This document shows, piece after piece, positions 1 through 64,000 of a stretch of DNA of 64,000 bases. The notes beneath the pieces are model-generated. The model saw only the letters and a list, made by a program, of their open reading frames with translations, had not been told where the DNA came from and did not search any database. The position numbers were made by a program, and so were the translations under genes. Origin of the DNA: an uncultured Candidatus Nitrosopumilus sp. (GTDB lineage: Archaea > Thermoproteota > Nitrososphaeria > Nitrososphaerales > Nitrosopumilaceae); assembly GCA_951812655.1 (NCBI GenBank), contig OX638319.1, forward strand, positions 930,001 to 994,000. The letters run 5' to 3'. Numbering within the stretch: the stretch's first letter is position 1; each line of letters opens with the position of its first letter.

Positions 1-240
1 TCCAATCTTTATTCCATCAATTTTAAAATCTGATATGACTGACTCTAATTGATCTTTTAAAATTTTCTGTGATACTGGTTCAACCATTCCAAAATCTGAT
101 GTGCTCTGGCTGGTAATTGCAGTAATCACTGTTAATCCATAAGCGTTGAATTCTGAGAAAGTTTTAACATCACTTTGAATTCCTGCTCCTGAGGATGGAT
201 CAGATCCGCCTATGGATAGCAGGTTCATATTTTCTGTCAT
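1..240 (-). CDS. thiD: ThiD, hydroxymethylpyrimidine (phosphate) kinase, 5' part only
   Basis: The first 80 residues of a reverse-strand gene cut by the left window edge. The N-terminus carries GGSDPSSGAGIQSDVKTFSE, the signature of the ribokinase-like HMP/HMP-P kinase ThiD, which phosphorylates the pyrimidine moiety of thiamine. The start is ATG at 240; a second ATG four codons later is possible. The gene lies 750 bp from thiC, whose product makes the ThiD substrate, and the two genes diverge. Identity is clear from the motif; whether a ThiN/ThiE domain is fused at the C-terminus cannot be seen. Confidence 0.9.
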   Translation of the reverse strand, partial: MTENMNLLSIGGSDPSSGAGIQSDVKTFSEFNAYGLTVITAITSQSTSDFGMVEPVSQKILKDQLESVISDFKIDGIKIG

Positions 241-334
241 TTTCAGCACTAATCTATTTTTCTTTTAAATTTAATTTTTTACGTGTTGATTTTTTATGAT
301 ATCTGTTTTATACTTGGGCGTTTTTTTCCCTGTA

Positions 335-529
335 ATGGCAAAAATACCTATTGTAAATGACGTAGTGCCTAAAGTTTTACAGTGTACAAATTGCCTGTTA
401 CCGATGCAATATCAAACTGTCAAAAACGAAAAATTTCTCTGGCAGTGTTTTAAGTGTGGAAAGCAGTATCATATATCCAAAAATATGGGGAATGATTCAA
501 TGGAAGAGACTTGGAGTCCTCCGAGATAA
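335..529 (+). CDS. Small zinc-ribbon protein
   Basis: A 64-residue protein with two CxxC pairs (C17/C20 and C38/C41) arranged as a zinc ribbon. The frame stays open to an upstream ATG at 296, but that extension is a short hydrophobic stretch, so the ATG at 335 is preferred. No enzymatic domain is visible. It could bind nucleic acid or protein; function is unknown. It is one of at least a dozen such microproteins in this window. Confidence 0.65.
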   Translation: MAKIPIVNDVVPKVLQCTNCLLPMQYQTVKNEKFLWQCFKCGKQYHISKNMGNDSMEETWSPPR

Positions 530-538
530 TCATTTATC

Positions 539-769
539 TTGTCCGATATCGAATCTCTCAAGCTTGAAAATTTGAAACTTCGTAATTATATTTCACTGGT
601 CTTTGTTGAATTGCAATTGGAACAACGGATAACAGAAATTAAACAAAATTTTCCAAATCCTGACGACTCTAATCGTATAATCATTCCAATTGCTGATAGG
701 CTCGATAAGATTAAGTCTGAAAAACAGATTTTTGAATGTGAGTTAAACCTAACTCCTCCAAAGTGTTAG
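539..769 (+). CDS. Hypothetical 76-residue helical protein
   Basis: A charged, mostly helical protein starting at TTG 539, ten bases after the stop of the zinc-ribbon gene, so probably co-transcribed with it. Heptad-like leucines near the N-terminus (SLKLENLKLRNY) suggest a short coiled coil. No family recognised. Its last four bases overlap the end of a convergent microprotein gene. Confidence 0.5.
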   Translation: MSDIESLKLENLKLRNYISLVFVELQLEQRITEIKQNFPNPDDSNRIIIPIADRLDKIKSEKQIFECELNLTPPKC

Positions 770-864
770 GTTGATGTTTGAATAACACATTCAAAAGAAC
801 AAAATTCATCTTTAATGCTGTTAAATTCTCTGCCACAATGTCTGCATTCCTTGTTTGTTCTCAT
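766..864 (-). CDS. 32-residue zinc microprotein
   Basis: A very short reverse-strand frame from ATG 864 to TAA 766. It has C7xxC10 and C22xxxC26 separated by 11 residues, the spacing of a small zinc finger (ECRHCGREF, then FCSFEC). The two Cys pairs in so short a frame make chance unlikely. Its 3' end overlaps that of the convergent 539..769 gene. Function unknown. Confidence 0.6.
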   Translation of the reverse strand: MRTNKECRHCGREFNSIKDEFCSFECVIQTST

Positions 865-991
865 ACGTATCCTATGTGTTTTTAGCATAAAAGAAAGATG
901 ATATTTGTTAATATAGTGTTAAAAGATTTCCGAAATTTGAGATTTTTTCATTTTCACTATTGTTTAAATCAGGTAAAAGTTACAAAATGTC

Positions 992-2320
992 ATGGCGACT
1001 CAAATGACTTCTGCAAGACGTGGTGTTGTAACTGATGAAATGAAACAAGTTGCCAAAGATGAAGATGTTTCACTAGAATGGCTGGTCCCAAAAATTGCAC
1101 GTGGTTCAATAATTATCCCAAATAACAATGTCCGGCCCCAAAAGATTCACAATGTTGGAATTGGTAAAGGTTTGAAGACTAAAGTTAATGTCAATATTGG
1201 AACATCAACTCTAAATGTGAACATAGATGAAGAAATTGAAAAAGCCAAGGTTGCAATAAAATATCATGCAGATACAATCATGGATTTAAGTGATGGTGGA
1301 GATGTTAAGAAAATCCGACAAACTCTGATGGACTACGCACCTATCACTTTTGGAACTGTTCCGATATATGAGGCGTATAACTACGGCGTGGAGGTTCACA
1401 AAAACCCTCTTAATCTAACTGAGGATGATTATTTGAAGGCATTTGAGAACAATGCAAAGGACGGTGTTGACTATACAACAATTCATTGCGGAATTACCAA
1501 AGACATAGCGAAAAGAATTCTTAAAGTTCAAAGACATGGTGGTGTTGTAAGTAAAGGGGGAACAATCACTGCTGCGTGGATGTTAAAGCATGATAAGGAA
1601 AATCCCTATTTGACTCATTATGATTACATGATGGAAATTGCAAAAAAATATGATGTTACTTTTAGTCTTGGTGATGCGCTCAGACCTGGGTCTATTTTGG
1701 ATTCTCATGATGAATTGCAAGTTCAAGAAATGATCAATATTTCTCAACTGACAAAGCGTGCGCATGAAAACGATGTTCAGGTTATGGTTGAGGGTCCTGG
1801 ACATGTCCCATTAAATGAAGTTGCCGCAAATGTGAGGTTGGCAAAATCTCTCATTGGAGATGTTCCATATTATGTACTTGGTCCATTGGTAACTGACATT
1901 GCTTCTGGACATGATCACATCGCAAGTGCTATTGGAGCTGCAGTATCCGCAAGTGAGGGAGTGGATCTGCTGTGCTATCTTACTCCTTCTGAACATTTGG
2001 CATTACCTACTGCTGAAGAAGTAAAGGCGGGTTTAATTGCATATAGAATTGCTGCCCATGCAGGTGATCTTGTAAAAATTCGTGACAAGGTGATTAAATG
2101 GGACATGGAAATGACTGAAGCTCGACGTACTCTGGATTGGGAGAAACAGCTCGCGTTGTCAATTGATCCTGAGGAGGCTGCAAAAATCCATAGTAGGACT
2201 GGACAGCATCCTGGAAATAATGTGCCTTGCACAATGTGTGGTGGTGCTTGTGTATACATGATGTTGCCACAACAAAAAAAATATGATAAAGAAAATGATA
2301 ATTTAAAGCAAGTTGAATAA
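992..2320 (+). CDS. thiC: ThiC, phosphomethylpyrimidine synthase
   Basis: A 442-residue radical SAM enzyme that rearranges 5-aminoimidazole ribonucleotide into HMP phosphate, the pyrimidine half of thiamine. The C-terminal cluster-binding Cys motif CTMCGGAC is at residues 413-420, and central family blocks such as MVEGPGHVPLNEV and LGPLVTDIASGHDH are intact. Length is usual for the shorter archaeal form. The start is ATG 992. No TPP riboswitch consensus is visible in the 130 bases upstream, so control is probably at the promoter. It diverges from thiD and its last 18 bases overlap the convergent Nudix gene. Confidence 0.95.
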   Translation: MATQMTSARRGVVTDEMKQVAKDEDVSLEWLVPKIARGSIIIPNNNVRPQKIHNVGIGKGLKTKVNVNIGTSTLNVNIDEEIEKAKVAIKYHADTIMDLSDGGDVKKIRQTLMDYAPITFGTVPIYEAYNYGVEVHKNPLNLTEDDYLKAFENNAKDGVDYTTIHCGITKDIAKRILKVQRHGGVVSKGGTITAAWMLKHDKENPYLTHYDYMMEIAKKYDVTFSLGDALRPGSILDSHDELQVQEMINISQLTKRAHENDVQVMVEGPGHVPLNEVAANVRLAKSLIGDVPYYVLGPLVTDIASGHDHIASAIGAAVSASEGVDLLCYLTPSEHLALPTAEEVKAGLIAYRIAAHAGDLVKIRDKVIKWDMEMTEARRTLDWEKQLALSIDPEEAAKIHSRTGQHPGNNVPCTMCGGACVYMMLPQQKKYDKENDNLKQVE

Positions 2321-2707
2321 TACTTTTTGAAGACTAGGCACAGTTTCATAACCATTCAATTCTTCCGCGTACACCCACTTGAAATCTGAATTTTCCCAGT
2401 TCAGAATAACTGTTGAACTTGCAGTTTCAAACAAAAATGGAAATATTTCCCACTCGTGATTTTTGTATTGGGGTGAATCTACTCTAATCTCTTCAGCCGA
2501 TCTGATAAGTTTGATTTGATTTTCTAAAATGCCCACTTCCTCAAAAATTTCAATTTTTGCTCTTGTAAGGGGAGATTCGTTATTTTCAATCATCCCACTT
2601 ACGCCTGACCACAAGTTTTTCATTGTTTTAACTTTGTCACTTCTTTTCAGAATCAAAAATTTGTCATTAAATGTTAGGAAAGATGTGACAATTTTTGTTG
2701 AACGCAT
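2303..2707 (-). CDS. Nudix hydrolase
   Basis: A 134-residue protein with a Nudix box starting GMIENNE and ending IEIFEEVGI. The pattern is G-x5-E-x7-xE-x2-EE-x-G-I; the usual Arg of the REUXEE core is Ile here, while the metal-binding glutamates remain. Nudix enzymes hydrolyse nucleoside diphosphates linked to other groups; the substrate cannot be told. It starts 4 bases after the tyrA stop, so it is probably the last gene of the aroC-tyrA unit. Its 3' end overlaps thiC on the other strand by 18 bases. Confidence 0.85.
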   Translation of the reverse strand: MRSTKIVTSFLTFNDKFLILKRSDKVKTMKNLWSGVSGMIENNESPLTRAKIEIFEEVGILENQIKLIRSAEEIRVDSPQYKNHEWEIFPFLFETASSTVILNWENSDFKWVYAEELNGYETVPSLQKVLFNLL

Positions 2708-2711
2708 ATAG

Positions 2712-3563
2712 CTATTTCTCGATAGCTTTTGCCATTTTTGTTAGCTTTTTGTAAGAGTCATTAGTGTCTGTGTGCTTGGATAATCTTTCTTGACACTCAT
2801 TCACATAGTCCAATATTTCCTCAGTTTTTGATTCTTGAATTGCTGTGAGTAGTTTTCCTATGTCTTTCCAAAACTCTTCGGCTACCCTGCGAATTTCGGG
2901 GTTTGTGATGATTGTTTCTATGAGTTCTGGTGATTCTGTCATTATGCTTTCAGAAAGTGTCTTTTGAATTCTAAAAGTTGTCCCTGACATTTTTTCAGTA
3001 AGATTCATCTTTTCATCTTTTGAAATAATGTTGGCGAAAACAACATTCATCAGATGAGTAAGGCCCAGAATCACCGCAATTTTCTTGTCATGTTCAATGG
3101 CATCAATTGTTACAAAGTTGGCTCCTGCAAACAATTCTTTTGTAACCGTTAATTCTTTTTTAGCATCTTTTATTGGAATGGAGATTACATTTTGACCTTT
3201 GATTGATTTAGTTCCTGGACCAAACATGGGGTGAATGCATAATGGATTGATTTTAGTTGGCATTTTTGACAAAGATGAGACTACCTTGGATTTTTCAGAT
3301 GATATCTCAATCAGATATGTGCCTCTTTTCATCTCTTTTGCAATTAGTCTGATGATCTCCGGTGTTCTTCTGGTGGGTGTGCATAAAACTACATAATCTG
3401 CCTTCAATATGCCTCCTACCAGTGATTCGGAAATTATTACATCTTTGCCCGATATTTTGTTTTCAGAATCATACCCTGTCACTTGAAATCCTTGACCGGA
3501 AAAATATTTTACAAACCACTGTCCCATTTGACCGCCTGCGCCAATAATTGTGATTTGTTTCAT
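2712..3563 (-). CDS. tyrA: TyrA, prephenate/arogenate dehydrogenase
   Basis: A 283-residue NAD(P)-dependent dehydrogenase that oxidatively decarboxylates prephenate (or arogenate) towards tyrosine. The Rossmann motif GAGGQMGQWF is at residues 8-17, followed by a TyrA helical dimerisation domain with HPMFGPG near residue 110. Its start overlaps the stop of the mutase/aminotransferase gene by four bases, which implies translational coupling and one pathway. No ACT or regulatory domain is attached. Confidence 0.92.
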   Translation of the reverse strand: MKQITIIGAGGQMGQWFVKYFSGQGFQVTGYDSENKISGKDVIISESLVGGILKADYVVLCTPTRRTPEIIRLIAKEMKRGTYLIEISSEKSKVVSSLSKMPTKINPLCIHPMFGPGTKSIKGQNVISIPIKDAKKELTVTKELFAGANFVTIDAIEHDKKIAVILGLTHLMNVVFANIISKDEKMNLTEKMSGTTFRIQKTLSESIMTESPELIETIITNPEIRRVAEEFWKDIGKLLTAIQESKTEEILDYVNECQERLSKHTDTNDSYKKLTKMAKAIEK

Positions 3564-4930
3564 TGCTCTTCACTCATAATCTTACTCAGTATATTCATTC
3601 CTTCTTCCAGTATTTCTTCGTTTTGACATGCAGAAAGCCTGATGAAATTTTTATAATCTCCAAACCCTTCGCCTGGTGCCACTGCCAGACCTTTTTCAAG
3701 TGCACTATTGGCAAATTGAACTCCGTTGAATCCTTCCTTGTTGATTCTTGCAAAAATATACATGGCTCCATCTGGAATGACAAAATCCAATCCCATCTCA
3801 GTAGCCTTTTGTGACAACATGTCTAGTCTGTTTTGTACTGTATTAGAGTTATCGGATGTGTCAGCTTCCAATGCTTTCATGGCTACGTATTGGATTGGTT
3901 CTGAGACGTTTGTAAGACATAACGCCTCTAATTTTGCCATTTTTTCAATTATTGTTGAATTTGTAATGCCGTATCCAATCCTGAATCCTGTCATGGCATG
4001 AGATTTGGAGAATGATTGTGTTACAATGCTTTTTTCATAGTTATAACTTAGAACACTTTTCCACTTCTTTTTTGAATAATCTGAATAAATCTCATCACTT
4101 AACACGTATAGGTCGTTGTCAATGGCAAGTTGTATTATGCTATCTTGTAATTTATCATCCAAAATTTTCCCTGTTGGGTTGTTTGGATAGTTAAGTACAA
4201 TCATTTTTGTATTTGAATTGATTATATTTTTGATCTGTTCTAATGACGGTTCCCATTTTTGTTCAATAGTTGTATTTATTGTTCTGACTTTGATTCCTGA
4301 ATTTAATGCACAGTCCTTGTATGCTGGCCATGCTGGCTCGATAACGATCATCTCGTCTCCAGGATTGAGTAGTGTTGATATCGCGGAAAAAATTGAAAAT
4401 CTTGCTCCGGGACTTACTATTATGTTATTTTGTGTAACTTTTGTATTGAATCTCTTTGACACGTATTTAGCTAATGCTTCTCTGAATATTGGCATGCCTT
4501 TTGCTTGGCCATATTTTAAAAATCCTTTATCGAATACTTCTTCTAGAGACTTTTTGACGATATCTGGTGGCTGGAAATCTGGTTCTCCAACTTCCATGTG
4601 GATGATGCTTTTTCCTTGCATTTCCAATGACTTTGCTTTTAAGAAAATTGACAGATGAGTTTGTTTGTCTGTTGATTGAACCTTGATTGATTCGTTTAAT
4701 AGAAAATTTAGAAATTTTGTAGATATGGCTTCGTCTATCTTGATCTCTTTAGATAGCGAAATCACCTTTTCACGTAAATTATTTTCTCTTGATTCGTCTG
4801 TGATTCCTTTACCTGTGTTCTTCTTTATTTTCCCTATTTCGCTTGCAATTTGTGTCCTTTTTTTAAGTAATTGTATCATGTCCAATGTGACTTCGTCCAT
4901 CTTGTTTCGAAGATCCTCTATTCCTGACAT
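3560..4930 (-). CDS. Chorismate mutase-aminotransferase fusion
   Basis: A 456-residue two-domain protein. Residues 1 to about 85 form an AroQ-type all-helical chorismate mutase (DLRNKMDEVTLDMIQLLKKR). Residues about 90-456 are a class I/II aminotransferase with NYPNNPTG at 247-254, D279 and Y282, the PLP lysine K309 in SFSKSHAMTGFR, and R317. The fusion would convert chorismate to prephenate and then transaminate prephenate or 4-hydroxyphenylpyruvate/phenylpyruvate. It sits between aroC (gap of 4 bases) and tyrA (overlap of 4 bases), fitting a tyrosine/phenylalanine branch enzyme. The aminotransferase substrate is inferred. Confidence 0.92.
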   Translation of the reverse strand: MSGIEDLRNKMDEVTLDMIQLLKKRTQIASEIGKIKKNTGKGITDESRENNLREKVISLSKEIKIDEAISTKFLNFLLNESIKVQSTDKQTHLSIFLKAKSLEMQGKSIIHMEVGEPDFQPPDIVKKSLEEVFDKGFLKYGQAKGMPIFREALAKYVSKRFNTKVTQNNIIVSPGARFSIFSAISTLLNPGDEMIVIEPAWPAYKDCALNSGIKVRTINTTIEQKWEPSLEQIKNIINSNTKMIVLNYPNNPTGKILDDKLQDSIIQLAIDNDLYVLSDEIYSDYSKKKWKSVLSYNYEKSIVTQSFSKSHAMTGFRIGYGITNSTIIEKMAKLEALCLTNVSEPIQYVAMKALEADTSDNSNTVQNRLDMLSQKATEMGLDFVIPDGAMYIFARINKEGFNGVQFANSALEKGLAVAPGEGFGDYKNFIRLSACQNEEILEEGMNILSKIMSEEQ

Positions 4931-4934
4931 TTTT

Positions 4935-6029
4935 TCACAGTACCGGTTTTATCATTCCTGTAAGGAGTGCGTGATCTGCGATTGTAAATGCCACAAGTGA
5001 ATCTACCACTGGAGGTGCTCTAGGCACAACACATGGATCATGTCTTCCTTTTACTTGTAGGATAGTTTCTTTTTTTGTTTTGATGTCTATTGTATTTTGT
5101 TTTTGAGCAATCGATGATGCCGGTTTGAATGCGATTCTGATGGTTATTGGCATTCCGTTGGATATTCCTCCTAAGATGCCTCCAGATCTGTTTGTCTCTG
5201 TGACGATTTTTCCTCTTTTGATGGTATACAAGTCATTATTTTCAGAACCGTACAATTCTGAACCTCTGAATCCTGACCCGAATTCGATTCCTTTTACCGA
5301 TGGAATTGAAAAGATTGCTTTACTCAAATCTGATTCTAATGAATTAAAGATTGGTTCGCCCAGGCCTACGGGAACATTAGTTGTAATTGATTCTATAATG
5401 CCTCCTAGGGAATCCCCTTTTTTTCGGGCATCTAAAATATTTTCTCTCATTGATTTTGCGGTTTCATTTTCTGGACATCTGACTTCATTTTTATAAATTG
5501 ATTTTGCCATTTTTATATTAAATTCCTTTGACATCTTTATTTTTCCAATCTGTGATGTGAATGCGTTTGTCTCAATTCCTAATGTTGTTTTTAGTAGTTT
5601 TCTTGCAATTGCTCCCCCCATTACATGGGTAGCAGTTAATCTTCCTGAGAACCTTCCACCTCCTCTGTAATCATTTAGATGATTGTATTTCATCATTGCA
5701 GGATAGTCTGAATGACCTGGACGTAATTTTGTTTTCAGATTTTCATAATCTTTTGATTTCTGATCTGCATTTCTGATTATCATGGATATTGGAGCGCCTG
5801 TTGTATGTCCTCTAAAGACCCCTGAAACTATTTCGACTACGTCTCCTTCTTTCCTTTGAGTTGAGATTAGGTTTTGACCTGGTTTGCGTAAATCTAACAT
5901 TGTCTGTATATCTTTTTCGTCTAATTCTAGTCCTGCAGGACAACCGTCCACAATTGCACCGATTGCTTTTCCGTGACTTTCACCAAAGCTTGTTAGAACA
6001 AGGTGCTGACCAATTGAACTTCCTGACAA
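4935..6029 (-). CDS. aroC: AroC, chorismate synthase
   Basis: A 364-residue FMN-dependent enzyme that eliminates phosphate from EPSP to give chorismate, the last shared step. Family signatures are visible: SFGESHG at the N-terminus, RGGGRFSGR centrally, and GRHDPCVVPRA near the C-terminus. It is the first gene of the aroC-mutase/aminotransferase-tyrA-nudix unit. A 291-base AT-rich gap separates it from aroA upstream, so it may have its own promoter. Confidence 0.96.
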   Translation of the reverse strand: MSGSSIGQHLVLTSFGESHGKAIGAIVDGCPAGLELDEKDIQTMLDLRKPGQNLISTQRKEGDVVEIVSGVFRGHTTGAPISMIIRNADQKSKDYENLKTKLRPGHSDYPAMMKYNHLNDYRGGGRFSGRLTATHVMGGAIARKLLKTTLGIETNAFTSQIGKIKMSKEFNIKMAKSIYKNEVRCPENETAKSMRENILDARKKGDSLGGIIESITTNVPVGLGEPIFNSLESDLSKAIFSIPSVKGIEFGSGFRGSELYGSENNDLYTIKRGKIVTETNRSGGILGGISNGMPITIRIAFKPASSIAQKQNTIDIKTKKETILQVKGRHDPCVVPRAPPVVDSLVAFTIADHALLTGMIKPVL

Positions 6030-6320
6030 TGCTCTATCATAGTTAAATGATGCTTATAATTCCTCATTATGAAATTTTTAGCCACGTGATCAAGTCATTT
6101 TTGTTAATCTTCACTTGTTAATTTTTATGAATAATGCTGATTTTTTTGTATTTTATATAATTTTATACTGTTTATATTAAAAAATATGATTTTTGATTGA
6201 TTGATTAAAAATTCATGGATCATTTAATTTTCTACAAAATCAAAATTTCTGTAAATGAAAATCATGTTTAATTGCTTTCATACGTAATATGATTTCAAAA
6301 TCATCTTTTTAGAAAATATT
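6030..6320. other. AT-rich spacer between the two aro transcription units
   Basis: About 290 bases with no credible reading frame. It is extremely AT-rich, with several TATA-like runs (for example tttatataattttatac near 6150) that could serve the reverse-strand aroC promoter. I see no operator or RNA. Confidence 0.5.
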
Positions 6321-7589
6321 CTATATGATCTTAATTTTTGCTCCAATCTTATTCATCTCCTCGATAAAGTTTGGATATGATACTTTGACTGATTCTGGAT
6401 CTGCGACAGTACAATTGCCGACATACATTCCTGCAATGCAAAATGCCATAAACAATCTGTGATCTTCCTCTGGATTTAATTCAGCTCCTATTATTTTTTC
6501 AGAAGGCTCTAGAATCATCCCGTCTTCTTTTTCTTTAACATCTATTCCCATTTTTGTCAGTTCTCTTGTTATTATTGCAATTCTGTCCGTCTCTTTCAGT
6601 CTTGCATGTTTCACATTGAAGATTTCAATTGGTTCTGATGAATTAAGTGCCAGAATTGCAAGTGGTGGGAGAAGATCTGGGGAATTACTTAGATCAAACT
6701 TTCCTCCGTTTAGTTTTTTAGGCGATGTGACTTTTACCCTGTTTTCATCTATTGTGACATTTACCCCTAATTGCTCTAAAATATCTATGAACACTTCGTC
6801 TCCTTGCGGCAAGTCTCCCAAGCTTCCTTCTATGACCACTTCCTCTCCATTCAGGACAGACGATGCTAGCAGAAGAGCAAGACTAGAAAAATCAATTGGC
6901 ACTGTGAATGTGGATTCTTTATAGATTTGTGGTGGGATGTTGTATCTTTTGTATGGGATTAATGTTTGGACAGACACACCAAACTTTCTCATCGTGGCGA
7001 TGGTTGCATCCAGATATGGCTTAGATACCATGTTCCCTTCTATGATTAAGCTTATTCCTTTCTCTGTTAGCGGCCCACAAATCAGTAATGATGAAATAAA
7101 TTGACTGGATAGATCTCCTGGAATGTTTACTTTTCCTCCAGTTATCTTTCCTTTGATTTTGACAGGTGGTTTCCCATCCGTTGAATTACATTGTGCTCCT
7201 ATACTTGATAGTGCATCTAGCAGTGCCTGCATTGGTCTTTTTTGAAGACTTGAGTCTCCGGTCAAAGTGATCTCTTCAGAAAACAAACTTGCTATTCCTG
7301 AACCAATCCTGATTGTTGTCCCTGAATTTCCTGTATCAATTTCCGGTATTGGGGAATCTGTTCTTATTGGATTCTTTACAATAATTGAATCGCCTCTAAT
7401 TTCAATTTCGGCACCAAATTTCCTGCACGTTTCTATCGTGGAATTTGTATCTGCTGAAAACAATGCGTTTTCAACAATGCTATTTTTTCCTACCAGTGAT
7501 GCAAGAAAAATTGCTCTATGTGTGTAGCTCTTGTTTGATGGACAGACTATTTGGCCCGAAATTATTGACTTTTCTACCTTACACTTCAT
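6321..7589 (-). CDS. aroA: AroA, 3-phosphoshikimate 1-carboxyvinyltransferase (EPSP synthase)
   Basis: A 422-residue enzyme that adds the enolpyruvyl group of PEP to shikimate 3-phosphate. Signatures: CPSNKSYTHRA near residue 17, GNSGTTIRIG near residue 88, and the LKETDR block near residue 333. Length is normal. It overlaps the shikimate kinase stop by 11 bases and is the last gene of the upstream aro unit. All catalytic blocks I can recognise are present. Confidence 0.96.
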   Translation of the reverse strand: MKCKVEKSIISGQIVCPSNKSYTHRAIFLASLVGKNSIVENALFSADTNSTIETCRKFGAEIEIRGDSIIVKNPIRTDSPIPEIDTGNSGTTIRIGSGIASLFSEEITLTGDSSLQKRPMQALLDALSSIGAQCNSTDGKPPVKIKGKITGGKVNIPGDLSSQFISSLLICGPLTEKGISLIIEGNMVSKPYLDATIATMRKFGVSVQTLIPYKRYNIPPQIYKESTFTVPIDFSSLALLLASSVLNGEEVVIEGSLGDLPQGDEVFIDILEQLGVNVTIDENRVKVTSPKKLNGGKFDLSNSPDLLPPLAILALNSSEPIEIFNVKHARLKETDRIAIITRELTKMGIDVKEKEDGMILEPSEKIIGAELNPEEDHRLFMAFCIAGMYVGNCTVADPESVKVSYPNFIEEMNKIGAKIKII

Positions 7590-8436
7590 GGACTTCTGCC
7601 TTTTTATTGCTAATTTTTGAGACTATTGTTTTTCCTTCTAAAGAGGAAAAAATTTTTTTAATTGCAGCCTCATTATCTTTTTTTGTCACTGCTGATATGG
7701 AAGGCCCATTTCCTGAAACCGATGCACCCAGTGCTCCCTTGTCTATTAGCTCGGGTATGATCTTGGAATTTGAATTTAGGATGGATGCTGTCGCCAATCC
7801 GTTGATGTTCATGGCATCCCAATAGTTTGTTTTTTTTGCCAGTTCCCACGCATTTTCAAACATCTTGGAAAGAATTTTCAATCTCTTCAAGTTCCCTCTT
7901 TTTCTGTCTTTTGGAATAAAAATTACTGAAATAAGATTACTGGGTGCTTTTTCAAATTGAACTCTTCTCTTTTTTGCATTGTCTGTTACATTGAATCCTC
8001 CATAATAACAAGAACACGCGTCATCATATGCACCTGTAATGCTGACTTTGGAACTAATTGACGCTTCAACACCTGCAAGTAGTATTTGTTGATCTGTGTA
8101 TTTTGGTTTGAATATTTTTGCACATGCTAAAGCAACCGCTGACGATATTGCACTTGAGCTCTTGAGTCCGTATCCTGTGGGAATTTCTGAATCCAGTGTG
8201 ACTATTATCTTATTTTTTTCCAAATCTTTTTTTGAAATTACTTTTTCTATCGTCTGATTAATTAAACGAGAACTCAGGCTTTTGTTTTCAGATTTAATTG
8301 AAATTCCTTTTCCTGGAATTGTTTCAACTGTGGCTTCTACCTTCAGTGAAATTCCTAATGTCGCTCCCTTTTGATTTGCAATTGCATTTACCAGAGACAC
8401 TGCCCCGTGCACGGTAGCCTTTGCTTTTGTCATCAA
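7579..8436 (-). CDS. aroK: Archaeal shikimate kinase (GHMP family)
   Basis: A 285-residue GHMP-superfamily kinase that phosphorylates shikimate. It is the archaeal enzyme, unrelated to the P-loop AroK of bacteria. The ATP-binding motif reads PTGYGLKSSSAISSAVALA, and a C-terminal GASVSGNGPSISAV block forms the second GHMP glycine motif. It overlaps aroE by 4 bases and aroA by 11 bases, consistent with strong operon coupling. Confidence 0.95.
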   Translation of the reverse strand: MMTKAKATVHGAVSLVNAIANQKGATLGISLKVEATVETIPGKGISIKSENKSLSSRLINQTIEKVISKKDLEKNKIIVTLDSEIPTGYGLKSSSAISSAVALACAKIFKPKYTDQQILLAGVEASISSKVSITGAYDDACSCYYGGFNVTDNAKKRRVQFEKAPSNLISVIFIPKDRKRGNLKRLKILSKMFENAWELAKKTNYWDAMNINGLATASILNSNSKIIPELIDKGALGASVSGNGPSISAVTKKDNEAAIKKIFSSLEGKTIVSKISNKKAEVHEV

Positions 8437-9254
8437 AATCCTCCCAGCAGTGCTTTTTTCATGGCATTATAAGGTGCTTCCATATCGTGCCAAATTTCAA
8501 ATGCTCTAACTGCTTGACCTAGAAGCATTTCGTAACCGTAAACTATGACTGCGTTTCTTTCTTTTGCTTTTTTAATAAAATCTGTATTCATTGGCATGTA
8601 TACGATATCATACACGATTGTTTTTTCATTTATGCCTTGCAAAGAAATCACACTTGGCTCATTTTTTAATCCCACCGATGTTGCATTGACAATTATGTCG
8701 TAATTTTTTGCAGTTTCCCTTACCTCTTTAATTTCTATTGAATTTGAATTTAGTCCTATGGTCTTTGCAAATTCAGAAAGACTGTCTGCTTTCTCTGGTG
8801 TTCTGTTTGCTATGGTGATGCTGCTTGCTTTCTCTTTTGCAAATCCTGCAACAATTGCTCTCGCGGCACCTCCTGCTCCTATTAGTAATACTTTGCACTT
8901 TGCAATGTTCAGTTTTCTTTTTTTGAATGGTTCCAGAAATCCATCCATGTCCGTATTGTATCCTTTCAAAATTCCGTCTTTGTTTGTTACCGTGTTGACT
9001 GCTCCGATCAAGCTACATGACTCATCCATTTTATCCAGAAACTTCATCATTGCTATCTTGTGTGGAATTGTGATGTTGAACCCGTGAATGTTGATTTTTT
9101 TCAATCCTTCAATTCCTTCTTCCAGTTCTCCTTTTGGAATTCTGTATGCTATGTATGATGAATCTAAATCCATTTCTCTGAATGCGGCACTGTGTATGTT
9201 GGGAGAAAGTGAATGATCAATGGGATCGCCTATCACGGCAAACGATTTACTCAT
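8433..9254 (-). CDS. aroE: AroE, shikimate dehydrogenase
   Basis: A 273-residue NADP-dependent enzyme reducing 3-dehydroshikimate. The N-terminal substrate domain has SLSPNIHSAAF and the catalytic-lysine block TIPHKIAMMKFLD. The Rossmann domain has GAGGAARAIV near residue 126 and an NRTPEKA segment that usually binds the NADP phosphate. Length is standard. The spacing to aroD upstream is 49 bases, the only real gap in this unit. Confidence 0.95.
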   Translation of the reverse strand: MSKSFAVIGDPIDHSLSPNIHSAAFREMDLDSSYIAYRIPKGELEEGIEGLKKINIHGFNITIPHKIAMMKFLDKMDESCSLIGAVNTVTNKDGILKGYNTDMDGFLEPFKKRKLNIAKCKVLLIGAGGAARAIVAGFAKEKASSITIANRTPEKADSLSEFAKTIGLNSNSIEIKEVRETAKNYDIIVNATSVGLKNEPSVISLQGINEKTIVYDIVYMPMNTDFIKKAKERNAVIVYGYEMLLGQAVRAFEIWHDMEAPYNAMKKALLGGF

Positions 9255-9303
9255 TACCTTTTTTGAGTCATAAGATCATTTAAACTCTCAACAATAATTT
9301 TAC

Positions 9304-9975
9304 TTAGTTTTTCAAATGGATGATTTTTTTGATCTCGTCAACACTAAACTGTCCTGGGGCGATAGCTTTTCCTAGAGACACATATGTGTACGGACTACCG
9401 AGATACAGGCACAAAATCCTGGAAATTTTTCCAAAATCTCCCATGGCAAATGAAATCAGATTGTTTTTCCCTTTTTTCCTATACAATTCTAGCATTCTGG
9501 TTGAATCGTCTGTTGATCTTGCAGTACATACGATCTTCACATTGGATGAGAATTCTGCCATTTGTACTATTCTGTTTCTCAGTTCTGATGAACTAGGGGT
9601 TTTTTTGAAATCATGCCATGAAACAAGCAATTCTGTATTTGTAGATTTTAGATATTTTACCATTTGTGAATTTTTTTTTAGTGTATTGAATTCTATGTCT
9701 AATAGAAATGGATTGTATTCTGCAATCAATTTTAGAATTGCTATTCTTTCCTTTTCACTTCCCTGAAATTTTCCTCCTTCTGATTTTGGTCTTAGTGTGC
9801 ATACAATTCTGTTGAGATCTGTTTTGATTATTTCTAAAGCCTCTGGAATTTTTTCGATTTTTAAAAAATCCAGCCTTACTTCTACGAAATCAGATTTTTT
9901 CAGTGCAATTTTTAATGTTTTCTTAATTGCCGCAGGGGTTTTTTCACCAATTGAGACACACGTTTTGTATTTCAT
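9304..9975 (-). CDS. aroD: AroD, type I 3-dehydroquinate dehydratase
   Basis: A 223-residue class I (Schiff-base) dehydroquinase. The catalytic histidine lies in LLVSWHDFKKTP near residue 140 and the Schiff-base lysine in VKIVCTARS near residue 165. The barrel ends with the conserved SLGKAIAPGQFSVDE segment. It overlaps aroB' by 4 bases. Confidence 0.93.
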   Translation of the reverse strand: MKYKTCVSIGEKTPAAIKKTLKIALKKSDFVEVRLDFLKIEKIPEALEIIKTDLNRIVCTLRPKSEGGKFQGSEKERIAILKLIAEYNPFLLDIEFNTLKKNSQMVKYLKSTNTELLVSWHDFKKTPSSSELRNRIVQMAEFSSNVKIVCTARSTDDSTRMLELYRKKGKNNLISFAMGDFGKISRILCLYLGSPYTYVSLGKAIAPGQFSVDEIKKIIHLKN

Positions 9976-11030
9976 TTTTCTAAAATGTACTCGTCAGATA
10001 CTTCCATTCCGAAATGTCTTCCTGTTGCAGGCTTTGCATGTACCATCACAGTGTCTCCTTTTTTCAAATGTGTGACTGACACTAATTGCCCGTTGGACTT
10101 TACAAAACGGATTGTTTCTGCATCCTGTGCAATTATTCCTCCCGTTTCTCCGCCTGCTGTGGCCTTGATCATCAGCATCGGCCTTCGTTCAATTTTTGAT
10201 CTTCCGACTGTAGCTCTCCTGGCATTTCCTTTTGAGTTGAGAATTAGTACTTCGGAACCTGTTTCTACCTCTGAGAGATAATTTGTTGTTCCATCCGGTG
10301 ACAAGGTGTAGCAATGAACTGCCCCCGCATTTACTCTGAATGGTCTCGGTGATGTAAAAGATGAACCTACAGATTCATTGTGTACTAAAAATAAGAAATT
10401 TGATCTGCTCCCGATTAACATTCCCTCCCCTTTATGCAACATTGAAGCTGTGTCTACGCACACCCTTTCTCCATCTCCCACTTCTTTGATCTCAGTAATC
10501 TTGGCTGGTTTCATGCCAAAACTCTTGGTTCCTAGGTATACCATCACTTCTCTTACTTCGTTGATCGATGCTGTGCTAAAGATTACGCCGTCAACTCCTA
10601 CTTCTAAAATTGAAAACATTTTTCTTACTTCTTCTGGAGTTCTTGCAATGGCAAAAATTTTGGTGTGAATTTTGTGTAATTTTGCAATTATGTTTTCTAA
10701 AGGAATTATCTTCCAGTCTTTTACTTCTATGATTACAAAGTCAAGTCCTTTTTTTGCAACTGTTAGGATGTTTTCAATGTCTGAATTTGACAATACCTGG
10801 AACTTTCGTCCAATTTTCTTTCCTCTTGGTTTTGTTCCGTCTTTGTCAGCAACAACATAGTTGGAAGCGGTTGAAGGAGAAACCGTTTGAAGTTTTGTTC
10901 TCATTTTGCCCATTTTTTTTGGATCTAGGTATATCATCTTGATTCCCTCTTCTTCTAGCTGAGGTAGGAATCTTGATAGTTGTGTTTGGGACACTCTGGG
11001 TGAAATGATTAGCTCTCTTGTTTTACTCAA
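9972..11030 (-). CDS. aroB': 3-dehydroquinate synthase II (archaeal AroB')
   Basis: A 352-residue enzyme of the archaeal dehydroquinate synthase II family. It uses NAD to deaminate and cyclise 2-amino-3,7-dideoxy-D-threo-hept-6-ulosonate, replacing bacterial AroB. Recognisable segments include VGVDGVIFST, GDGERVCVDTASML and the C-terminal VHAKPATGRHFGMEV. It overlaps aroA' by 8 bases and aroD by 4 bases. Confidence 0.94.
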   Translation of the reverse strand: MSKTRELIISPRVSQTQLSRFLPQLEEEGIKMIYLDPKKMGKMRTKLQTVSPSTASNYVVADKDGTKPRGKKIGRKFQVLSNSDIENILTVAKKGLDFVIIEVKDWKIIPLENIIAKLHKIHTKIFAIARTPEEVRKMFSILEVGVDGVIFSTASINEVREVMVYLGTKSFGMKPAKITEIKEVGDGERVCVDTASMLHKGEGMLIGSRSNFLFLVHNESVGSSFTSPRPFRVNAGAVHCYTLSPDGTTNYLSEVETGSEVLILNSKGNARRATVGRSKIERRPMLMIKATAGGETGGIIAQDAETIRFVKSNGQLVSVTHLKKGDTVMVHAKPATGRHFGMEVSDEYILEK

Positions 11031-11850
11031 TTTTTCTCATTGCTTCCTTTGCGGTTCCTTTTCTAAAAATTATTTCAGCCAAAGCTTCTATCATTTTTTC
11101 AGGAGTCTTGTGTGCAAAGATGTTTCTGCCGTATGTTACTCCTTTTGCCCCCGCACTTATGGCATCTTCGGTCATTTGAAGAATATCTAAATCTGTCTTT
11201 GCCTTCGGTCCCCCCGCAATGACTATTGGAACTGGTGTGCTTTTGACAATTTTTGCAAACGAATCAATGTCTCCTGTGTATAATGTTTTAACTATATCCG
11301 CGCCGCATTCTGCTCCGATTCTTGCAACATGTGCTACCACTTCCGGATCATGAGGGTTCTTGACGTTCTCGCCTCTGGGATACATCATTGCTAGCAATGG
11401 CATTCCCCATTTGTGACACTGGTCCGCAGTCATTCCAAGCTGTTCTAGCATTTCTGGTTCTTCTTTGCCGCCAACGTTAATGTGCAATGAAACACCGTCT
11501 GCTCCCATTGCCACTGCTTCCTTGACTGTACCTGTGAGCATTTTCCGATTTGGTGTTAACGACAACGCTGTACTGCTTGAAAAATGGACCAAAATTCCAA
11601 CTTTGGATGGTTTTGGCATGGCCTTGATGATTCCTTTGTTGATGATTACGCTAGTTAATCCGTGACCTTCACATTTGTAAATCGTAGAAATTGGATCTTC
11701 AAGTCCTTCTATGGGGCCATTGGAAATTCCATGGTCCATTGGAATGCAAAGCATTTTCCCCTTTCTGAGAATCCTGTTTAGTCTGATTTGATTACCTGAT
11801 ACCATGTTTTGTTTTCCATTTTGTGCCCTACTTAAAATTAATGTGGGCAT
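11023..11850 (-). CDS. aroA': 2-amino-3,7-dideoxy-D-threo-hept-6-ulosonate synthase (AroA')
   Basis: A 275-residue class I aldolase-like (DeoC/FbaB family) barrel that performs the first archaeal-specific step of aromatic synthesis. PMDHGISNGP near residue 36 and the phosphate-binding VIAGGPKAKTD near residue 195 are typical. It is the first gene of the aro unit. The frame opens at ATG 11850; an internal ATG at 11808 (MVSGNQIRLNRI) is close to where many homologues begin, so the true start may be there. Confidence 0.93.
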   Translation of the reverse strand: MPTLILSRAQNGKQNMVSGNQIRLNRILRKGKMLCIPMDHGISNGPIEGLEDPISTIYKCEGHGLTSVIINKGIIKAMPKPSKVGILVHFSSSTALSLTPNRKMLTGTVKEAVAMGADGVSLHINVGGKEEPEMLEQLGMTADQCHKWGMPLLAMMYPRGENVKNPHDPEVVAHVARIGAECGADIVKTLYTGDIDSFAKIVKSTPVPIVIAGGPKAKTDLDILQMTEDAISAGAKGVTYGRNIFAHKTPEKMIEALAEIIFRKGTAKEAMRKIE

Positions 11851-12328
11851 TTATGGAACCTGATGCCGTAATTGGTATTTTTCGTGAAAATGTGCTTCGA
11901 TCTGACCCTGGGAATTCAAACTGATTTTGTATGGGTTTTAGCATGCCTTGATTTGGATGTGTTTTTTTCTTTTGATAACCATCATGTCTAAATCATCCGT
12001 TTTTTGTTTTGATCTTTTTAATTTTTAATTCGCAAAAAATTCTTAACATTGACATCTTATTCCTCTGTGTTTTGAATCTTGAAATAACATTGTTAAAATT
12101 TAAGATTTTGGCATGATTTTTTTCGTATAGTTTATTCTGTATCCTACAAATTTTAAAATTTCACCACGTCTGTTTATGTATTTGTTCGTTGATTCTGAAA
12201 TCTTTGCATGGTGTCTCATGTGTAAACATGTTTTAACTTTTGTGAAATTTTACGTGTGATTCATGATGTCCCTAAATATTGGTTTTCAAGTAGAATTATA
12301 TCATATCTTAAATTTTTAGTTTGTTGAA
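11851..12328. other. Intergenic region upstream of the aro unit
   Basis: About 480 very AT-rich bases. It should contain the reverse-strand promoter of aroA'. I see no further gene or RNA in it. Confidence 0.5.
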
Positions 12329-12409
12329 ATGAATAAAGTCAGATTCATGGTTTGGTTTGGTTTATTCGTGGCTATGGCTGTTTTTCTTTTCTTAAACTCA
12401 CAATCTTAA
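12329..12409 (+). CDS. 26-residue single-span membrane peptide
   Basis: ATG 12329 to TAA 12409. After MNKVRF comes an uninterrupted hydrophobic stretch of about 16 residues (MVWFGLFVAMAVFLFL) and a polar tail NSQS. The layout (positive N-terminus, one span) matches other membrane peptides in this window. TATA-like sequence ttatatcat lies about 30 bases upstream, as for a leaderless archaeal transcript. Size leaves real uncertainty. Confidence 0.45.
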   Translation: MNKVRFMVWFGLFVAMAVFLFLNSQS

Positions 12410-12526
12410 TCTAAAATTGTTTTGAGAAATATGTGAATTCAATATGGTGTCTTGTACTCATTTTGCTTCTATTTTCAAATGAAACTCTTTGATGTGCGGG
12501 GGTTTTTGTTTAAAATAAAAAAGAAC

Positions 12527-12711
12527 TAAGCCCATGCAAAATCCCGGTTGGTTTCCTTTAGAGTACTTCGAACTCAGGGGGTAGAGGTGAACTTCGCTCT
12601 AGAATTTATAGTCTTTTCTGAAACTTAAGCATGTCTATTGATTTGTACTCTAAGGATTCAAAATCCTTTAGAAAAATTTGTGAAAAATTGTAATTATTTC
12701 ATTTGGGCTTA
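12527..12711 (+). ncRNA. Possible structured RNA with two alternative folds
   Basis: Within a 630-base gene-free stretch, distant segments are complementary. TAAGCCCA at 12527-12534 pairs with TGGGCTTA at 12704-12711. CCTTTAGAGTAC at 12555-12566 pairs with GTACTCTAAGG at 12645-12655 with one bulge. A third small stem is TAGAG 12582-12586 with CTCTA 12597-12601. The 3' arm of the second stem can instead form a local hairpin (TCTAAGGATT with AATCCTTTAGA, 12649-12672), so the two folds exclude each other. The strand is uncertain. It is not a tRNA, and I do not recognise SRP or RNase P RNA. Confidence 0.35.
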
Positions 12712-13039
12712 TTTCTTGGTCTAGTCACTATCAAGTTCAAACTTTTCATCTCTGGATTAATTTTGAAGTTTTATTTTTCAGGTCTTGTAAAATTGTGCAT
12801 TGTTCTCAAATCGAAAAAAGTATCCCTGACATTGTCTTATTGGAATGTCTTGATGAACTTAATTTGATTGATTTCCTTTTTTTGATTAATTTGATATCCT
12901 TGACACATCTGTTAAAAATTCTTGAGAACGTGTGTTCTTGATTTGTTACAAATTTCATGTGCGTTTATCGGTTAGTTGTCGATTTTTCATTCATTGCTTC
13001 TATCAAGGATTAAATAGAAATTGCCGACATCGTAAAATT
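12712..13039. other. Gene-free stretch before the MqnC-like gene
   Basis: About 330 bases. Frames entering the next gene from upstream are low-complexity and aromatic-rich and do not look coding. It should hold the promoter of the MqnC-like gene; no clear element was identified. Confidence 0.4.
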
Positions 13040-14164
13040 GTGAGTCAAACCACTGAGCAAATCCAAAAAAGTGACATCAGGGATATTCTGGAAAATTCTC
13101 TTAATGGCAAGAGACCTGGTCCTGAAGACTGTCTGAGGCTCTTGGAATCAGATGATGTGCATCTTATGGGCCTTGTTTCAGGTTCACTTGCAAGGAAACA
13201 GTTTGGCAAAAAGGCATCTTTTGTTAACAATATTATCTTGAATTATACCAATGTGTGTATTACGGATTGTAAATTTTGTGCGTTTTATCGTTCTCCCGGA
13301 GCTGAAGATTCTTACACATTGACCTTGGATCAAATTGAGTCTCGTGTAAAAGCTTCCTATGACATGTTCAAAATTCGTCAAGTCTTGATTCAAGGCGGAC
13401 ATAATCCTAACTTGAAAATTGAATATTATGAGGACGCATTCAGGATGATTCGTAAAAAGTTTCCTTCCGTAGGTGTTCATGGGTTATCTACATCTGAAAT
13501 TGATATGATAGCTAAAGTTGAAAAGTCCTCTACAAAAGAAATTTTATCTAGACTCAAGGATGCTGGTCTCCAATCTATTCCCGGGGCTGGTGCTGAAATA
13601 CTCACTGATTCAGTAAAAGAAATCATTAGTCCTAAAAAAATCTCTAGCGATGATTGGATTAGAATAATGGATGAGGCCCATTCACTTGGCATTCCTGGTT
13701 CAGCTACGATGATGTACGGACATGTGGAGAACAACAATGACATTGTAGAACATTTTTCCAAGATTGTGGATCTGCAAGAAAAGACAAAAGGCTTCATGGC
13801 TTTCATTCCGTGGAATTTTGAACCAAATAACACCCTGATGCATGATGAGGGGATTGTTGAGTATGGTACTGGGGGAATACAATTGTTGAAAATGATTGCG
13901 ATTTCCAGACTTGTTCTTGATGGATTAATTCCTCACATTCAATCCTCGTGGCTAACTAATGGTGTTGGCATGGCTCAACTTGCCTTGCAGTACGGTGCTG
14001 ATGATTTTGGAGGTACGCTGATTGGAGAAGAAGTAGTTTCATGCACTGGTGCACGTTCTACGGAATTGACTGATAAAATAATCATGGATGCAATTCATCA
14101 GATTGGTTACCAAGTTGAAGAAAGAGATAACTTTTACAACTCTGTAGCTATTCACAGTCCGTAA
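13040..14164 (+). CDS. MqnC-like radical SAM protein (dehypoxanthine futalosine cyclase family)
   Basis: A 374-residue radical SAM protein of the CofH/MqnC/MqnE group, with cluster motif CITDCKFC preceded by NYTNVC. The open frame reaches ATG 12932, but those 36 residues do not resemble the family, so GTG 13040 (SQTTEQIQK) is preferred. The genuine CofH and CofG are elsewhere in the window (55.8-58.2 kb), so this paralogue more likely serves the futalosine route to menaquinone. The facing neighbour is a UbiD-type decarboxylase, which that route also needs. Substrate assignment is inference. Confidence 0.8.
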   Translation: MSQTTEQIQKSDIRDILENSLNGKRPGPEDCLRLLESDDVHLMGLVSGSLARKQFGKKASFVNNIILNYTNVCITDCKFCAFYRSPGAEDSYTLTLDQIESRVKASYDMFKIRQVLIQGGHNPNLKIEYYEDAFRMIRKKFPSVGVHGLSTSEIDMIAKVEKSSTKEILSRLKDAGLQSIPGAGAEILTDSVKEIISPKKISSDDWIRIMDEAHSLGIPGSATMMYGHVENNNDIVEHFSKIVDLQEKTKGFMAFIPWNFEPNNTLMHDEGIVEYGTGGIQLLKMIAISRLVLDGLIPHIQSSWLTNGVGMAQLALQYGADDFGGTLIGEEVVSCTGARSTELTDKIIMDAIHQIGYQVEERDNFYNSVAIHSP

Positions 14165-15594
14165 CTGGACCATTTGGAATCTACCAGATTTTTTGTATCC
14201 TTGTCAACTTTTACCATCTGCTGAATTTCTCTTTGATATCCCTCTTCTCTGGTTTTTTGTGTCGCATCAATTCCCATCTTTGATCCTAGGTTTACCAGTG
14301 GTGATGCTGGATCAAGTGTGTCTGTAGGTACATTGTTGATTATCACCGTGTCTCTTGCTGCATCTGCTCTTGTAGTGATGGCCCAAATGACATCGTTGAT
14401 ATCGTGTACATTGATATCCTCGTCTACTACGACGAACATCTTTGTCAGAGAAAGCTGTCCCATTCCCCATAGTCCCATCATTACTTTTTTAGCTTGGCCT
14501 GGGTATCTCTTTTTAATTGATATTATGGCAAATCCTTGAAACCATCCTGCCGCTGGCATGCTGAAATCCGCTACTTCGGGATGAAACATTTGGATCAATG
14601 GCAAGAATGAGCGTTCGATCACTTTTCCAATGTATGCATCTTCAAGAATGGGTTTTCCGACCACAGTTGTTACATATATCGGATTTTTTCTGCGCATGAT
14701 TCCTGTTAGCGTAAACGTAGGATATGGCTCAACTGGGGTGTAGTATCCTGTATGGTCTCCAAAAGGACCTTCATCTCTTATGTCTGCAGGATCCACATAG
14801 CCCTCTAAAACAATTTCTGCATTTGCTGGCACATCCAAGTCTATTGTCTTGCATTTTACTGTCTTGATTCCTTCCTTTCGTGTTATTCCTGCAAATAGGT
14901 ATTTGTCTAATCCTTCTGGGACCGGGGCTATGGAAGAAAACACGGTTGCAGGTTCTCCGCCAATGATTATGGCTGTTGGAATTTTATCCCCTCTTTCTTT
15001 TGCAATGTCGCCGTGATTGGCACCTCTTTTGTGTTTTTGCCAATGCATTAGTGCATGAGTCTTGTCTACTATCTGAATTCTGTAAACCCCTAGGTTTCTT
15101 ACTCCCGTCTCTGGATGTTTGGTAGCTACCAAACCAAGTGTGATGAATTTGCCTGCGTCATCCGGCCATGATTTGAGAATTGGAAGATCGTCAAATGATG
15201 CATCTTTTGATGTAATCTCTGTCACTGGTCCGCTTGTTTCTGCTTTTGGAAACGATGCTGTCATTTTTGATAGCTCTGGAAGCTTCTTGATTTTATTTAG
15301 TAATCCTGATGGCATGTCCATCTTTGTCATGTCCGTAATGCGTTGACCGATTTCGGTAAAGTCAGTCATTTCCAGTCCAATCTCCAATCTCTTCATGGAA
15401 CCAAACGCATTTCCTAAAACTGGCATGTCGTAATTTTTAACATTTTCAAAAAGAATTGCCGGACCGTTGGAATACATTCCTCTTCTCATTATTTCGGCAA
15501 TTTCTAAATCTGAATCAACTTCTGTTTTTACCCTTTTAATTTCTCCGTGTTTTTCAAGTTCTGTAATGAAATGCTGTATGTCTTCTATTGCCAC
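14152..15594 (-). CDS. UbiD-family decarboxylase
   Basis: A 480-residue protein of the UbiD/MenA-decarboxylase family, which uses prenylated FMN to decarboxylate aromatic or alpha,beta-unsaturated acids. Blocks such as FENVKNYDMPVLGNAFGS, EGPFGDHTGYYTP and WAITTRADAARD are typical and contain the conserved E/R/D residues. It faces the MqnC-like gene with a 13-base 3' overlap. A role as the MqnL-type decarboxylase of menaquinone synthesis is likely, but UbiD members vary in substrate. Confidence 0.9.
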   Translation of the reverse strand: MAIEDIQHFITELEKHGEIKRVKTEVDSDLEIAEIMRRGMYSNGPAILFENVKNYDMPVLGNAFGSMKRLEIGLEMTDFTEIGQRITDMTKMDMPSGLLNKIKKLPELSKMTASFPKAETSGPVTEITSKDASFDDLPILKSWPDDAGKFITLGLVATKHPETGVRNLGVYRIQIVDKTHALMHWQKHKRGANHGDIAKERGDKIPTAIIIGGEPATVFSSIAPVPEGLDKYLFAGITRKEGIKTVKCKTIDLDVPANAEIVLEGYVDPADIRDEGPFGDHTGYYTPVEPYPTFTLTGIMRRKNPIYVTTVVGKPILEDAYIGKVIERSFLPLIQMFHPEVADFSMPAAGWFQGFAIISIKKRYPGQAKKVMMGLWGMGQLSLTKMFVVVDEDINVHDINDVIWAITTRADAARDTVIINNVPTDTLDPASPLVNLGSKMGIDATQKTREEGYQREIQQMVKVDKDTKNLVDSKWSSYGL

Positions 15595-15852
15595 ATCGTT
15601 TACACGACTAAATCAAGTATAAGCTTAACTGGATTTCATTTTGGCACATAACGCAAATAATCCTGTTTTTCTAATTGATGTTTAATTCTGTTTTACGTGG
15701 TCAAAAACTGTTTGATTGAAAATCAAATTATTGATGGTTGTAGTTTTGATGAACTCTTTAATGAATTGTCTTTTTTTCAATCTGATACATCTTTCGCAAT
15801 TTCTTAACGTCACTAGTTAATTTTGTCAAACTGTGATTGAGAATTCGCAGAT

Positions 15853-16227
15853 CTACATTGGCGGAAGTTCTGTTTTTTTGTCATGACCGCCAGAACCAAA
15901 TTTACAGTAAAAACACAGTTCTGATTCCATATACTTTAGTTGTTCTATATGAATAGCTCCCAGTTTAAGGGCAATTTTTGTAAGAAGTCTGTATTTTAAT
16001 GGCATTGCTGGAATCACTTCATTCATGTATACTTTGTAATGATCGGGACAAAACTTTAGGGTGACTTTGGATGGTTCTTTTCCTTTTTCGTTAACCTGTT
16101 TTGTAAAGTTGATTTGTTCTCTTATGTATTCATGTTTTGGACAAGGACAATTTTTGCCTCCGGGATGTTTGTAGGCTGGAATATTTTTCCAATCGAAATC
16201 TGGATACTCCTTTTCAAAATCATCCAT
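15853..16227 (-). CDS. Cysteine-rich hypothetical protein, 124 residues
   Basis: A soluble protein with three Cys/His clusters: CPCPKH near residue 27, FCPDH near residue 60 and CFYC near residue 105. Together they could bind one or two zinc ions or an Fe-S cluster. The rest is mostly helical with no membrane span. It stands alone, with about 260 gene-free bases on its upstream side in UbiD direction. No family recognised. Confidence 0.65.
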   Translation of the reverse strand: MDDFEKEYPDFDWKNIPAYKHPGGKNCPCPKHEYIREQINFTKQVNEKGKEPSKVTLKFCPDHYKVYMNEVIPAMPLKYRLLTKIALKLGAIHIEQLKYMESELCFYCKFGSGGHDKKTELPPM

Positions 16228-16324
16228 AATGCTTAGTGTTGAATTTTAACATATAAAACTTGATCAAGATCCCTTGTGATAATTAACCCAAATGTACATA
16301 AACCCCGAACTATCCATCAAAATT

Positions 16325-17329
16325 ATGGCATCTGCTAGTAAAAAGAATACAAAGCAAGAACTTGAAAACAAGATTGCCGAATTAGAAGCAAAATTAAATC
16401 AACTTTCTACCCAGTTGGTGTCTGAACCAACTGAGGATGCACCAAAGCCAGCTGAGACTGCTGCAAAACCAAAGGGCACTTTGCCAAAAGGATTTGGAGA
16501 CAAGCCAGCAGAGGCTGCAAAGCCAGCTGAGACTGCAAAGCCAGCTGAGACTGCTGCAAAACCAAAGGGCACTTTGCCAAAAGGATTTGGAGACAAGCCA
16601 GCAGAGGCTGCAAAGCCGAAGGATGCGCCAAAGCCAAAGCCAGCTGAGACTGCTGCAAAACCAAAGGGCACTTTGCCAAAAGGATTTGGAGACAAGCCAG
16701 CAGAGGCTGCAAAGCCGAAGGATGCGCCAAAGCCAAAGCCAGCTGAGACTGCTGCAAAACCAAAGGGCACTTTGCCAAAAGGATTTGGAGACAAGCCAGC
16801 AGAGGCTGCAAAGCCAGCTGAGACTGCAAAGCCAGCTGAGACTGCTGCAAAACCAAAGGGCACTTTGCCAAAAGGATTTGGAGACAAGCCAGCAGAGGCT
16901 GCAAAGCCGAAGGATGCGCCAAAGCCAAAGCCAGCTGAGACTAAGTCACAGCCTCCAGTAACTGTGCAAGAAGCTTTAGAGAACGCATACTATACCGCTC
17001 CTATGACTTCGTTCCATGATTACCGGGCAAAGGTTACGGGATATTCGCCAGCTCCTAACAGATACTTTGTCAGACTCACCGCACCTGTAGGAAAAGTTCC
17101 AACTAGAAATTGGAATGAACAAAAGGCATCTGTCACTGGTTATACCGCAGCATCAGATCAGTACTTTGCAACAAGAACGAGATTGGCATACCATCCTGCT
17201 GATAAGACATTTGGAAGCTTTAGTGGTAACTATCTTACCGTTGAAGGGGCAACAGCACAAACGCAACAGCAACAGGCTCCTCCCGCAGAAGCACCAAAGC
17301 CAAAAGGCACACTGCCAAAGGGTTTCTAA
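16325..17329 (+). CDS. GTLPKGF-repeat coiled-coil protein A
   Basis: A 334-residue protein. Residues about 10-35 form a heptad coiled coil (LENKIAELEAKLNQL). The middle is a Pro/Ala/Lys-rich array of five units of 31-33 residues, each holding PKGTLPKGFGDKPAEAAKP. Then comes an approximately 100-residue folded domain rich in Tyr and Arg (SFHDYRAKVTGYSPAPNRYF, later KASVTGYTAASDQYF, apparently two half-repeats), and the protein ends in a sixth GTLPKGF. ATG 16325 is chosen over 16292 because the tandem paralogue starts at the matching place. No signal peptide. Function unknown; the repeated motif looks like a binding peptide. Confidence 0.85.
   Translation: MASASKKNTKQELENKIAELEAKLNQLSTQLVSEPTEDAPKPAETAAKPKGTLPKGFGDKPAEAAKPAETAKPAETAAKPKGTLPKGFGDKPAEAAKPKDAPKPKPAETAAKPKGTLPKGFGDKPAEAAKPKDAPKPKPAETAAKPKGTLPKGFGDKPAEAAKPAETAKPAETAAKPKGTLPKGFGDKPAEAAKPKDAPKPKPAETKSQPPVTVQEALENAYYTAPMTSFHDYRAKVTGYSPAPNRYFVRLTAPVGKVPTRNWNEQKASVTGYTAASDQYFATRTRLAYHPADKTFGSFSGNYLTVEGATAQTQQQQAPPAEAPKPKGTLPKGF
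16441..16945 (+). repeat. Tandem 93/99-bp coding repeats
   Basis: Five near-identical DNA units encoding the GTLPKGF array. The string aaagggcactttgcc starts at 16471, 16564, 16663, 16762 and 16855, giving steps of 93, 99, 99 and 93 bases. Near identity at the nucleotide level indicates recent expansion or ongoing unequal recombination, so the copy number may vary between strains. Confidence 0.95.
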
Positions 17330-17690
17330 TTCAACAAATAACATCTTTTATTTTCTATTTTTGTTTTTTATCGTCTAGTGCTTTTTTATTGTTTAAAACT
17401 TACATGTATGAATATTGTGGAATAATAATTGAAATATTGCATCCGTGATACTTTTACAAATTATTTTGGTTTTCCGATCTGATTTCATGTTGTTGTCTGA
17501 AATCTTTCTTGTCTTGAGTGAGTATTTTTCTCGTCTAATCTGTTTCAAATGATGATTTCAAAAAATAGTCCTCTTGACGCTTATATTACGCCAGAATTTT
17601 TACAATATATTGTTGAATTTTATCTATTAATTAGAATATTTTTTTGAATAATCAAAATGTAAATAAACAATGTGTTATTTATTGTAATGA
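17330..17690. other. Spacer between the two GTLPKGF-repeat genes
   Basis: About 360 AT-rich bases with T-runs just after the first stop (tattttctatttttgttttttatc), which may terminate transcription. No gene, and no similarity to the upstream flank of the first copy, was noticed. It should hold the promoter of the second copy. Confidence 0.5.
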
Positions 17691-18662
17691 ATGGCAGCAA
17701 AACGCAAATCTAACGATAAGCAAGATCTTGAAAACAAGATTGCCGAATTAGAAGCAAAATTAAATCAACTTTCTACCCAGTTGGTGTCTGAACCAACTGA
17801 GGATGCAAAGCCAGCAGAAACTGCAAAGCCAGCTGAGACTGCTGCAAAACCAAAGGGCACTTTGCCAAAAGGATTTGGAGACAAGCCAGCAGAGGCTGCA
17901 AAGCCGAAGGATGCGCCAAAGCCAAAGCCAGCTGAGACTAAGTCACAGCCTCCAGTAACTGTGCAAGAAGCTTTAGAGAACGCATACTATACCGCTCCTA
18001 TGACTTCGTTCCATGATTACCGGGCAAAGGTTACGGGATATTCGCCAGCTCCTAACAGATACTTTGTCAGACTCACCGCACCTGTAGGAAAAGTTCCAAC
18101 TAGAAATTGGAATGAACAAAAGGCATCTGTCACTGGTTATACCGCAGCATCAGATCAGTACTTTGCAACAAGAACGAGATTGGCATACCATCCTGCTGAT
18201 AAGACATTTGGAAGCTTTAGTGGTAACTATCTTACCGTTGAAGGGGCAACAGCACAAACGCAACAGCAACAGGCTCCTCCCGCAGAAGCACCAAAGCCAA
18301 AAGGCACACTGCCAAAAGACACGGCACAAACACAACAATCTCCTCCTCCTCCTCAACCATCTACATACGCTGAATCTGATACAAAGTCAAAGGCTGAAAA
18401 GCTAAAAGACTATGAAGATGACTATCTGAAAAGAATTGAGCAACAAAAAATAGATGATGAAAAGGCATATCAGGAAATTCTTGAAGCCGAGGTAAAGTCT
18501 AGGGCAGAAAAAACACGTGGGTCATTGCCAAAGGGCTTTGAAGCGAAGTCTGAACCAGAGCCTCCAAAGCCATCCCGAGGAACACTTCCAAAGGGCTTTG
18601 AAGCGAAGTCTGAACCAGAGCCTCCAAAGCCATCCCGAGGAACACTTCCAAAGGGCTTCTGA
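17691..18662 (+). CDS. GTLPKGF-repeat coiled-coil protein B
   Basis: A 323-residue tandem paralogue of protein A. It shares the coiled coil, one PKGTLPKGFGDKPAE unit and the complete 100-residue Tyr/Arg domain. It then diverges at a degenerate GTLPKDT, adds a Gln/Pro/Ser linker and a charged helix (KAEKLKDYEDDYLKRIEQQ), and ends with RGSLPKGF and two RGTLPKGF copies spaced by EAKSEPEPPKPS. So the motif is kept at the C-terminus in a different sequence context, which argues it is functional. Two stretches are identical in DNA to gene A (80 bp and about 495 bp). Confidence 0.85.
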   Translation: MAAKRKSNDKQDLENKIAELEAKLNQLSTQLVSEPTEDAKPAETAKPAETAAKPKGTLPKGFGDKPAEAAKPKDAPKPKPAETKSQPPVTVQEALENAYYTAPMTSFHDYRAKVTGYSPAPNRYFVRLTAPVGKVPTRNWNEQKASVTGYTAASDQYFATRTRLAYHPADKTFGSFSGNYLTVEGATAQTQQQQAPPAEAPKPKGTLPKDTAQTQQSPPPPQPSTYAESDTKSKAEKLKDYEDDYLKRIEQQKIDDEKAYQEILEAEVKSRAEKTRGSLPKGFEAKSEPEPPKPSRGTLPKGFEAKSEPEPPKPSRGTLPKGF

Positions 18663-18681
18663 TCCCTTTAATTTCTTTTAT

Positions 18682-19164
18682 TTATTTTAGATTTAGAAAA
18701 TCCTGTAATACTTCTTTTGAATGTCCTGCAGGTTTTACTTTGGGATATACTTTGAAAATCTTTCCTTTTTCATTTACAAGAAAAGTACTTCTCATCACTC
18801 CCATGTACTCTCTACCCATGAATTTCTTTTTCCCCCATACTCCAAACAGATTTGATATGTCCTTATCTACATCAGCTAACAATGGAAATTTGATTTCCAT
18901 TTTATCGCAGAATTTTTTATGAGAATTTACATCATCAGGACTGATGCCTATGATCTCTATGCCTTCATCTTGAAATTTCTTATAGTCTCTTGAAAATTCG
19001 TCAGCCTCTTTGGTACATCCTGGGGTGAAGTCTTTTGGATAAAAGTAAATTACATGTTTTTTGCCCTTGAAATTTGTAGATTTTACCCTGATTCCGTTTG
19101 CATCATCTGCCTCAAATTTGGGAACCTTGTCTCCTTCGGAAATCATATGTACGTTAACCTTCAA
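18682..19164 (-). CDS. bcp: Peroxiredoxin of the BCP/PrxQ type
   Basis: A 160-residue thiol peroxidase that reduces hydroperoxides. The peroxidatic cysteine is C50 in YPKDFTPGCTKEADEF. The resolving cysteine that BCP proteins often have five residues later is Asp here; another cysteine in KKFCDKM could serve. The start at ATG 19164 or at ATG 19146 (MISEGDKVP) is possible; the second matches the family better. It diverges from the aquaporin gene. Confidence 0.92.
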   Translation of the reverse strand: MKVNVHMISEGDKVPKFEADDANGIRVKSTNFKGKKHVIYFYPKDFTPGCTKEADEFSRDYKKFQDEGIEIIGISPDDVNSHKKFCDKMEIKFPLLADVDKDISNLFGVWGKKKFMGREYMGVMRSTFLVNEKGKIFKVYPKVKPAGHSKEVLQDFLNLK

Positions 19165-19216
19165 CCATAATTAATTACTTTTTGAAAGAATATGGGAAAA
19201 ATGATCTGTCGAATCT

Positions 19217-19223
19217 TTTATAT
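19217..19223 (+). promoter_or_regulatory. TATA box of the aquaporin gene
   Basis: tttatat centred about 28 bases before ATG 19248. This is the archaeal TBP-site spacing expected for a leaderless transcript beginning at or next to the start codon. Confidence 0.5.
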
Positions 19224-19247
19224 GGATACTGACGCGGCTCTTGCATT

Positions 19248-19952
19248 ATGGTAAATCCAAGAGCATATCTTGCGGAGGCAATTGCGACCTTTGGTTTGGT
19301 GTTCTTTGGTCCATTGTCGGTAATTTTGGCAGTTTCTGCTTTCGGTGAAGAATTAACTACTCAATCTGTATTATTCATATCTCTTGGACACGGTGGTGCT
19401 ATTGCGTTAATGGTTTATGCATTCGGTCATGTGTCTGGTGCCCACATCAATCCTGCTGTTACGATTCCTATGATGATTACAAGGAAAATAGGAATTGTCG
19501 ATGGCGTTGGTTACATTATTTCACAGTTAATTGGTGCCGTGGCTGCAGCAGGCACGCTTGCAGTTATGCTGCCTGAACTTGGAGCAAAAGTAAATTTTGC
19601 AACTCAAGGTGGTCCGAGCGACTTAATCAATAACAGTATTGGATCTGGATTTGCTATAGAAGCAATTTTGACCTTCTTCCTGGTTACTGTGATCTTTATG
19701 ACCGCAGTTCACAAAAAGGCATCTCCAGGATTACATGGATTTGCAATTGGCGGAATGGTGTTCCTTATTCACTTAATCGCTGTACCTCTTACAGGAGCTT
19801 CTGTAAATCCTGCCAGAACATTTGGACCCGCCTTGATTTCTGGATTTTGGGAATTCCATTGGCTTTATTGGGCAGCACCAATCCTGGGTGGAATAATTGC
19901 CGGTCTAATAATGAACTATGTTTATGTCAATAAGGCAGAACAAGAAGCTTAA
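19248..19952 (+). CDS. MIP-family aquaporin/glycerol channel
   Basis: A 234-residue six-span channel. Both pore motifs are present: HINPAVTI in the first half and VNPARTFGP in the second. The residue after the second NPA is Arg, as in the selectivity filter region of all MIP channels. The N-terminus begins directly with the first span. Archaeal homologues (AqpM) pass water and small neutral solutes; transport of ammonia or glycerol cannot be judged. Confidence 0.93.
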   Translation: MVNPRAYLAEAIATFGLVFFGPLSVILAVSAFGEELTTQSVLFISLGHGGAIALMVYAFGHVSGAHINPAVTIPMMITRKIGIVDGVGYIISQLIGAVAAAGTLAVMLPELGAKVNFATQGGPSDLINNSIGSGFAIEAILTFFLVTVIFMTAVHKKASPGLHGFAIGGMVFLIHLIAVPLTGASVNPARTFGPALISGFWEFHWLYWAAPILGGIIAGLIMNYVYVNKAEQEA

Positions 19953-19990
19953 TCCTAACATTTTTAAAAATTTCCACTCTGTCTTTGTAT

Positions 19991-20422
19991 ATGACTACTT
20001 TGGATGGTGTAGTTCAAATGTTTGATGACGAATGCCAAAAACTTCAAAACTTGATTGGTATTGCTGATTCAAAGTCTAATTTGACAATTGATCAAATTGT
20101 CGAAATATACTATCAGGTAATGAATGTCTCGTCAATGTCTGTAATGCTTAGAGGGCAATCTGATTCTGAACCTTTGCTGAGAAAACTCCGTGAAACTGAA
20201 AAACTAATCGTTGAAAAATTTGACTCGATCACACATCCTCAGATAATGGACAATCTGTCTGATTCAATTCGTGCAGATACCAAAAAACTCCAGTCGGGAA
20301 ATTCCGGTAAAAAATCAAAAGAAGAAATTGAATCTGATGCAAAACTGTTTGAAGAACTGCGTCAAAAAATGAGTACCCGAGAATTCGTAGAGCAATATGA
20401 AAAAAACCTGCATCATGATTGA
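19991..20422 (+). CDS. Helical hypothetical protein, 143 residues
   Basis: A soluble, charged, mainly helical protein (TTLDGVVQMFDDECQKLQN start) with a Gly/Ser/Lys-rich loop near residue 103 and a Lys/Glu-rich C-terminus. ATG 19991 is preferred to the upstream TTG 19985. Its stop overlaps the start of the next gene (ATGATTGA at 20415-20422), so the two are translationally coupled and probably work together. No family recognised. Confidence 0.7.
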   Translation: MTTLDGVVQMFDDECQKLQNLIGIADSKSNLTIDQIVEIYYQVMNVSSMSVMLRGQSDSEPLLRKLRETEKLIVEKFDSITHPQIMDNLSDSIRADTKKLQSGNSGKKSKEEIESDAKLFEELRQKMSTREFVEQYEKNLHHD

Positions 20423-21239
20423 GGAACTCGCAAAAAATCTTGCAAATTTAAAGAAGGATTTTGCATCTGCCTATGACGGAAATAGTCAATTTCAAGAAGT
20501 GATTCCCGCCTCAAGTTCTGAACTGTTTCCCGTACATGCTGAACATCTAGTGTTGCTGCATCAGTTTGCAACAGACAATCCGATTTATTATAATTCATAT
20601 GAGAAAATTATTGGTTCTACTTCCTGCATTGTCTACGAGGGTGACATTAACAAGTATTGGCTCAATAGCATCCAGCATGGCTCAAGCCATGCACCGTTTT
20701 CTCCGACATGGATGATGTCTGCATATGTTGGCAGTTTAATCGCACAAGATCTAGGATATGCACAAGTAGTAGACATAGGTTCAGGAGATGGGAGAATTGC
20801 GTTTTGTGGAAGGGTAGTTGGCATGCAATCATACAGCATAGAAATTGATGACATGCTGACTGATCTGCAAGATTCTCTGTGCTCCTCGTTGGACTTTAAT
20901 CCACGTTGCTCAGATGCGTGTGCGTTTGATTATTCTTCTTTGAATCTGAAACATCCCGTATTTTTTATCGGAGGTCTAGCTCAGATGGGCGGAATCTCTT
21001 TGGCATCTGGAGTTATTGAAAAAATTAGCTTGATTTCCGGATTGCAAAAAAACTCTGGTTTTGTATTTGCTGGAACGCTGTCTAAAAAATATGCGGCAGA
21101 CCCAAAAAACCATGCCGGATGGGGTACATTAATTGAAAAAAGCAATCTGAAAATTCTTCAAACATGTTCTTTGCCTACTGCTTGGACTTTTCATGAATCT
21201 GATGATACTCCCTACATCTTTGCACAATTTGAGAAATAG
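20415..21239 (+). CDS. Class I methyltransferase-like protein
   Basis: A 274-residue protein with VVDIGSGDGRIAF, a glycine-rich SAM-binding motif I, followed by an acidic YSIEIDDM segment at motif II. This suggests a Rossmann-type SAM methyltransferase. A substrate-binding N-terminal region of about 110 residues precedes it. ATG 20415 overlaps the upstream stop; ATG 20397 is an alternative. Substrate unknown. tRNA-Arg follows 34 bases later. Confidence 0.75.
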   Translation: MIEELAKNLANLKKDFASAYDGNSQFQEVIPASSSELFPVHAEHLVLLHQFATDNPIYYNSYEKIIGSTSCIVYEGDINKYWLNSIQHGSSHAPFSPTWMMSAYVGSLIAQDLGYAQVVDIGSGDGRIAFCGRVVGMQSYSIEIDDMLTDLQDSLCSSLDFNPRCSDACAFDYSSLNLKHPVFFIGGLAQMGGISLASGVIEKISLISGLQKNSGFVFAGTLSKKYAADPKNHAGWGTLIEKSNLKILQTCSLPTAWTFHESDDTPYIFAQFEK

Positions 21240-21273
21240 CAATCCAAATTAAGCGTAAATTTAAAAATTATTT

Positions 21274-21348
21274 GGACTCGTTGCATAGCTTGGATAGTGC
21301 GATTGCTTGCGGAGCAATAGGTCGCCGGTTCGAATCCGGTCGGGTCCG
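21274..21348 (+). tRNA. tRNA-Arg (anticodon GCG)
   Basis: The cloverleaf is complete. The acceptor GGACTCG pairs with CGGGTCC (one T-G pair). The D arm has GCA/TGC. The anticodon stem ATTGC/GCAAT encloses loop TTGCGGA with anticodon GCG. The T arm GCCGG-TTCGAAT-CCGGT is standard, and the discriminator is G at 21348. No CCA is encoded and there is no intron. A degenerate copy of its 3' part lies 1.65 kb downstream. Confidence 0.95.
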
Positions 21349-21465
21349 TTTACCTATCGGGTTCATATACTTTGGACTCGATAGTGTATCTATTGACATT
21401 AAGCAAGTCTTCTGTTATAGGTCTGCTTGTTTCCTTGTATCTATTGAAAGATCATGTAATGGGAT

Positions 21466-21705
21466 GTGGCAGTTTTGAGTGATTCCGCAAAGAAAAACCG
21501 TCGCAGACTTGTTACAGTAATCCTGGTTCTGATAGCAGTTACGGTGAGCATTCCCTTGCTATCTGATACGTCTCAGCCAAAAATAGTGAATCAAGTGGTT
21601 CTTGATGCCTGGTGTGAAAAGGCCTGGAACGACATGATGAACCAAAAAGAAGGCAGATTCACGGATGCACGTCTGATTGGCAACATGATGAGGGGCGCAT
21701 GCTGA
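21466..21705 (+). CDS. Small membrane-anchored protein
   Basis: A 79-residue protein with a positively charged N-terminus (KKNRRR), one span of about 20 residues (LVTVILVLIAVTVSIPLL), and a short external domain of about 45 residues containing two Cys. The start is GTG 21466 or TTG 21475. Its stop overlaps the next start (21699). It is the first of six tightly packed small genes after tRNA-Arg. Confidence 0.6.
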   Translation: MAVLSDSAKKNRRRLVTVILVLIAVTVSIPLLSDTSQPKIVNQVVLDAWCEKAWNDMMNQKEGRFTDARLIGNMMRGAC

Positions 21706-21923
21706 AGATGGCAGAAAATGACGGCAATCTCAATGGCACGCTTGGGAATCTAAAAGCAATCAGGGAAAAAATGAAACTCCAGTTGGAAGAATATTTTCAG
21801 GAACTAAATGCCAGTCCTACTCCAAAAAGAAGACAGAAACTGGATTCGAAGGTTGCCATGATGCGAGAAGCACTTGCCGATAATTTCAAGATGGTGGAGA
21901 AGGAGAGAAACAAGCATGACTGA
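21699..21923 (+). CDS. Small coiled-coil protein
   Basis: A 74-residue, highly charged helical protein. ATG 21699 overlaps the upstream stop; ATG 21708 is an alternative. Residues about 15-40 and 48-72 can form two helices separated by a NASPTPKRR turn, i.e. a helical hairpin. Its stop overlaps the next start (ATGACTGA at 21916). No family recognised. Confidence 0.55.
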   Translation: MLKMAENDGNLNGTLGNLKAIREKMKLQLEEYFQELNASPTPKRRQKLDSKVAMMREALADNFKMVEKERNKHD

Positions 21924-22071
21924 AAATAAAGAATGCGATCATCATGTCTTTGTGCATAGCATCATGTGTAGATTCTGTGGAAGGCTTCAATGCGATCGTT
22001 GTCTCAAAGAACATTTGGCACATCATATTGAAAATAATGACAAGGAAATACCTCCTGAGGATTTCAAGTAG
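21916..22071 (+). CDS. 51-residue Cys/His zinc microprotein
   Basis: The protein begins MTENKECDHHVFVHS and carries CRFCGRLQCDRC followed by HLAHH, a cross-brace-like arrangement of five Cys and several His that could bind two zinc ions, similar in style to B-box or RING fragments. The start overlaps the upstream stop, supporting co-translation. Function unknown. Confidence 0.6.
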   Translation: MTENKECDHHVFVHSIMCRFCGRLQCDRCLKEHLAHHIENNDKEIPPEDFK

Positions 22072-22105
22072 TGTTGTCGACAGAAAATAAAGAAAGTGAC
22101 TCGAA

Positions 22106-22318
22106 ATGAATCCGAAACCATATGGCAAAAAATGCCAATGCGGACATCATGAAAGCGAGCACGTGGCAAAAATGAAAAAATTGGATGAGCCGTCTGTTCT
22201 TCAGGCAAAAAGCATGTATGGTGTACTTCCCTTAACTGCCTCAAACCTTGAACGTGGTGTTTGCAAAGTATGTCCATGTGTCAAATTCAATACCGGCAAG
22301 AAAAATTGGGGTTTTTGA
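22106..22318 (+). CDS. 70-residue zinc-binding hypothetical protein
   Basis: An N-terminal KKCQCGHHESEHV cluster and a C-terminal CKVCPCVKF cluster bracket a helix, giving at least five Cys and three His as possible ligands. ATG 22106 lies 34 bases after the previous stop. No family is recognised, but the CxCGHxxxxH motif recurs in small archaeal zinc proteins. Confidence 0.6.
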   Translation: MNPKPYGKKCQCGHHESEHVAKMKKLDEPSVLQAKSMYGVLPLTASNLERGVCKVCPCVKFNTGKKNWGF

Positions 22319-22320
22319 AC

Positions 22321-22458
22321 ATGAAAGAGAATCATGTCGTAGCAGATGTAATATCTGCGACTGCAAGGGGTTTATTGCAAAGAAAAGTTGGCGGAGAAAT
22401 TGAGGAATGCTTTCCTGTGCTCAAACATGAGGAACAGTTCATGAGTATCTTTTTCTAG
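22321..22458 (+). CDS. 45-residue hypothetical protein
   Basis: ATG 22321 directly follows the previous stop (two bases between). The sequence is soluble and amphipathic, with one Cys. The reading frame is supported mainly by its position in the cassette, so coding status is moderate. Confidence 0.45.
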   Translation: MKENHVVADVISATARGLLQRKVGGEIEECFPVLKHEEQFMSIFF

Positions 22459-22486
22459 TGTTTATTGTTTGTCAGTATGAAATGAA

Positions 22487-22909
22487 ATGAGAATCCTCTT
22501 TTTTATCATCTTAATAACGATGTCAATCTCATTTGGAATGCCGCATGTTACTGAGTCATTCTCCGAGGATTACTTTGCAACGCCTTCTTGTAACAAAGGG
22601 GTTTATGCAAATGATCATATTCAGTGTTCTACGGGTGACTTGCCCCCGTGTCTGGAACCGTCATTTGAAAAAAACGGGTATTGTGCAGTAAAGAAAATTG
22701 ACATGTGTGGATCTGGGAGCATACTTCTGGATGGCTCGTGCATCGATGAAGGTGAGTTTTACGAAATGAATTCACGTCAGTCCCTGATAACCGGCAAGCC
22801 AATGGGCGATGCTCCAAACACGTTCGGATGGCTTGTACTGGTACTGTCTGTATTCATTGTTTTTGCATACGTTGTAATGAAGATCAAAAAGAGAATCAAT
22901 GGAAAATAA
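22487..22909 (+). CDS. Secreted, Cys-rich, membrane-anchored protein
   Basis: A 140-residue protein with an N-terminal signal sequence (about residues 1-24), an external domain of about 85 residues with seven Cys that probably form disulfides, and a C-terminal span (GWLVLVLSVFIVFAYVVM) with a basic tail. It therefore sits in the cytoplasmic membrane facing out. It is last in the small-gene cassette. Function unknown. Confidence 0.65.
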   Translation: MRILFFIILITMSISFGMPHVTESFSEDYFATPSCNKGVYANDHIQCSTGDLPPCLEPSFEKNGYCAVKKIDMCGSGSILLDGSCIDEGEFYEMNSRQSLITGKPMGDAPNTFGWLVLVLSVFIVFAYVVMKIKKRINGK

Positions 22910-22966
22910 ACGAACACTCTGGGCGTGTGTTTTAGGGCCCGACTTTTTGGCAAATTCCGTCGCTTG

Positions 22967-23020
22967 GGACTGGTTGTACGCGAATCCTATTGGTAATGAG
23001 GCTCGAATCGGTCGGATCCG
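22967..23020 (+). pseudogene. Degenerate tRNA-Arg-like fragment
   Basis: The 20 bases 23001-23020 match the T-loop-to-acceptor end of the tRNA-Arg at 21328-21348 at 18 of 21 aligned positions. Upstream, ggactggttg resembles the tRNA 5' end ggactcgttg, but the middle is about 20 bases too short and the anticodon arm is lost. It cannot fold into a tRNA. It may be a decayed tRNA copy or the remnant of an integration site. Confidence 0.45.
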
Positions 23021-23082
23021 CCTAGACGATCTTACGACATGTTTAAAAGATAAAACCTGAGGATCAAAGAAGACTAGATTTG

Positions 23083-23430
23083 ATGGCGTATTCCAAGATT
23101 ACATTGTTTATGATTGCGGGTATTTTTCTTGTTTCCTCACTTAACGTTGTATATGCCCAGCCATTGGATTACGTGGATGCAACTCTACTGGAATCTGGGC
23201 ATTCTGGCGCGTCAGTTCAACTAGTTTGGAATCATGATGACGCCGTATCAAATTACGAGGTTGGATGCGTAAGCTGCATGCCAAATTTTTCTGAAAATAC
23301 CAGTCATGACGAAATCGTGTTATCCGATGTCACTTCCCTGGAAAACGGCAAGGCGATTTTTTACGTTATTGCATATGATGATAACGACGAAGTGATGGTG
23401 GTAAAGCAAATACTGTTACAATTGAGTTAG
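23083..23430 (+). CDS. Secreted small beta-rich protein
   Basis: About 115 residues: a signal peptide ending near VVYA-Q, then a domain with alternating strands (SVQLVWNHDDAVSNYEVGC, AIFYVIAYDD) that resembles a single fibronectin III-like fold. Two Cys are close together (GCVSC) and could form a disulfide or bind metal. There is no C-terminal anchor. ATG 23083 is preferred to TTG 23080. Confidence 0.6.
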   Translation: MAYSKITLFMIAGIFLVSSLNVVYAQPLDYVDATLLESGHSGASVQLVWNHDDAVSNYEVGCVSCMPNFSENTSHDEIVLSDVTSLENGKAIFYVIAYDDNDEVMVVKQILLQLS

Positions 23431-23487
23431 TGAGCCACATTCCAAGAATGTTTTGTCTCTGAACCTCGAAACATTTCCTATGCGTCT

Positions 23488-23589
23488 TCATATCGGATCT
23501 TCTCTATTGGGCGGCTTTGCTGCGATAAGGTGACCGTGCAGATCGACAGAAACGTTCACCCTGATCGAGATGTTTTCACGCAACAACAA
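23488..23589 (-). CDS. Possible 33-residue peptide
   Basis: A reverse-strand frame opening with three TTG codons (23589 to 23581). It reads as alternating strand-like sequence (ISIRVNVSVDLHGHLIAAK), unlike random AT-rich translation. There is no ATG start. It could be a real microgene or the end of a decayed one. Confidence 0.22.
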   Translation of the reverse strand: MLLRENISIRVNVSVDLHGHLIAAKPPNREDPI

Positions 23590-23621
23590 TTCAAATTAAA
23601 AATGTATTTCATGCTTACATC

Positions 23622-23819
23622 GTGCCCTGCATAGACAGATGTCATAAGTACAAGGCAAAGAGAAAATATGGTGCGCCTCGATACGAGTCTGGACAAAAAT
23701 ACTGCTCTCATTGTGCATTGTTTGTAATCTGGGAAGGTGTCCGATGTCCTTGTTGCAACTATGATCTGAAAACCAGGCCCAGCAATAACAGGCGCAGGAT
23801 TAAGGTTCAAAGGATTTAG
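23622..23819 (+). CDS. 65-residue zinc-ribbon protein
   Basis: GTG start. The pattern is C3..C7, then YCSHCALF and RCPCCNYDL, followed by an Arg/Lys-rich tail (NNRRRIKVQR). I recall similar short basic zinc proteins as widespread in Nitrososphaeria, with a CHKYKAK-type N-terminus, but cannot check this here. The basic tail suggests nucleic acid binding. An AT-rich TATA-like run (caaattaaaaat) about 30 bases upstream suits a leaderless GTG start. Confidence 0.7.
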   Translation: MPCIDRCHKYKAKRKYGAPRYESGQKYCSHCALFVIWEGVRCPCCNYDLKTRPSNNRRRIKVQRI

Positions 23820-24060
23820 GAATGAGATTACCATTGATTCTGTTATCGGAATTATTGATGTCTGAAAATCTGATGCGTTTTGCGAATTCTTTATCTGCGA
23901 CTATGTTCGATTTTGCTCATTGATGCATGAAATGGGGGAAATCATGATGATGGTTTCTGATCAGCAAACACGTTAAATTTTTACACTGAAAAACTGCGGT
24001 TTGTACAAAAAGTATCTGTTGATTAGCTTGAATTCTGTTGCATGGATTTACACCATGGCC

Positions 24061-24417
24061 TTATTCGTAGATGATTTTCATGACGTCTTCTATGAATTTA
24101 TTATCTGAATCTCCCTCGATGCTAAAAAACAACAGGTTTCCGCTTTTCAAGGGTATGGTGACGCGCTTTATTTTCTCATATGCCACTACTGCGTAACGGC
24201 CGGTTCCTATTTTTCCCTTCATTCTGTCTCGTTCATCCCACCTTTCCAAAGAATGCTTGAGTGACTCATGGGTCTCTTCCAACGTCAGAAGATTTTCTTC
24301 GGAGTGCCTGTGCTGGCTGGAAAGTATGTTTCCATCCTTGTCACAAACAGACGCAAATCTGATCTCATCTTTCATGCTTGCTATTTTTGACATTAGATAT
24401 TCGTCATCAGTGGTCAT
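24061..24417 (-). CDS. Roadblock-like paralogue 1 (unknown function)
   Basis: A 118-residue alpha/beta protein. It shares with the proteins at 30156 and 52842 the order IRFxxV-x-DKxGN, a central helix, K-x-GTxxY and a strand ending in L-x-x-x-S-x-E. The overall pattern resembles a roadblock/LC7 or profilin-like fold, but that is inference. There are no membrane spans. It stands alone on the reverse strand. Confidence 0.65.
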   Translation of the reverse strand: MTTDDEYLMSKIASMKDEIRFASVCDKDGNILSSQHRHSEENLLTLEETHESLKHSLERWDERDRMKGKIGTGRYAVVAYEKIKRVTIPLKSGNLLFFSIEGDSDNKFIEDVMKIIYE

Positions 24418-24484
24418 GTTTCTGCTCTGAAACTATGATTAGATAAAGCATACGGAAGTAAATTCCATAGCATCTTCGAATTTG

Positions 24485-24622
24485 CTGATTTGGGACCGTT
24501 CATTTCGGTCAATTCCGTCACCTGATATTGGTCTCCAATACTATTGTGGGCAATCTGATGAGGTGTTAAAGCAAGTTGCATTAATTGGAGATGGATGGAA
24601 TCCAGTTGGCATGAGCAAATAG
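24485..24622 (+). pseudogene. Remnant of a luciferase-like (F420/FMN) oxidoreductase
   Basis: A frame without a proper start whose end reads SDEVLKQVALIGDGWNPVG, matching the late segment of LLM-family enzymes (strand-helix followed by a DGWxP motif). Nothing of the N-terminal barrel is visible upstream. It is best read as the 3' end of a decayed gene. Confidence 0.35.
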
Positions 24623-24699
24623 TAAAAACATAAGAAATCAGAAATTATTTTGAAACTAATTGTCGAAACTTGGTCAGATTTTTGCAATCTGAACTTTGA

Positions 24700-24849
24700 T
24701 CATTTCAAATCCTTGGGTTTCAATGCAAAATTTCCACATTTTCGACATCTGTGTCTTTTCAAATATTCTGTATGAGTTTGCATACGATGTTTTGAATATG
24801 TAGACTCTGCTCCACAATCTACACATTCTGCTAATGAATCCTCTTTCAT
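24700..24849 (-). CDS. 49-residue zinc-finger microprotein
   Basis: ATG 24849 to TGA 24700. Two pairs, ECVDCG and RCRKCG, are separated by a His-rich linker (KHRMQTHTEYLKRHR). Overall charge is positive, so nucleic acid binding is plausible. A longer overlapping frame in another register lacks these features and is not real. Confidence 0.65.
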   Translation of the reverse strand: MKEDSLAECVDCGAESTYSKHRMQTHTEYLKRHRCRKCGNFALKPKDLK

Positions 24850-25132
24850 ATTCTGATTGTAAAACTACTAGTACAAATAATTTCATAATCGTAAAAATAA
24901 TTCCTGAATTCCATGTGGGTATCTTCTTTATGAGAAATACGCAAACCTCTCAAATGTCCTTTTTTGTCATCTATCTGGGCTGTTGATCTCTTGGATTTGA
25001 GCCTGAATTCCTATGTTCGGACTTTGTCGTCATGGGTCTTGTTTGGGTTCATCTCATCATGCGAACCTCTCAAAGCGTTTGTCGAATGCAATTACTGCAA
25101 GATATTTTATGAACTTCTCAAATGTCTTAGAT

Positions 25133-25567
25133 ATGGGTGATCCGAGTGAATTCCCTGCAAAATACGTGTCTGATAAACAATTAGTGGGGTTGTCCGTTCT
25201 TGATAGCAAAGGAAACGATTGTGGCAAAATTAAATTTCTATGCATAGATCCGAAGACATATGCCTTATCTGGAATTATGATCAAAAAAAGATCATCTCAG
25301 CAATATTTCTTGTCTGTCGCATATTTTAAAAAAGTGACCTCTACGTCTCTTCAATTAAATTCCATTCCGATAAAACCTGGTGACAAAGTTATAGATATTG
25401 ATGGAAAGTCTGTCGGAAAAGTCATTCGAATTAACTTGCATTTTGATACTAACAAGATCAAATCACTTGAAATAAAATCACGATTCAAATCAAAAATTAT
25501 TCTTGCTGAGAAAATAGTTGGGATCGGGGACAAGATCACAATTCAACGCAATCATGATGGGGAGTAA
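25133..25567 (+). CDS. PRC-barrel domain protein
   Basis: About 144 residues with a beta-barrel of the PRC type (LVGLSVLDSKGNDCGKIKFL, then DIDGKSVGKVIRI as a second half). Archaeal PRC-barrel proteins of this size are soluble; I recall roles in RNA metabolism and cell division (CdpB-type) for some. The frame is open from ATG 25013, but the first 40 residues are atypical. ATG 25133 has a TATA-like gatattttat about 30 bases upstream and is preferred; 25109 is possible. Confidence 0.75.
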   Translation: MGDPSEFPAKYVSDKQLVGLSVLDSKGNDCGKIKFLCIDPKTYALSGIMIKKRSSQQYFLSVAYFKKVTSTSLQLNSIPIKPGDKVIDIDGKSVGKVIRINLHFDTNKIKSLEIKSRFKSKIILAEKIVGIGDKITIQRNHDGE

Positions 25568-25661
25568 ACGAATATGAGTTTGAATTTAACTTGTGCTTTT
25601 TCTGCTAATTTGCGATTCTAGAAATTAATCCTCGTTATGGTATGCATGCATGGTTCAAAGT

Positions 25662-25829
25662 CTACGAAAACAATTTCTGATTTCTGAACTTCTTTCGGTT
25701 TCTGTACGTGATGATGTGGTATTTTATGATGTTCTGCAGCTTCTTCTCTACTGAGAGTTCCTCGTCAACGCAGACTGAAAGAAAGTTGAGATAGTCCCTG
25801 TCCTTGACGTCGATCTCAATTCTTCTCAA
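25662..25829 (-). CDS. 55-residue basic hypothetical protein
   Basis: TTG start at 25829, overlapping the stop of the gene before it by TTGA. The sequence opens with a strand (RRIEIDVKDRDYLNFL) and ends in a long basic helix, vaguely like a ribbon-helix-helix protein. The coupled start and the well-behaved composition support coding. No family recognised. Confidence 0.5.
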   Translation of the reverse strand: MRRIEIDVKDRDYLNFLSVCVDEELSVEKKLQNIIKYHIITYRNRKKFRNQKLFS

Positions 25830-25999
25830 TGCATTACCTGCACCCTGACGAAGCTGTCATCTTGAGAGATTTCCTTGGAATGGTTGATGCAAAATTGCAC
25901 AATCTGCTTGCAAATCGGCTTTCTGGTTCCCTCCCTGTAGTGATATAGCATTACCCTCGTGTATGCTTCCGTATCGCAGTTTAGCATGTTGCAGATCAT
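25826..25999 (-). CDS. 57-residue Cys-containing hypothetical protein
   Basis: ATG 25999 to TGA 25826, immediately upstream of and overlapping the 55-residue gene. It has four Cys (MICNMLNC, then PIC and FC) and reads as two helices. The two microgenes form one unit. Function unknown. Confidence 0.5.
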   Translation of the reverse strand: MICNMLNCDTEAYTRVMLYHYREGTRKPICKQIVQFCINHSKEISQDDSFVRVQVMH

Positions 26000-26140
26000 G
26001 ATTAGATCATAGGGTGGGATTATTCAGGCATAAAACATGTGGTTATTGTGAAATTTCAATGGATGCCAACACTGTTGACCTTGATAGCACCAAATTTCAA
26101 TAAAATCGTTCTAATTTCTTTTGATTCATGCTAGATTTCC

Positions 26141-26269
26141 ATGAAAGATTTATGTCAAAAATGCCACAACCGTCAAGAAAAACTATTCCCAACTGAAGTA
26201 CTAAACAATGACACGGAAATCCCAGTGATTTCGATATGTCGAAAATGCATGGAATTTTGGTATTCGTAA
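26141..26269 (+). CDS. 42-residue zinc microprotein, copy 1
   Basis: CQKC near the N-terminus and CRKC near the C-terminus bracket about 27 residues with VIS before the second pair. It is clearly related in layout to the next gene five bases downstream, so the two are tandem paralogues. Each could bind one zinc ion. Confidence 0.6.
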   Translation: MKDLCQKCHNRQEKLFPTEVLNNDTEIPVISICRKCMEFWYS

Positions 26270-26274
26270 GTGGA

Positions 26275-26406
26275 ATGTGTCATGTCTGCTATGCATCAGG
26301 AGTGAATTTGGAATTGGTAGATGTAAAAAACAAAGTTCAAACGCTTGATGAAGCAGCAAAGGTTCCAATTTGCAAGAAGTGCAGAAAAATAATGCCTCAA
26401 ACGTAA
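26275..26406 (+). CDS. 43-residue zinc microprotein, copy 2
   Basis: CHVC at the N-terminus and PICKKCRKI at the C-terminus, with about 28 residues between, repeat the design of the preceding gene. The spacer between the two genes is five bases, so they are read from one transcript. Confidence 0.6.
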   Translation: MCHVCYASGVNLELVDVKNKVQTLDEAAKVPICKKCRKIMPQT

Positions 26407-26756
26407 GATGATCAACAAATGCAATGGTGCCAATGAAGACTAGGTCACAGATGGACGCATTAATTTCCGTTTATGGTTCTGGTCGGTTAAAAGATAAACA
26501 TGTATTGTTGTCGCACCATTGCATGCATCTGTAATGTCATTTTGCAATATAACCGGCACGAAGAATTTGTCCATGCGAATCATCAGTATCCCCTAAATAC
26601 AATTTTGAGACAAACAAAGCGAGTATTGGAACTGTCGCCAAAACACTGAATGGTTTCTGGTTTTAAGATCTGATACCTGTGCTCATTTCACAGCATGCTG
26701 CAAGATCAGTTGGAACCCGCACAACAATAAATAATCCATTTCAATAATTTCGACAC
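26407..26756. other. Gene-free stretch with a 12-bp inverted repeat
   Basis: About 350 bases with no convincing frame. It contains the inverted repeat at 26419/26513 and, near its end, the promoter area of the CPBP-like gene. Confidence 0.45.
26419..26524. repeat. Perfect 12-bp inverted repeat
   Basis: ATGCAATGGTGC at 26419-26430 is the exact reverse complement of GCACCATTGCAT at 26513-26524, with 82 bases between. It may mark an element remnant, a structured RNA or chance. Confidence 0.6.
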
Positions 26757-27407
26757 TTGGCTCTGAACAAGTCTCTTACGTTGATGGAAGATTTTCATCC
26801 CAGACGGTGGCTATCAAATTTTGAAAATACTTCAATAGGGTATCTGTTCAAAATGGGATTTTTGTACCACATGCTGGCAATAGTAATTGCGTCTGCTATT
26901 GGTGCGACACAGGAATACGGTTTTGGCTACCATGTCCTATTGCCTGAATTTCCGTTGGGCGCATTATTGTTGGCGGGGCCGTTTGAGGAAACACTATTTT
27001 TCGGCATACCATTTTACCTCACAAACAATCCCTATGCGGTTCTTGTAATAGGAACAATGTGGGCGATATTTCATGTGTTCAATACAGACATTGCCACTTT
27101 TTCCTTTGAATACCTGTCGTATCCAAATTTGGCAGTTGCCATAGTTTCTCTTTTTTACAGCTTGCGTACATGGACTAGTGGAAAAGGATGGTTTTCCATC
27201 TTATTTCACTCACTATACAACACAATTGCGTTTGTTGTGATGGGTCTTACCGGTGAAAATCCATGGGTGATGACTGTAGATCGAGGAGTCACGGAAATAG
27301 GCATGCTAATTGTATCCGTGCCATTATTGGGAATGACGTATGGACTTTATCGTTGGAGAAAAAGAAGAGAATCTAAGAAAAATCACGATAACAGGCAACC
27401 CCTATGA
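26757..27407 (+). CDS. CPBP-like intramembrane protease homologue
   Basis: A 216-residue multi-span membrane protein. It has GPFEETLFFG, then AIFHVFN and ILFHSLYN, which match the three CPBP (CAAX protease/bacteriocin-processing) motifs EExxxR, FxxxH and HxxxN/D. The Arg of motif 1 is replaced, while both Glu and both His are present. The start is TTG 26757 or, more likely, ATG 26784. A proteolytic role in the membrane is inferred. Confidence 0.7.
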   Translation: MALNKSLTLMEDFHPRRWLSNFENTSIGYLFKMGFLYHMLAIVIASAIGATQEYGFGYHVLLPEFPLGALLLAGPFEETLFFGIPFYLTNNPYAVLVIGTMWAIFHVFNTDIATFSFEYLSYPNLAVAIVSLFYSLRTWTSGKGWFSILFHSLYNTIAFVVMGLTGENPWVMTVDRGVTEIGMLIVSVPLLGMTYGLYRWRKRRESKKNHDNRQPL

Positions 27408-27812
27408 AATATGTGGAAAATTAGAAAAGCATTCACTAATTCGGGCATGGAAAATTAATGTCGAATTCACTTATCCATAGTTGGAACCCTTTCACGATAC
27501 AATATTCTGGTTCTTGTCTTTGGCAATTTATTTTGGAATATCAAGACCTAGCCAATACCTGATGCCGATGCTCTTGTGTGATTTGATCTTTTAGCTGTGG
27601 ATTCTCGTGGCTGTGAATGTGCAATCATGTTGTGAGATGCACTTTGCTATGATCCATGCAATAGATTTCCATTTGTTTATACTACATATTTTGCTAAATA
27701 ATGTCACAATGAGCCCCGAAACTTATTTCATATGTGCACAATCTGTCAAAAATATGATGTATCCCCAAATGACTTGTGCTGTGGGGGTTCGATGATTTGG
27801 AGTCTGTGAACT
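27408..27812. other. Gene-free stretch
   Basis: About 400 bases. Short open frames here have no start context or family features. I see no RNA or operator beyond the promoter area of the antiporter gene. Confidence 0.45.
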
Positions 27813-29597
27813 GTGACTGTTGAGGTAACTGACTTTCTGGCATTGCTGGCATTGCTGCTGGGAGGCGGCATGATCGGTGCAGGAATTATGAAAAAAATAA
27901 AGTTTCCCACCATCATTGGGTTCATACTGATCGGAATGATTGCAGGACCGTACGGTCTGGGAATCGTAGACGATGTAGATCTGATCAACCTTTTGGCCGA
28001 ACTTGGAATCATTATTCTTCTTTTTGTTGTAGGCTTGGAGTTTAGCTTGCAGAAGTTACGCAAAGCTGGAATAAAGCCTATCTTTGTTGGAATGTCCGAA
28101 CTTTCAATAATGTTTTTCCTCGCATATGTTGGAGCCTTTTCGTTTGGCTGGTCTCACCTGGAAGCCCTCTATCTTGCTGGAATACTGTCAATCAGCAGTA
28201 CTGCTATCTCTCTCCGAGTGATGAGGGATCTGAATCTGGTAAAAACCAAAGAATTCAACACCGTCATTACTATTTTGATAGTCGAAGATCTTGCCGCAGT
28301 GCTGCTACTGGTAATTCTGGGCAATGCGTCTGCGGGTGCTGAGCTTGATTTCACCGGAGTAGGCATCTTGGTATTGCAAAGCCTGACTTTCTTTGTCATA
28401 GCATTGGGATTGGGAATAAAAATAATTCCAAAGCTGTTGGAAAAAATTCACGGTCTGGACATACCGGAAGGTCCTTTCATAACCGCATTGGCGCTGGGAT
28501 TTGGGCTTGCAGTTCTTGCCCATTTTCTAGGGCAGAGCTCAGCAATCGGCGCTTTCATAATGGGGATGATTATCGCATCATCCAAACATTCTGAACGAAT
28601 TACTGAAAAAATTCTCCCGTTGCGTGATTTCTTTGGTGTGATTTTCTTTGTGTCTATAGGAATGCTTGTCAACATAATGGCAATTCCCGAAGTCGCACTC
28701 ATCTCTATACCTATCATCATATTGGCAATTGTGGGGAAGTTTGTGGGCGCGTTCTTTGGAGCGTCCATTGGAGGTCATGATGTTGCTGGTGCATCTACCG
28801 TGGGCACTGCGATGGTTCCAAGAGGGGAGTTTTCATTTATCATGGCAAAGCAGGCTGTGGATGGCGGCTCTGTCAGGGACATGTTGTATCCTGTCACTAT
28901 GCTTGTAACCCTTGCAACAATGCTGTGCATACCTTTACTTTTGAAAGTTTTGCCTACCCTTGCCAACCGCGATAGTCTCATACCGATGGACGTGCTGAAT
29001 CCCATATTCATCGTTGGCAGATTCTTCAACAAGCTAATGGATTCCACTGATGAGAACAATCACTTCAACAAGCTACTCAAGGAACACGGGACAAAATTCT
29101 TTGTAAATTTGACAATTGTCATTGCAACCTTGGCAATAATAGATTATCTCAATGATGACATTGTGGATATAATCAATCAGTCTGGAATCCCGTTGGCAAT
29201 AGAGCCAGAAGTACTGTTGACCATTGTCAGCATTCTGCTAATCATATATCCGATAATAGCAATGCTTGGAAAAATTGAAAAGCTTGTCACCAACATGTCT
29301 GATATTTTATCTACAAAGTTAATTCCAGCTGATACGAAAAAGCTTGAAGAAAAACCACTTCATCGATTACTTAGAAATATTTTCTTCGTGGGGCTAATCC
29401 TGGTACTGATTGCTGTAATTCAGCCCTATGTTGGAGACATTGAATTTTTGCCCTTTTTGCCATTTATCATTTCTGGAATAGGCCTTGCAGTGGCAATACT
29501 GTTGATAGCCGATTCGGTGTTTGTGTTCCAAAAGCTATCTAGAGGACACATTATGGACAGTCTGATGAAGGATGATGAAGATTCTAAATTGGACTAG
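27813..29597 (+). CDS. Kef-type cation:proton antiporter (CPA2)
   Basis: A 594-residue protein starting at GTG 27813. Residues 1-390 are a Na/H-exchanger domain of about 12 spans with GLEFSLQKLRKAG, the paired acidic site LIVEDLAAV and an HFLGQSSAIGAF segment. Residues about 420-590 add four more spans instead of the usual TrkA-N domain. It would exchange K+ or Na+ for H+. The Glu-Asp pair is the form common in electroneutral CPA2 members, unlike the Asp-Asp of the second antiporter in this window. Confidence 0.9.
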   Translation: MTVEVTDFLALLALLLGGGMIGAGIMKKIKFPTIIGFILIGMIAGPYGLGIVDDVDLINLLAELGIIILLFVVGLEFSLQKLRKAGIKPIFVGMSELSIMFFLAYVGAFSFGWSHLEALYLAGILSISSTAISLRVMRDLNLVKTKEFNTVITILIVEDLAAVLLLVILGNASAGAELDFTGVGILVLQSLTFFVIALGLGIKIIPKLLEKIHGLDIPEGPFITALALGFGLAVLAHFLGQSSAIGAFIMGMIIASSKHSERITEKILPLRDFFGVIFFVSIGMLVNIMAIPEVALISIPIIILAIVGKFVGAFFGASIGGHDVAGASTVGTAMVPRGEFSFIMAKQAVDGGSVRDMLYPVTMLVTLATMLCIPLLLKVLPTLANRDSLIPMDVLNPIFIVGRFFNKLMDSTDENNHFNKLLKEHGTKFFVNLTIVIATLAIIDYLNDDIVDIINQSGIPLAIEPEVLLTIVSILLIIYPIIAMLGKIEKLVTNMSDILSTKLIPADTKKLEEKPLHRLLRNIFFVGLILVLIAVIQPYVGDIEFLPFLPFIISGIGLAVAILLIADSVFVFQKLSRGHIMDSLMKDDEDSKLD

Positions 29598-29766
29598 ACG
29601 ATGCTGGACGACTCTGGATTCTATTTTCTAAATAACGCTTGATGATTTTCTAACCTTGTTTTTGATTTGCTTTTTACAAACTATGTTATGAAAATTGAAA
29701 ACGACATTACTCTAAGATAATTTTAAAGATACTGGACAATAAGTAACATCGTATCGATCTCAGATC

Positions 29767-29976
29767 GTGCTGCAATCATTATTTTTTCTGATAAGTGATC
29801 GATATTCTGATGAATTCCTCTCTAGATTGCATATTGTTGAAAAATATGATTTTAAACGAATTGTAGAAAAATATGATACGTTTGTCGCATATTGTTCTGA
29901 TGGTGGAAAAAGTCTTCAGATCATGAAATACCTGGGAACAATCAATGTGGAAGGTACTGACAATGTTGCTACATGA
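29767..29976 (+). CDS. Possible 69-residue hypothetical protein
   Basis: GTG start. It contains a doubled segment (IVEKYDFKR then IVEKYDTF). Coding is supported mainly by the ATGA overlap of its stop with the start of a Cys-rich microgene. No family recognised. Confidence 0.35.
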   Translation: MLQSLFFLISDRYSDEFLSRLHIVEKYDFKRIVEKYDTFVAYCSDGGKSLQIMKYLGTINVEGTDNVAT

Positions 29977-30062
29977 CATGTTGTGCTACATCTGAGAAAG
30001 GCGTTACGTGCAAGTGTCCTCAAGTCATTGAACACATCTTTGGCCATGACTTTGGAATTTGA
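29973..30062 (+). CDS. 29-residue Cys-rich peptide
   Basis: ATG 29973 overlaps the previous stop (ATGA). Four Cys fall in CC and CKC, followed by HIFGHD. Too short to identify; it may bind metal. Confidence 0.4.
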   Translation: MTCCATSEKGVTCKCPQVIEHIFGHDFGI

Positions 30063-30155
30063 TTAAAATGATGTCTCCTTTTCGGTAATTTTCAAGTTCT
30101 TTACTTAGGCGCACTTGAATGCGTTTGGAAATATATTTTTTTATTCAAGTATGAG

Positions 30156-30545
30156 ATGTTCAGTACATTGCCATCTACTGAAAATTTAGAGATTTCTTGT
30201 CAAACCGTGTTGTGCCTGCCAAAAATCAGGTTTGTTGGTGTGCTGGACAAAATGGGAAATAAAATAGCTGGAGGCTTTCGAGAAGGCGTGAAATCTTTGC
30301 TGCCTGACAAAGAGAATCGAATGATGTATGTTCAATTGATGCTAGAATACATGATGAGGAAAGACTTTGATGCAAAATTAGGAACTGTTGATTATATTGT
30401 ATCCAGGAGAAGCAATATCACCATGATCAGTATTCCGACAAAAGAGTATCTGGTCTTGATATCTGCAGAAAGAGATGTGGATGATCAGGAGATTATTCGC
30501 AAGGTCAATTCTGCTTTTACCTCCCTTCCAGATATTACGCCATAA
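30156..30545 (+). CDS. Roadblock-like paralogue 2 (unknown function)
   Basis: A 129-residue protein with KIRFVGVLDKMGNKIAGG, a helix, KLGTVDYIV and ITMISIPTKEYLVLISAE, the same order as the paralogues at 24061 and 52842. It is a monocistronic gene with TATA-like atatattttttta about 30 bases before the ATG. The conserved core suggests a small-molecule or protein interaction domain. Confidence 0.7.
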   Translation: MFSTLPSTENLEISCQTVLCLPKIRFVGVLDKMGNKIAGGFREGVKSLLPDKENRMMYVQLMLEYMMRKDFDAKLGTVDYIVSRRSNITMISIPTKEYLVLISAERDVDDQEIIRKVNSAFTSLPDITP

Positions 30546-30606
30546 TACGCCCAATCGAAAACACCGTATCAGTATTATTGGTATTCAGAAATGATATTGG
30601 ATGTGA

Positions 30607-31173
30607 GTGCAAGTGAGCGTTAATTCTGCTTTCCTGTTCCTATTCTCTATGATGATTCTGTCTGGAATTCCTGATGAGTCTTTTGCAGACAAGAGAGTAA
30701 AGTTACATCTTGATCAGGAGATTAGTGCAGATGGACTTACATTCATTCTTCACGATGTAAATGATTCACGTTGTCCTTCAGATGTCACTTGTGTTTGGGG
30801 CGGGTATGTGACTGCAATGATTAATATCAAAAACCAAACTCACTCTGAAATGGTCGATTTTGTACCCGGTGACGGATACACGTTCTTTTGGCCATACAAA
30901 ATTGCCTTGCTTGATGTGAGTCCATATCCTGTAAGCACGTACAAACCAGATGATTATGTTGTGACACTTGTGATGTATGCTCTGGATGGCTCTCTGCCTT
31001 GCGAAAAACACATGACAGTTAAAGATGGAGTTTGTGTTTCAGAATCTCCGAGCCCTATTGATTTTAGAGAATCTGGTGAAGGTTTGAGCTTGTTGTACGC
31101 TTTGGCTAGTTTGATCTTTGTGGGCGTTGTGGTTGGATTTTTTATCCTTAAAAAATGGAATAATAGGAAATGA
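30607..31173 (+). CDS. Secreted, membrane-anchored protein
   Basis: A 188-residue protein (GTG start at 30607 or 30613) with a signal peptide, an external domain of about 120 residues containing RCPSDVTCVWGG, and a C-terminal span with a basic tail. The Cys-Trp-Gly block recurs in secreted proteins of unknown function in bacteria and archaea. Four Cys probably form two disulfides. Confidence 0.65.
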   Translation: MQVSVNSAFLFLFSMMILSGIPDESFADKRVKLHLDQEISADGLTFILHDVNDSRCPSDVTCVWGGYVTAMINIKNQTHSEMVDFVPGDGYTFFWPYKIALLDVSPYPVSTYKPDDYVVTLVMYALDGSLPCEKHMTVKDGVCVSESPSPIDFRESGEGLSLLYALASLIFVGVVVGFFILKKWNNRK

Positions 31174-31526
31174 AAATCATGTTTTACGTTCCTATTTGAA
31201 ATCCTTTGGGATGAGGTGATCCTTAACTATGTCAAGCGTTGACGACCATTTTTCAATCTATTTGGGTTTTTATGCTGAACTTTGTCTAAAGGCTTGCAGA
31301 AATTGTTACTGTCACTTTGTCAATCTAATCTGTTTCACGTTAATTCATCATGTGGGATGATTTTTGTATGTGTACTTGTATCTAGATTCGTTTTTTTGTA
31401 AGATAGGTGAAAATTTCTATTTTTTATACTTGGTTGAAATCTTTTGAAAAATCACTTTTTTGTAGTTTGGATGCCTGATCAGATGGTTTCAAAAGACCTA
31501 AAAATCTGTATTCTTTACTATCTTTT
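31174..31526. other. Gene-free stretch
   Basis: About 350 AT-rich bases. A 43-codon frame from ATG 31229 contains several Cys but has no family signal, and I do not call it. Confidence 0.4.
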
Positions 31527-31751
31527 ATGATGACAGAGCCTCCAGAGTCAACTTCTGGTGATGAGATTTGTCCTGTTTGTGGCAAGCCTAAGAATGATCA
31601 TGATCCCAAAAAAATGCTGGAATGCTCTAAGCAATTAGTGGAACAGGGTTTGATGAGACACTGTGGACTCTGTGGTTTGACAAAGCCTGCTGAAGGACTT
31701 CATGACAGGTGTAGCAAATGTGGTGAAAAATACACATTTTCAAACGAATGA
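31527..31751 (+). CDS. Double zinc-ribbon protein, 74 residues
   Basis: EICPVCGKPKNDH, then HCGLCGLTKP and RCSKCGEKY give three CxxC pairs plus His and a further Cys, enough for two zinc sites. There is no DNA-binding signature beyond this. Monocistronic. Confidence 0.7.
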   Translation: MMTEPPESTSGDEICPVCGKPKNDHDPKKMLECSKQLVEQGLMRHCGLCGLTKPAEGLHDRCSKCGEKYTFSNE

Positions 31752-31898
31752 TGATACTTTACTTTTTCAACTTTCATTTTGTTAAAAATACCAAATGAGA
31801 TATGTTTGACATGTTGAGATCAATGATTTGCAATAACAGACGCCTGTGGATGATCTGTCTGAAAAATCTTTGACGTGACTAATTGAAAAAATTATAGA

Positions 31899-32132
31899 CT
31901 AGCAGTTTTTTCCACATCCGCATTGCCTACTTGTAAACAATTTTCTGAATGTGTCCAACTTTGACTGGCGAATGGTGGGTTTTGTCCTCCCGACAATTCT
32001 GAATAATCTTATTCCAGTCTCAGAGCTAGTTCCTTTTAGTGCCCACGTTCCATTTTTCATGAGATATGGATGTGGGTTTATCATTGACACTTTTTTTCGT
32101 GCTTTGATGTCATATGCTTGAATTTCTGACAT
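31899..32132 (-). CDS. DUF5679-like protein that has lost its zinc cysteines
   Basis: A 77-residue protein following the DUF5679 pattern as I recall it (YCxKC, strand, MKNG, KGTCPxCGTKxFRI). The four Cys positions here are YDIKA and KGTSSETGI, so they cannot bind zinc. MKNGTWALKG and RLFRIVG are kept. A C-terminal extension ends CGCGKNC, which may supply a new metal site. Family assignment is from memory of the pattern. Confidence 0.6.
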   Translation of the reverse strand: MSEIQAYDIKARKKVSMINPHPYLMKNGTWALKGTSSETGIRLFRIVGRTKPTIRQSKLDTFRKLFTSRQCGCGKNC

Positions 32133-32338
32133 GACCTTAATTCCTTGAAAAGTATTACAAATTGCGAGTTAATTTTTTTAGATTCTTTGATTCAAGAATT
32201 ATGTATTTTCCTTCATTTGAAATCGCGTTGTTCAAAATATCTTAATGTGAAAAAGTAATGACAGAAGGGAAAGTGAACCCAACTTCCAAAAACATCTGGC
32301 CCTTGAAATTATTTGAAATGAAAAAACTAAGACTGGTC

Positions 32339-32467
32339 TTAGTCGATTCTTACTGTCAGCTTTGATTCCCTGACTTTGTTTCCGATGCTTTTTGCAATTC
32401 CCCACATGCCGTCTACGGTAAGGGATATTTGTCTAGATTTTTTTGTTTGTGTATTTGATTTATTCAT
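32339..32467 (-). CDS. 42-residue basic peptide
   Basis: ATG 32467 to TAA 32339. Rich in Lys, Arg, Ser and Thr with a regular strand-helix-strand look (RQISLTVDGMWGIAKSIG). No family known. A competing forward frame at 32258 is less convincing. Confidence 0.45.
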   Translation of the reverse strand: MNKSNTQTKKSRQISLTVDGMWGIAKSIGNKVRESKLTVRID

Positions 32468-32771
32468 GATTGTATCATGTGATTTTTGCTTAAGAAATGC
32501 ACGTAGAACTTATCAATCGTTCATGATTATCTATTTTAAAACAAATGTTGATTCTGTTGATGGCTTCATGATTTCTAGGTATGAAATGTTTTGAGTAAAT
32601 ATGTCGTTTGTTCGGAATGCTATGCTTTGTATTTTTGGTTTTTTTATGTGTGCAAAACACGACTTCTAATTTGACATGCGCAAAATTGTTGATATTTTTA
32701 AAAAAATTCACTTGAGATGTAATGGCTGTTTAGCTACCTCGAAATAATCTGTTCTCGTCTTTGATGACCTG

Positions 32772-32900
32772 TTATTTTGGTAGTCTGAAACCATGTTCTG
32801 CCAAAGCATGCCTCTCAAGCATGTCTCTGGAATCGTATTCCTGAAATTTTCGAAAGATTCCACAGTAAGGACATTTTAGTTTCTTTTTATCTGAAAACAT
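32772..32900 (-). CDS. 42-residue C2H2-type zinc finger
   Basis: C10xxC13 followed after 17 residues by H31xxxxH36, preceded by KKKLK. This is the classical C2H2 spacing. The basic N-terminus supports nucleic acid binding. It lies 72 bases downstream of the YqaA-like gene on the same strand. Confidence 0.65.
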   Translation of the reverse strand: MFSDKKKLKCPYCGIFRKFQEYDSRDMLERHALAEHGFRLPK

Positions 32901-32969
32901 GTTGTTGACATTTGTTGTGTTTAATCAGATAATAACATCGCGTAGTATTGTTTCTTTTTGTAGTTTCAC

Positions 32970-33464
32970 TTAGAAAAGGGCTCCTAGCCCGGTAACCACT
33001 ATTGTGGATTTCACGATCTTCCCTGCAATCATAAGCAAAACAAATTTCTTAAATTCCATTTTTTTGACTCCTGCTGAAATTAAAATCAGATCTCCTATTA
33101 CGGGAATCCATGATGAGAAAAATATGGCGCTCCACCCAAATTTGTTTAATAGTTTATGGCCTTTTCTTTGCTCGTTCAGGCTTTTTTGATTTTTTTCATT
33201 TTTGTATTTTGAAAACAGCTTTTTTCCTCCAAAACCGATAAAATAGTTTATCAGTCCTCCTATTGATGAGCCTGCAATTAATACCATGGCTATGAGTAAT
33301 TCATTTTCTCCTCCGACCAGTAGTGCTGATGTTAAAATTTCTGTTGGTAGTGGAATTGCTGTGGCAGATAGCAATGAATTAAGAAACAGACCTAGAACTC
33401 CATATTCTTGAAATGTGTTATTGCTGAGAATTTCTTGAATCTGTTGATAATACGTTTCAATCAT
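32970..33464 (-). CDS. YqaA/DedA-family (VTT domain) membrane protein
   Basis: A 164-residue protein with four or five spans and the DedA-type GSSIGGLINYFIG and SSWIPVIGDLILISAG segments, where the conserved Gly and Pro sit in the re-entrant regions. Members are thought to move phospholipids or support membrane homeostasis. Short YqaA-like length. Confidence 0.85.
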   Translation of the reverse strand: MIETYYQQIQEILSNNTFQEYGVLGLFLNSLLSATAIPLPTEILTSALLVGGENELLIAMVLIAGSSIGGLINYFIGFGGKKLFSKYKNEKNQKSLNEQRKGHKLLNKFGWSAIFFSSWIPVIGDLILISAGVKKMEFKKFVLLMIAGKIVKSTIVVTGLGALF

Positions 33465-33639
33465 GGTTCCTTTCTTGATGGTTGCAAATCATTGTATTAT
33501 TCCTAACGCCTTTGTAGGTCATTTGATAAGGCCATGACGATTAATTCATGGCTGTGTTTGAAGACAGTTTTTGAGTGAAAAATATCACACATAAAATAAA
33601 ATTAGCGATAATCACTGTGATCTTTCAGATGTCGAAAAC

Positions 33640-33870
33640 ATGAGTGAAGATTCCAAATTATTAAAAAAACAATTAAAGATCAATGATGATAGGCTTAGAA
33701 AACTTGAGGAACACAAAAAATCTGTAGAACTACATATAAAAAATCTTAAACCTGAAAATGATCCCAATTTTTTATTGGAAACACTAAAACGACTAGATCG
33801 TAATCTGCAATTTGAAAATAAACAACGTGAGGGAATACTGAGAGCAATGAGGCCCAAAACTGATTTTTAA
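33640..33870 (+). CDS. Small coiled-coil protein, 76 residues
   Basis: A Lys/Glu/Leu-rich helical protein with two helices around a PENDPNF turn. The forward frame has a natural ATG and normal composition; the opposite-strand open frame here is Ser/Phe-rich and is its shadow. Function unknown. Confidence 0.6.
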   Translation: MSEDSKLLKKQLKINDDRLRKLEEHKKSVELHIKNLKPENDPNFLLETLKRLDRNLQFENKQREGILRAMRPKTDF

Positions 33871-33927
33871 ATATTCATTTGAGAATGTTTAGAAATAAGT
33901 AAATACCTATTTCATCGCACAAAACTT

Positions 33928-34035
33928 GTGAGTCTACCTTCTACCACATTTTCAAGAAAAGAAATGATGATCATTGTGGTGGTTTCTGTAATAGCGTCAT
34001 CCCTGTTGTACATCTCGTATATGACTGGGAAGTAG
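33928..34035 (+). CDS. 35-residue single-span membrane peptide
   Basis: GTG 33928. A polar start with FSRKE, then a span MMIIVVVSVIASSLLYISY and a short TGK tail. The positive charge before the span suggests the C-terminus faces out. No family. Confidence 0.45.
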   Translation: MSLPSTTFSRKEMMIIVVVSVIASSLLYISYMTGK

Positions 34036-34101
34036 TCTTAGTATTCATTAATTGATGCACTGATCTGATCAAGTCAGTTGGTTTAAGAACTCTATTATAC
34101 T

Positions 34102-34365
34102 ATGTCTTGTAACTTGGCTCATTATTATGTTGATAAAATCAAACATACATCAGTAAGACCGTCTACATGTATCGTCTGTGGTGGTTTGGATCTTAAATCT
34201 GATGCAGTTTTGGCTACTATGGGACCTTCTCAAAAAAACGCTGATTATGTTCCATCTGTTTTGTGTATTTCTTGTGAAACGTTGATTATCATCACTCCTA
34301 ACCCTGGTGCTGTAATTGGAATTAATCATTCTGTTGGAAACCAGGTTACCGTTAGAAATGGTTAG
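34102..34365 (+). CDS. 87-residue zinc-ribbon protein
   Basis: TCIVCGGLDL and VLCISCETL form a four-Cys site separated by about 30 residues, followed by a beta-rich C-terminus. ATG 34102. No known family. Confidence 0.6.
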   Translation: MSCNLAHYYVDKIKHTSVRPSTCIVCGGLDLKSDAVLATMGPSQKNADYVPSVLCISCETLIIITPNPGAVIGINHSVGNQVTVRNG

Positions 34366-34622
34366 TTTCAAAAAATATTTGTCTATGTTGTGTTTACTGT
34401 ATTGCTTAATCTTGGATCCTGATCTTAGTGGAAATTATTTCTAATGCATGTGTTGTACTAAATCACAATGGTTTTCTCATTGTAAAATTCTTTATTGATA
34501 TTTTTTATTTTGTTGAATGGTTTCTGATACGTGTGAAATCTTCTGCATTTGGGTTTCTTTCTTTTATTCATATTGACAACTAATTTCATCATTGCCTAAT
34601 ATTACCTACTTTTTCATTTGAT

Positions 34623-34889
34623 ATGAAAATGGCTACAGCTAAAAAAGCAACAACAAAAAAGAAAATCACAAAGAAAAAAGCAACAACCAAAAAGCCTGCA
34701 GCGAAGAAGGCCGCAGCTAAGAGGAAGCCTGCAGCGAAGAAGGCCGCAGCTAAGAGGAAGCCTGCAGCGAAGAAGGCCGCAGCTAAGAGGAAGCCTGCAG
34801 CGAAGAAGGCCGCAGCTAAGAGGAAGCCTCTGTCTAAATCTGAAGCTGCAAAGAAAGGTTGGGTTACAAGAAGAAAGAATTCAAAATAA
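34623..34889 (+). CDS. Histone H1-like Lys/Ala repeat protein
   Basis: An 88-residue, extremely basic protein. A Lys/Thr-rich start is followed by four copies of the 11-residue unit PAAKKAAAKRK and a C-terminal block SKSEAAKKGWVTRRKNSK. The composition matches H1 tails and bacterial H1-like proteins, so it should bind DNA or RNA without sequence preference. The start is ATG 34623 or 34629. A second, non-repeat block at the end may be the folded or specific part. Confidence 0.8.
   Translation: MKMATAKKATTKKKITKKKATTKKPAAKKAAAKRKPAAKKAAAKRKPAAKKAAAKRKPAAKKAAAKRKPLSKSEAAKKGWVTRRKNSK
34695..34826 (+). repeat. Four tandem 33-bp coding repeats
   Basis: Units start at 34695, 34728, 34761 and 34794 and are identical by eye, unlike the codon-varied flanks. 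The unit number probably varies between strains. Confidence 0.95.
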
Positions 34890-35057
34890 TATAATTCAAA
34901 CACTCGAAACTTTCTAGATATTTTTTTAATTTTCACTTATTAGCATTTTTCATTTTTCTGGCACATGTGAAAATTGACCATTTTCAAATTGATATGGCAG
35001 TCTCTATTGTAATCAAATCAATTAAATTACAAAAAATTCTGCTAATGTTTAGTTATT

Positions 35058-35660
35058 ATGGATACCGCCGAAGCGATAAACACAAGACGTGCGATAAAAA
35101 AATTCGACAGTACGTATAAGATGACTAAGCAACAGGTTGATTCTTTGATGGAATTGGCAATTCGTTCGCCTACAAGCTACAACCAGCAAAATTGGAGATT
35201 TATCACCGTTACTGATCAATCGGTAAAAGAACAGATTAGTAAAGCTGCACGTGATCAAGCTCAACCTTCGGATGGCTCACTTGTAATTATTTTGTGTGGA
35301 AACATGAACGCTTGGCAACAAGATCCTTTTCGATACTGGAAAAACTCTACTTTAGAAAAACAAGAACACGTGAAAAAAGCAATGCATACAAAATATGCTG
35401 AAAGTCCTCAAAATCAACGTGACGAGGCAATTCGCTCATGCGGATTTGCTGGTCAAACTATTATGCTGTCTGCAAGGCATATGGGCCTGGATTCTTGTCC
35501 TATGGTGGGTTTTGAATATGACGATCTGGCAAAAATAATTAATCTGCCTGATGATCATCTGATAGTCATGATGATAGTTGTTGGGAAAGCCTCCGAGCCT
35601 GCTGGTCCTAGAGGAGGGCAATTGCCACTTGATCAGGTTGTTTTTGAAAATAAATTTTAA
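35058..35660 (+). CDS. Nitroreductase-family FMN oxidoreductase
   Basis: A 200-residue protein with INTRRAIKKFD (FMN-phosphate Arg cluster), SPTSYNQQNWRFI and a late GKASEPAGPRGG segment, all typical of NfsA/NfsB-like flavoproteins. It would reduce nitro or quinone compounds with NAD(P)H. It has its own promoter region; no partner gene nearby. Confidence 0.9.
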   Translation: MDTAEAINTRRAIKKFDSTYKMTKQQVDSLMELAIRSPTSYNQQNWRFITVTDQSVKEQISKAARDQAQPSDGSLVIILCGNMNAWQQDPFRYWKNSTLEKQEHVKKAMHTKYAESPQNQRDEAIRSCGFAGQTIMLSARHMGLDSCPMVGFEYDDLAKIINLPDDHLIVMMIVVGKASEPAGPRGGQLPLDQVVFENKF

Positions 35661-35918
35661 ATTCTAGCATTTAATGTGGATGCCATGATTTGTGGGTTGT
35701 TAGAAGATCATTTGTGTAATGCTATAGTGTAAAATTTGCTTTCATCTGTATTCTTGAGAACTGATTACTGTATGCATTTGCAATATGCTGATAGTTTTGC
35801 AATGTCGATATCATCCTAGATATGATGTATGTGCATTTTTCTGAAATCATTTTAAGTGGTTTTCTTCTGAATTAGAATAAACTTGAATCTTTTTATGAGT
35901 AGACATTAAATTCCAATT

Positions 35919-36446
35919 ATGGAATTAAAATCAGAGAAATCCATTATAGAGTATTTGAAAACTTTGCCTGATGATACCATCATCAAGTATTACCTTGATG
36001 TAGAGTATAGTCCTTTCCCTGTCCTGCTGATTGAAGAATATACTAGAAGGTTTAAACGAAAAACAAAGGATGAGATTATCAAGGATCTAAAGCTCCAGAC
36101 CAGATTGGCTCAGAAAAAAACAAAGGAATTGGGAGTGATGGCTAAAAAACATAAGCTTGTTGATGATGTTACGAGACAAAAATCTGAAGAAATGATAAAC
36201 CATGCAAAGAAAAAAGGTTACAAAATTAGTGAGAAAATAGTATTCAAGGGAAATATCTTGGGGTCTCGTCTGAAAAAGAAAACCCAGTCTGGAATACAGT
36301 CTGGGATTAAAGTTGGAAAAAATCTAAAAACGTCTTCGTCTAAGGATTTAGATTTGTTGAAGAAGCTTTCTGAGCTACAAAAGGCTGGAATTATCACAAA
36401 TAAAGAATTCCAAGAAAAAAAGAAGAAAATCCTTTCAAAAATTTAA
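35919..36446 (+). CDS. Hypothetical protein with C-terminal SHOCT domain
   Basis: A 175-residue, Lys-rich protein. The last 33 residues (LLKKLSELQKAGIITNKEF) form a SHOCT motif, a short helical oligomerisation module. The N-terminal 60 residues (VEYSPFPVLLIEEYTRRFK) appear to be a separate helical domain. No catalytic signature. Probably a scaffolding protein. Confidence 0.65.
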   Translation: MELKSEKSIIEYLKTLPDDTIIKYYLDVEYSPFPVLLIEEYTRRFKRKTKDEIIKDLKLQTRLAQKKTKELGVMAKKHKLVDDVTRQKSEEMINHAKKKGYKISEKIVFKGNILGSRLKKKTQSGIQSGIKVGKNLKTSSSKDLDLLKKLSELQKAGIITNKEFQEKKKKILSKI

Positions 36447-36669
36447 GATTCACTTCAAACTCTTGATTTTTCTTTTCTCTTATGACCACAAATAATTTGA
36501 ATTGAAAACTATCTATGTCTAATTGTAAATCTATGCTTAATCTGTGTGTAATTCGTGAATTTTCTAATGTTGGTATTTGGTTAAGATTTTAATTTGTTTG
36601 AGCCTGACTCGTGATTTTTTCAAATATTTTTCCTGAAGATCTTAAATATTATGATTTCTTCGATAAGTA

Positions 36670-37071
36670 ATGAGCCGAGAAGATTTCGATTCATATTCTT
36701 CCATCTTGGTCCAAGATATCATGGCCAGGGCACTGATTACCGTCAATCTTTCTACTACGGCGTTACAAATTGCAAAGATGATGCAGCAAGGTGGAATTGG
36801 CGCAATCCTTGTAAAGGAAAACGATCATCCTGTTGGAATTGTAACTGATAGGGATTTTGCGACAAAAGTCACTGCAAATGATTTACCTTTTGATACCGCT
36901 GCTCAAAAAATAATGTCTTCCCCTCTCATCACTATAAATCACAATGAACCTATATCTGCTGCAGCAAAAAGAATGACCGAGAAAAAAATCCGAAAACTTG
37001 CTGTAACAGACAATGGGGAAATTGTAGGATTGATCACCTCTACAGACTTGGTAACCCAGCTAACGAAATAA
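36670..37071 (+). CDS. Paired CBS-domain protein
   Basis: A 133-residue protein made of two CBS motifs (VGIVTDRDFATKV and IVGLITSTDLVTQL), forming one Bateman module that usually binds adenosine nucleotides. No effector domain is attached, so it probably regulates a partner in trans. Confidence 0.92.
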   Translation: MSREDFDSYSSILVQDIMARALITVNLSTTALQIAKMMQQGGIGAILVKENDHPVGIVTDRDFATKVTANDLPFDTAAQKIMSSPLITINHNEPISAAAKRMTEKKIRKLAVTDNGEIVGLITSTDLVTQLTK

Positions 37072-37497
37072 CTAGAATGTTTTTGTCTTTCTAAGAAATA
37101 GTGTAACTGATACCATGTAACATGCAGTTGAAATGACTTCTGAAATTAACGATGCAAGAAATGGCTCGATGCCGATTTCGAGGAAATAGTACAGTGAAGG
37201 CCATCTTATCCCCAAGTAAATTATTTCCCCTATTCCAAATGATGAAATTAAAGCTAACAATTCCTTTTTCATGACCTTTGATTTCATTGATTTGTAACGA
37301 TCTTTGTTATCCATGTAAAATAACATTGAAAAAATACCAAAGTAGATGATGTAACCTATGACTATTGTAACTGTAGTATTGAGATAATTTTCATGCTCTC
37401 CAAGTAACTGTGCTGCAATTGCGGAAATAGATGCTGAAATCACAAAACAAATGAGAAAATTTCTGTTGATTTGCAAAAGCTGTGGGTTTAACTTCAT
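37072..37497 (-). CDS. Four-span membrane protein, unknown
   Basis: A 141-residue hydrophobic protein with about four spans and a basic loop (DRYKSMKSKVMKK). It resembles small GtrA-like or DUF membrane proteins in size, but I cannot assign it. Its stop abuts the CBS gene stop. Confidence 0.55.
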   Translation of the reverse strand: MKLNPQLLQINRNFLICFVISASISAIAAQLLGEHENYLNTTVTIVIGYIIYFGIFSMLFYMDNKDRYKSMKSKVMKKELLALISSFGIGEIIYLGIRWPSLYYFLEIGIEPFLASLISEVISTACYMVSVTLFLRKTKTF

Positions 37498-37529
37498 GGT
37501 TCTACTTGAAAACTAATATCCCCTATCTA

Positions 37530-38099
37530 ATGATAAACCAAACTGTGAAAAAGAGATGTTTGTGGGCCAAAGATGAACTCAGTATTGCATATCATGATGA
37601 TGAATGGGGACGACCTCAGCATGACGATCAAAAGCTGTTCGAATTTCTGATCTTGGAAGGTGCTCAAGCTGGTTTGTCCTGGGTGACTATTCTCAAACGT
37701 AGGGATGGGTATAGGAAAGCCTTTTCTAAATTCGATGTCACAAAGATATCGAAATATTCCCAAAAACATGTGGAAAGGCTACTCTCAGATGGTTCCATTA
37801 TCCGAAATAGGCTTAAGATTCAGTCAGCTGTGAACAACGCAAACAGATTTCTTGAAATCCAAAAAGAATTTGGCTCTTTTGACACATATCTGTGGGAATT
37901 TGTGAATTACAAGTCCATCAGAAACAAATTCAAAAAATCGTCTGATTTACCCGTGTCAACCACGATTTCGGAAAAATTAAGCAAAGATCTTAAAAAACGT
38001 GGATTTAGTTTTGTAGGGCCTACAATTTGTTATGCCCTGATGCAGGCAACGGGAATGGTTATCGATCATACATCGGAGTGTTTTTTATATCAAAAATAA
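37530..38099 (+). CDS. tag: Tag, DNA-3-methyladenine glycosylase I
   Basis: A 189-residue base-excision enzyme that removes 3-methyladenine. It begins KRCLWAKD, has AYHDDEWGRP, the catalytic-pocket LEGAQAGLSW with the conserved Glu, and the C-terminal HTSECF zinc ligands. All four zinc residues (Cys, His, His, Cys) are visible. The start is ATG 37530; the open frame begins further up at 37482, but that is not conserved. Confidence 0.93.
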   Translation: MINQTVKKRCLWAKDELSIAYHDDEWGRPQHDDQKLFEFLILEGAQAGLSWVTILKRRDGYRKAFSKFDVTKISKYSQKHVERLLSDGSIIRNRLKIQSAVNNANRFLEIQKEFGSFDTYLWEFVNYKSIRNKFKKSSDLPVSTTISEKLSKDLKKRGFSFVGPTICYALMQATGMVIDHTSECFLYQK

Positions 38100-38128
38100 T
38101 TTTTAAGTGGGTTTGTTTTCGTTAAACC

Positions 38129-38500
38129 ATGTCTGAAGGAAAGTTTGGCACTTCTTTGTCTTGTATAGATGGACGAATACAGATTCCTCTGGCCAAGTGG
38201 ATTAAAGAAACGTATTCAATTGATTTTGTTGATGTGATTTCTGAACCTGGTGTTGATAAGAAAGTCGTAGAAGGATTGGATATTGACTCTATAAAACACA
38301 AAATAGGCATTTCACTTACCGCACACAAGTCAAAACTGATTGTGGTGTCAGGTCATCATGATTGTGCCGGAAATCCTGTTTCTAAAGATGTCCATATCTC
38401 CCAAATCAAAAAAGACGTTGAATCCATTTCTTCATGGGGTTTGGATGCTGAAGTTGTAGGTGTGTGGGTAGATGAATCATGGAATATCAATCCTGTTTAA
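38129..38500 (+). CDS. Small beta-carbonic-anhydrase-like protein
   Basis: A 123-residue protein with SCIDGRI (C12, D14, R16) and SGHHDCAG (H76, C79), the CxDxR and HxxC zinc motifs of beta-carbonic anhydrases. At 123 residues it is much shorter than typical enzymes, lacking helical parts. It could be an active minimal enzyme or a derived zinc protein. It is separated by three bases from an Nramp-related transporter, suggesting linked function. Confidence 0.7.
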   Translation: MSEGKFGTSLSCIDGRIQIPLAKWIKETYSIDFVDVISEPGVDKKVVEGLDIDSIKHKIGISLTAHKSKLIVVSGHHDCAGNPVSKDVHISQIKKDVESISSWGLDAEVVGVWVDESWNINPV

Positions 38501-38503
38501 AAA

Positions 38504-39769
38504 ATGGGTGTTACGTTTTCTCAACTTTCTAAAACTACTGGGCCTGGAATTTTATTTGCATGTACTGCAATAGGCGTATCTCATCTTGTACAGTCCACTC
38601 GAGCTGGAGCGGACTTTGGAATGTTGATTCTTGGATTTGTAATTCTGGTGACCTTGCTGAAATATCCTTTTTTTGAATACGGTTCCAGATATGCAAATTC
38701 CACTCAGACAAGTATCATTGATGGATACAAAAAACTTGGCAGACCTGCTTTGTGGTTGTATTTTCTACTTACCGTCGCATCCATGTTCTTTGTAACTGGT
38801 GCTGTCGGATTTGTGACTGCTGGATTCTTTGAAAATCTCTTCGGAATAGGTTTTTTGGGAGAATGGACTGTGGTAATTCTATTTGCAATTTGCGTTGCAA
38901 TCTTGGCAGTTGGAAAGTACAGCGCCCTTGATAGTTTGATAAAAATAATAGCTATTGTTTTGCTGGTTTCTACGACATCCGCATTCTTACTTACTGTGTA
39001 CAATGGCCCTGTAGTGCAAGCACCTGGATTTGAGCCAAAAGATCTATGGGATGTGTCTGGAATATTTTTCTTGCTTGCATTGATGGGGTGGATGCCAACA
39101 GCGATTGATCTCTCGAGTTGGAATAGTCTGTGGACCTTAGAAAGAATGAAGCAGACAAACTACAAACCAAAACTAAAAGAAACTCTGATGGAATTTAGAC
39201 TGTCATATTTGATTACAGGAATTTTAGCTGTAATGTTTGTAACACTGGGCTCTTTCATTTTTTATGGATCCGGTGAGGAACTTCCCAATGACAATTCTTC
39301 TTTTGCACATGAGGTTGTGACATTATACACTGGCACGATTGGGGATTGGAGTTATGTCATTATTGCCGCCTCTGCGTTTTCTGTGATGTTTGGAACCATC
39401 ATCGCTGTGCTTGATGGTTATTCAAGATCGCTGCAAAGAACGGTGAATCTGATGTTTGTTTCAAAATATGATAAAACGCAAAAAAAACCTCGTGTCTTTT
39501 ACCTTATTTTCCTGTTTGCACTGTGTGGGGGCTCCCTGGCCGTAATCTTTGAATTTGGAAATAATCTAAAAGAATTGGTAGATTTTGCCACAGTGTTGTC
39601 TTTTGTCATTGCCCCCGTAGTTGCAATCTTCAATTTTAGATTGGTCACTGGCAAATTCTTAGATAAAAAACATCAGCCCTCCGTTTTACTCAAGCTATTG
39701 AGCTTTGCTGGTATTGTATTTTTGAGTGGCTTTGCTTTGTTCTTTTTAATGATGAAATTTTCTTCATAA
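38504..39769 (+). CDS. Nramp-related membrane transporter
   Basis: A 421-residue protein with about 11 spans. The first span reads TTGPGILFACTAIGVSHLV, where classical Nramp metal transporters have DPGN, and the sixth reads MGWMPTAIDLSS, where they have MPH. So the metal-binding Asp-Asn and Met-His positions are changed, as in the divergent Nramp-related group. Substrate (possibly Mg2+ or another ion or solute) cannot be read. Coupled to the carbonic-anhydrase-like gene. Confidence 0.8.
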   Translation: MGVTFSQLSKTTGPGILFACTAIGVSHLVQSTRAGADFGMLILGFVILVTLLKYPFFEYGSRYANSTQTSIIDGYKKLGRPALWLYFLLTVASMFFVTGAVGFVTAGFFENLFGIGFLGEWTVVILFAICVAILAVGKYSALDSLIKIIAIVLLVSTTSAFLLTVYNGPVVQAPGFEPKDLWDVSGIFFLLALMGWMPTAIDLSSWNSLWTLERMKQTNYKPKLKETLMEFRLSYLITGILAVMFVTLGSFIFYGSGEELPNDNSSFAHEVVTLYTGTIGDWSYVIIAASAFSVMFGTIIAVLDGYSRSLQRTVNLMFVSKYDKTQKKPRVFYLIFLFALCGGSLAVIFEFGNNLKELVDFATVLSFVIAPVVAIFNFRLVTGKFLDKKHQPSVLLKLLSFAGIVFLSGFALFFLMMKFSS

Positions 39770-39801
39770 TCCTTTAAATTTGTGAAATTTTTACTTATGT
39801 T

Positions 39802-40317
39802 GTGAAAATTTCTGCCAAAATGAAAAAGTCTCTTGATAATCAGATCGTTCTTGAAGCCTCTGCATCAAACAGTTATCTTGCGATGGCTTGTTGGTGTGAG
39901 GTAACTGGATACCAGGGGTCTGCAAACTATTTCTACATGCAATCCGACGAGGAAAGGACCCATATGTTAAAAATTGTCCACTACCTTAACAATTTGGGCG
40001 AGGTTGCAAATATTCCTGCAATTAAGGCTCCTCTGCATTCTTACAAATCCCTTGAAGATCTAATTAAAACTGCTTTGAAAAGCGAACAGTCTGTTACAAA
40101 GGCAATTCATGCCATGGTGGAGATTGCACAAAAAGAAAAAGATCATTCTACGTATGTATTTCTGGAGTGGTTTGTCAATGAGCAGGTTCATGAAGAAACA
40201 AAGTTTGAAACCCTTTTACAGAAATTTGATCTGATTGGAAGAGATAAACTTGCAATTAATGAGATTGACAAAATACTTGCAGCCGATGCTTCTGCTCCTG
40301 TTGATCCAGCTATTTAG
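39802..40317 (+). CDS. Ferritin
   Basis: A 171-residue four-helix iron-storage protein. LEASASNSYLAMACW carries the first ferroxidase Glu and SDEERTHML the conserved ExxH. GTG 39802 is the reading-frame start; ATG 39820 (MKKSLDNQ) is also possible. Length and motifs are normal, so it should oxidise and store iron. Confidence 0.92.
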   Translation: MKISAKMKKSLDNQIVLEASASNSYLAMACWCEVTGYQGSANYFYMQSDEERTHMLKIVHYLNNLGEVANIPAIKAPLHSYKSLEDLIKTALKSEQSVTKAIHAMVEIAQKEKDHSTYVFLEWFVNEQVHEETKFETLLQKFDLIGRDKLAINEIDKILAADASAPVDPAI

Positions 40318-40366
40318 AACAGTTTCTTTAAAAAATAATTAATATCTCCTCATTTTCTGTTATTTT

Positions 40367-40699
40367 ATGACCGTAACTGTAACTCGCAAACCAGGAGGAA
40401 TAACGCAGTTATTTAATACAGAAACTGGTAGGGTGACTTACAAGTGTAAGGCCGAATCTGCATATATGCAAATTGAAGCTTTTGGAGGGATCGTTCAATT
40501 CAATCAAAAGGGCGCGATTGCGACTGTCACTGGTCACATTACCTCTCTGGAATCATGCGATGTGATTAAGAAGGGCCATTCAAAGTACGAAGAGGCACTG
40601 TCTGCTATTATTTTGGCACACAAGGAATTTGCGCAAAACGTTTCAAATTCATATCAAAAAGAAATCAAAGAATTAGAAAATAAATTATCTGGACTCTAG
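40367..40699 (+). CDS. Hypothetical alpha/beta protein, 110 residues
   Basis: A beta-rich N-terminal half (TVTRKPGGITQLFN, EAFGGIVQFN) and a helical, charged C-terminus. No family recognised. It follows ferritin by 49 bases and may be co-transcribed. The 3' end overlaps a convergent Cys-rich microgene by three bases. Confidence 0.6.
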   Translation: MTVTVTRKPGGITQLFNTETGRVTYKCKAESAYMQIEAFGGIVQFNQKGAIATVTGHITSLESCDVIKKGHSKYEEALSAIILAHKEFAQNVSNSYQKEIKELENKLSGL

Positions 40700-40806
40700 T
40701 TTTTAAATTGACTGCACTTGCATCCACGTACCATGCACCTTCCATTCCCTTCTTCATGGATGGAGTTGTCGTGATAACATCCTGTGTTTTTATTATTGCA
40801 CTGCAT
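40696..40806 (-). CDS. 36-residue Cys-rich microprotein
   Basis: ATG 40806 to TAG 40696. Six Cys-rich positions (MQCNNKNTGCYHDNS, then RCMVRGCKCSQF) suggest a single zinc or Fe-S binding knuckle. I recall a similar small CKCSQF-type peptide in related archaea but cannot confirm. Confidence 0.55.
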   Translation of the reverse strand: MQCNNKNTGCYHDNSIHEEGNGRCMVRGCKCSQFKN

Positions 40807-40843
40807 CTACGTTACCTGGGTATCATTCAGAGTTTTTTTTGAT

Positions 40844-41017
40844 TTAGCCATATATCAAACAGTGCTCACATTCACAAATTTCTATTTCTTTTGATTTCTT
40901 CATGCACTTCTTGTGTTGTCCTGCTTGACATTGAACACAAATCTCTTCAATGTTTTCCACACTAGTGTATTTTTTTGACTGGTCAAATCCGAATCCTCCG
41001 TCTTGTGGCCCTACCAT
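40844..41017 (-). CDS. 57-residue zinc microprotein
   Basis: ATG 41017 to TAA 40844. ICVQCQAGQHKKC and ICECEHC give six Cys and two His, enough for two zinc sites. The N-terminal 20 residues are flexible. It follows the 41053..41352 gene on the same strand. Confidence 0.6.
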   Translation of the reverse strand: MVGPQDGGFGFDQSKKYTSVENIEEICVQCQAGQHKKCMKKSKEIEICECEHCLIYG

Positions 41018-41052
41018 TGATAATCAATTCTCGATGTCCTATTTTTACTTCT

Positions 41053-41352
41053 CTAATTGATCGATGTCCTGATTACATCTTGTAATGCCTTTTTGTGAGT
41101 TTCTATGATGCCTCTAATCTCAAACGTGTCTACATATCCTCCAGCTGATGCCCTTGTTGCCTTGAGTAAATAATGCAATGCACCTTCTTCAATTTTCCCC
41201 ACATAATATCCATAGAGAAAATCTTCCTCCGTTTTACACTTCCAAATCTGTTTGATTGATGGAAATGTTTGCTTAATTTCCGTTGGAATCTCTTGTATTC
41301 TCCTCTGGATGTACTGATCAAGTGACTTTCTAATTGTGGAATCTTGCAACAA
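41053..41352 (-). CDS. Hypothetical protein, 99 residues
   Basis: TTG start at 41352 (or the next TTG). A soluble helical protein with KCKTEEDFLYGYYVG and a helix ending HKKALQDVI. No family recognised. It lies between two small same-strand genes with short gaps, and may be in one transcript with the 51-residue membrane protein upstream. Confidence 0.6.
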   Translation of the reverse strand: MLQDSTIRKSLDQYIQRRIQEIPTEIKQTFPSIKQIWKCKTEEDFLYGYYVGKIEEGALHYLLKATRASAGGYVDTFEIRGIIETHKKALQDVIRTSIN

Positions 41353-41373
41353 TATAGTTTAAATTGTCAGATC

Positions 41374-41529
41374 TTACTTTTTAGTTCTTTTCTCTTTGTC
41401 TGTTTTTTTAGTTCCTGGCTTATCCCACATGTGCATAGTCCCTCGAATCATAAAAGAACCGACTATTATGGCTACCAGTCCGCCCACTATGAATAAAAAG
41501 AATTTCCCTATGTCCTTGATGCTTGCCAA
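41374..41529 (-). CDS. 51-residue single-span membrane protein
   Basis: TTG 41529 to TAA 41374. A short polar start (ASIKDIGK), one span FFLFIVGGLVAIIVGSFM, then a charged tail ending KRTKK. The upstream in-frame TAA leaves this TTG as the only reasonable start. An overlapping forward frame is a shadow. Confidence 0.5.
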   Translation of the reverse strand: MASIKDIGKFFLFIVGGLVAIIVGSFMIRGTMHMWDKPGTKKTDKEKRTKK

Positions 41530-41612
41530 TGTTCTGAATTGTTATCTGTCTAATTATAGCTGTCTGAAGGAGTTGATTAGATTCAATAATGAGTTTGAAA
41601 TACTATTTTCAT

Positions 41613-41711
41613 ATGTCTAAACCCAAACAAGTTGTATCTTGGATAGCCATTGCTGCAAGCGTAGTTGGATTTTTTTTCTTTTCAATTGAAATGGCCGAGC
41701 TGATGCGATAG
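41613..41711 (+). CDS. 32-residue single-span membrane peptide
   Basis: ATG 41613. MSKPKQ, then span VVSWIAIAASVVGFFFF, then SIEMAELMR. The layout is the same as the other membrane peptides. It precedes the PNPOx-like gene by 37 bases. Confidence 0.5.
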   Translation: MSKPKQVVSWIAIAASVVGFFFFSIEMAELMR

Positions 41712-41748
41712 ACATGAAATCTTATACTATTCTAAACCTGCTATCTTT

Positions 41749-42189
41749 ATGATCACTCCTGAAATTAAGGCTTTTTTGAACTCACAAAAGCTTGGCTTTG
41801 TTGCGACCGTTTCTTCTGATGCCAAGCCTAACATTTCTCCCAAGGGAACCATTGTCAGTTGGGATCCTGATAGCTTGGTATTTGCAGATATACGTTCACC
41901 AGACACAATGAAAAATCTGCGTGTTAATCCATATGTGGAAATCAATGTTATCGATCCGATAATTCGGAAGGGATATTTGTTTCGGGGTACGGCCAAAATT
42001 TTTGAGAGTGGAAGTCTGTATGATGATATCTTGAATTATTATAGGAAAATTGGAATCAAAAGCCCTATCAATTCAATTGTATTGGTGACCCTTTCATCTG
42101 TATCTGAGGTGACATCTCCGCTGTATGACCTGGGTGTTTCTCAACTGGAAATCAGCTCCAAGTGGAAAAAGCATTTCGCTTCTTTATGA
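41749..42189 (+). CDS. Pyridoxamine 5'-phosphate oxidase-like flavoprotein
   Basis: A 146-residue split-barrel protein with GFVATVSSDAKPNISPKGTI at the flavin-binding start. This family binds FMN, F420 or haem and reduces varied substrates. No residue tells which. It overlaps the end of the convergent coiled-coil gene by six bases. Confidence 0.85.
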   Translation: MITPEIKAFLNSQKLGFVATVSSDAKPNISPKGTIVSWDPDSLVFADIRSPDTMKNLRVNPYVEINVIDPIIRKGYLFRGTAKIFESGSLYDDILNYYRKIGIKSPINSIVLVTLSSVSEVTSPLYDLGVSQLEISSKWKKHFASL

Positions 42190-42990
42190 TTTGTCTTTAG
42201 GTTTTGCTGACGTTTCTAACTTTTCTAAACGCCCTTTTGTTTCTTCATGTGCCTCTCTCTCTTTCTCTAGAAGTGATTGGACTGTTTCTAATTCTTTCAC
42301 TGTCATGTTGAGCTTTGATTTTAAAGATCCAACAACTGCACTGGCAGCTTCAATAATTCCTGCGGAATTTTTCTTGTCTTCATTCTCGCCTGCAATGAAT
42401 TCTTTTTCAGTAGGAGTCAAAATGCCTGTATCTTCAAAATGATCTCTATTTTCTAATTCTTCTTTAGCATTGTACAGCCTGGAATTTGCTTCATCCAATT
42501 CTTTCTCTACCTCGATTTGTTGTTTTCTGATGCTGTGTAGTGAAGATCTTTCTTTTTCGTGCTCTTTTTTTAGATCCTCGTGCTCTTTTTTTAGATCCTC
42601 GTGTTTTTTTGTCAGGTCTTCTAGCTCTTGTTTTATCTTTGAATGTTTTTCTATATTCGTGTTGAACTCTTCAGTTGATTTGGAGTTCTTGATTGACTCT
42701 GCTTTTCTATTTCTCTCTAATGTCTCCTTGTATTCTCGTTGGACAACATCCAATTCCATCTTTTTTTGATTAAATTCTTTTTTCACCAACATGATGTTGC
42801 TGATTGTTACATCGTACTCTTTTTTGACCTCTGAGATTTTTTTTGTCAGGTCTTCTAGCTCTTTGTGTTTATCTCTAAATTCAGTTTGGATCTTTTCCAC
42901 CTCTCCTTCCAACTCTTCTTTCAGGATTAACTCTTCGTTTCTTTCGGGAGCCTTTTCTTCTTCTGTTTTCTTTTTACCGAAAAACCCCAT
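42184..42990 (-). CDS. Long coiled-coil protein
   Basis: A 268-residue protein, nearly all coiled coil from residue 20 to 180, with internal repeats (KELEDLTKK and QELEDLTKKHEDL, then KKEHEDL twice). A globular patch around GILTPTEKEFIAGENED precedes a final coiled coil. N-terminal MGFFGKKK could be membrane-contacting. Function unknown; structural role likely. Confidence 0.75.
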   Translation of the reverse strand: MGFFGKKKTEEEKAPERNEELILKEELEGEVEKIQTEFRDKHKELEDLTKKISEVKKEYDVTISNIMLVKKEFNQKKMELDVVQREYKETLERNRKAESIKNSKSTEEFNTNIEKHSKIKQELEDLTKKHEDLKKEHEDLKKEHEKERSSLHSIRKQQIEVEKELDEANSRLYNAKEELENRDHFEDTGILTPTEKEFIAGENEDKKNSAGIIEAASAVVGSLKSKLNMTVKELETVQSLLEKEREAHEETKGRLEKLETSAKPKDKS

Positions 42991-43026
42991 GATCTTCTTC
43001 TTTTTTTCTAAAAAATGAACCTTTCT

Positions 43027-43227
43027 TTACCCTTTTCTTACTCGTCCTTTCAAAAATTTTAGGTAAAAGCCAATACTTCCTATTATGATTCCACCCACTA
43101 GCGACATGGTGCCTAATTCTCGCATGTCTTGATAGATGTTTGGTGCGAGAAACAGCAGTAGAGCTCCTAAAATAATTAGCGCAAATCCTCCGCTATTTCT
43201 TGAACTGTTGTGTTCTCCGTGAACCAT
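43027..43227 (-). CDS. Two-span small membrane protein
   Basis: A 66-residue protein with spans at FALIILGALLLFLAP and MSLVGGIIIGSIGFYLKF. Its start is two bases after lysS stops, so it belongs to the elp3-lysS transcript. No known family. Confidence 0.6.
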   Translation of the reverse strand: MVHGEHNSSRNSGGFALIILGALLLFLAPNIYQDMRELGTMSLVGGIIIGSIGFYLKFLKGRVRKG

Positions 43228-43229
43228 GA

Positions 43230-44816
43230 TTATGTGTACTCTGAAAGTGTTTTTGCCACTTGTTTTCTGCCTATATCTGAAATGAATGGGCCTATTTTTG
43301 GACCTCTTGATGTTCCAAGTATGATTTGATACAGGGTCTTGAAAAAGTCCTTTGGCTGTACGTCGTTTGATTTTGCAATCTGGTATATCGTATTTTGGAT
43401 ATCTTCTGGCTCTTCTTCTGCATCAAGTGCGTTGACAAGAATTTTTAATGCTTTTTTGATGGTATGGTCTATCGTGATTTGGGATTTTTCTTGTTGATCA
43501 AACTCGTTTGAATAATTTCCTGCAAGTTCTATGAGTTTTTCTATCTCTGGTTCAGCTTTTTTTATTGCACCGTAATCAAGCAGTTTCTTCATCACTCTCT
43601 GTTCTCTGTCTTCTTTGAAGATTTTTGCTAATTCGACTGCAAGTCTGTAGTTCACATGCGTACTTGGTTGTTTTGGAGGGTTGAGAAGATTTACGTATTC
43701 GTAAAGCCCTTTGGATTTGATCAGTTTTGCTTGATTGTCTACCTTGATCCGTCCGAAATAGATGTCTTCCAATTCGTTGTATTCGTTCATCAATGACGGG
43801 ATGTCTTCGAATCCTAATTCTCTGGCTCCTGTAATTCTTTTGTATAGTAGTAACAAAATAGATTTTGGACTTCCAAACTCTAACCATTTCTGTGCAGTTA
43901 TGACGTTTCCTAATGACTTGGAAATCTTTTTTCCTCCTTTATCTAGGAACATTTCGTATTTGACATGGTGAGGATGCGGGGATCCTAAAATCTCATCCGA
44001 CACCCAATCGTTTACTTTAACCGAATCCATTATGTCCTTCCCGTAGGCTTCAAATCTTATGTCAAACGCCGTCCATCTTGCTGCAAACTCTACTTTCCAA
44101 GCTAATTTACCAAGATCCTTTGAAATGTCCGCCTCTCCAACGTAGCCACACCCTTTGACTTTTTTTGAGCTGATTTCTGTATCGTGGCAGGTGTATTTCA
44201 CTTTCTTCTCGCCTGAAATGTATTCTGTAGCTTCTGCCGTGTAAAGTCTATTGCAGTTTGCACACACTGGAAAATATGGCAAGTATTTTTGATATTTTTC
44301 TTGTCCCACCATGTCTGAAATCTTTTCTCCGATTTTTACACTGTTTTGTAAAATTGTGTGGATTTGCTCTTTTAGCAATCCTTGCTTGTAGGTATCTATC
44401 GCTCTTCTAAACTCGTATTTTATTCCTACCCTGTCTAGGCCATCTAAGAGGATGCTGCTCATGTGCATTCCATACGAGTCATGACAGCCATAAGGATCAG
44501 GAATCAAAGATACTGGTTTTGCAATGTGCTCTTCCAGCGAATCTGGAAATCCTTCTGGAATTTTTCTTAACCCGTCCAGGTCATCTGAATACGCAATTAA
44601 TTCTGATTTGTATCCTAGGTTCTCCAGTGCCAATTTTATGCCGTATGCTCTTACTGCATCTCCCAAACTTCCAATGTGTGGGATTCCTGATGCGCCAAGA
44701 CCGCTTTCAACTCTTAAGATGTCCGTACTCCTTCCAAGTGTTTTTTCACGTTCTAGGAGCTCCGATGCCAGTTTGTCTATCCATGTTCCCTTACCTATGA
44801 TTTTGGTATCCGACAT
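43230..44816 (-). CDS. lysS: Class I lysyl-tRNA synthetase
   Basis: A 528-residue aminoacyl-tRNA synthetase of the archaeal class I LysRS type. The HIGH-type motif is PHIGSLGD near residue 46 and the KMSKS-type motif is KKISKSLGN near residue 293. Zinc-binding CANC and CGYVGEAD-type segments lie between. Six bases separate it from elp3, which modifies tRNA, giving a small translation operon. Confidence 0.95.
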   Translation of the reverse strand: MSDTKIIGKGTWIDKLASELLEREKTLGRSTDILRVESGLGASGIPHIGSLGDAVRAYGIKLALENLGYKSELIAYSDDLDGLRKIPEGFPDSLEEHIAKPVSLIPDPYGCHDSYGMHMSSILLDGLDRVGIKYEFRRAIDTYKQGLLKEQIHTILQNSVKIGEKISDMVGQEKYQKYLPYFPVCANCNRLYTAEATEYISGEKKVKYTCHDTEISSKKVKGCGYVGEADISKDLGKLAWKVEFAARWTAFDIRFEAYGKDIMDSVKVNDWVSDEILGSPHPHHVKYEMFLDKGGKKISKSLGNVITAQKWLEFGSPKSILLLLYKRITGARELGFEDIPSLMNEYNELEDIYFGRIKVDNQAKLIKSKGLYEYVNLLNPPKQPSTHVNYRLAVELAKIFKEDREQRVMKKLLDYGAIKKAEPEIEKLIELAGNYSNEFDQQEKSQITIDHTIKKALKILVNALDAEEEPEDIQNTIYQIAKSNDVQPKDFFKTLYQIILGTSRGPKIGPFISDIGRKQVAKTLSEYT

Positions 44817-44822
44817 TTTCTG

Positions 44823-46409
44823 TTATCTCAACGCTTTGGCCATGTATGGCCCATATAACGAATACCCTAATTTTTGATAATATTCCCTTGTGCCGATTGC
44901 ACTAATCACTAGAATCTTTTTTGCATCAAATTCTTCTTTTGATATTTTTTCAGCTTCCTGCATCAAATTCTTTCCTAATCCCGAGTGCTGTATCTGACTG
45001 TCTTCTTTTTCTCCTAGTTTCAGAGATTTTCCATATACGTGAATTTCTCTTACGATGCATGTATCTTGGCTGATTTCCTCTCTGTGTGCTTTGGCACTGG
45101 GTTTTCTTAATCTTAAAAATCCGTAAATTGATTCATCCTCGTCTTCATATGACAAGAACACTTCTTTCCCGCCAGACGAATCGTAATCAATTCTGTCTAG
45201 TCTTATGTTTTCTCCGTAGGATTTTTTGTTTGATAAGCCTGCTTCCCTGCATCTTATGCACTTGCATGACAATCCTTGTTTTGCAAGATTTTGATGAACT
45301 ATCTGTCTCAAATTACCTGATTTTGGACCTGCGATGATCTCTTTTGGTGATATCTCTCTCTGTACTCGCATTATTCTTACCCATTTTGGAACCTTTTTCT
45401 TGGCTTCTGTGAGTACATTGATCATGTCTTCATCAGAATACGGTGTGTACTTTCCTTGCTGGTATTCTTCGTAGAGTGGTGTATTCTCGATCACAAGTGA
45501 CGGGTAAATTTTCAACATATCTGGACGTAGCTGGGGATCCGAAAACAATTTTTCAAAATCCGCAATGTCTCCTTTCGGCGTCATCGTCGGTAAGCCTGGC
45601 ATCATATGTGCGACGATTTTGTATCCTGCATCTTTTGAGATCTGAAATGATTCCAATACCTCGTTGTAATCGTGACCTCTGTTGATTATTTTGTAGACTC
45701 TCTCTTGTAGAGATTGAACTCCTATCTCCACCCTTGTGATCCCGTAACTTAGCATGAGATCTACGTGTTTCTTCTTGCAATAATCTGGTTTTGTTTCTAT
45801 GGTGAATCCTACATTTCTAATTGATGCATGCTCGTTGTTTGTTTTTGCTTCTTCCAAGCTTTTTGAATCCGTTCCGTTTAATGCGTCATAGCATGATTTG
45901 ATGAAATCCCTTTGGTATTCTTTTGGCATGAAGAGAAATGTTCCTCCTACAATGACGATTTCCATCTTTGATGGGTCATGTCCAAAAGATACCAGCTTTT
46001 TAATCTTTGACGTGATTTGCAGTTTCGGATCAAACTCGTTCTCTATTGCATTTAGTGACGAGGGTTCTTTTCCCGTGTAGCTGTTGGGGGAATTGAATTC
46101 GATGCCTCCTGGACAGTATGTGCAACGACCATGTGGGCATGCATATGGTTTTGGCATTAACGCCACCACCGATACGCCTGATGCCGTTTTAGCTGGCTTT
46201 CTCAGTAAAACTTTTTTTAGTTTTGTAAAGTCTGAATCTTTAGCCATTGACAGGATTTCATAATTTCTAGGAATTCTTTCAAGTGAATACTTTGTACAAA
46301 TTTTTATGATCTCTTCTTTCACCTGTTTCTTGCTAGGCTGTTTAATCTTCAAAAGATTTTGAGTGATCTCATGACATGCTTTGGATATGCGAGGATCTAG
46401 ACTATTCAT
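44823..46409 (-). CDS. elp3: Elp3, tRNA uridine-34 5-carboxymethyl synthase
   Basis: A 528-residue radical SAM/acetyltransferase that modifies wobble uridine using acetyl-CoA. The cluster motif is CPHGRCTYC (C91, C96, C99). Residues about 380-528 are the GNAT domain ending GTREYYQKLGYSLYGPYM. Archaea use Elp3 alone without other Elongator subunits. It is first in the lysS transcript. Confidence 0.96.
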   Translation of the reverse strand: MNSLDPRISKACHEITQNLLKIKQPSKKQVKEEIIKICTKYSLERIPRNYEILSMAKDSDFTKLKKVLLRKPAKTASGVSVVALMPKPYACPHGRCTYCPGGIEFNSPNSYTGKEPSSLNAIENEFDPKLQITSKIKKLVSFGHDPSKMEIVIVGGTFLFMPKEYQRDFIKSCYDALNGTDSKSLEEAKTNNEHASIRNVGFTIETKPDYCKKKHVDLMLSYGITRVEIGVQSLQERVYKIINRGHDYNEVLESFQISKDAGYKIVAHMMPGLPTMTPKGDIADFEKLFSDPQLRPDMLKIYPSLVIENTPLYEEYQQGKYTPYSDEDMINVLTEAKKKVPKWVRIMRVQREISPKEIIAGPKSGNLRQIVHQNLAKQGLSCKCIRCREAGLSNKKSYGENIRLDRIDYDSSGGKEVFLSYEDEDESIYGFLRLRKPSAKAHREEISQDTCIVREIHVYGKSLKLGEKEDSQIQHSGLGKNLMQEAEKISKEEFDAKKILVISAIGTREYYQKLGYSLYGPYMAKALR

Positions 46410-46465
46410 GAATGCTCGTAATTATTTAGACATAAATTCGTTAAATGATTTTAGAATTATTATTT

Positions 46466-47716
46466 TTATTCTGATTTTTCTTCTATTTTTTCATTTGATG
46501 TGTCATTACCACCTGTCTGCTCTCTTCTGTATTCCATTTTCAACCAAAGAGGAGTGATAATAGTAGTCACTATTACCATGATTACTATGGTTGAATATAC
46601 ATTCGAAGTGAGAACTCCTGAAGAAATACCAACACCAGCTACAATCAAACCAACTTCTCCTCTTGAAATCATTCCAATCCCCACTCTCATTCCCTGTCTC
46701 CTGCTTTTCAAGAATAACATTGCAGGCAATCCACACCCAAATAATTTTGTTACAACTGCAATTACAACTACCACGCCGCTTAACATCAAAATACTAAGAT
46801 CAACTGCTCTTAGGTCTACTTGTGCACCGATGATTGCAAAGAACAACGGTGCAAAAATCAATCCTATCTTTCCAACATAGTTTTCTATTTTTTCAAACAC
46901 CTTGGTAGTTGATAATGCCATTCCTACTGCAAATGCCCCTACGATCGGGGATAGTCCTATGGATCCAGCTAGTGCCGCAGCTCCAAAAAATGATGCCGTT
47001 GCAATGCCTTCCACACTTCCTTTTGCTTTCCATAATCTTGGTGTGATGATTTTTGGAATAATTACTATTGCAACGATTAACATTATTGCAAAGAATGCCA
47101 ATACCTGTAAAATTGTAATCACTACTTCTGTAATGTCTATATTATCTACTCCTCCCTCTGATCCTGCAATTGATGAAACTACTGACAATACTGCTATTGC
47201 CAAAATATCGTCAATTATGGCAGCCCCTATGATCAGCCTAGCTTCCGGCGTCTTGATTTTGCCGAATTCATTTAGAACTTGGATTGAAATTGCAATGCTA
47301 GTAGCTGTAAGTGCTGTTGCAATTAACATTGATTGCAAAGCATCAAAGCCAAATATTTGGAACACTGCAAGACCTGCAAAGAATGGAACCACTACCCCTA
47401 GTGTTCCTACTGTAAATGATGCCTTTCCACCTTTCAGGAATTCTTTTGGGGTCATTTCTAATCCTGCCATAAACAAAATCACGATTGCGCCCATCTCACC
47501 TAGTATCTTAATTTCATCATTTATCTGAAGCAATTGTTTTCCATCTATCACTAAAAATCCGCCCAGTGCAAATGGGCCTACGATCATACCTGCTAATAAT
47601 TCCCCTAATACTATTGGGAGTTTTAATCTAAGGAAAAGTTCTGCCATTAATTTAGCTGCAAAAAGAAGAATGCCTACACCGATAATTGTTTCAATGAATT
47701 GTCCTTCAGCCACCAT
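46466..47716 (-). CDS. CPA2-type cation:proton antiporter
   Basis: A 416-residue membrane protein of about 12 spans with the Asp-Asp pair in IIDDILAIAVL, typical of electrogenic Na+/H+ exchangers such as NapA. FMAGLEMTPKEF and GMISRGEVGLIVAG are conserved CPA2 blocks. It has no C-terminal regulatory domain. A distant relative lies at 27.8-29.6 kb. Confidence 0.92.
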   Translation of the reverse strand: MVAEGQFIETIIGVGILLFAAKLMAELFLRLKLPIVLGELLAGMIVGPFALGGFLVIDGKQLLQINDEIKILGEMGAIVILFMAGLEMTPKEFLKGGKASFTVGTLGVVVPFFAGLAVFQIFGFDALQSMLIATALTATSIAISIQVLNEFGKIKTPEARLIIGAAIIDDILAIAVLSVVSSIAGSEGGVDNIDITEVVITILQVLAFFAIMLIVAIVIIPKIITPRLWKAKGSVEGIATASFFGAAALAGSIGLSPIVGAFAVGMALSTTKVFEKIENYVGKIGLIFAPLFFAIIGAQVDLRAVDLSILMLSGVVVVIAVVTKLFGCGLPAMLFLKSRRQGMRVGIGMISRGEVGLIVAGVGISSGVLTSNVYSTIVIMVIVTTIITPLWLKMEYRREQTGGNDTSNEKIEEKSE

Positions 47717-47791
47717 CGTCTTTCACTAGAATTTAAAAAAATCTGTCATATAAGGTGATGCTGTGTTGATTGTCATTTCGTTGTTGCTAAA

Positions 47792-48814
47792 TTAAGTAAT
47801 TTTTATGGAATTTACAAAAACCCCTTTCTTGGAAATGATCTGTCCTATTTCCTGACTTGAAATCTTGTGTTTTTTGAATATTAATTTGATTTGTTCTGCC
47901 TGATCTTTTGATGCCATCACGCAAAATCCTACTCCCATGTTGAACGTCTTGTACATTTCTTCTGATTTTACTCCTTGCTCCTCTATTAGTCCCATTATTG
48001 GTGGTATTTTTGGTAGCGAATCTATCTCAAAGCCAATTTTTTTAAGTCTTAATAATTTGGTAAATGAGCCTCCTGTGATGTGGGCCAAACCCTTGATCTC
48101 GCATTTTTGAATGATCTCTAGTACTGGATTTGTGTATATTTCAGTTGGTTTTAGTAATGCATCTCCTATAATCCCTACTCCTTTTACTTTGTCTTTCACG
48201 GAATATTTTGTTAATAGCGCTTTTCTTGCAAGTGAGTATCCATTTGAATGGATGCCTGAACTGTTGACACCGATAATCACATCTCCTGTTTTTATTTTAT
48301 TTCCAAGTATCATGTCTTTTTTGTCTAAAAGTCCTACCACCATGCCTGCCAAATCAAACGCGAATCCTTTTCCTTCGATCACGTCTGGCATTATTGCGGT
48401 TTCTCCTCCGACAATCGGCATCGTGGATTTTTTTGCCCCTGTCACCAATCCCTTCACGATCTGCTTGAATATTTTTTGATCATTTTTGTTTGCTGCAATA
48501 TAATCTACAAATGATATCGGCGTTGCGCCAATGCATATTATGTCGTTTACGTTCATCGCAATGCAGTCTATTCCTATGCTGTCATATTTTTTCATCATGT
48601 TTGCAATGACTACTTTGGTTCCTACGCCATCTGTATGTGTGGCCAAGAGCTTCCCGCCTGGAATCTCTACGATTCCTGCATAGTGTCCGAAACCGTGTTT
48701 CATTTTTGCCTTTTTCTGAAGATTGTGTGTGGATGCAATTAGTTTACCAATTTCTCTTTGGCTTTGTTTAATCTTAGAAATATCTACTCCTGCTTTTTTG
48801 TAAGTTAAAGCCAT
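47792..48814 (-). CDS. purM: PurM, phosphoribosylformylglycinamidine cyclo-ligase
   Basis: A 340-residue AIR synthetase of purine synthesis. The start MALTYKKAGVD at 48814 matches the family; the frame continues to 48922 but that extension overlaps the PAC2 gene. ATHTDGVGTK, MNVNDIICIGATP, and VGGETAIMPD are the conserved ATP/Mg and substrate motifs. Length normal. Confidence 0.95.
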   Translation of the reverse strand: MALTYKKAGVDISKIKQSQREIGKLIASTHNLQKKAKMKHGFGHYAGIVEIPGGKLLATHTDGVGTKVVIANMMKKYDSIGIDCIAMNVNDIICIGATPISFVDYIAANKNDQKIFKQIVKGLVTGAKKSTMPIVGGETAIMPDVIEGKGFAFDLAGMVVGLLDKKDMILGNKIKTGDVIIGVNSSGIHSNGYSLARKALLTKYSVKDKVKGVGIIGDALLKPTEIYTNPVLEIIQKCEIKGLAHITGGSFTKLLRLKKIGFEIDSLPKIPPIMGLIEEQGVKSEEMYKTFNMGVGFCVMASKDQAEQIKLIFKKHKISSQEIGQIISKKGVFVNSIKIT

Positions 48815-48863
48815 GATTTGATGCGTGTTTGATATTAATAAAAGAATTTGCCTATTGTTTTGT

Positions 48864-49589
48864 CTACATGTACATTCCGGATATTTCTTCTCTGTGCTCT
48901 GAATATTTTTGAGATAGTTCACTGAATTCAGAATGAATTCTGTCTTGATCTTCTTTAAGATCTGATGTGTTAATTTCCATCTCGTAGAATCTGTTTAATG
49001 CATCAATTAGAGTTGCCGCTGCAGACGAGTCTGGTGCTTCTTTGTTCGCTTTTGCTAGTAGTGTCAATCCCTGTATCTCTCTTACTAGACACTCATTTAG
49101 TATTCCTCCTGGAATTCCCGTGATGAATCCTTGAGGAATCATACTGATGTCTTTGTCTGCCATCGTTCTTACCAGATCTTCTTCAGCTGCACAATATGCT
49201 TTGTCATCATGCTCCGTGCTTGCAACACCATCTAGAATTACTATTTCTTTTGATCCCTTTTGTGCTGCCCAATCCAAAATGGTTGAGACCAAAGTGTACA
49301 GGCCATCCATTCGTAATGTTATTTCACATATTATGGCACAAACTGTTCCTTCATCGTTTGCATAGAATCTGAATGGATGGCGCAGTCTGCCTCTCATGAA
49401 AACTGTTGATGGTGGAAGGTATTTTGATCTCATTACAGCAATCTCTTCCATTTTCAACTCTGTAATTATGTGGTTGATTGCTAAAGGTCCTACAAGGCCT
49501 GCACCGACAAATCCTGCAAAAATTATTGGATTTTTTAATTCTCTTTGCTTGATTTCAAACACTTCTGCTTCCGGGAATTCTTTTTGCAC
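48864..49589 (-). CDS. PAC2-family protein (proteasome assembly chaperone-like)
   Basis: A 241-residue protein with GTG start at 49589. FAGFVGAGLVGPLAINHI and VILDGVASTEHDD, then GFITGIPGGILNECL, match the PAC2/PbaB family. Archaeal PbaB-type proteins help assemble the 20S proteasome or act as ATP-independent chaperones. A charged C-terminal helical tail of about 40 residues follows. 49 bases upstream of purM. Confidence 0.88.
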   Translation of the reverse strand: MQKEFPEAEVFEIKQRELKNPIIFAGFVGAGLVGPLAINHIITELKMEEIAVMRSKYLPPSTVFMRGRLRHPFRFYANDEGTVCAIICEITLRMDGLYTLVSTILDWAAQKGSKEIVILDGVASTEHDDKAYCAAEEDLVRTMADKDISMIPQGFITGIPGGILNECLVREIQGLTLLAKANKEAPDSSAAATLIDALNRFYEMEINTSDLKEDQDRIHSEFSELSQKYSEHREEISGMYM

Positions 49590-49746
49590 GATTTAATCCC
49601 CGCTCTCCCATTTAATTACTATATTTGCCCAAATTTCCCTTTTTTACGAAAATTCTACCTGGATCAACGTCATTTATCCTGAAAATGAGATTGACGCAAT
49701 TCGTATTGCTTTTTAGTTGTATTCTGTATGGTGATTCGTTTGTGCA

Positions 49747-50094
49747 TTAATGTCCTTTATTCATGAACAGATCCAACATGGTTCGTCCTTTGTCTGTTAT
49801 GGTATAGATCACGTTTACTCCCACTGATTCTTTTTTGATAAAGTTATAGTCCACACACAGGTGCAAGTAATTCAGAAATGACTTTTTCATTCTGATCTTT
49901 GACTTTGAGTACAGATTGGAGAATGTCATCGGAGTCCCTCTGAGCTGATATAGTAATTTCAGTAGTGATAATGTGCTGTAATCCTTTGTTTTTGCTCTTA
50001 CTGCATCCAGAATTTGTTCATCTCGCTTTATGATGAAATCCTCAAATTGATCTGCCACTTCGAGTGGCACGTATGTTAGTCTTGCTCGCATCAT
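49747..50094 (-). CDS. Winged-helix transcription regulator
   Basis: A 115-residue protein whose residues about 42-110 form a winged helix (LSLLKLLYQLRGTPMTFSNL, FLNYLHLCVDYNFIKKE, then a YTITDKGRTML wing). The start codon is overlapped by a perfect palindrome, so autoregulation is likely. It diverges from the PII-fusion gene, which may also be its target. No ligand domain is seen. Confidence 0.8.
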   Translation of the reverse strand: MMRARLTYVPLEVADQFEDFIIKRDEQILDAVRAKTKDYSTLSLLKLLYQLRGTPMTFSNLYSKSKIRMKKSFLNYLHLCVDYNFIKKESVGVNVIYTITDKGRTMLDLFMNKGH

Positions 50095-50110
50095 ACCGTA
50101 TAGTACGGTA
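50094..50110. promoter_or_regulatory. Palindromic operator at the regulator start
   Basis: TACCGTA-TAG-TACGGTA is a perfect 7-bp inverted repeat with a three-base spacer. Its first base is shared with the start codon of the winged-helix gene. In a leaderless transcript this covers the transcription start, so a dimer bound here would block initiation. Confidence 0.65.
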
Positions 50111-50259
50111 CATTACCTTATTATTCTTTAACTTGAGTATTGTTGATCTTTTTAGCTGATTTTTTTACACTTGATCGAAATTTTTGATGTGATTGTGATT
50201 TATTTTCAATTACAATAATCACCATTCATCATAAATAGGCCCTTTTTTGAAAATCATAT

Positions 50260-50844
50260 GTGAAAAAGATAGAGGCGATAGTTAGAAGAAAAAATTTTCC
50301 TGTCATTAAGACTGCCTTGAACACCATTGGAACGTTCATCATAGATAAGCGAAATTTGGATGATAGCAACATTTACGACGAATCAAAAGGTTCTCGTGTG
50401 GGTTCCACCGGATTAAAATCTGTACCTCTTGCAAAAATTGAGATGGTGGTTTCTGACATGGATGCGAGAAAAGTTGTTGAAATGATCTCAAAAAATTCTG
50501 GTTTATCTTCAACCCATGGCGGTAAAATCTTTGTTTCTGAAATGGAAGAAGTTGTTGACATGGATACCCTTGATGGAAAACAAGATCTTGAAATGACTTC
50601 AAAAGAAAAATTCAGTTCAGATCCACCTCTGCCAAAACGTAGTAGGTTTGTACCATTGCAGAAATTCACTTTGCACAAGTTGCAGGTATTGTATGAGGAA
50701 AACAAAGAAACGCTTCGAAGCGACTACCGTATAAAATCCTTCAGTGATTTTGTAAATTATTGTATAATGAAATCTGTACCCACCTTGGAAAAACAGCTAA
50801 AGAACCCCACCATCGTTTACGAAAATAATTTTGGCGGTTATTGA
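50260..50844 (+). CDS. PII protein with C-terminal ribbon-helix-helix-like extension
   Basis: A 194-residue protein, GTG start. Residues 1-112 follow the PII fold: KKIEAIVRRKNFPVIKTAL opening, then a T-loop region without the usual Tyr, and HGGKIFVSEMEEVVDM as the B-loop/GKIF block. Residues about 125-194 are extra: FVPLQKFTLHKLQVLYEEN, then IKSFSDFVNYCIM, a strand-helix-helix order like RHH DNA-binding domains. PII proteins signal nitrogen and energy status by binding ATP, ADP or 2-oxoglutarate. Combining this with a possible DNA-binding tail is unusual. The RHH call is tentative. Confidence 0.75.
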   Translation: MKKIEAIVRRKNFPVIKTALNTIGTFIIDKRNLDDSNIYDESKGSRVGSTGLKSVPLAKIEMVVSDMDARKVVEMISKNSGLSSTHGGKIFVSEMEEVVDMDTLDGKQDLEMTSKEKFSSDPPLPKRSRFVPLQKFTLHKLQVLYEENKETLRSDYRIKSFSDFVNYCIMKSVPTLEKQLKNPTIVYENNFGGY

Positions 50845-50847
50845 TCC

Positions 50848-50940
50848 CTAATAGTATCCATTAAACAAAGCTAGTCCAACTAGTGTCATTCCGATTGCTG
50901 CAAGAGCCAACTTTGCCATGAAAATCTTGGATATCTTCAT
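50848..50940 (-). CDS. 30-residue single-span membrane peptide
   Basis: ATG 50940 to TAG 50848. KISKIFMAK, then LALAAIGMTLVGLALF, then NGYY. The start overlaps the upstream stop as ATGA, so translation is coupled. It lies in the PII transcript and ends three bases from the stop of the PII fusion. Confidence 0.55.
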   Translation of the reverse strand: MKISKIFMAKLALAAIGMTLVGLALFNGYY

Positions 50941-51065
50941 ACGGATAGACTAAAAATCACGGGTATAACTATAATTCCCACTATTGCGATCACCTTGAAA
51001 TAGTCTCTGCCCTGAACTGACTGCATCTTTTCTCTGCGAAATAAAATATTTTTACGAAAATTCAT
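50937..51065 (-). CDS. 42-residue single-span membrane peptide
   Basis: ATG 51065 to TGA 50937. A basic start (NFRKNILFRREKMQSVQGRD), then span YFKVIAIVGIIVIPVIFSLSV at the end. It begins nine bases after the PII stop, and the next peptide overlaps its stop. The basic cytoplasmic segment could contact PII. Confidence 0.55.
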   Translation of the reverse strand: MNFRKNILFRREKMQSVQGRDYFKVIAIVGIIVIPVIFSLSV

Positions 51066-51074
51066 GATGTGATT

Positions 51075-51404
51075 TTAGATCGTTCCTTCTCCTTCATTAC
51101 CTGTGGCGATATCTATGGCACGTAAAATCTGTGAAACAAAAATCTTGCCTACTCTTGCCTTGTTTTTGATGATGTCTATCACTTGATCCTCTTTTGTATC
51201 TGGAATTATTGCTATGATGTGGTATTTATCGTTAAATTGAGGTACAAAAATCTCGCTTCCTTTTGACGCGTGAATTTCAGGGCCCGGTTTTTTCCCTCTT
51301 CCTCTGACTTTGGAAACTGAAAGGCCTCCGATGCCTATTTCTTTCAGGCCTTCACTGATCGCCATGACATCATTTTTTCCTAATATTATTTCTATTCTAA
51401 GCAT
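51075..51404 (-). CDS. PII nitrogen-regulatory protein
   Basis: A 109-residue PII (GlnB/GlnK family). It opens LRIEIILGKNDVMAISEGL, has T-loop GRGKKPGPEIHASKGSEI where the modified Tyr-51 is missing, and ends KARVGKIFVSQILRAIDI. It therefore cannot be uridylylated there, and signalling would be by ligand binding. It is divergent from amt across 115 bases, the classical glnK-amt pairing. Confidence 0.92.
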   Translation of the reverse strand: MLRIEIILGKNDVMAISEGLKEIGIGGLSVSKVRGRGKKPGPEIHASKGSEIFVPQFNDKYHIIAIIPDTKEDQVIDIIKNKARVGKIFVSQILRAIDIATGNEGEGTI

Positions 51405-51454
51405 TTGATTACTGTATCTTCAATTACACAAATATAATTTCTGATTTTGCTAAT

Positions 51455-51471
51455 CAAATGATAATCATTTG
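51455..51471. promoter_or_regulatory. Palindrome between PII and amt
   Basis: CAAATGAT-A-ATCATTTG is a perfect 8-bp inverted repeat around one base, centred in the shared promoter region 51405-51519. It is a good candidate operator for joint control of both genes. The site is AT-rich, so chance cannot be excluded. Confidence 0.5.
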
Positions 51472-51519
51472 TATATCAAATTCAGACATCGTTATTAATT
51501 AAAACTTCAAATTTTTTCC

Positions 51520-52830
51520 ATGGTACTTGATTCTGGAGATACAGCATGGATGCTTGTGGCCGGAAGTTTGGTACTTCTTATGATTCCCGCACTGGGTCTG
51601 TTTGAATCTGGATTGCTGAGGAAAAAGAATGCAGCTTCAATTTTCATGCAGATCTTCTTTGGCTTGGCAATGCTGAGTGTAATGTGGTTCATTTTTGGAT
51701 TCAGCCTATCTTTTGGTGAATCTACTATGGGGTTGGTCGGTAGCATGGATTGGGTATTCCTTAAAGGCGTTCCTGCAGATGCTCCGTTAGAACAATATGC
51801 CCCAACTATTCCTGGTATGTTATTTGTGAAATTCCAATTAATGTTTGCAGCAATTACCCCTCTATTGCTTACCGGAACTATTGCTGAAAGGATGAAGTTT
51901 AGTTCATTTATAATATTTATTGCCGCATGGTCGATGCTGATCTATTATCCTCTGGTCCACTGGGTATGGGGAGGAGGTTGGTTAGCTCAACTCGGTGTTG
52001 TTGACTTTGCCGGCGGTATCGTAATCCATACGAGTGTTGGTATGGCTGCGCTAGCTGCCGCAATAGTGCTTGGCAAGAGAAGAAATTACGGTCCAGCTAT
52101 CATGATTCCGCATAGCATTCCTCTGGCTGTACTTGGTTCTTCTCTTTTATGGCTTGGGTGGTTTGGTTTTAATGCAGGAAGCGCGCTTGCAGCTTCAGGC
52201 GGTGTTGCTGGAAATACCGTAATAGTGACACACATGGCGTCGTCCGTTTCTGCTTTGATATGGGCTGGTCTGTCATGGATAAGAACCGGTAAACCTTCCG
52301 TAGTGGCAACCATTAACGGTGCGATAGCAGGACTTGCTGGAATTACGCCTGCATCTGGATTCGTAAGTGTTGAGCATGCATTTGTAATTGCCATAGCCAT
52401 AGGAGTGATCTCTTATTCAGGAGTGGTTTTGTTCAAAGAAAAATTGAAAATTGATGATGCACTTGATGTAAGTTCTGTACACGGCGTTGCAGGAATCGTC
52501 GGTGCGCTGGCAATAGGGCTATTTGCAAGCACTGCGATTAATCCTGGTGGCGTTGACGGGTTACTGTTTGGAAACCCTGATCAACTGTGGATCCAGGCCG
52601 TGGGCATTGGAGTTGCAGCTGTAATGGGATTCGGTGGAACTTGGATACTTCTGCAGATAATCAAGCATCTGATTGGAATTAGGGTTTCTCCGGAAGTCGA
52701 AGACATTGGTTTGGATATAAGCGAACACGCCGAGTCTGCATATTCTGATGAAGAAGAGTTCATGTTGGATATGGATGATTATACTGATGAACTAAAAGAT
52801 AATGATGAAATCTTGTTCAAAAAAAAATAG
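51520..52830 (+). CDS. amt: Amt ammonium transporter
   Basis: A 436-residue, 11-span channel. Both twin-histidine sites are present: GGIVIHTSVGM (first His) and SVHGVAGIVGALAIG (second His). It begins without a cleavable signal peptide. The last 45 residues are very acidic (SDEEEFMLDMDDYTDE) and may interact with PII or the basic membrane peptides. Ammonia uptake supplies ammonia oxidation and assimilation. Confidence 0.95.
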   Translation: MVLDSGDTAWMLVAGSLVLLMIPALGLFESGLLRKKNAASIFMQIFFGLAMLSVMWFIFGFSLSFGESTMGLVGSMDWVFLKGVPADAPLEQYAPTIPGMLFVKFQLMFAAITPLLLTGTIAERMKFSSFIIFIAAWSMLIYYPLVHWVWGGGWLAQLGVVDFAGGIVIHTSVGMAALAAAIVLGKRRNYGPAIMIPHSIPLAVLGSSLLWLGWFGFNAGSALAASGGVAGNTVIVTHMASSVSALIWAGLSWIRTGKPSVVATINGAIAGLAGITPASGFVSVEHAFVIAIAIGVISYSGVVLFKEKLKIDDALDVSSVHGVAGIVGALAIGLFASTAINPGGVDGLLFGNPDQLWIQAVGIGVAAVMGFGGTWILLQIIKHLIGIRVSPEVEDIGLDISEHAESAYSDEEEFMLDMDDYTDELKDNDEILFKKK

Positions 52831-52841
52831 GTTTGTGATTG

Positions 52842-53219
52842 ATGATGACTGTTGATTATGACGCACTCGCAAAACAGGTTCTTGCATTAGATTCCCAAGT
52901 GAGATTTGCGGGTGTAGCAAACAGTAAAGGTGAGATGGTGGCAGGTGGACAGAAAGATGATGTTGAAAAAATATTGGTCGGTGATGAGGTCAACATGTCA
53001 ATTCATTATGCATTACAAAAACGAGATCTGTATACTAATTTGGAATACAAGATTGGTCGTGAAAGATCATCTATCACAGAATATGATCTGGTCACGATGA
53101 TTAGCATTCCAATTAATTCCAATGAGCTATTTTTGATCAGCACTGAACCCCGTGCTGACTATTTGAAAATAATTGATTACGTTCATTCGTTGTTGAATTC
53201 TGATAAAGATACGGAGTAA
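52842..53219 (+). CDS. Roadblock-like paralogue 3, downstream of amt
   Basis: A protein of about 125 residues with QVRFAGVANSKGEMVAGG, a helix, KIGRERSSITEYD and LVTMISIPINSNELFLISTE, the same order as the 24061 and 30156 proteins. Eleven bases after the amt stop, so co-transcribed with it. ATG 52842 or 52845 is the start. It may be a partner of Amt or PII; this is inference from position. Confidence 0.7.
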   Translation: MMTVDYDALAKQVLALDSQVRFAGVANSKGEMVAGGQKDDVEKILVGDEVNMSIHYALQKRDLYTNLEYKIGRERSSITEYDLVTMISIPINSNELFLISTEPRADYLKIIDYVHSLLNSDKDTE

Positions 53220-53334
53220 AACAAGTCATTATTTGCACTGTGAAATACATCTTTTTAAAATTAGTTTGAATTGGTTACCTTGTAAAATTAATGTAGATCA
53301 TCGCCTTTAAACCTCTGATACCTAAGGGGTCATT

Positions 53335-54270
53335 ATGGAAATTGCGATAAACGCCATACTGACTGTGGTGGGACTAGTAATGCTCTGTTTTGGAGGTAAC
53401 TGGTTAGTCAGTGGAGGCGTTGCAATAGCCAAAAAATTTCGTATAAGTAATCTTGTGATTGGGATGACCATTGTGGCATATGGGACTTCTACTCCTGAAC
53501 TTGCTGCAAGTGTTGCCGCAGCTGGAGAACACAGTGCGTTGATTCTTGGAAACATAGTTGGAAGTAACATTGCAAACGTCGGAATGGTGATTGGAATATC
53601 TGCAATCCTCGTTCCTCTGGCCGTGCGCAAATCAGTACTGCGAAAAGAAATACCTATCATGCTGGCAGTTTCCTTTTTACTGGTTCTGGTATCCGTTGAT
53701 GGCGAAATTTCACAATATGATGGTGTTTTGCTACTTGTGGGATTGGGACTGTTTGGATATTATACGTTCAAAGATGCATTAAGGCAAAGAGCAGAAAACA
53801 AAGAAACAGTTGGCCCTGTAACCGGCAATGTCTATGTAAAGTCTGTGGGATTAATCGGAATAGGCGTGGTCCTATTGTACGTGGGTGCGATACTCACAGT
53901 TGATAATGCAGTCGTCTTGGCGCAAGAATTTGGGTTGTCTGAAAAAATAATCGGTTTAACTGTTATCGCAATAGGGACTTCCCTTCCAGAACTAATCACT
54001 TCTATCATCGCAATTAGAAAAGGACATTCTGATATCGGAATTGGGAATATAATCGGTAGCAATGTCTACAACATCCTGATGATCATGGGAGTTGGCGCCG
54101 CACTTGGCGGTGTGATGGTTGGATCTGATGTTTATGTTGATTATGCCATAATGATCACATTCAGTCTATCCCTGCTGTTAGCCTTGAAAACCAAAATCAT
54201 TGGTAGGCTGATGGGCACGTGTCTTACAATTGGCTATGTTGTATATCTTGCAATCACCTTTTTTAAATAG
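53335..54270 (+). CDS. Calcium/sodium antiporter (CaCA family)
   Basis: A 311-residue protein of ten spans with the two alpha-repeats: GTSTPELAAS...GNIVGSNIANV and GTSLPELITS...GNIIGSNVYNI. Both carry the cation-binding Glu. Exchanges Ca2+ for Na+ (or H+). A TATA-like tttaaacc about 30 bases upstream and a possible Shine-Dalgarno aaggggt precede the ATG. Confidence 0.95.
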   Translation: MEIAINAILTVVGLVMLCFGGNWLVSGGVAIAKKFRISNLVIGMTIVAYGTSTPELAASVAAAGEHSALILGNIVGSNIANVGMVIGISAILVPLAVRKSVLRKEIPIMLAVSFLLVLVSVDGEISQYDGVLLLVGLGLFGYYTFKDALRQRAENKETVGPVTGNVYVKSVGLIGIGVVLLYVGAILTVDNAVVLAQEFGLSEKIIGLTVIAIGTSLPELITSIIAIRKGHSDIGIGNIIGSNVYNILMIMGVGAALGGVMVGSDVYVDYAIMITFSLSLLLALKTKIIGRLMGTCLTIGYVVYLAITFFK

Positions 54271-54394
54271 ACTAGAGACGCATTGCTTTCAGTTCAAGCT
54301 AATTTTTTCATCACTGTGGATTTTTTTTAACTTGACATCTAATTTTCAAATGTGTCCAGAACGTCAAAAATATGCATAGACATATTGAATAATG

Positions 54395-55753
54395 TTAGAT
54401 TGAATTGATGGATATGTCTTCTGCCTTTATTGACGGAGTAATTGAAGGAAGCGATGCCCATTGAATGACGTTTCTTTGATTGTTTCCAATTCCTGAAATT
54501 TTCTTTAGCATCACTGGCAAGTTGTGGATAATTCTTACTGATCTGCCCGAGTCTTTGATTTCACCATTTTCTATGATCCTTATCCCGCTTCTAGCAGTAC
54601 ATGAAAAATCCCCTCGAATTGGATTGACCGCATATGTATACCATAATCTACCGATAAGTAATCCGTGCTTGGTTTCCTTGATCATTTCCTCTTGAGATTG
54701 CTCTCCTGAAAGCACAATGAGATTATGCGGTGCTGCAATCGGTATGGGCTCCGCACTTTTTCCCAGCGGTGAACCTGGACGTATTGCATTACCTGTTGAA
54801 TGTTTTCCTTCTTTGTAGCTGTCAAAAAGATTTGAATACGTATTTTTGAAAATACCGTTCTCAATCAGATTCTGTTTGGTGGTCTCTGTTCCTTCGTCAT
54901 CTATGGTCTTTGTTCCGATACCGTCAGAAACATGTGGGTCATCCACCAAACTAAACTGTTTAACTGCGATTTGTTTTTCAAATCTGTTTGAAAAGCAACT
55001 TTTCTTTTCTGAAAATGTCTTGAAACTAAAATTGGCTGCAACTACGAATGCTAGCAGCTCTCCGACTGAATACGGCTCAAAAATCACAGAGTATGTGCCT
55101 GAATCAATTTTCTTTGGATTTATGGACTCTATGCACATTTTTTTGGCATCTAGCCCAATCTGTTCTGCGGAAAATTTTTTCAATGTTCTTCCACTAGCAT
55201 GCCCAATTCCTGATACCGGTATAGTTCCATATTCAGATTCTGCATTTATGATGCCTGACACGTATGTGGATCTGTCATTAAAATCCAGTCCGTTTGAATT
55301 TTCCAGTTCAAAATTCTCTGATACAATATTCAATGATCCTGTTATGGAATTGATCTTGGCGTTGGATGATGAATTGATCATATTTTGTGCGATATCCGCG
55401 CATTTTGAGCCTGAAATCCGTTCCAATTTTTCGTCAAACGTGCCCTCAATTTTACGATTCTTTGCTTTGTATGGTAACCCTCTCCAAAATTCTCTTGATC
55501 TGAGACTGGTAAATATTTTGACGGCGCTGTCTATTGCCCGTTCTACGTCGTTCTTGTTAGTTGTGTGTACCGATGCAATCTTCTTGTCTTTTATGAGTCT
55601 AATGCCATAATCCTCTCCAAAATTTTGTTTGATTTCTACAATCTTGGAGTCTGTAATTCTCACTGTCGTGATATTTTTTTTGACTTTTACAATCTCACAT
55701 TCATCAATTCCAATTTTCTTTGAATGATGAAGTGCCTTTTCAAAGGCAGACAA
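54395..55753 (-). CDS. tldE: TldE/PmbA-like metalloprotease subunit
   Basis: A 452-residue protein of the TldD/TldE superfamily. N-terminal KITTVRITDSKIVEIKQ-like strands and the late segment SGIRIIENGEIKDSGRSVRI identify the family. The HExxxH zinc site of TldD is absent, so it is the TldE/PmbA-type partner. The TldD partner is not in this window. One base after cofH, so in the cof transcript. Confidence 0.85.
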   Translation of the reverse strand: MSAFEKALHHSKKIGIDECEIVKVKKNITTVRITDSKIVEIKQNFGEDYGIRLIKDKKIASVHTTNKNDVERAIDSAVKIFTSLRSREFWRGLPYKAKNRKIEGTFDEKLERISGSKCADIAQNMINSSSNAKINSITGSLNIVSENFELENSNGLDFNDRSTYVSGIINAESEYGTIPVSGIGHASGRTLKKFSAEQIGLDAKKMCIESINPKKIDSGTYSVIFEPYSVGELLAFVVAANFSFKTFSEKKSCFSNRFEKQIAVKQFSLVDDPHVSDGIGTKTIDDEGTETTKQNLIENGIFKNTYSNLFDSYKEGKHSTGNAIRPGSPLGKSAEPIPIAAPHNLIVLSGEQSQEEMIKETKHGLLIGRLWYTYAVNPIRGDFSCTARSGIRIIENGEIKDSGRSVRIIHNLPVMLKKISGIGNNQRNVIQWASLPSITPSIKAEDISINSI

Positions 55754-55754
55754 A

Positions 55755-57017
55755 TTATTGCTTCCTGGGATTCTTATAATTGAATTTGTTTATTTTGATC
55801 AATTCCACATATGACCCAAATTGTGAATTCGTGGCACTGTCCAACTTGTCTTCCACTTCTTCATCTCCTTCAAATTTCTTCAAAATTTTATAATAGGTAT
55901 TTCTCTCAGCTGGAACTCTTCCGATTTCCTTTACCCTCCTTCTGATCTCTTTGGGCTTAAGTAGTTGACCGTATTCTGAACCTGCTGATGTGGAGATACT
56001 TTCATTGATCAGGGTCCCGCCAAAATCATTTGCTCCCCACATGAGTAGCAACTGGGACATCTTCTGTCCTTCCTTTACCCATGACATCTGGATGTTGTTG
56101 ATGAAATTGTTTAGCATTATTCTTGCAACTGCATGTGTGAGTAACACGTCATTTCCACTGCCTCCTTTTTTTATCCCTTCATGTAGTTCATGTTTGTACA
56201 TTGGCGCTTCTGTGTGGATAAAGTTCAGTGGGACAAACTCCGTAAACCCTCCGGTTTCTTTTTGAATGTCTCTTAGCCTTGCAATGTGCTTTGCTCTGTC
56301 TTCAAGAGTTTCAACATGCCCGAACATCATGGTTGATGTGGTGTTAATTCCAATCTTGTGCGCACTTTTGATGACTGTTTCCCAGTCCTCCACGCTTATT
56401 CTTCCAGGGGATATTTTGTCTCTTAATCTCTGATCTAAAATTTCGGCTGATGTGCCTGGAAGTGTGTTTACGCCAGCATCTTTCATTCTCTTCAAAAATT
56501 CTTGAATTGATAAGTTTGAGCGTGTCGCTCCATATAGGATCTCTTCAGGAGAAAATCCGTGTATGTGGATATCGGGTATTTCTTTTTTGATTTCTCTGCA
56601 AATGTTCTCATACAAGTCTCCCTCCATATCTGGCGGGAGTCCTGCCTGAATGCAAACTTCAGTTGCTCCCAACTGATGTGCTTCCTTTGCTCTGCGTACG
56701 ATCTCTTCGGTGGGCAAAAAATATCCTTCCTCCTCTCTAAAATCCCTGCTAAATGCACAAAAACCACACTGTTTAATGCAGACATTTGTAAAATTGATGT
56801 TTCTATTCACTACGTATGACACAGTATCTCCTACCCTTCTTTTTCTTAATTCGTTAGCAACCATCCCTGTCAAATGGAAATCCATTCCCTTGGCATTGAG
56901 TAGTGTTAGTCCATCATCGGCGGAAATCTCTTTTTCGGACAGAGCAGAGTTTAAAATATCTGATATTACCGGGTCTGCATTTCTAAAAAGTGAATCCATG
57001 TTAACTGTCATCTCCAA
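55755..57017 (-). CDS. cofH: CofH, 7,8-didemethyl-8-hydroxy-5-deazariboflavin synthase subunit 2
   Basis: A 420-residue radical SAM enzyme. The cluster motif CIKQCGFC follows RNINFTNVC. CofH joins tyrosine to 5-amino-6-ribitylaminouracil, and CofG completes the F0 chromophore of coenzyme F420. It overlaps cofG by ten bases. Late SMTSWVKEGQ-like and LLMWGANDFGGTL segments are typical for CofH. Confidence 0.92.
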   Translation of the reverse strand: MEMTVNMDSLFRNADPVISDILNSALSEKEISADDGLTLLNAKGMDFHLTGMVANELRKRRVGDTVSYVVNRNINFTNVCIKQCGFCAFSRDFREEEGYFLPTEEIVRRAKEAHQLGATEVCIQAGLPPDMEGDLYENICREIKKEIPDIHIHGFSPEEILYGATRSNLSIQEFLKRMKDAGVNTLPGTSAEILDQRLRDKISPGRISVEDWETVIKSAHKIGINTTSTMMFGHVETLEDRAKHIARLRDIQKETGGFTEFVPLNFIHTEAPMYKHELHEGIKKGGSGNDVLLTHAVARIMLNNFINNIQMSWVKEGQKMSQLLLMWGANDFGGTLINESISTSAGSEYGQLLKPKEIRRRVKEIGRVPAERNTYYKILKKFEGDEEVEDKLDSATNSQFGSYVELIKINKFNYKNPRKQ

Positions 57018-58177
57018 TATTCCTCTTTTACGTATCCTTCCTCATTTTCAATGACTGCTATATTGTCTCTTAACTCTTTGCTAATGGATGTGAAAAATTC
57101 CGGATATGTGGGAAACCTGCATTTTAAATCAAAACCAGCTTTTTTCGAATTAATATCCACCTGCTCAATTTTGGGCCATGCGAATTCTGGATTTACAAAG
57201 TCTGGAGTCAATGGGGATATGCCTCCCCAATCGTTAATTCCAATCTCCAAGAAACTTTGGTATGAACCTGGTGACAAATTTGGCGGAATTTGTATGTTCA
57301 TCTGGGGCATGATGATTCTGGACAAGGCAACAATTATCTTGAAATATTTTTCATCAGCTGATGGCTCATCCCTCATCTTTGTATCCGTTTTTGGTTGAAA
57401 GTTCTGCAAGATGACTTCTTGTATGTTCCCATGCTTGTCATTGAGTGTCTTGATTGCAAATAAAGAATCTATGATCTCATCTATGGTCTCTCCTATTCCT
57501 ACCAGTATCCCTGTAGTCATTGGAATTTCAAGTTTCCCTGAATTTTCTAAGACTTCCAATCTGGTTTTTGGTCTTTTGCTTGCTGCAAGATGATGTGGCA
57601 TTCCTTTCTGAGTTAGTCGTTCACTGACATTTTCAAGCATTATTCCCATCGAAACATTTGTTTTCTTTAGTTCCTTCATCTCTTCGTAGTGAAGATTTCC
57701 TGCATTTGTATGTGGAAACAATCCTGCCTCTAATGCCATTTCTGAAGCATGGATTAGATATTCTGCAGTAGTTTTGAACCCGTTATTTTTTAGCCATTCT
57801 CGCGCCTCTTGGTATCTTTGTTCTGGTTGCTCTCCTGTGACAAATAGCGCCTCTACACACTTGTATTTTTTAGCAAGCGTCAATAATTCTGAAATTTGTT
57901 TTATTGACATCATGGATAGTTTTGTTTCTCCAGGTTCAGACTTGTAGGTGCAGTATGAACACGTATCCTTGCAGAGATTGACAATATTGAAAAATGCTTT
58001 TTTAGAAAATGTCACCGAATTGCCTTTGAATTTTTTTCTTAAACTTTGAGCAGCTGAAAATAATTCATTAGGATTTTCTATGGCTTTCTGATAAATACCA
58101 TTAATGTCATGACGTGCTACGGGTTTGTCTTCTAAAATTCCGTTTAAACACTCTGAATCAAAGACAAGCTTGTTCAA
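57008..58177 (-). CDS. cofG: CofG, 7,8-didemethyl-8-hydroxy-5-deazariboflavin synthase subunit 1
   Basis: A 389-residue radical SAM protein with CKDTCSYC (CxxxCxxC) and the CofG-type EALFVTGEQPEQRY. Together with CofH it makes F0. Overlap with cofH and close spacing to tldE define a cofG-cofH-tldE transcript. F420 would serve luciferase-like enzymes, of which one decayed fragment is in this window. Confidence 0.93.
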   Translation of the reverse strand: MNKLVFDSECLNGILEDKPVARHDINGIYQKAIENPNELFSAAQSLRKKFKGNSVTFSKKAFFNIVNLCKDTCSYCTYKSEPGETKLSMMSIKQISELLTLAKKYKCVEALFVTGEQPEQRYQEAREWLKNNGFKTTAEYLIHASEMALEAGLFPHTNAGNLHYEEMKELKKTNVSMGIMLENVSERLTQKGMPHHLAASKRPKTRLEVLENSGKLEIPMTTGILVGIGETIDEIIDSLFAIKTLNDKHGNIQEVILQNFQPKTDTKMRDEPSADEKYFKIIVALSRIIMPQMNIQIPPNLSPGSYQSFLEIGINDWGGISPLTPDFVNPEFAWPKIEQVDINSKKAGFDLKCRFPTYPEFFTSISKELRDNIAVIENEEGYVKEEYWR

Positions 58178-58219
58178 CAGTGGGATTTCTTGTTAGGAAG
58201 TATTTATGCTTGTATTGAA

Positions 58220-59383
58220 TCAGTTACCGTTAGGTCTTTCTTGTAGTGTGATTGTGACATCTGTTGTTCTTCCGTCTCTGAGGATCTCTAGAACCATTTC
58301 ATCTCCTACTGTCTTGGCCCTTTGAAGGTGAATTAAAATATCGTCTATTTTTCTAACTTCGATTTCATCCACTGACAGTATGACATCTCCTCCTATCGGA
58401 TAGCTTACTCCTTCGACCTCTATGGTTTTAGATGTTCCAATCAGTCCCGCTTCAAATGCCGGACTGTCTTCTACTACTGTGATCACCAAAAACCCTACAG
58501 CGTCTTTTAGATTTAACACGCTAGCCATATCCGGATCTATATCTCTGCCAGAAATTCCTATCCATGGATGACTATATTCTCCGTCTTCTATCAAAATTGG
58601 AGCAATTTTGGCAACCGTTTGCGATGGAACCGAAAATCCCACTCCTGTGAATTCCCCCGTTGCTGATTGTATTGCTGTGTTGATGCCTACTATTTCACCG
58701 CGCATGTTAAGTAATGGTCCTCCGGAGTTTCCTGGGTTAATTGCAGCATCTGTTTGAATTACATCTGGAATTGAGTATCCTGCACCTGATGGAAGTAGTC
58801 TCCCTAGCTGGCTTACAATTCCAGAAGTCATGGAACCGGATAATCCAAACGGATTTCCAATTGCAGCTATCTGTTCGCCTACTTTGAGATTTGATGAATC
58901 TCCTATGGGCAGTGGTTGCAGTAAAGTTAGATCTGCATTAACTTTGATGATTGCAATGTCTGTGAATTCGTCTGAACCTACGATCTCTGCGTTGTAAGAT
59001 CTACCGTCCAGAAACGTCACTACAACTTTTTGTGCGTCTTTGATCACATGTGCATTTGTTATGATGTGTCCCATTTTGTCAAAAACAAAACCTGAGCCTA
59101 CTCCTCCTGCAACATCATCCGCTTGACTTTTTTGTACGTTAACTCTTACAACTCCTGATTCTGATTTTTCAAATATCCCGATCAACGAAAGATCTTTCGA
59201 ATAAAGCGATGACTCTTGGGCTACTGCGACTGGCGCATCATCGTTTATTGCAATGTCTGGTTTTGATGATTCTATAGGTAGTGAAAATACTGATACTCCG
59301 ATAACAGCTATGACTAATGCTCCGATAATGCCCCCGACAAACATACCTGATTTATCCATGAGTTTTTTATTCGTAATTTTCAA
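58220..59383 (-). CDS. HtrA/DegP-type serine protease, membrane-anchored
   Basis: A 387-residue protein with an N-terminal span (about residues 13-33), a trypsin-like domain with the triad H112 (TNAHVIK), D142 (FTDIAII) and S220 (PGNSGGP), and one PDZ domain at about 280-375. It should face outwards and degrade or refold misfolded envelope proteins. 13 bases after the glycosyltransferase gene. Confidence 0.94.
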   Translation of the reverse strand: MKITNKKLMDKSGMFVGGIIGALVIAVIGVSVFSLPIESSKPDIAINDDAPVAVAQESSLYSKDLSLIGIFEKSESGVVRVNVQKSQADDVAGGVGSGFVFDKMGHIITNAHVIKDAQKVVVTFLDGRSYNAEIVGSDEFTDIAIIKVNADLTLLQPLPIGDSSNLKVGEQIAAIGNPFGLSGSMTSGIVSQLGRLLPSGAGYSIPDVIQTDAAINPGNSGGPLLNMRGEIVGINTAIQSATGEFTGVGFSVPSQTVAKIAPILIEDGEYSHPWIGISGRDIDPDMASVLNLKDAVGFLVITVVEDSPAFEAGLIGTSKTIEVEGVSYPIGGDVILSVDEIEVRKIDDILIHLQRAKTVGDEMVLEILRDGRTTDVTITLQERPNGN

Positions 59384-59396
59384 TCTAAAAGGATTT

Positions 59397-60605
59397 CTAT
59401 AACCCGATTGAACTTTGAGTATGATCTTTCACAGAATAGCTTCTACCTCTCCATGACACGGATGATGATTTTTTGGCCTGAAGCAATCCTGATAAAAATC
59501 CTAAAACAACTACCATGCTTCCTAATGGTGCCAACAAAGCATATGCTAAATTCAATTTCAATCCCACTTTGACTTCTATTACTGATCCGACGTAAATCAA
59601 AATTGAGGCAATTGCTGATGCGATGCAAAGCATTTTCGCTGACATAACATCGCTGGGAAAAATCGTCAAAGTTGTAAATATGGCGAATGGAACAAATAAC
59701 AAAAATGTTATTGCAAAAAATATTCCTATTGCTATTTTTTCATTTTGGAGGTATAGTGGGACCATCAGTCTTTTCAAGGCATTCCATAAAGTTCCCTTGT
59801 CTCTGGCCCAAACTGCCTCGATCAGGTGTTCTCCTCTGACCATTTTCATCTTGTATCCCTTTTCCTTCACCTTTTTCCCCAGGGCCCCGTCTTCGATAAT
59901 TTCCTGCTTTACTCCCTCATGCGTGCCCACTTCATGGTATGTTGACTTTTTAATGATGAAAAAACTGCCGAAAAAATACCCTGTCTTCTTTGATGGGTCG
60001 TTTACATTCAATGCAGAAAATCTTGTATGGAGAAACGTTGAAATCATTGGCAACGTGATGTTTGTCCAAAAATCAAATGTGCGCATTTTTGGAATTGCAG
60101 ACAGCGCATCTAGACTAAATGAATTCAAATGTGATACTGTCATTGACATGACGTTTTTAGCATGTACTGTGTCTGCATCTGTAAACAATAGCAGTTCTCC
60201 TGACGCTTTCTTGTATCCTTCCATGCATGCCCAATTCTTCCCCATCCATCCTTCTGGTTTTGCTCTTGCAGAAACCGGTATGACGTTTGCATGTTTTTTT
60301 GCATACTCTGAAATTATTTTCCCTGTGTTGTCTTCTGATGAGTCGTTAATCACCACGATCTCATAATTTTCATAGTCTTGTTTTGTTAGCGAATCTAAAC
60401 ATCTCGCAATGAACTCTTCTTCGTTTCTAGCTGGAAGAATAATTGATACTTTGGGATTTGTCTCAGATGTATTTTCAAATCTGTCAAGATACGGTGTTAG
60501 CCTAAAAGATTTGATCATGGATTTGATGAGAAATATCCATGCTCCTACAATCCCGATCATGATCGATGTGAGCAAATAATTGAAAATATCTATAGCTACT
60601 TCCAT
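59397..60605 (-). CDS. GT2 glycosyltransferase, membrane-bound
   Basis: A 402-residue family 2 transferase. One span at the N-terminus, then VSIILPARNEEEFIARCLDS, the metal-binding LLFTDADTVH, and three C-terminal spans. It would add sugars to a lipid carrier or surface glycan. Placed between an SRPBCC protein and an HtrA protease, all on one strand. Substrate unknown. Confidence 0.9.
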   Translation of the reverse strand: MEVAIDIFNYLLTSIMIGIVGAWIFLIKSMIKSFRLTPYLDRFENTSETNPKVSIILPARNEEEFIARCLDSLTKQDYENYEIVVINDSSEDNTGKIISEYAKKHANVIPVSARAKPEGWMGKNWACMEGYKKASGELLLFTDADTVHAKNVMSMTVSHLNSFSLDALSAIPKMRTFDFWTNITLPMISTFLHTRFSALNVNDPSKKTGYFFGSFFIIKKSTYHEVGTHEGVKQEIIEDGALGKKVKEKGYKMKMVRGEHLIEAVWARDKGTLWNALKRLMVPLYLQNEKIAIGIFFAITFLLFVPFAIFTTLTIFPSDVMSAKMLCIASAIASILIYVGSVIEVKVGLKLNLAYALLAPLGSMVVVLGFLSGLLQAKKSSSVSWRGRSYSVKDHTQSSIGL

Positions 60606-60610
60606 AAACT

Positions 60611-61027
60611 CTATCGCTCGATTTCACTTTTGATGCTCTGCATTGCTTGCTCTGTCCCGCTTTTGATGTGCTTTCTAATCATTCCTGTGAACATCCCCAT
60701 AACGCCGGTTAGTTTGATGTCCCATAATGCCCTGAGTATTGTCTTTTCTTCTTTTGAGGTCAGAATCATTGTTTTTTTCCCATTTAGGACCCCTTTGATG
60801 AATTTGGCCTCTATCCTTTCTTTGGGAAATATCTTGACTTCTTGCAGGCATTTTTGATCTCTAAACGCAATTATGATTTCCCTATTGACTGTGTTTCCTT
60901 CCTTGGAAATATTTTTCACTTTTTTTGTACCTTTCCAAAATTTTGGCTCGTTGTCAATGTCTGAAACAATGTCCCAAACCTTGTCAACTGTGGCATTAAT
61001 TTCAACCTCGACTTCTATTGTGGCCAT
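60611..61027 (-). CDS. SRPBCC/START-like lipid-binding protein
   Basis: A 138-residue protein with the SRPBCC pattern (ATIEVEVEINATVDKVWDIVSD, then a beta sheet and a C-terminal helix SGTEQAMQSIKSE). Such proteins bind hydrophobic molecules in a deep pocket. First gene before the glycosyltransferase (five bases apart), so a lipid-sugar role is plausible. Confidence 0.85.
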   Translation of the reverse strand: MATIEVEVEINATVDKVWDIVSDIDNEPKFWKGTKKVKNISKEGNTVNREIIIAFRDQKCLQEVKIFPKERIEAKFIKGVLNGKKTMILTSKEEKTILRALWDIKLTGVMGMFTGMIRKHIKSGTEQAMQSIKSEIER

Positions 61028-61147
61028 GTTCTACAGTCGTTTCCTTCGTATTAAATATATAATTTAGACATGTTCTAATTTCGAATTTCTAATTCCGATT
61101 GTTTTCAAAAAATGTCTGTGTCTTTTGTCAAAGCATTCTTTGACGCA

Positions 61148-61323
61148 TCAGGCGCATATCTGAGATATTTCTTCTAAATCTGTCACAAGTTGTCCATAGT
61201 AGATTGCCGTTGCATCCTTGCTGTCATTGTTTAGTACAAGGCTAAGGGATTATACGTCTCCAAAGCATCAACCAATTGAACCCATGCTGATGGGACGTGA
61301 TTGTCCTTAGATTTATGGAACAT
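61148..61323 (-). pseudogene. Frameshifted hypothetical gene
   Basis: Two adjoining reverse-strand frames read as one protein if one base is shifted near 61233. The first runs from ATG 61323 to TAA 61231 (HKSKDNHVPSAWVQLVDALE and on to NPLALY). The second continues as NDSKDATAIYYGQLVTDLEE to TGA 61148. The joined 55-60 residue protein is unlike any family I know. A sequencing error is an alternative to real decay. Confidence 0.5.
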
Positions 61324-61397
61324 AAACTCTAAGAATAATTTTAATAAGATGTGCACTTAGCATGTAAAATTATCTAAAATATTTTGATATCGATTCT

Positions 61398-61880
61398 CTA
61401 TAACTTTACCAGTGTTTTCTGAGATTTGTTTTGTGGTGCATTCCAAAGATCTGGATCGGTCTTTTCACCTTTTTGCTTGATGAATTCCTCGGTATTGATG
61501 GAAATTTGTTCTAACACCTTTCTTGCAATCTCCATGTCTTTTTTTGAAACTTTGTTCAGTCCCATATTTCTTATCTCCAATATGCACTCAATTATTGGAT
61601 CCACAATGTTCCTAGATTTTTCAGTCATGAAGATCAAGTTATTTCTACGATCATCTGGATCGGGCTGTCTTGTAAGGTATTCCTGCTTTTCCATCTTGTC
61701 TATTACGGGTACCAGTGTAGGTGCCTCGACGAATGCCATGTCTGCGATGTGCTTTTGCGTAATCCCTTCCTTCATTGAAAGCACCACAATTATTTTCCAC
61801 TGCGAGCCAATGAGGTCAAAACGCTCTCGTAATTCAATGTCTGCCGCCTTTTCCCATGCCTTGGCAGATGTTTTTAGCAT
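61398..61880 (-). CDS. MarR-family transcription regulator
   Basis: A 160-residue protein with the MarR winged helix: IGSQWKIIVVLSMKEGITQKH helices, then the recognition helix EAPTLVPVIDKMEKQEYL and wing RQPDPDDRRNN. MarR dimers usually repress nearby genes and release on binding a small ligand. The open frame runs 24 codons further up with no ATG/GTG/TTG, so ATG 61880 is used although an ATT start is conceivable. Divergent from the secreted coiled-coil gene. Confidence 0.9.
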   Translation of the reverse strand: MLKTSAKAWEKAADIELRERFDLIGSQWKIIVVLSMKEGITQKHIADMAFVEAPTLVPVIDKMEKQEYLTRQPDPDDRRNNLIFMTEKSRNIVDPIIECILEIRNMGLNKVSKKDMEIARKVLEQISINTEEFIKQKGEKTDPDLWNAPQNKSQKTLVKL

Positions 61881-62001
61881 TAATCCTATACTTTCCTTTA
61901 GATCCAGTGTTTTAATTTCAGATTCCCCTCCTACTCTTAGATTCTCAATCCATTAATTAGCGTTGTATCGATTATCATTCTATTAGTTTGTAAAATAATC
62001 A

Positions 62002-62013
62002 TTAGTATACTAA
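62002..62013. promoter_or_regulatory. Palindrome in the marR/secreted-protein spacer
   Basis: TTAGTATACTAA is a perfect 12-bp palindrome in the 163-base divergent region. It lies about 31 bases before the ATG at 62044, where a bound MarR dimer would block TBP/TFB. It is AT-rich, so moderate support. Confidence 0.45.
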
Positions 62014-62043
62014 CCTTTATTATTTACAACACCGTGGTCAAAA

Positions 62044-64000
62044 ATGGTGGCTCCAAATCTTGTTCTGATGAATGGATCAAAAAAACTGTCGAAAAACGGA
62101 ACAAGTTTATTCTTACTATTTATGATCTGCGTGATTTCGATATCTCTTAATCAGATAGCGCATGCCCAGACATCTTCTGTCTCAGAATCCCAAATCACTC
62201 TCTCGGAGAATTTGCATAATGACCCAATTGCACAGGATATTCTCAAGAAGATAGAACAGACAAAAAAGATGATTGATGAACTCAGACAAAAAGAGTTTGA
62301 GGAAAATCAGGCCCGGGAGAACCTGAAAAAGATGCGGGACATTTCAGTGGAACGGCTCAATCAGAATCTTGCAGAATGGGAGAGGATGTGGGAGCAGCAC
62401 TCTTCGCGAAACTCCTTTGAGAAATTTGTAAACAAAAAGCCGTCATACGTACAGGGAGTATTCTGGGACCAATTTGAATTCAAGGAACAGAAGGTAAATG
62501 CAGGAAGAATCGCAATGAACAAGGTCTTGACAGACGGTGGCACAATGCATGACGCAAAAGAAGCATACAACGAGGCCGCTACTACGTTAAGGGTGGAATT
62601 AATCGAGATGAACTCACAGCTTAACGTAAAGCACAACCTTGCAGACCCCATAGAACAGAAACTGTTCAATTCAGCAGGACAAGTCCATCAATCCCCTGCA
62701 ATTCATACAAAGTTGACCGACTTGTATTCGGACTATAAAACTCAGCCTGGCTACATCTTGGCAAACATGGATGATGCGAATACACTGGATCTGAACTTCG
62801 ACTCAGATTCAAATCTGAACTGCGTTGAAGGATTTGTTTTGGTTTCCCGAATCACGACCGGACATCAATCATGTGTTGAGCAATCTACTGCCGAAAAATG
62901 GATGAAGTCTGGAATCAAAGGACTTGTCATTGCAGGTGCCAATTTGCCAGATAAAAACAAAATTGAGATAAACCCTGCAACGCAGTGTGGAGATGAATTC
63001 CAGGTTATCTATCATATCGCAAAGGCAGAGTACCAATGTGTGTCAGAACATGATGCAACATTCATGCTAGAACAGAGCATTGCTGAAAGTCATACGCTTG
63101 TCGACTATATCGGAATAAAGGATGAGCAAAAGACATACGAGGACATTGTTTACGATATCAATCAGAGAATACTTGCGATTAACGAGGAATTTGACATCAA
63201 AAACAGGCAATTAGAGTCAAAATACGATGAAATTATAGATAATCATGAATCAACCAATAGGGAGAAAATGCTAGAGGATATCGAAGATTACAAAGTCGGA
63301 ATCATCTCAAAAGAGGAAGTCAACAAACACATTTCAAAAATTAGGGACACAAGTGATGCGCTAAGAATACAAATATTGGAAGAAAAGGCCAAAGATGCTG
63401 CAATGCTAGAGTCTGAAAAGAGACACCGCATGCTAGATGTAATCAAAGGACATGACAACAATCCAGACCTTGATGTTGACTGGGATCATCTAAATTCAAC
63501 AGATAGTAGCGTACAAGTTTCAAGTGAGGAAGAAGAGACAGTGTACCAACCAGTCATAATTACAATATCAGACAAGGATGATAAAGTGATCCTGGATAAG
63601 ATAAACGTGGTCAATTCGTTTGGCCATAGGTTCGATGAGATAAAATCCGAACAGGTTTTGCAAATTGCTGCGGATATTACTAATTCAAGTAAGCATGAGC
63701 AGGACTTCGCATACGTGGTGGAGATAACTGATGACCAGAACAACCCCGTTCAGCCAGCAAAGTGGGCGACAGGAACACTTAACCCTGTCCAGACATTCAA
63801 CGTGAGCTTGTCCTGGATTCCAGAAGATGCAGGAGAATACAAGGCCTCTGTCTTCGTCGGAACCGACATCAATTCTGTTTTGCAGGCGGCAGACATAGAA
63901 ATCAACGTGAATTCAGATGGGGATGTCTCTGATGAGGATTATTGTAAAAACGATAGTGAGCTACTTTTCAAGTATTCAGACAATTCCCCAATTTGCGTAG
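62044..64000 (+). CDS. Large secreted coiled-coil protein with C-x16-C motifs, 3' end missing
   Basis: An open frame of at least 652 residues cut by the window edge. It has a signal peptide (about residues 15-42, ending HAQ), a coiled coil at about 60-130 and another at about 360-450, and an immunoglobulin-like or CARDB-like domain at about 500-620. Three copies of a Cys motif C-x16-C occur: C260/C277, C315/C332 and C634/C651. The third (CKNDSELLFKYSDNSPICV) resembles a surface-protein motif I recall from ammonia-oxidising archaea. It is probably a surface or S-layer-linked protein. GC content is higher than in neighbouring genes. Confidence 0.8.
   Translation, partial: MVAPNLVLMNGSKKLSKNGTSLFLLFMICVISISLNQIAHAQTSSVSESQITLSENLHNDPIAQDILKKIEQTKKMIDELRQKEFEENQARENLKKMRDISVERLNQNLAEWERMWEQHSSRNSFEKFVNKKPSYVQGVFWDQFEFKEQKVNAGRIAMNKVLTDGGTMHDAKEAYNEAATTLRVELIEMNSQLNVKHNLADPIEQKLFNSAGQVHQSPAIHTKLTDLYSDYKTQPGYILANMDDANTLDLNFDSDSNLNCVEGFVLVSRITTGHQSCVEQSTAEKWMKSGIKGLVIAGANLPDKNKIEINPATQCGDEFQVIYHIAKAEYQCVSEHDATFMLEQSIAESHTLVDYIGIKDEQKTYEDIVYDINQRILAINEEFDIKNRQLESKYDEIIDNHESTNREKMLEDIEDYKVGIISKEEVNKHISKIRDTSDALRIQILEEKAKDAAMLESEKRHRMLDVIKGHDNNPDLDVDWDHLNSTDSSVQVSSEEEETVYQPVIITISDKDDKVILDKINVVNSFGHRFDEIKSEQVLQIAADITNSSKHEQDFAYVVEITDDQNNPVQPAKWATGTLNPVQTFNVSLSWIPEDAGEYKASVFVGTDINSVLQAADIEINVNSDGDVSDEDYCKNDSELLFKYSDNSPICV

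Follow-up and report, generated by a model that had tools for sequence, protein, structure and literature searches.

A conserved short peptide repeated in a gene pair of Nitrosopumilaceae recurs at the N-terminus of AmoX

Organisation of the gene pair

The window, a 64,000-nucleotide stretch of contig OX638319.1 from an uncultured Candidatus Nitrosopumilus sp., carries two adjacent open reading frames, A and B, whose position and layout match those of the twin repeat proteins described there by a sequence-only reading. The features of the pair, in window coordinates, are as follows.

16290–16306, + strand: conserved element AAATGTACATAAACCCC upstream of A, aligned by eye across loci; probably a promoter
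16325–17329, + strand: gene A, open reading frame of 334 aa from an inner ATG at 16325
16352–16423, + strand: N-terminal Glu/Lys/Leu heptad-like segment of A, a putative coiled coil, KQELENKIAELEAKLNQLSTQL
16475–16495, + strand: A, GTLPKGF copy 1 (codon-degenerate genome search)
16568–16588, + strand: A, GTLPKGF copy 2 (codon-degenerate genome search)
16667–16687, + strand: A, GTLPKGF copy 3 (codon-degenerate genome search)
16766–16786, + strand: A, GTLPKGF copy 4 (codon-degenerate genome search)
16859–16879, + strand: A, GTLPKGF copy 5 (codon-degenerate genome search)
16949–17263, + strand: A, Tyr/Arg region with two half-repeats (two alignments of homologues; no confident fold)
17306–17326, + strand: A, C-terminal GTLPKGF copy 6 (genome search and C-terminal conservation in homologues)
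17655–17672, + strand: related, promoter-like element AAATGTAAATAAACAATG upstream of B (alignment across loci)
17691–18662, + strand: gene B, open reading frame of 323 aa, with a tail longer than that of A in paired loci
17856–17876, + strand: B, GTLPKGF copy 1 (codon-degenerate genome search)
17946–18260, + strand: B, Tyr/Arg region, identical in protein to that of A
18303–18323, + strand: B, degenerate copy GTLPKDT (sequence)
18519–18539, + strand: B, GSLPKGF (sequence)
18579–18599, + strand: B, GTLPKGF inside the EAKSEPEPPKPSR linker (codon-degenerate genome search)
18639–18659, + strand: B, C-terminal GTLPKGF (codon-degenerate genome search)

The promoter-like elements lie approximately 20–35 nt upstream of the two start codons and differ between the genes; their position suggests that the mRNAs of both A and B are probably leaderless. 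A longer start for A at 16292 (MYINP...), offered by the ORF finder, was dropped because this stretch coincides with the conserved DNA element, of which B has a related version upstream. The heptad-like segment was conserved in a full-length alignment of homologues, and the linkers of both proteins are of low complexity by inspection.

All six GTLPKGF copies reported for A were recovered. The five of B comprise GTLPKGF, the degenerate GTLPKDT, GSLPKGF (which the earlier reading had counted as a copy) and two further GTLPKGF, the last three lying, as described, within the unrelated EAKSEPEPPKPSR linker. An exact codon-degenerate search found GTLPKGF encoded nine times in the 1.67-Mb genome, always in A or B, and the pair represents the dominant internal carriers of the peptide in this genome. 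The pattern read backwards did not occur in the same genome, and the peptide never arose in 2000 shuffles of the residues of A. Several codon spellings are used; five of the six copies in A belong to an amplified unit and share a single DNA spelling. Independent evidence for the peptide comes from the differently spelled C-terminal copies of B together with the homologues.

That A and B belong to no recognisable family was borne out against curated families and solved structures: the best Pfam match had an E value of 0.012, below the cut-off, NCBIfam gave none, and a profile of the Tyr/Arg region returned a single chance-level match (E 0.23) among solved structures.

Distribution and genomic context

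The Tyr/Arg profile matched 186 of 250 Nitrosopumilaceae genomes, including 116 of the 131 good ones and all 22 genera, leaving 15 good family genomes without an A/B match. Relatives with named records belong to Nitrosopumilus, Nitrosarchaeum and Cenarchaeum, which identifies the family as Nitrosopumilaceae; the names given here to the families compared are presumed, partly on the basis of such records. An order-wide profile search matched 176 of 400 genomes, and the only one outside the family, among the matches listed, was a weak hit in the genome G315 (E 0.002). A single-sequence search of 16 genomes from other families yielded no matches, and 16 pattern matches on viral contigs included no relatives of A or B. 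Within the genus of the window genome itself, the one-contig, 99%-complete genome G129 gave no A/B match in two profile searches.

The pair occupies a syntenic locus, flanked on one side by a radical-SAM gene, a UbiD-like gene and a 124-aa ORF, and on the other by peroxiredoxin-like and aquaporin-like genes (names assigned by eye). This flanking gene order was conserved in all 13 loci examined, two of them from the diverged genus g31, and some of these loci (L048, L056 and L068) show a single copy instead of a pair. The 124-aa ORF (window positions 15853–16227, − strand) contains several Cys residues, is 77–94% identical in 13 of 13 loci and always adjoins A/B; it matched no Pfam or NCBIfam family and is a possible partner of the pair.

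The Tyr/Arg region and concerted evolution of A and B

The Tyr/Arg region contains 8 Tyr and 6 Arg in 90 residues, with 10 invariant columns in an alignment of 36 diverse sequences. It is internally repeated, as seen in genus g30, where each half aligns to the same portion of the profile; genus g31 keeps only a reduced version. An AlphaFold2 model of the Tyr/Arg half of the protein with its tail reached a mean pLDDT of 50.1 and a pTM of 0.18 on 36 sequences, low values that shallow alignment can also cause, and the C-terminal peptide did not dock onto the region in this model. Thus, of the 100-residue Tyr/Arg domain proposed earlier, the conserved region and its two half-repeats stand, while a fold is not supported by this model; a sticky repeat may describe the region better.

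Over 524 bp covering this region, the DNA of A and B is 99% identical, and the encoded protein is identical there. Of 28 distinct within-genome pairs, 19 had Tyr/Arg regions with 100% identity, and the other nine were 75–93% identical. Median identity was 100% for A versus B within a genome and 74% between A genes of different genomes (the pair medians were taken over all 31 rows, four of which, L003, L038, L228 and L229, are the window genome, giving 28 distinct). B retains its own longer tail. Gene conversion homogenises the pair; therefore, identity within a genome tells nothing about constraint, and the shared half is not counted as independent evidence.

Conservation of the peptide over its linkers

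The loci retrieved supplied 131 distinct homologues, 123 of them closed by a stop codon. Exact C-terminal [LM]PKGF was present in 98 of these 123, and LPxG plus one residue fell within the last 12 positions in 110; these counts are of distinct sequences, not of independent lineages, and seven of the 123 contain masked residues. Exceptional final peptides were GTLPKGT, GTLPKGS, GTLPKGL, GVLPKGS and a short GTLPKG. Homologues of genus g31 read LPAGF followed by KP or KA, and those of g30 carry the motif followed by a tail such as ...KANTGH. The motif was absent from the end of a few homologues (L023, L097, L106, L151, L155 and L165, two of them masked), and middle copies often have M, S or T in place of the final F.

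The linkers differ strongly between genera (KPAE/EVKPA, TTAPPPAPKPAP, EEKPPSPH and others) while LPKG stays. An alignment of 36 A-type C-terminal halves showed invariant G, L, P, K and G columns in the peptide, next to a preceding linker full of gaps. A and B thus carry several copies of one conserved motif in variable linkers, as multivalent short-motif proteins do. The earlier proposal that the peptide, and not the linker, is the functional part and may dock a partner many times over is supported by this variation between genera, by the 98 [LM]PKGF ends and by the recurrence of the peptide on unrelated proteins described below: instead of a conserved linker with the motif gone, the pattern which that reading had named as refuting it, we observed the opposite, the peptide outlasting the linker.

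AmoX begins with the same peptide

A search for LPKGF showed that the clearest copy elsewhere in the window genome lies in a 120-aa membrane protein starting MTLPKGFGSGGTGGSSS (MTLPKGFGSGG...). Its gene is located between those of AmoA (PF12942, E 6.9e-116) and AmoC (PF04896), beside AmoB (PF04744), which identifies this small membrane protein of the amo cluster as AmoX. The name rests on position and on PMC10030591; no AmoX model among the curated family models matched the protein, and a comparison with solved structures gave no matches. AmoX is a proposed subunit of ammonia monooxygenase (AMO), with support from native gels, conservation and co-regulation, and its physical presence in the AMO complex is reported for other ammonia-oxidising archaea (AOA) (PMC10030591).

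Homology searches located AmoX in 37 of 40 family genomes tested, the three misses being 72–84% complete. The peptide, which the sequence-only reading had suggested seeking at other protein ends, opened AmoX in 37 of 37, with MTLPKGF in 36 and MALPKGF in one. The codons of the TLPKGF start vary between genomes, indicating constraint on the protein; behind the start comes a Gly/Ser stretch that varies in length. In the structural model, three confident helices (residues 17–56, 63–89 and 97–117) are preceded by 16 residues of low-confidence coil, which suggests that the N-terminus is a tail; the Lys/Arg residues adjoining the first helix suggest that this tail is cytosolic.

Scanning 25 family genomes for M-x-LPKG starts recovered 26 sites, with at least one in every genome, and 25 of these are AmoX by position; of the 39 genomes scanned in all, one had backwards control sites. 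Besides AmoX, genome G232 has a second MTLPKG-like start (G232:C1:1062810-1062826, − strand). AmoX of G031 starts MTLPKGY, and AmoX of G025, from a third family that we take to be Nitrosocaldaceae, has no TLPKG tail. The unbiased tail counts are thus those of the 37 family genomes found by homology, plus G031 with and G025 without the tail; for the sister family, the motif itself served to retrieve the AmoX sequences, and the codon comparison kept only proteins with one of three listed starts. In genus g31, A and B read LPAGF or LPAGM and AmoX keeps LPKGF, so the two sides showed no co-variation at the Lys position.

Other carriers of the peptide

In the sister family, MTLPKG(F/Y) starts were detected in 22 of 24 genomes of at least 95% completeness (44 sites, with 0 backwards control sites). 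The 30 sites with loci comprised 13 AmoX (plus one masked, AmoX-like), 11 of an 87-aa protein (one cut) and five of a coiled-coil repeat protein, one of which is masked and reads MTFPKGY. The peptide therefore stands there on AmoX and two unrelated soluble proteins, without A/B bar the weak G315 hit. The 87-aa soluble protein (L297/L355 and relatives) starts MTLPKGFGSQ... and has no Pfam match. The coiled-coil proteins (L298, L357, L376, L379 and L382) begin MTLPKGY and contain a coiled-coil repeat that varies, and the complete ones have a conserved aromatic C-terminus, ...REAYL-TMKEATSSYFRLLDFW; their phasin-like look was noted by eye, and Pfam lends it no support.

Genome G046 encodes a separate multivalent carrier without the Tyr/Arg region, with 14 copies counted on L278; in its locus L283 (G046:C1:1719500-1724500, − strand), RGTLPKGF copies sit in EKPEPK linkers with a C-terminal coiled coil. 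Long coiled coils carry variants of the peptide: a giant repetitive protein of G000 (C1, approximately 674924-679962; L249:4924-9963, + strand; ORF of 1679 aa) has one GALPKGWD and a Lys/Pro/Ala-rich C-terminus, and a shorter relative in G232 (L285) has GTLPKGW. In G092, a small protein adjoining A/B ends ATLPKGFIKDAKANTGH, like its A/B neighbour. LPKGW in G013 (L284) and G031 (L292) was set aside as chance, the frames being broken by stops, and inspection by eye assigned several LPKG[FYW] matches of other genomes to unrelated enzymes.

This recurrence on unrelated proteins resembles the behaviour of a docking motif. It suggests that the peptide moves between proteins and is a mobile, putatively docking, peptide of AOA, whose putative receptor should be older than A/B.

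Interpretation and alternatives

Taken together, the motif itself is well supported, and very probably the peptide is a functional docking motif; from its presence on AmoX we infer a link to AMO. Since A/B and AmoX both carry the ligand, a third protein is the most likely peptide receptor. The most economical mechanism would then be a multivalent scaffold gathering either AMO itself or a hub to which AMO binds as well. A and B would be cytosolic, largely disordered, multivalent scaffold proteins of Nitrosopumilaceae, oligomerised by the short N-terminal coiled coil, with flexible Pro/Lys linkers holding out several docking peptides of core T/S-L-P-K-G-F/Y/W. The Tyr/Arg repeats may contribute weak, sticky contacts or act as a further docking site. 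In AmoX, as a subunit of membrane-bound AMO, the peptide would serve as the flexible N-terminal tail, and a third, putative protein would bind it, so that many AmoX tails and many A/B arms could meet there, leaving AMO complexes clustered or tethered. We consider this whole scheme, disordered multivalent scaffolds sharing a putative receptor with the AmoX tail and organising AMO or its hub, a plausible proposal that stops somewhat short of probable.

Three observations weaken the AMO-specific reading, and the docking reading less: the Lys-to-Ala difference between A/B and AmoX in g31, the A/B-free genome G129, and the wider carriers (the 87-aa protein and the long coiled coils) without a known tie to AMO. 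In addition, the sister family has the AmoX tail without A/B, apart from the weak G315 hit, so A/B cannot be needed for the role of the tail there.

One alternative is a general address tag for a cytosolic hub unrelated to AMO organisation, such as a chaperone, a storage granule or the machinery of division or degradation. Its carriers (AmoX, the 87-aa protein, the coiled-coil proteins and A/B) would then be separate clients, with A/B scaffolding something else. We regard this as a serious possibility, if one with the balance against it: several unrelated carriers exist, of which only one is in AMO, and A/B lie away from the amo cluster (946 kb versus 259 kb in the window genome), but in 25 Nitrosopumilaceae genomes AmoX is essentially the sole protein starting with the peptide, and A/B are the dominant internal carriers in the window genome.

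The Tyr/Arg region could itself be the peptide pocket, A/B cross-linking mutually and catching AmoX tails directly, as might be expected from two conserved elements in the same protein. This seems improbable, given that the sister family lacks the region yet has the peptide on AmoX and on two further proteins, that g31 retains only a reduced one, and that the model shows no confident fold and leaves the C-terminal peptide undocked. A role as nucleoid-associated protein or envelope filler, in which the Lys/Pro/Ala tails act and the peptide is a spacer, would suit the Lys/Ala/Pro-rich A with its net charge of +20, but B has a net charge of only +7, and the basic linkers vary between lineages while the peptide stays, making this explanation highly improbable. 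Least credible is coincidence or convergence between the A/B peptide and the AmoX start with no common partner. In its favour, the motif is short and the g31 spellings differ at one residue; against it, A/B and AmoX share six identical residues (TLPKGF) throughout most of the family, backwards control sites occurred in 1 of 39 genomes and, in the sister family, 0 of 24, and the same start opens two further unrelated proteins.

Comparison with known systems

The multivalent short-motif scaffold is a kind already known. EPYC1, the linker of the algal pyrenoid, is disordered and has repeated short binding motifs, as proposed for A/B, but its motif, partner and organism are different, and to our knowledge it has no coiled coil/Tyr-Arg layout like that of A/B. 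In the alpha-carboxysome, according to PMC10614612, CsoS2 and the N-terminus of CsoSCA, both disordered, attach to Rubisco at overlapping sites through substantially different motifs. A scaffold and the tail of a client enzyme meeting on one hub is the logic proposed for A/B and AmoX; however, the hub there is Rubisco and the motifs differ, whereas A/B and AmoX share one peptide, with a putative hub and a membrane-enzyme client. The likeness of A/B to CsoS2 and EPYC1 would be in working, not descent, and no sequence relation is claimed. AmoX likewise shares with A/B the TLPKGF peptide, at its N-terminus, but it is a three-helix membrane protein with one copy, whereas A/B are soluble with 5–6 copies and not homologous to it.

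The peptide, its carriers and the AmoX link appear undescribed in the open-licence literature searched. LPKGF occurred there together with archaea in no record, and the matches listed for LPKGF all concern coronaviruses. The excerpts of PMC11082331 hold nothing on AMO arrays, and open-licence searches on proteomes and repeats, AmoX with cryo, phasin/PHA in AOA and Thaumarchaeota short linear motifs gave nothing specific.

Significance for ammonia-oxidising archaea

A broader idea, which we offer as doubtful, is that AOA organise AMO by a peptide code, the AmoX tail and A/B binding one receptor and building membrane-attached AMO clusters without the internal membranes of bacterial nitrifiers. 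Through a conserved peptide shared with a putative many-copy scaffold, the AmoX tail acquires a role that can be tested, and TLPKGF can be used as bait for the putative receptor. For the Nitrosopumilaceae, a family-wide gene pair of so far unassigned role thereby gains its first concrete hypothesis.

Follow-up and report, generated by a model that had tools for sequence, protein, structure and literature searches.

The gene described here encodes a PII protein that carries an additional C-terminal tail, predicted to be a ribbon-helix-helix (RHH)-like domain, and lies in a 64,000-nucleotide stretch of DNA (the window) from an uncultured Candidatus Nitrosopumilus sp. (assembly GCA_951812655.1, contig OX638319.1, positions 930,001 to 994,000). 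We consider it likely, with a probability of about 0.72, that the product, termed PII-RHH, is an autoregulated one-component transcription factor that responds to nitrogen or energy state and serves the GlnK-linked (low-affinity) ammonium transporter. As a repeated 9-base site in the amt promoter is kept where the gene is kept, the protein is probably sensor and gene switch in one; its DNA binding, its ligand, its oligomeric state and the direction of control have not been shown. The fusion and its conservation, the prediction of an RHH-like tail, the conserved sites and the co-distribution of site and gene are shown by the comparisons below. Coordinates are given in Table 1.

Table 1. Features of the PII-RHH locus, with positions counted within the window.
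Feature	Positions	Strand	Evidence or remark
Degenerate operator-like site CAATAATCA (TGATWATCA with 2 mismatches), immediately 5' of the PII-RHH TATA box	50213..50221	+	
Probable PII-RHH TATA box CATAAATA, conserved at about 30 nt 5' of the start codon	50230..50237	+	Alignment of upstream regions
PII-RHH gene, whole	50260..50844	+	GTG start, stop included, 194 aa
PII domain, residues 1-112 of the fusion protein	50260..50595	+	Pfam P-II, archaeal GlnK matches, PII fold
C-terminal RHH-like domain (predicted), residues 123-194, most conserved stretch RSRFVPLQKFTLHKLQVLYEENKETLRSDYRIKSFSDFVNYCIM	50626..50841	+	Conservation, tail model, RHH-dominated structural matches, profile-profile score higher than in any of 60 shuffles
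glnK-type PII gene, convergent with PII-RHH	51075..51404	-	Pfam P-II 53.6 bits, synteny
Putative operator site 1, TGCTAATCA with 1 mismatch, next to the core promoter of glnK	51448..51456	.	Comparative
Putative operator site 2, TGATAATCA, perfect, inside the palindrome CAAATGATAATCATTTG	51459..51467	.	Comparative
Putative operator site 3, TGTATATCA with 2 mismatches; the probable amt TATA region TTATTAAT lies about 11-13 bp downstream of it	51470..51478	.	
Ammonium transporter gene (amt), GlnK-linked type, long acidic C-terminal tail	51520..52830	+	Pfam Ammonium_transp 380 bits, type assigned from the literature

The open reading frame was confirmed as a real gene, its product consisting of a PII domain followed by a tail of about 70 C-terminal residues. 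A chance origin is excluded, because full-length homologues at 49-90% identity occur in many genomes; an assembly or frameshift artefact creating the tail was likewise ruled out, as length and reading frame are identical in many genomes. The PII part scored 40.7 bits against Pfam P-II (PF00543), above the curated cut-off of 25, and a sequence search of the PDB matched it to archaeal GlnK structures (E 1.6e-8). The AlphaFold model of the fusion showed the ferredoxin-like fold of PII (VIA Z about 11 against PII structures, model residues 1-104), and dN/dS values of 0.04-0.10 indicated strong selection on this part. The original prediction that the N-terminal 112 residues form a PII fold with the HGGKIFVS stretch kept therefore held by profile, GlnK matches and fold. 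In total, six PII-like genes were found in the genome, two of them in the window, namely PII-RHH and the glnK-type gene. One PII-like gene outside the window (L002, G000:C1:889172-889450) lies directly 3' of a gene that by eye resembles the bicarbonate transporter SbtA, suggesting an SbtA–SbtB-like pair.

The tail begins at about residue 123. Searching 300 genomes of the class, we found full-length homologues across the genus, in several more genera of the Nitrosopumilaceae and in a second family (f2); public contigs, mostly titled Nitrosopumilus, contained homologues at 52-90% identity. The tail was kept in every complete homologue, so that the search for relatives with both parts, which could have refuted the original prediction, did not. 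In distant homologues the tail was even the better conserved half, with about 56% identity in f2 versus 38% for PII, and the f2 fusion has a longer acidic linker between the two parts. The tail is under purifying selection (dN 0.03-0.10, with dS mostly saturated or near-saturated). Relatives consisting of the tail only, 57-70 aa long, were detected in two other families (f7 and f13), one being encoded in a gene region that looks virus-like; the tail is therefore an independent module. Beyond the class, 300 genomes of the phylum gave a single weak match, and a scan of viral contigs with the tail gave none. One stand-alone relative (L100, 3110-3322) is on a contig with a gene that by eye resembles a phage portal gene, a possible source of the fused domain.

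In the AlphaFold model of the full-length protein the tail consists of an unpaired N-terminal arm, a helix (residues 135-147), a short helix and a further helix (161-181). Modeling the tail alone gave helices at 13-25 and 39-59, and the first strand did not form in the monomer. The strand of an RHH protein forms only in the dimer, so two helices after an unpaired arm are what would be expected of a lone RHH chain. A structure search of the PDB with the tail model returned 14 rows with Z ≥ 2, nine of which were RHH proteins (ParB of pCXC100, Rv0298, CopASO, omega, PutA (PutA52; two entries), ORF56, CdbA and Arc). The best Z was only 4.6 and the Foldseek probability of 0.41 was not significant on its own; the matches thus support an RHH fold without proving it. 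Low structural scores are as expected for a two-helix monomer. As calmodulin and PNPase appeared at similar Z, the structural list alone does not settle the fold.

We also compared the profile of the tail with that of 17 native archaeal RHH_1 domains from relatives, using 60 column shuffles and a reversed profile as controls. The tail scored 19.1, the shuffles at most 15.4 (n = 60) and the reversed control 8.1. The alignment pairs RIKSFSDFVNYCIM with the GYSSRSEAIRDSV stretch; the match in helix B is weak, with SFSDFVN of the tail in register with SRSEAIR of the native domains, the helix-B pattern of the RHH superfamily being S-x-S-[DE]-h-h. Pfam and NCBIfam profile searches gave no match above cut-off for any fused tail, and only one stand-alone relative reached 14.1 bits, below cut-off, with RHH_5. 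Searching the PDB by sequence with the tail, or with two of its stand-alone relatives, yielded nothing informative. In a stand-alone relative, FKTVTLREKVIEEI is close to the strand-helix pattern of CopG. An RHH-like domain is accordingly a model-based prediction with weak structural matches, and no library names the tail. The original prediction that the extra residues, about 70 in number, form an RHH-like DNA-binding domain was supported, and the fold search did not refute it, giving two predicted helices and mostly RHH matches; DNA binding was not measured.

Evidence beyond that prediction came from the intergenic region between glnK and amt. Between genera this region was hardly alignable except for the motif TGATWATCA, which in Nitrosopumilus lies inside CAAATGATWATCATTTG. 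Among 63 unique intergenic regions of PII-RHH carriers the motif was perfect in 60 and had one mismatch in the other three. Most of the 63 contained further sites at ±11 bp from it, the usual form being an array of three sites. Three perfect copies were found in several species and eleven in one, all at exact 11-bp steps. The eleven copies of TGATAATCA (L171/L052, in genome G245, C101:59067-59185) share one glnK–amt intergenic region, an expansion seen in a single species.

The 1.67-Mb genome contains 48 copies of the perfect 9-mer, so that the chance for one such region is about 0.3%. Double sites with two mismatches or fewer are expected 0.03 times in the window, where the array yields two overlapping matches, and in the whole genome no double site other than the glnK–amt array had one mismatch or fewer. 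Weaker double sites elsewhere in this genome had no evident link and were treated as chance; the one at window position 35549 lies, in our own reading, inside a gene. These regulon scans were pattern searches only. In 95 genomes of the genus, exact double sites were present in 13, and all arrays but one were located at glnK–amt or upstream of PII-RHH; the reversed pattern gave no array in the same 95 genomes. A single exact double site (L192, genome G214, C14:25706) lies upstream of a gene that by eye resembles a cation/proton antiporter, and may be an extra target or chance.

The motif also occurs at the promoter of PII-RHH itself. Many relatives have TGATAATNA or the exact TGATAATCA at the position matching the window's site, about 47 bases before the start of PII-RHH and beside the TATA box. 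Upstream of PII-RHH, one pelagic lineage has a triple array with 11-bp spacing and f2 has two sites 11 bp apart. Autoregulation is part of our best reading, though there are no binding data and the window's own site is degenerate.

In carriers the usual gene order is PII-RHH, convergent glnK, and amt divergent from glnK. In f2, PII-RHH is divergent from another amt, while in one genus (g2) and part of the pelagic genomes it is apart from amt. By our own count, the GlnK-linked amt is present in 43 genomes of the window's genus, 42 of which also carry PII-RHH; in the sole exception amt is at a contig end. Twenty-five genomes of the genus have only the other amt; 23 of these are without PII-RHH, one carries it close to a contig end and one genome (G080) has a truncated copy. 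This co-occurrence alone is weak evidence, because a linked locus can go in one event. At two loci (L101, in G080, and L085) PII-RHH is truncated and glnK and amt are lost, as if one deletion took the middle. Two other neighbors were noted in the window: a small winged-helix-like protein (49747-50094, minus strand), encoded divergently from PII-RHH and adjoining the locus only in part of the genus, and a DUF6659 gene after amt (52839-53219, plus strand), which travels with amt in most carriers.

In genus g8, with an orthologous glnK–amt and no PII-RHH, the perfect site was found in none of 10 genomes, and in promoters of the f3/f5 type without PII-RHH in none of about 13. In g2, where PII-RHH is far from amt, six of seven carriers had the perfect site; the seventh had one mismatch. 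Two g2 genomes (G140 and G193) are without PII-RHH. In G193 the gene is gone, its two conserved neighbors are directly adjacent, and the glnK–amt region has no site with fewer than two mismatches, so that the operator has decayed. This natural deletion is our sharpest single piece of evidence, yet it is one case. G140, with an operator and no PII-RHH, was set aside as a counter-example; it is probably an assembly gap, as the neighbor genes of the locus are also missing from the assembly. G082 keeps PII-RHH, but its site has one mismatch. Absence of the motif in g8 and f3 may also reflect lineage history rather than the missing protein.

The DNA-binding half of the original prediction, a nitrogen sensor and transcription factor in one protein, thus gained independent promoter evidence; DNA binding itself and sensing both remain inference. 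Canonical ligand features of GlnK/GlnB are not met by the fusion. The equivalent of T-loop Gln39 is lost or unalignable, no residue-by-residue alignment of the T-loop with MJ0059 being possible, and at the equivalents of Arg101 and Arg103 the fusion has Asp or another residue (VVDMDT versus VVRVRT in the alignment with MJ0059). The residues for ATP and 2-oxoglutarate are largely gone, and a role as nitrogen sensor is therefore not shown; with several canonical ligand residues lost, it is possible that the PII part does not sense ATP or 2-oxoglutarate. Loss of the C-terminal Arg is not special to the fusion, since the window's ordinary GlnK and the paralogues are also without the two residues.

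In our reading, the N-terminal PII domain would trimerize and read a metabolic signal, and the C-terminal RHH domain would pair with that of a second copy to bind DNA. On comparative evidence, this domain may recognize TGATWATCA both between the divergent glnK and amt genes and next to the PII-RHH promoter, and expression of the GlnK-regulated transporter would thereby be coupled to nitrogen or energy state. For glnK, amt and PII-RHH alike, with core promoters identified by eye, the sites are positioned just outside BRE/TATA, which makes control of RNA-polymerase recruitment likely. In Nitrosopumilus maritimus, the transcript of the glnK-adjacent, long-tailed Amt drops on ammonium starvation and that of the other Amt does not (PMC9277239; consistent with PMC7490402). 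As the window's amt is also long-tailed, the simplest model is a regulator that either maintains expression of this transporter when ammonium is replete or shuts it off during starvation. Activation in replete cells that ceases once they starve would fit the reported drop; repression under starvation is nearly as likely. The name "Amt2, high affinity" was dropped for this transporter, as numbering is inconsistent among papers and the glnK-adjacent long-tailed type is the low-affinity, starvation-depressed one. PII proteins are trimers and RHH proteins are dimers. A bolder reading, possible and untested, is that the six RHH tails of two PII trimers join as three RHH dimers on three consecutive TGATWATCA sites at 11 bp, one helical turn apart, with the ligand on PII setting assembly. 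The three sites of the operator would then reflect the three-fold symmetry of PII; the reading is suggested by the three dimers that two trimers would give and the three sites of the operator.

Other explanations were considered. Another regulator, of the Lrp/AsnC or winged-helix type, might bind TGATWATCA, in which case the tail would be RHH-like and the sites real, with PII-RHH acting elsewhere. Many archaeal Lrp-type regulators bind A/T-rich palindromes, and the winged-helix-like gene is at hand in the window. However, the site tracks PII-RHH across genera, including the unlinked cases, and has decayed in the one clean deletion, while the winged-helix gene is a neighbor in only some genomes of the genus. 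Short palindromes recurring about once per helical turn, the pattern seen here, are moreover classic targets of RHH proteins, and we regard another regulator as unlikely. Also unlikely is a degenerate PII domain serving as a mere oligomerization scaffold in a regulator without a ligand of its own, which is compatible with DNA binding and contradicts the sensing part of our reading. It is favored by the absence of the 2-oxoglutarate-binding Gln from the T-loop and by Asp or another residue at the positions of the ATP-binding Arg of MJ0059; against it stand the same Arg loss in the ordinary GlnK and paralogues and the strong selection on the PII part.

Least probable, and in our view very unlikely, is a tail that does not bind DNA and works as a module for protein contacts or heteromerization, so that PII-RHH mixes with GlnK or docks on Amt. 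PII-RHH adjoins glnK and amt, PII proteins normally act through protein contacts, and Leu/Phe and Pro occupy first-strand positions that contact DNA in RHH proteins of the CopG type (register by eye). Nevertheless, the operator persists in g2 and part of the pelagic genomes, where the gene and amt are not immediate neighbors; the strand is flanked by basic residues; and the tail has stand-alone homologues, one of which lies in a virus-like region, a common setting for RHH proteins.

With GlnK/GlnB proteins (MJ0059, M. thermolithotrophicus GlnK1 and A. fulgidus GlnK2) PII-RHH shares the PII fold, homology over residues 1-104 and the glnK–amt neighborhood; it differs in the extra RHH-like domain, the altered T-loop and several ligand residues. 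Known PII proteins work via protein partners and do not bind DNA themselves. In cyanobacteria, PII likewise controls transcription through PII–PipX–NtcA, but acts there via two other proteins, whereas PII-RHH would hold sensor and DNA-binding part in one chain. CopG, Arc, omega and PutA52 resemble the tail in the strand-helix-helix order inferred for it, in weak structural matches and in the short palindromic sites at 11 bp that it would bind; the tail differs by about 10 residues, including a short helix, inserted between helices A and B, the absence of a library match above cut-off and the fusion to PII. NikR also combines an oligomeric ferredoxin-like sensor (ACT) with RHH pairs in one chain. 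In PII-RHH, by contrast, the domain order is reversed, PII replaces ACT and a trimer rather than a tetramer is expected; an ACT-type nickel sensor with an N-terminal RHH domain is not what this protein has, its sensor being PII and its RHH-like part C-terminal, and no sequence relation between the two was found. The nitrogen repressor known from methanogens, NrpR, controls the glnK1–amtB1 operon of Methanosarcina mazei (PMC10714827) and is like PII-RHH in role only. Its protein family is a separate one that responds to 2-oxoglutarate in its own way and uses a different operator. NikR is thus nearest in design and NrpR nearest in role, and PII-RHH is neither. In the literature, covered incompletely and with few subscription journals, we found no PII domain fused to a DNA-binding domain and no such motif; the parts are of known kinds, and their combination with a defined candidate operator is new.

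PII elsewhere signals to other proteins; here the sensor seems to be joined to the DNA-binding part. If this holds true, PII-RHH would be the first PII protein that is itself a DNA-binding transcription factor, and to our knowledge there is no earlier case. How a trimeric PII is combined with a dimeric RHH domain is also a puzzle of broad structural interest. Given the candidate operator, a single protein and a short piece of DNA would suffice for a direct test of the claim, which also connects to the fall of the GlnK-linked Amt transcript in ammonium-starved N. maritimus (PMC9277239).
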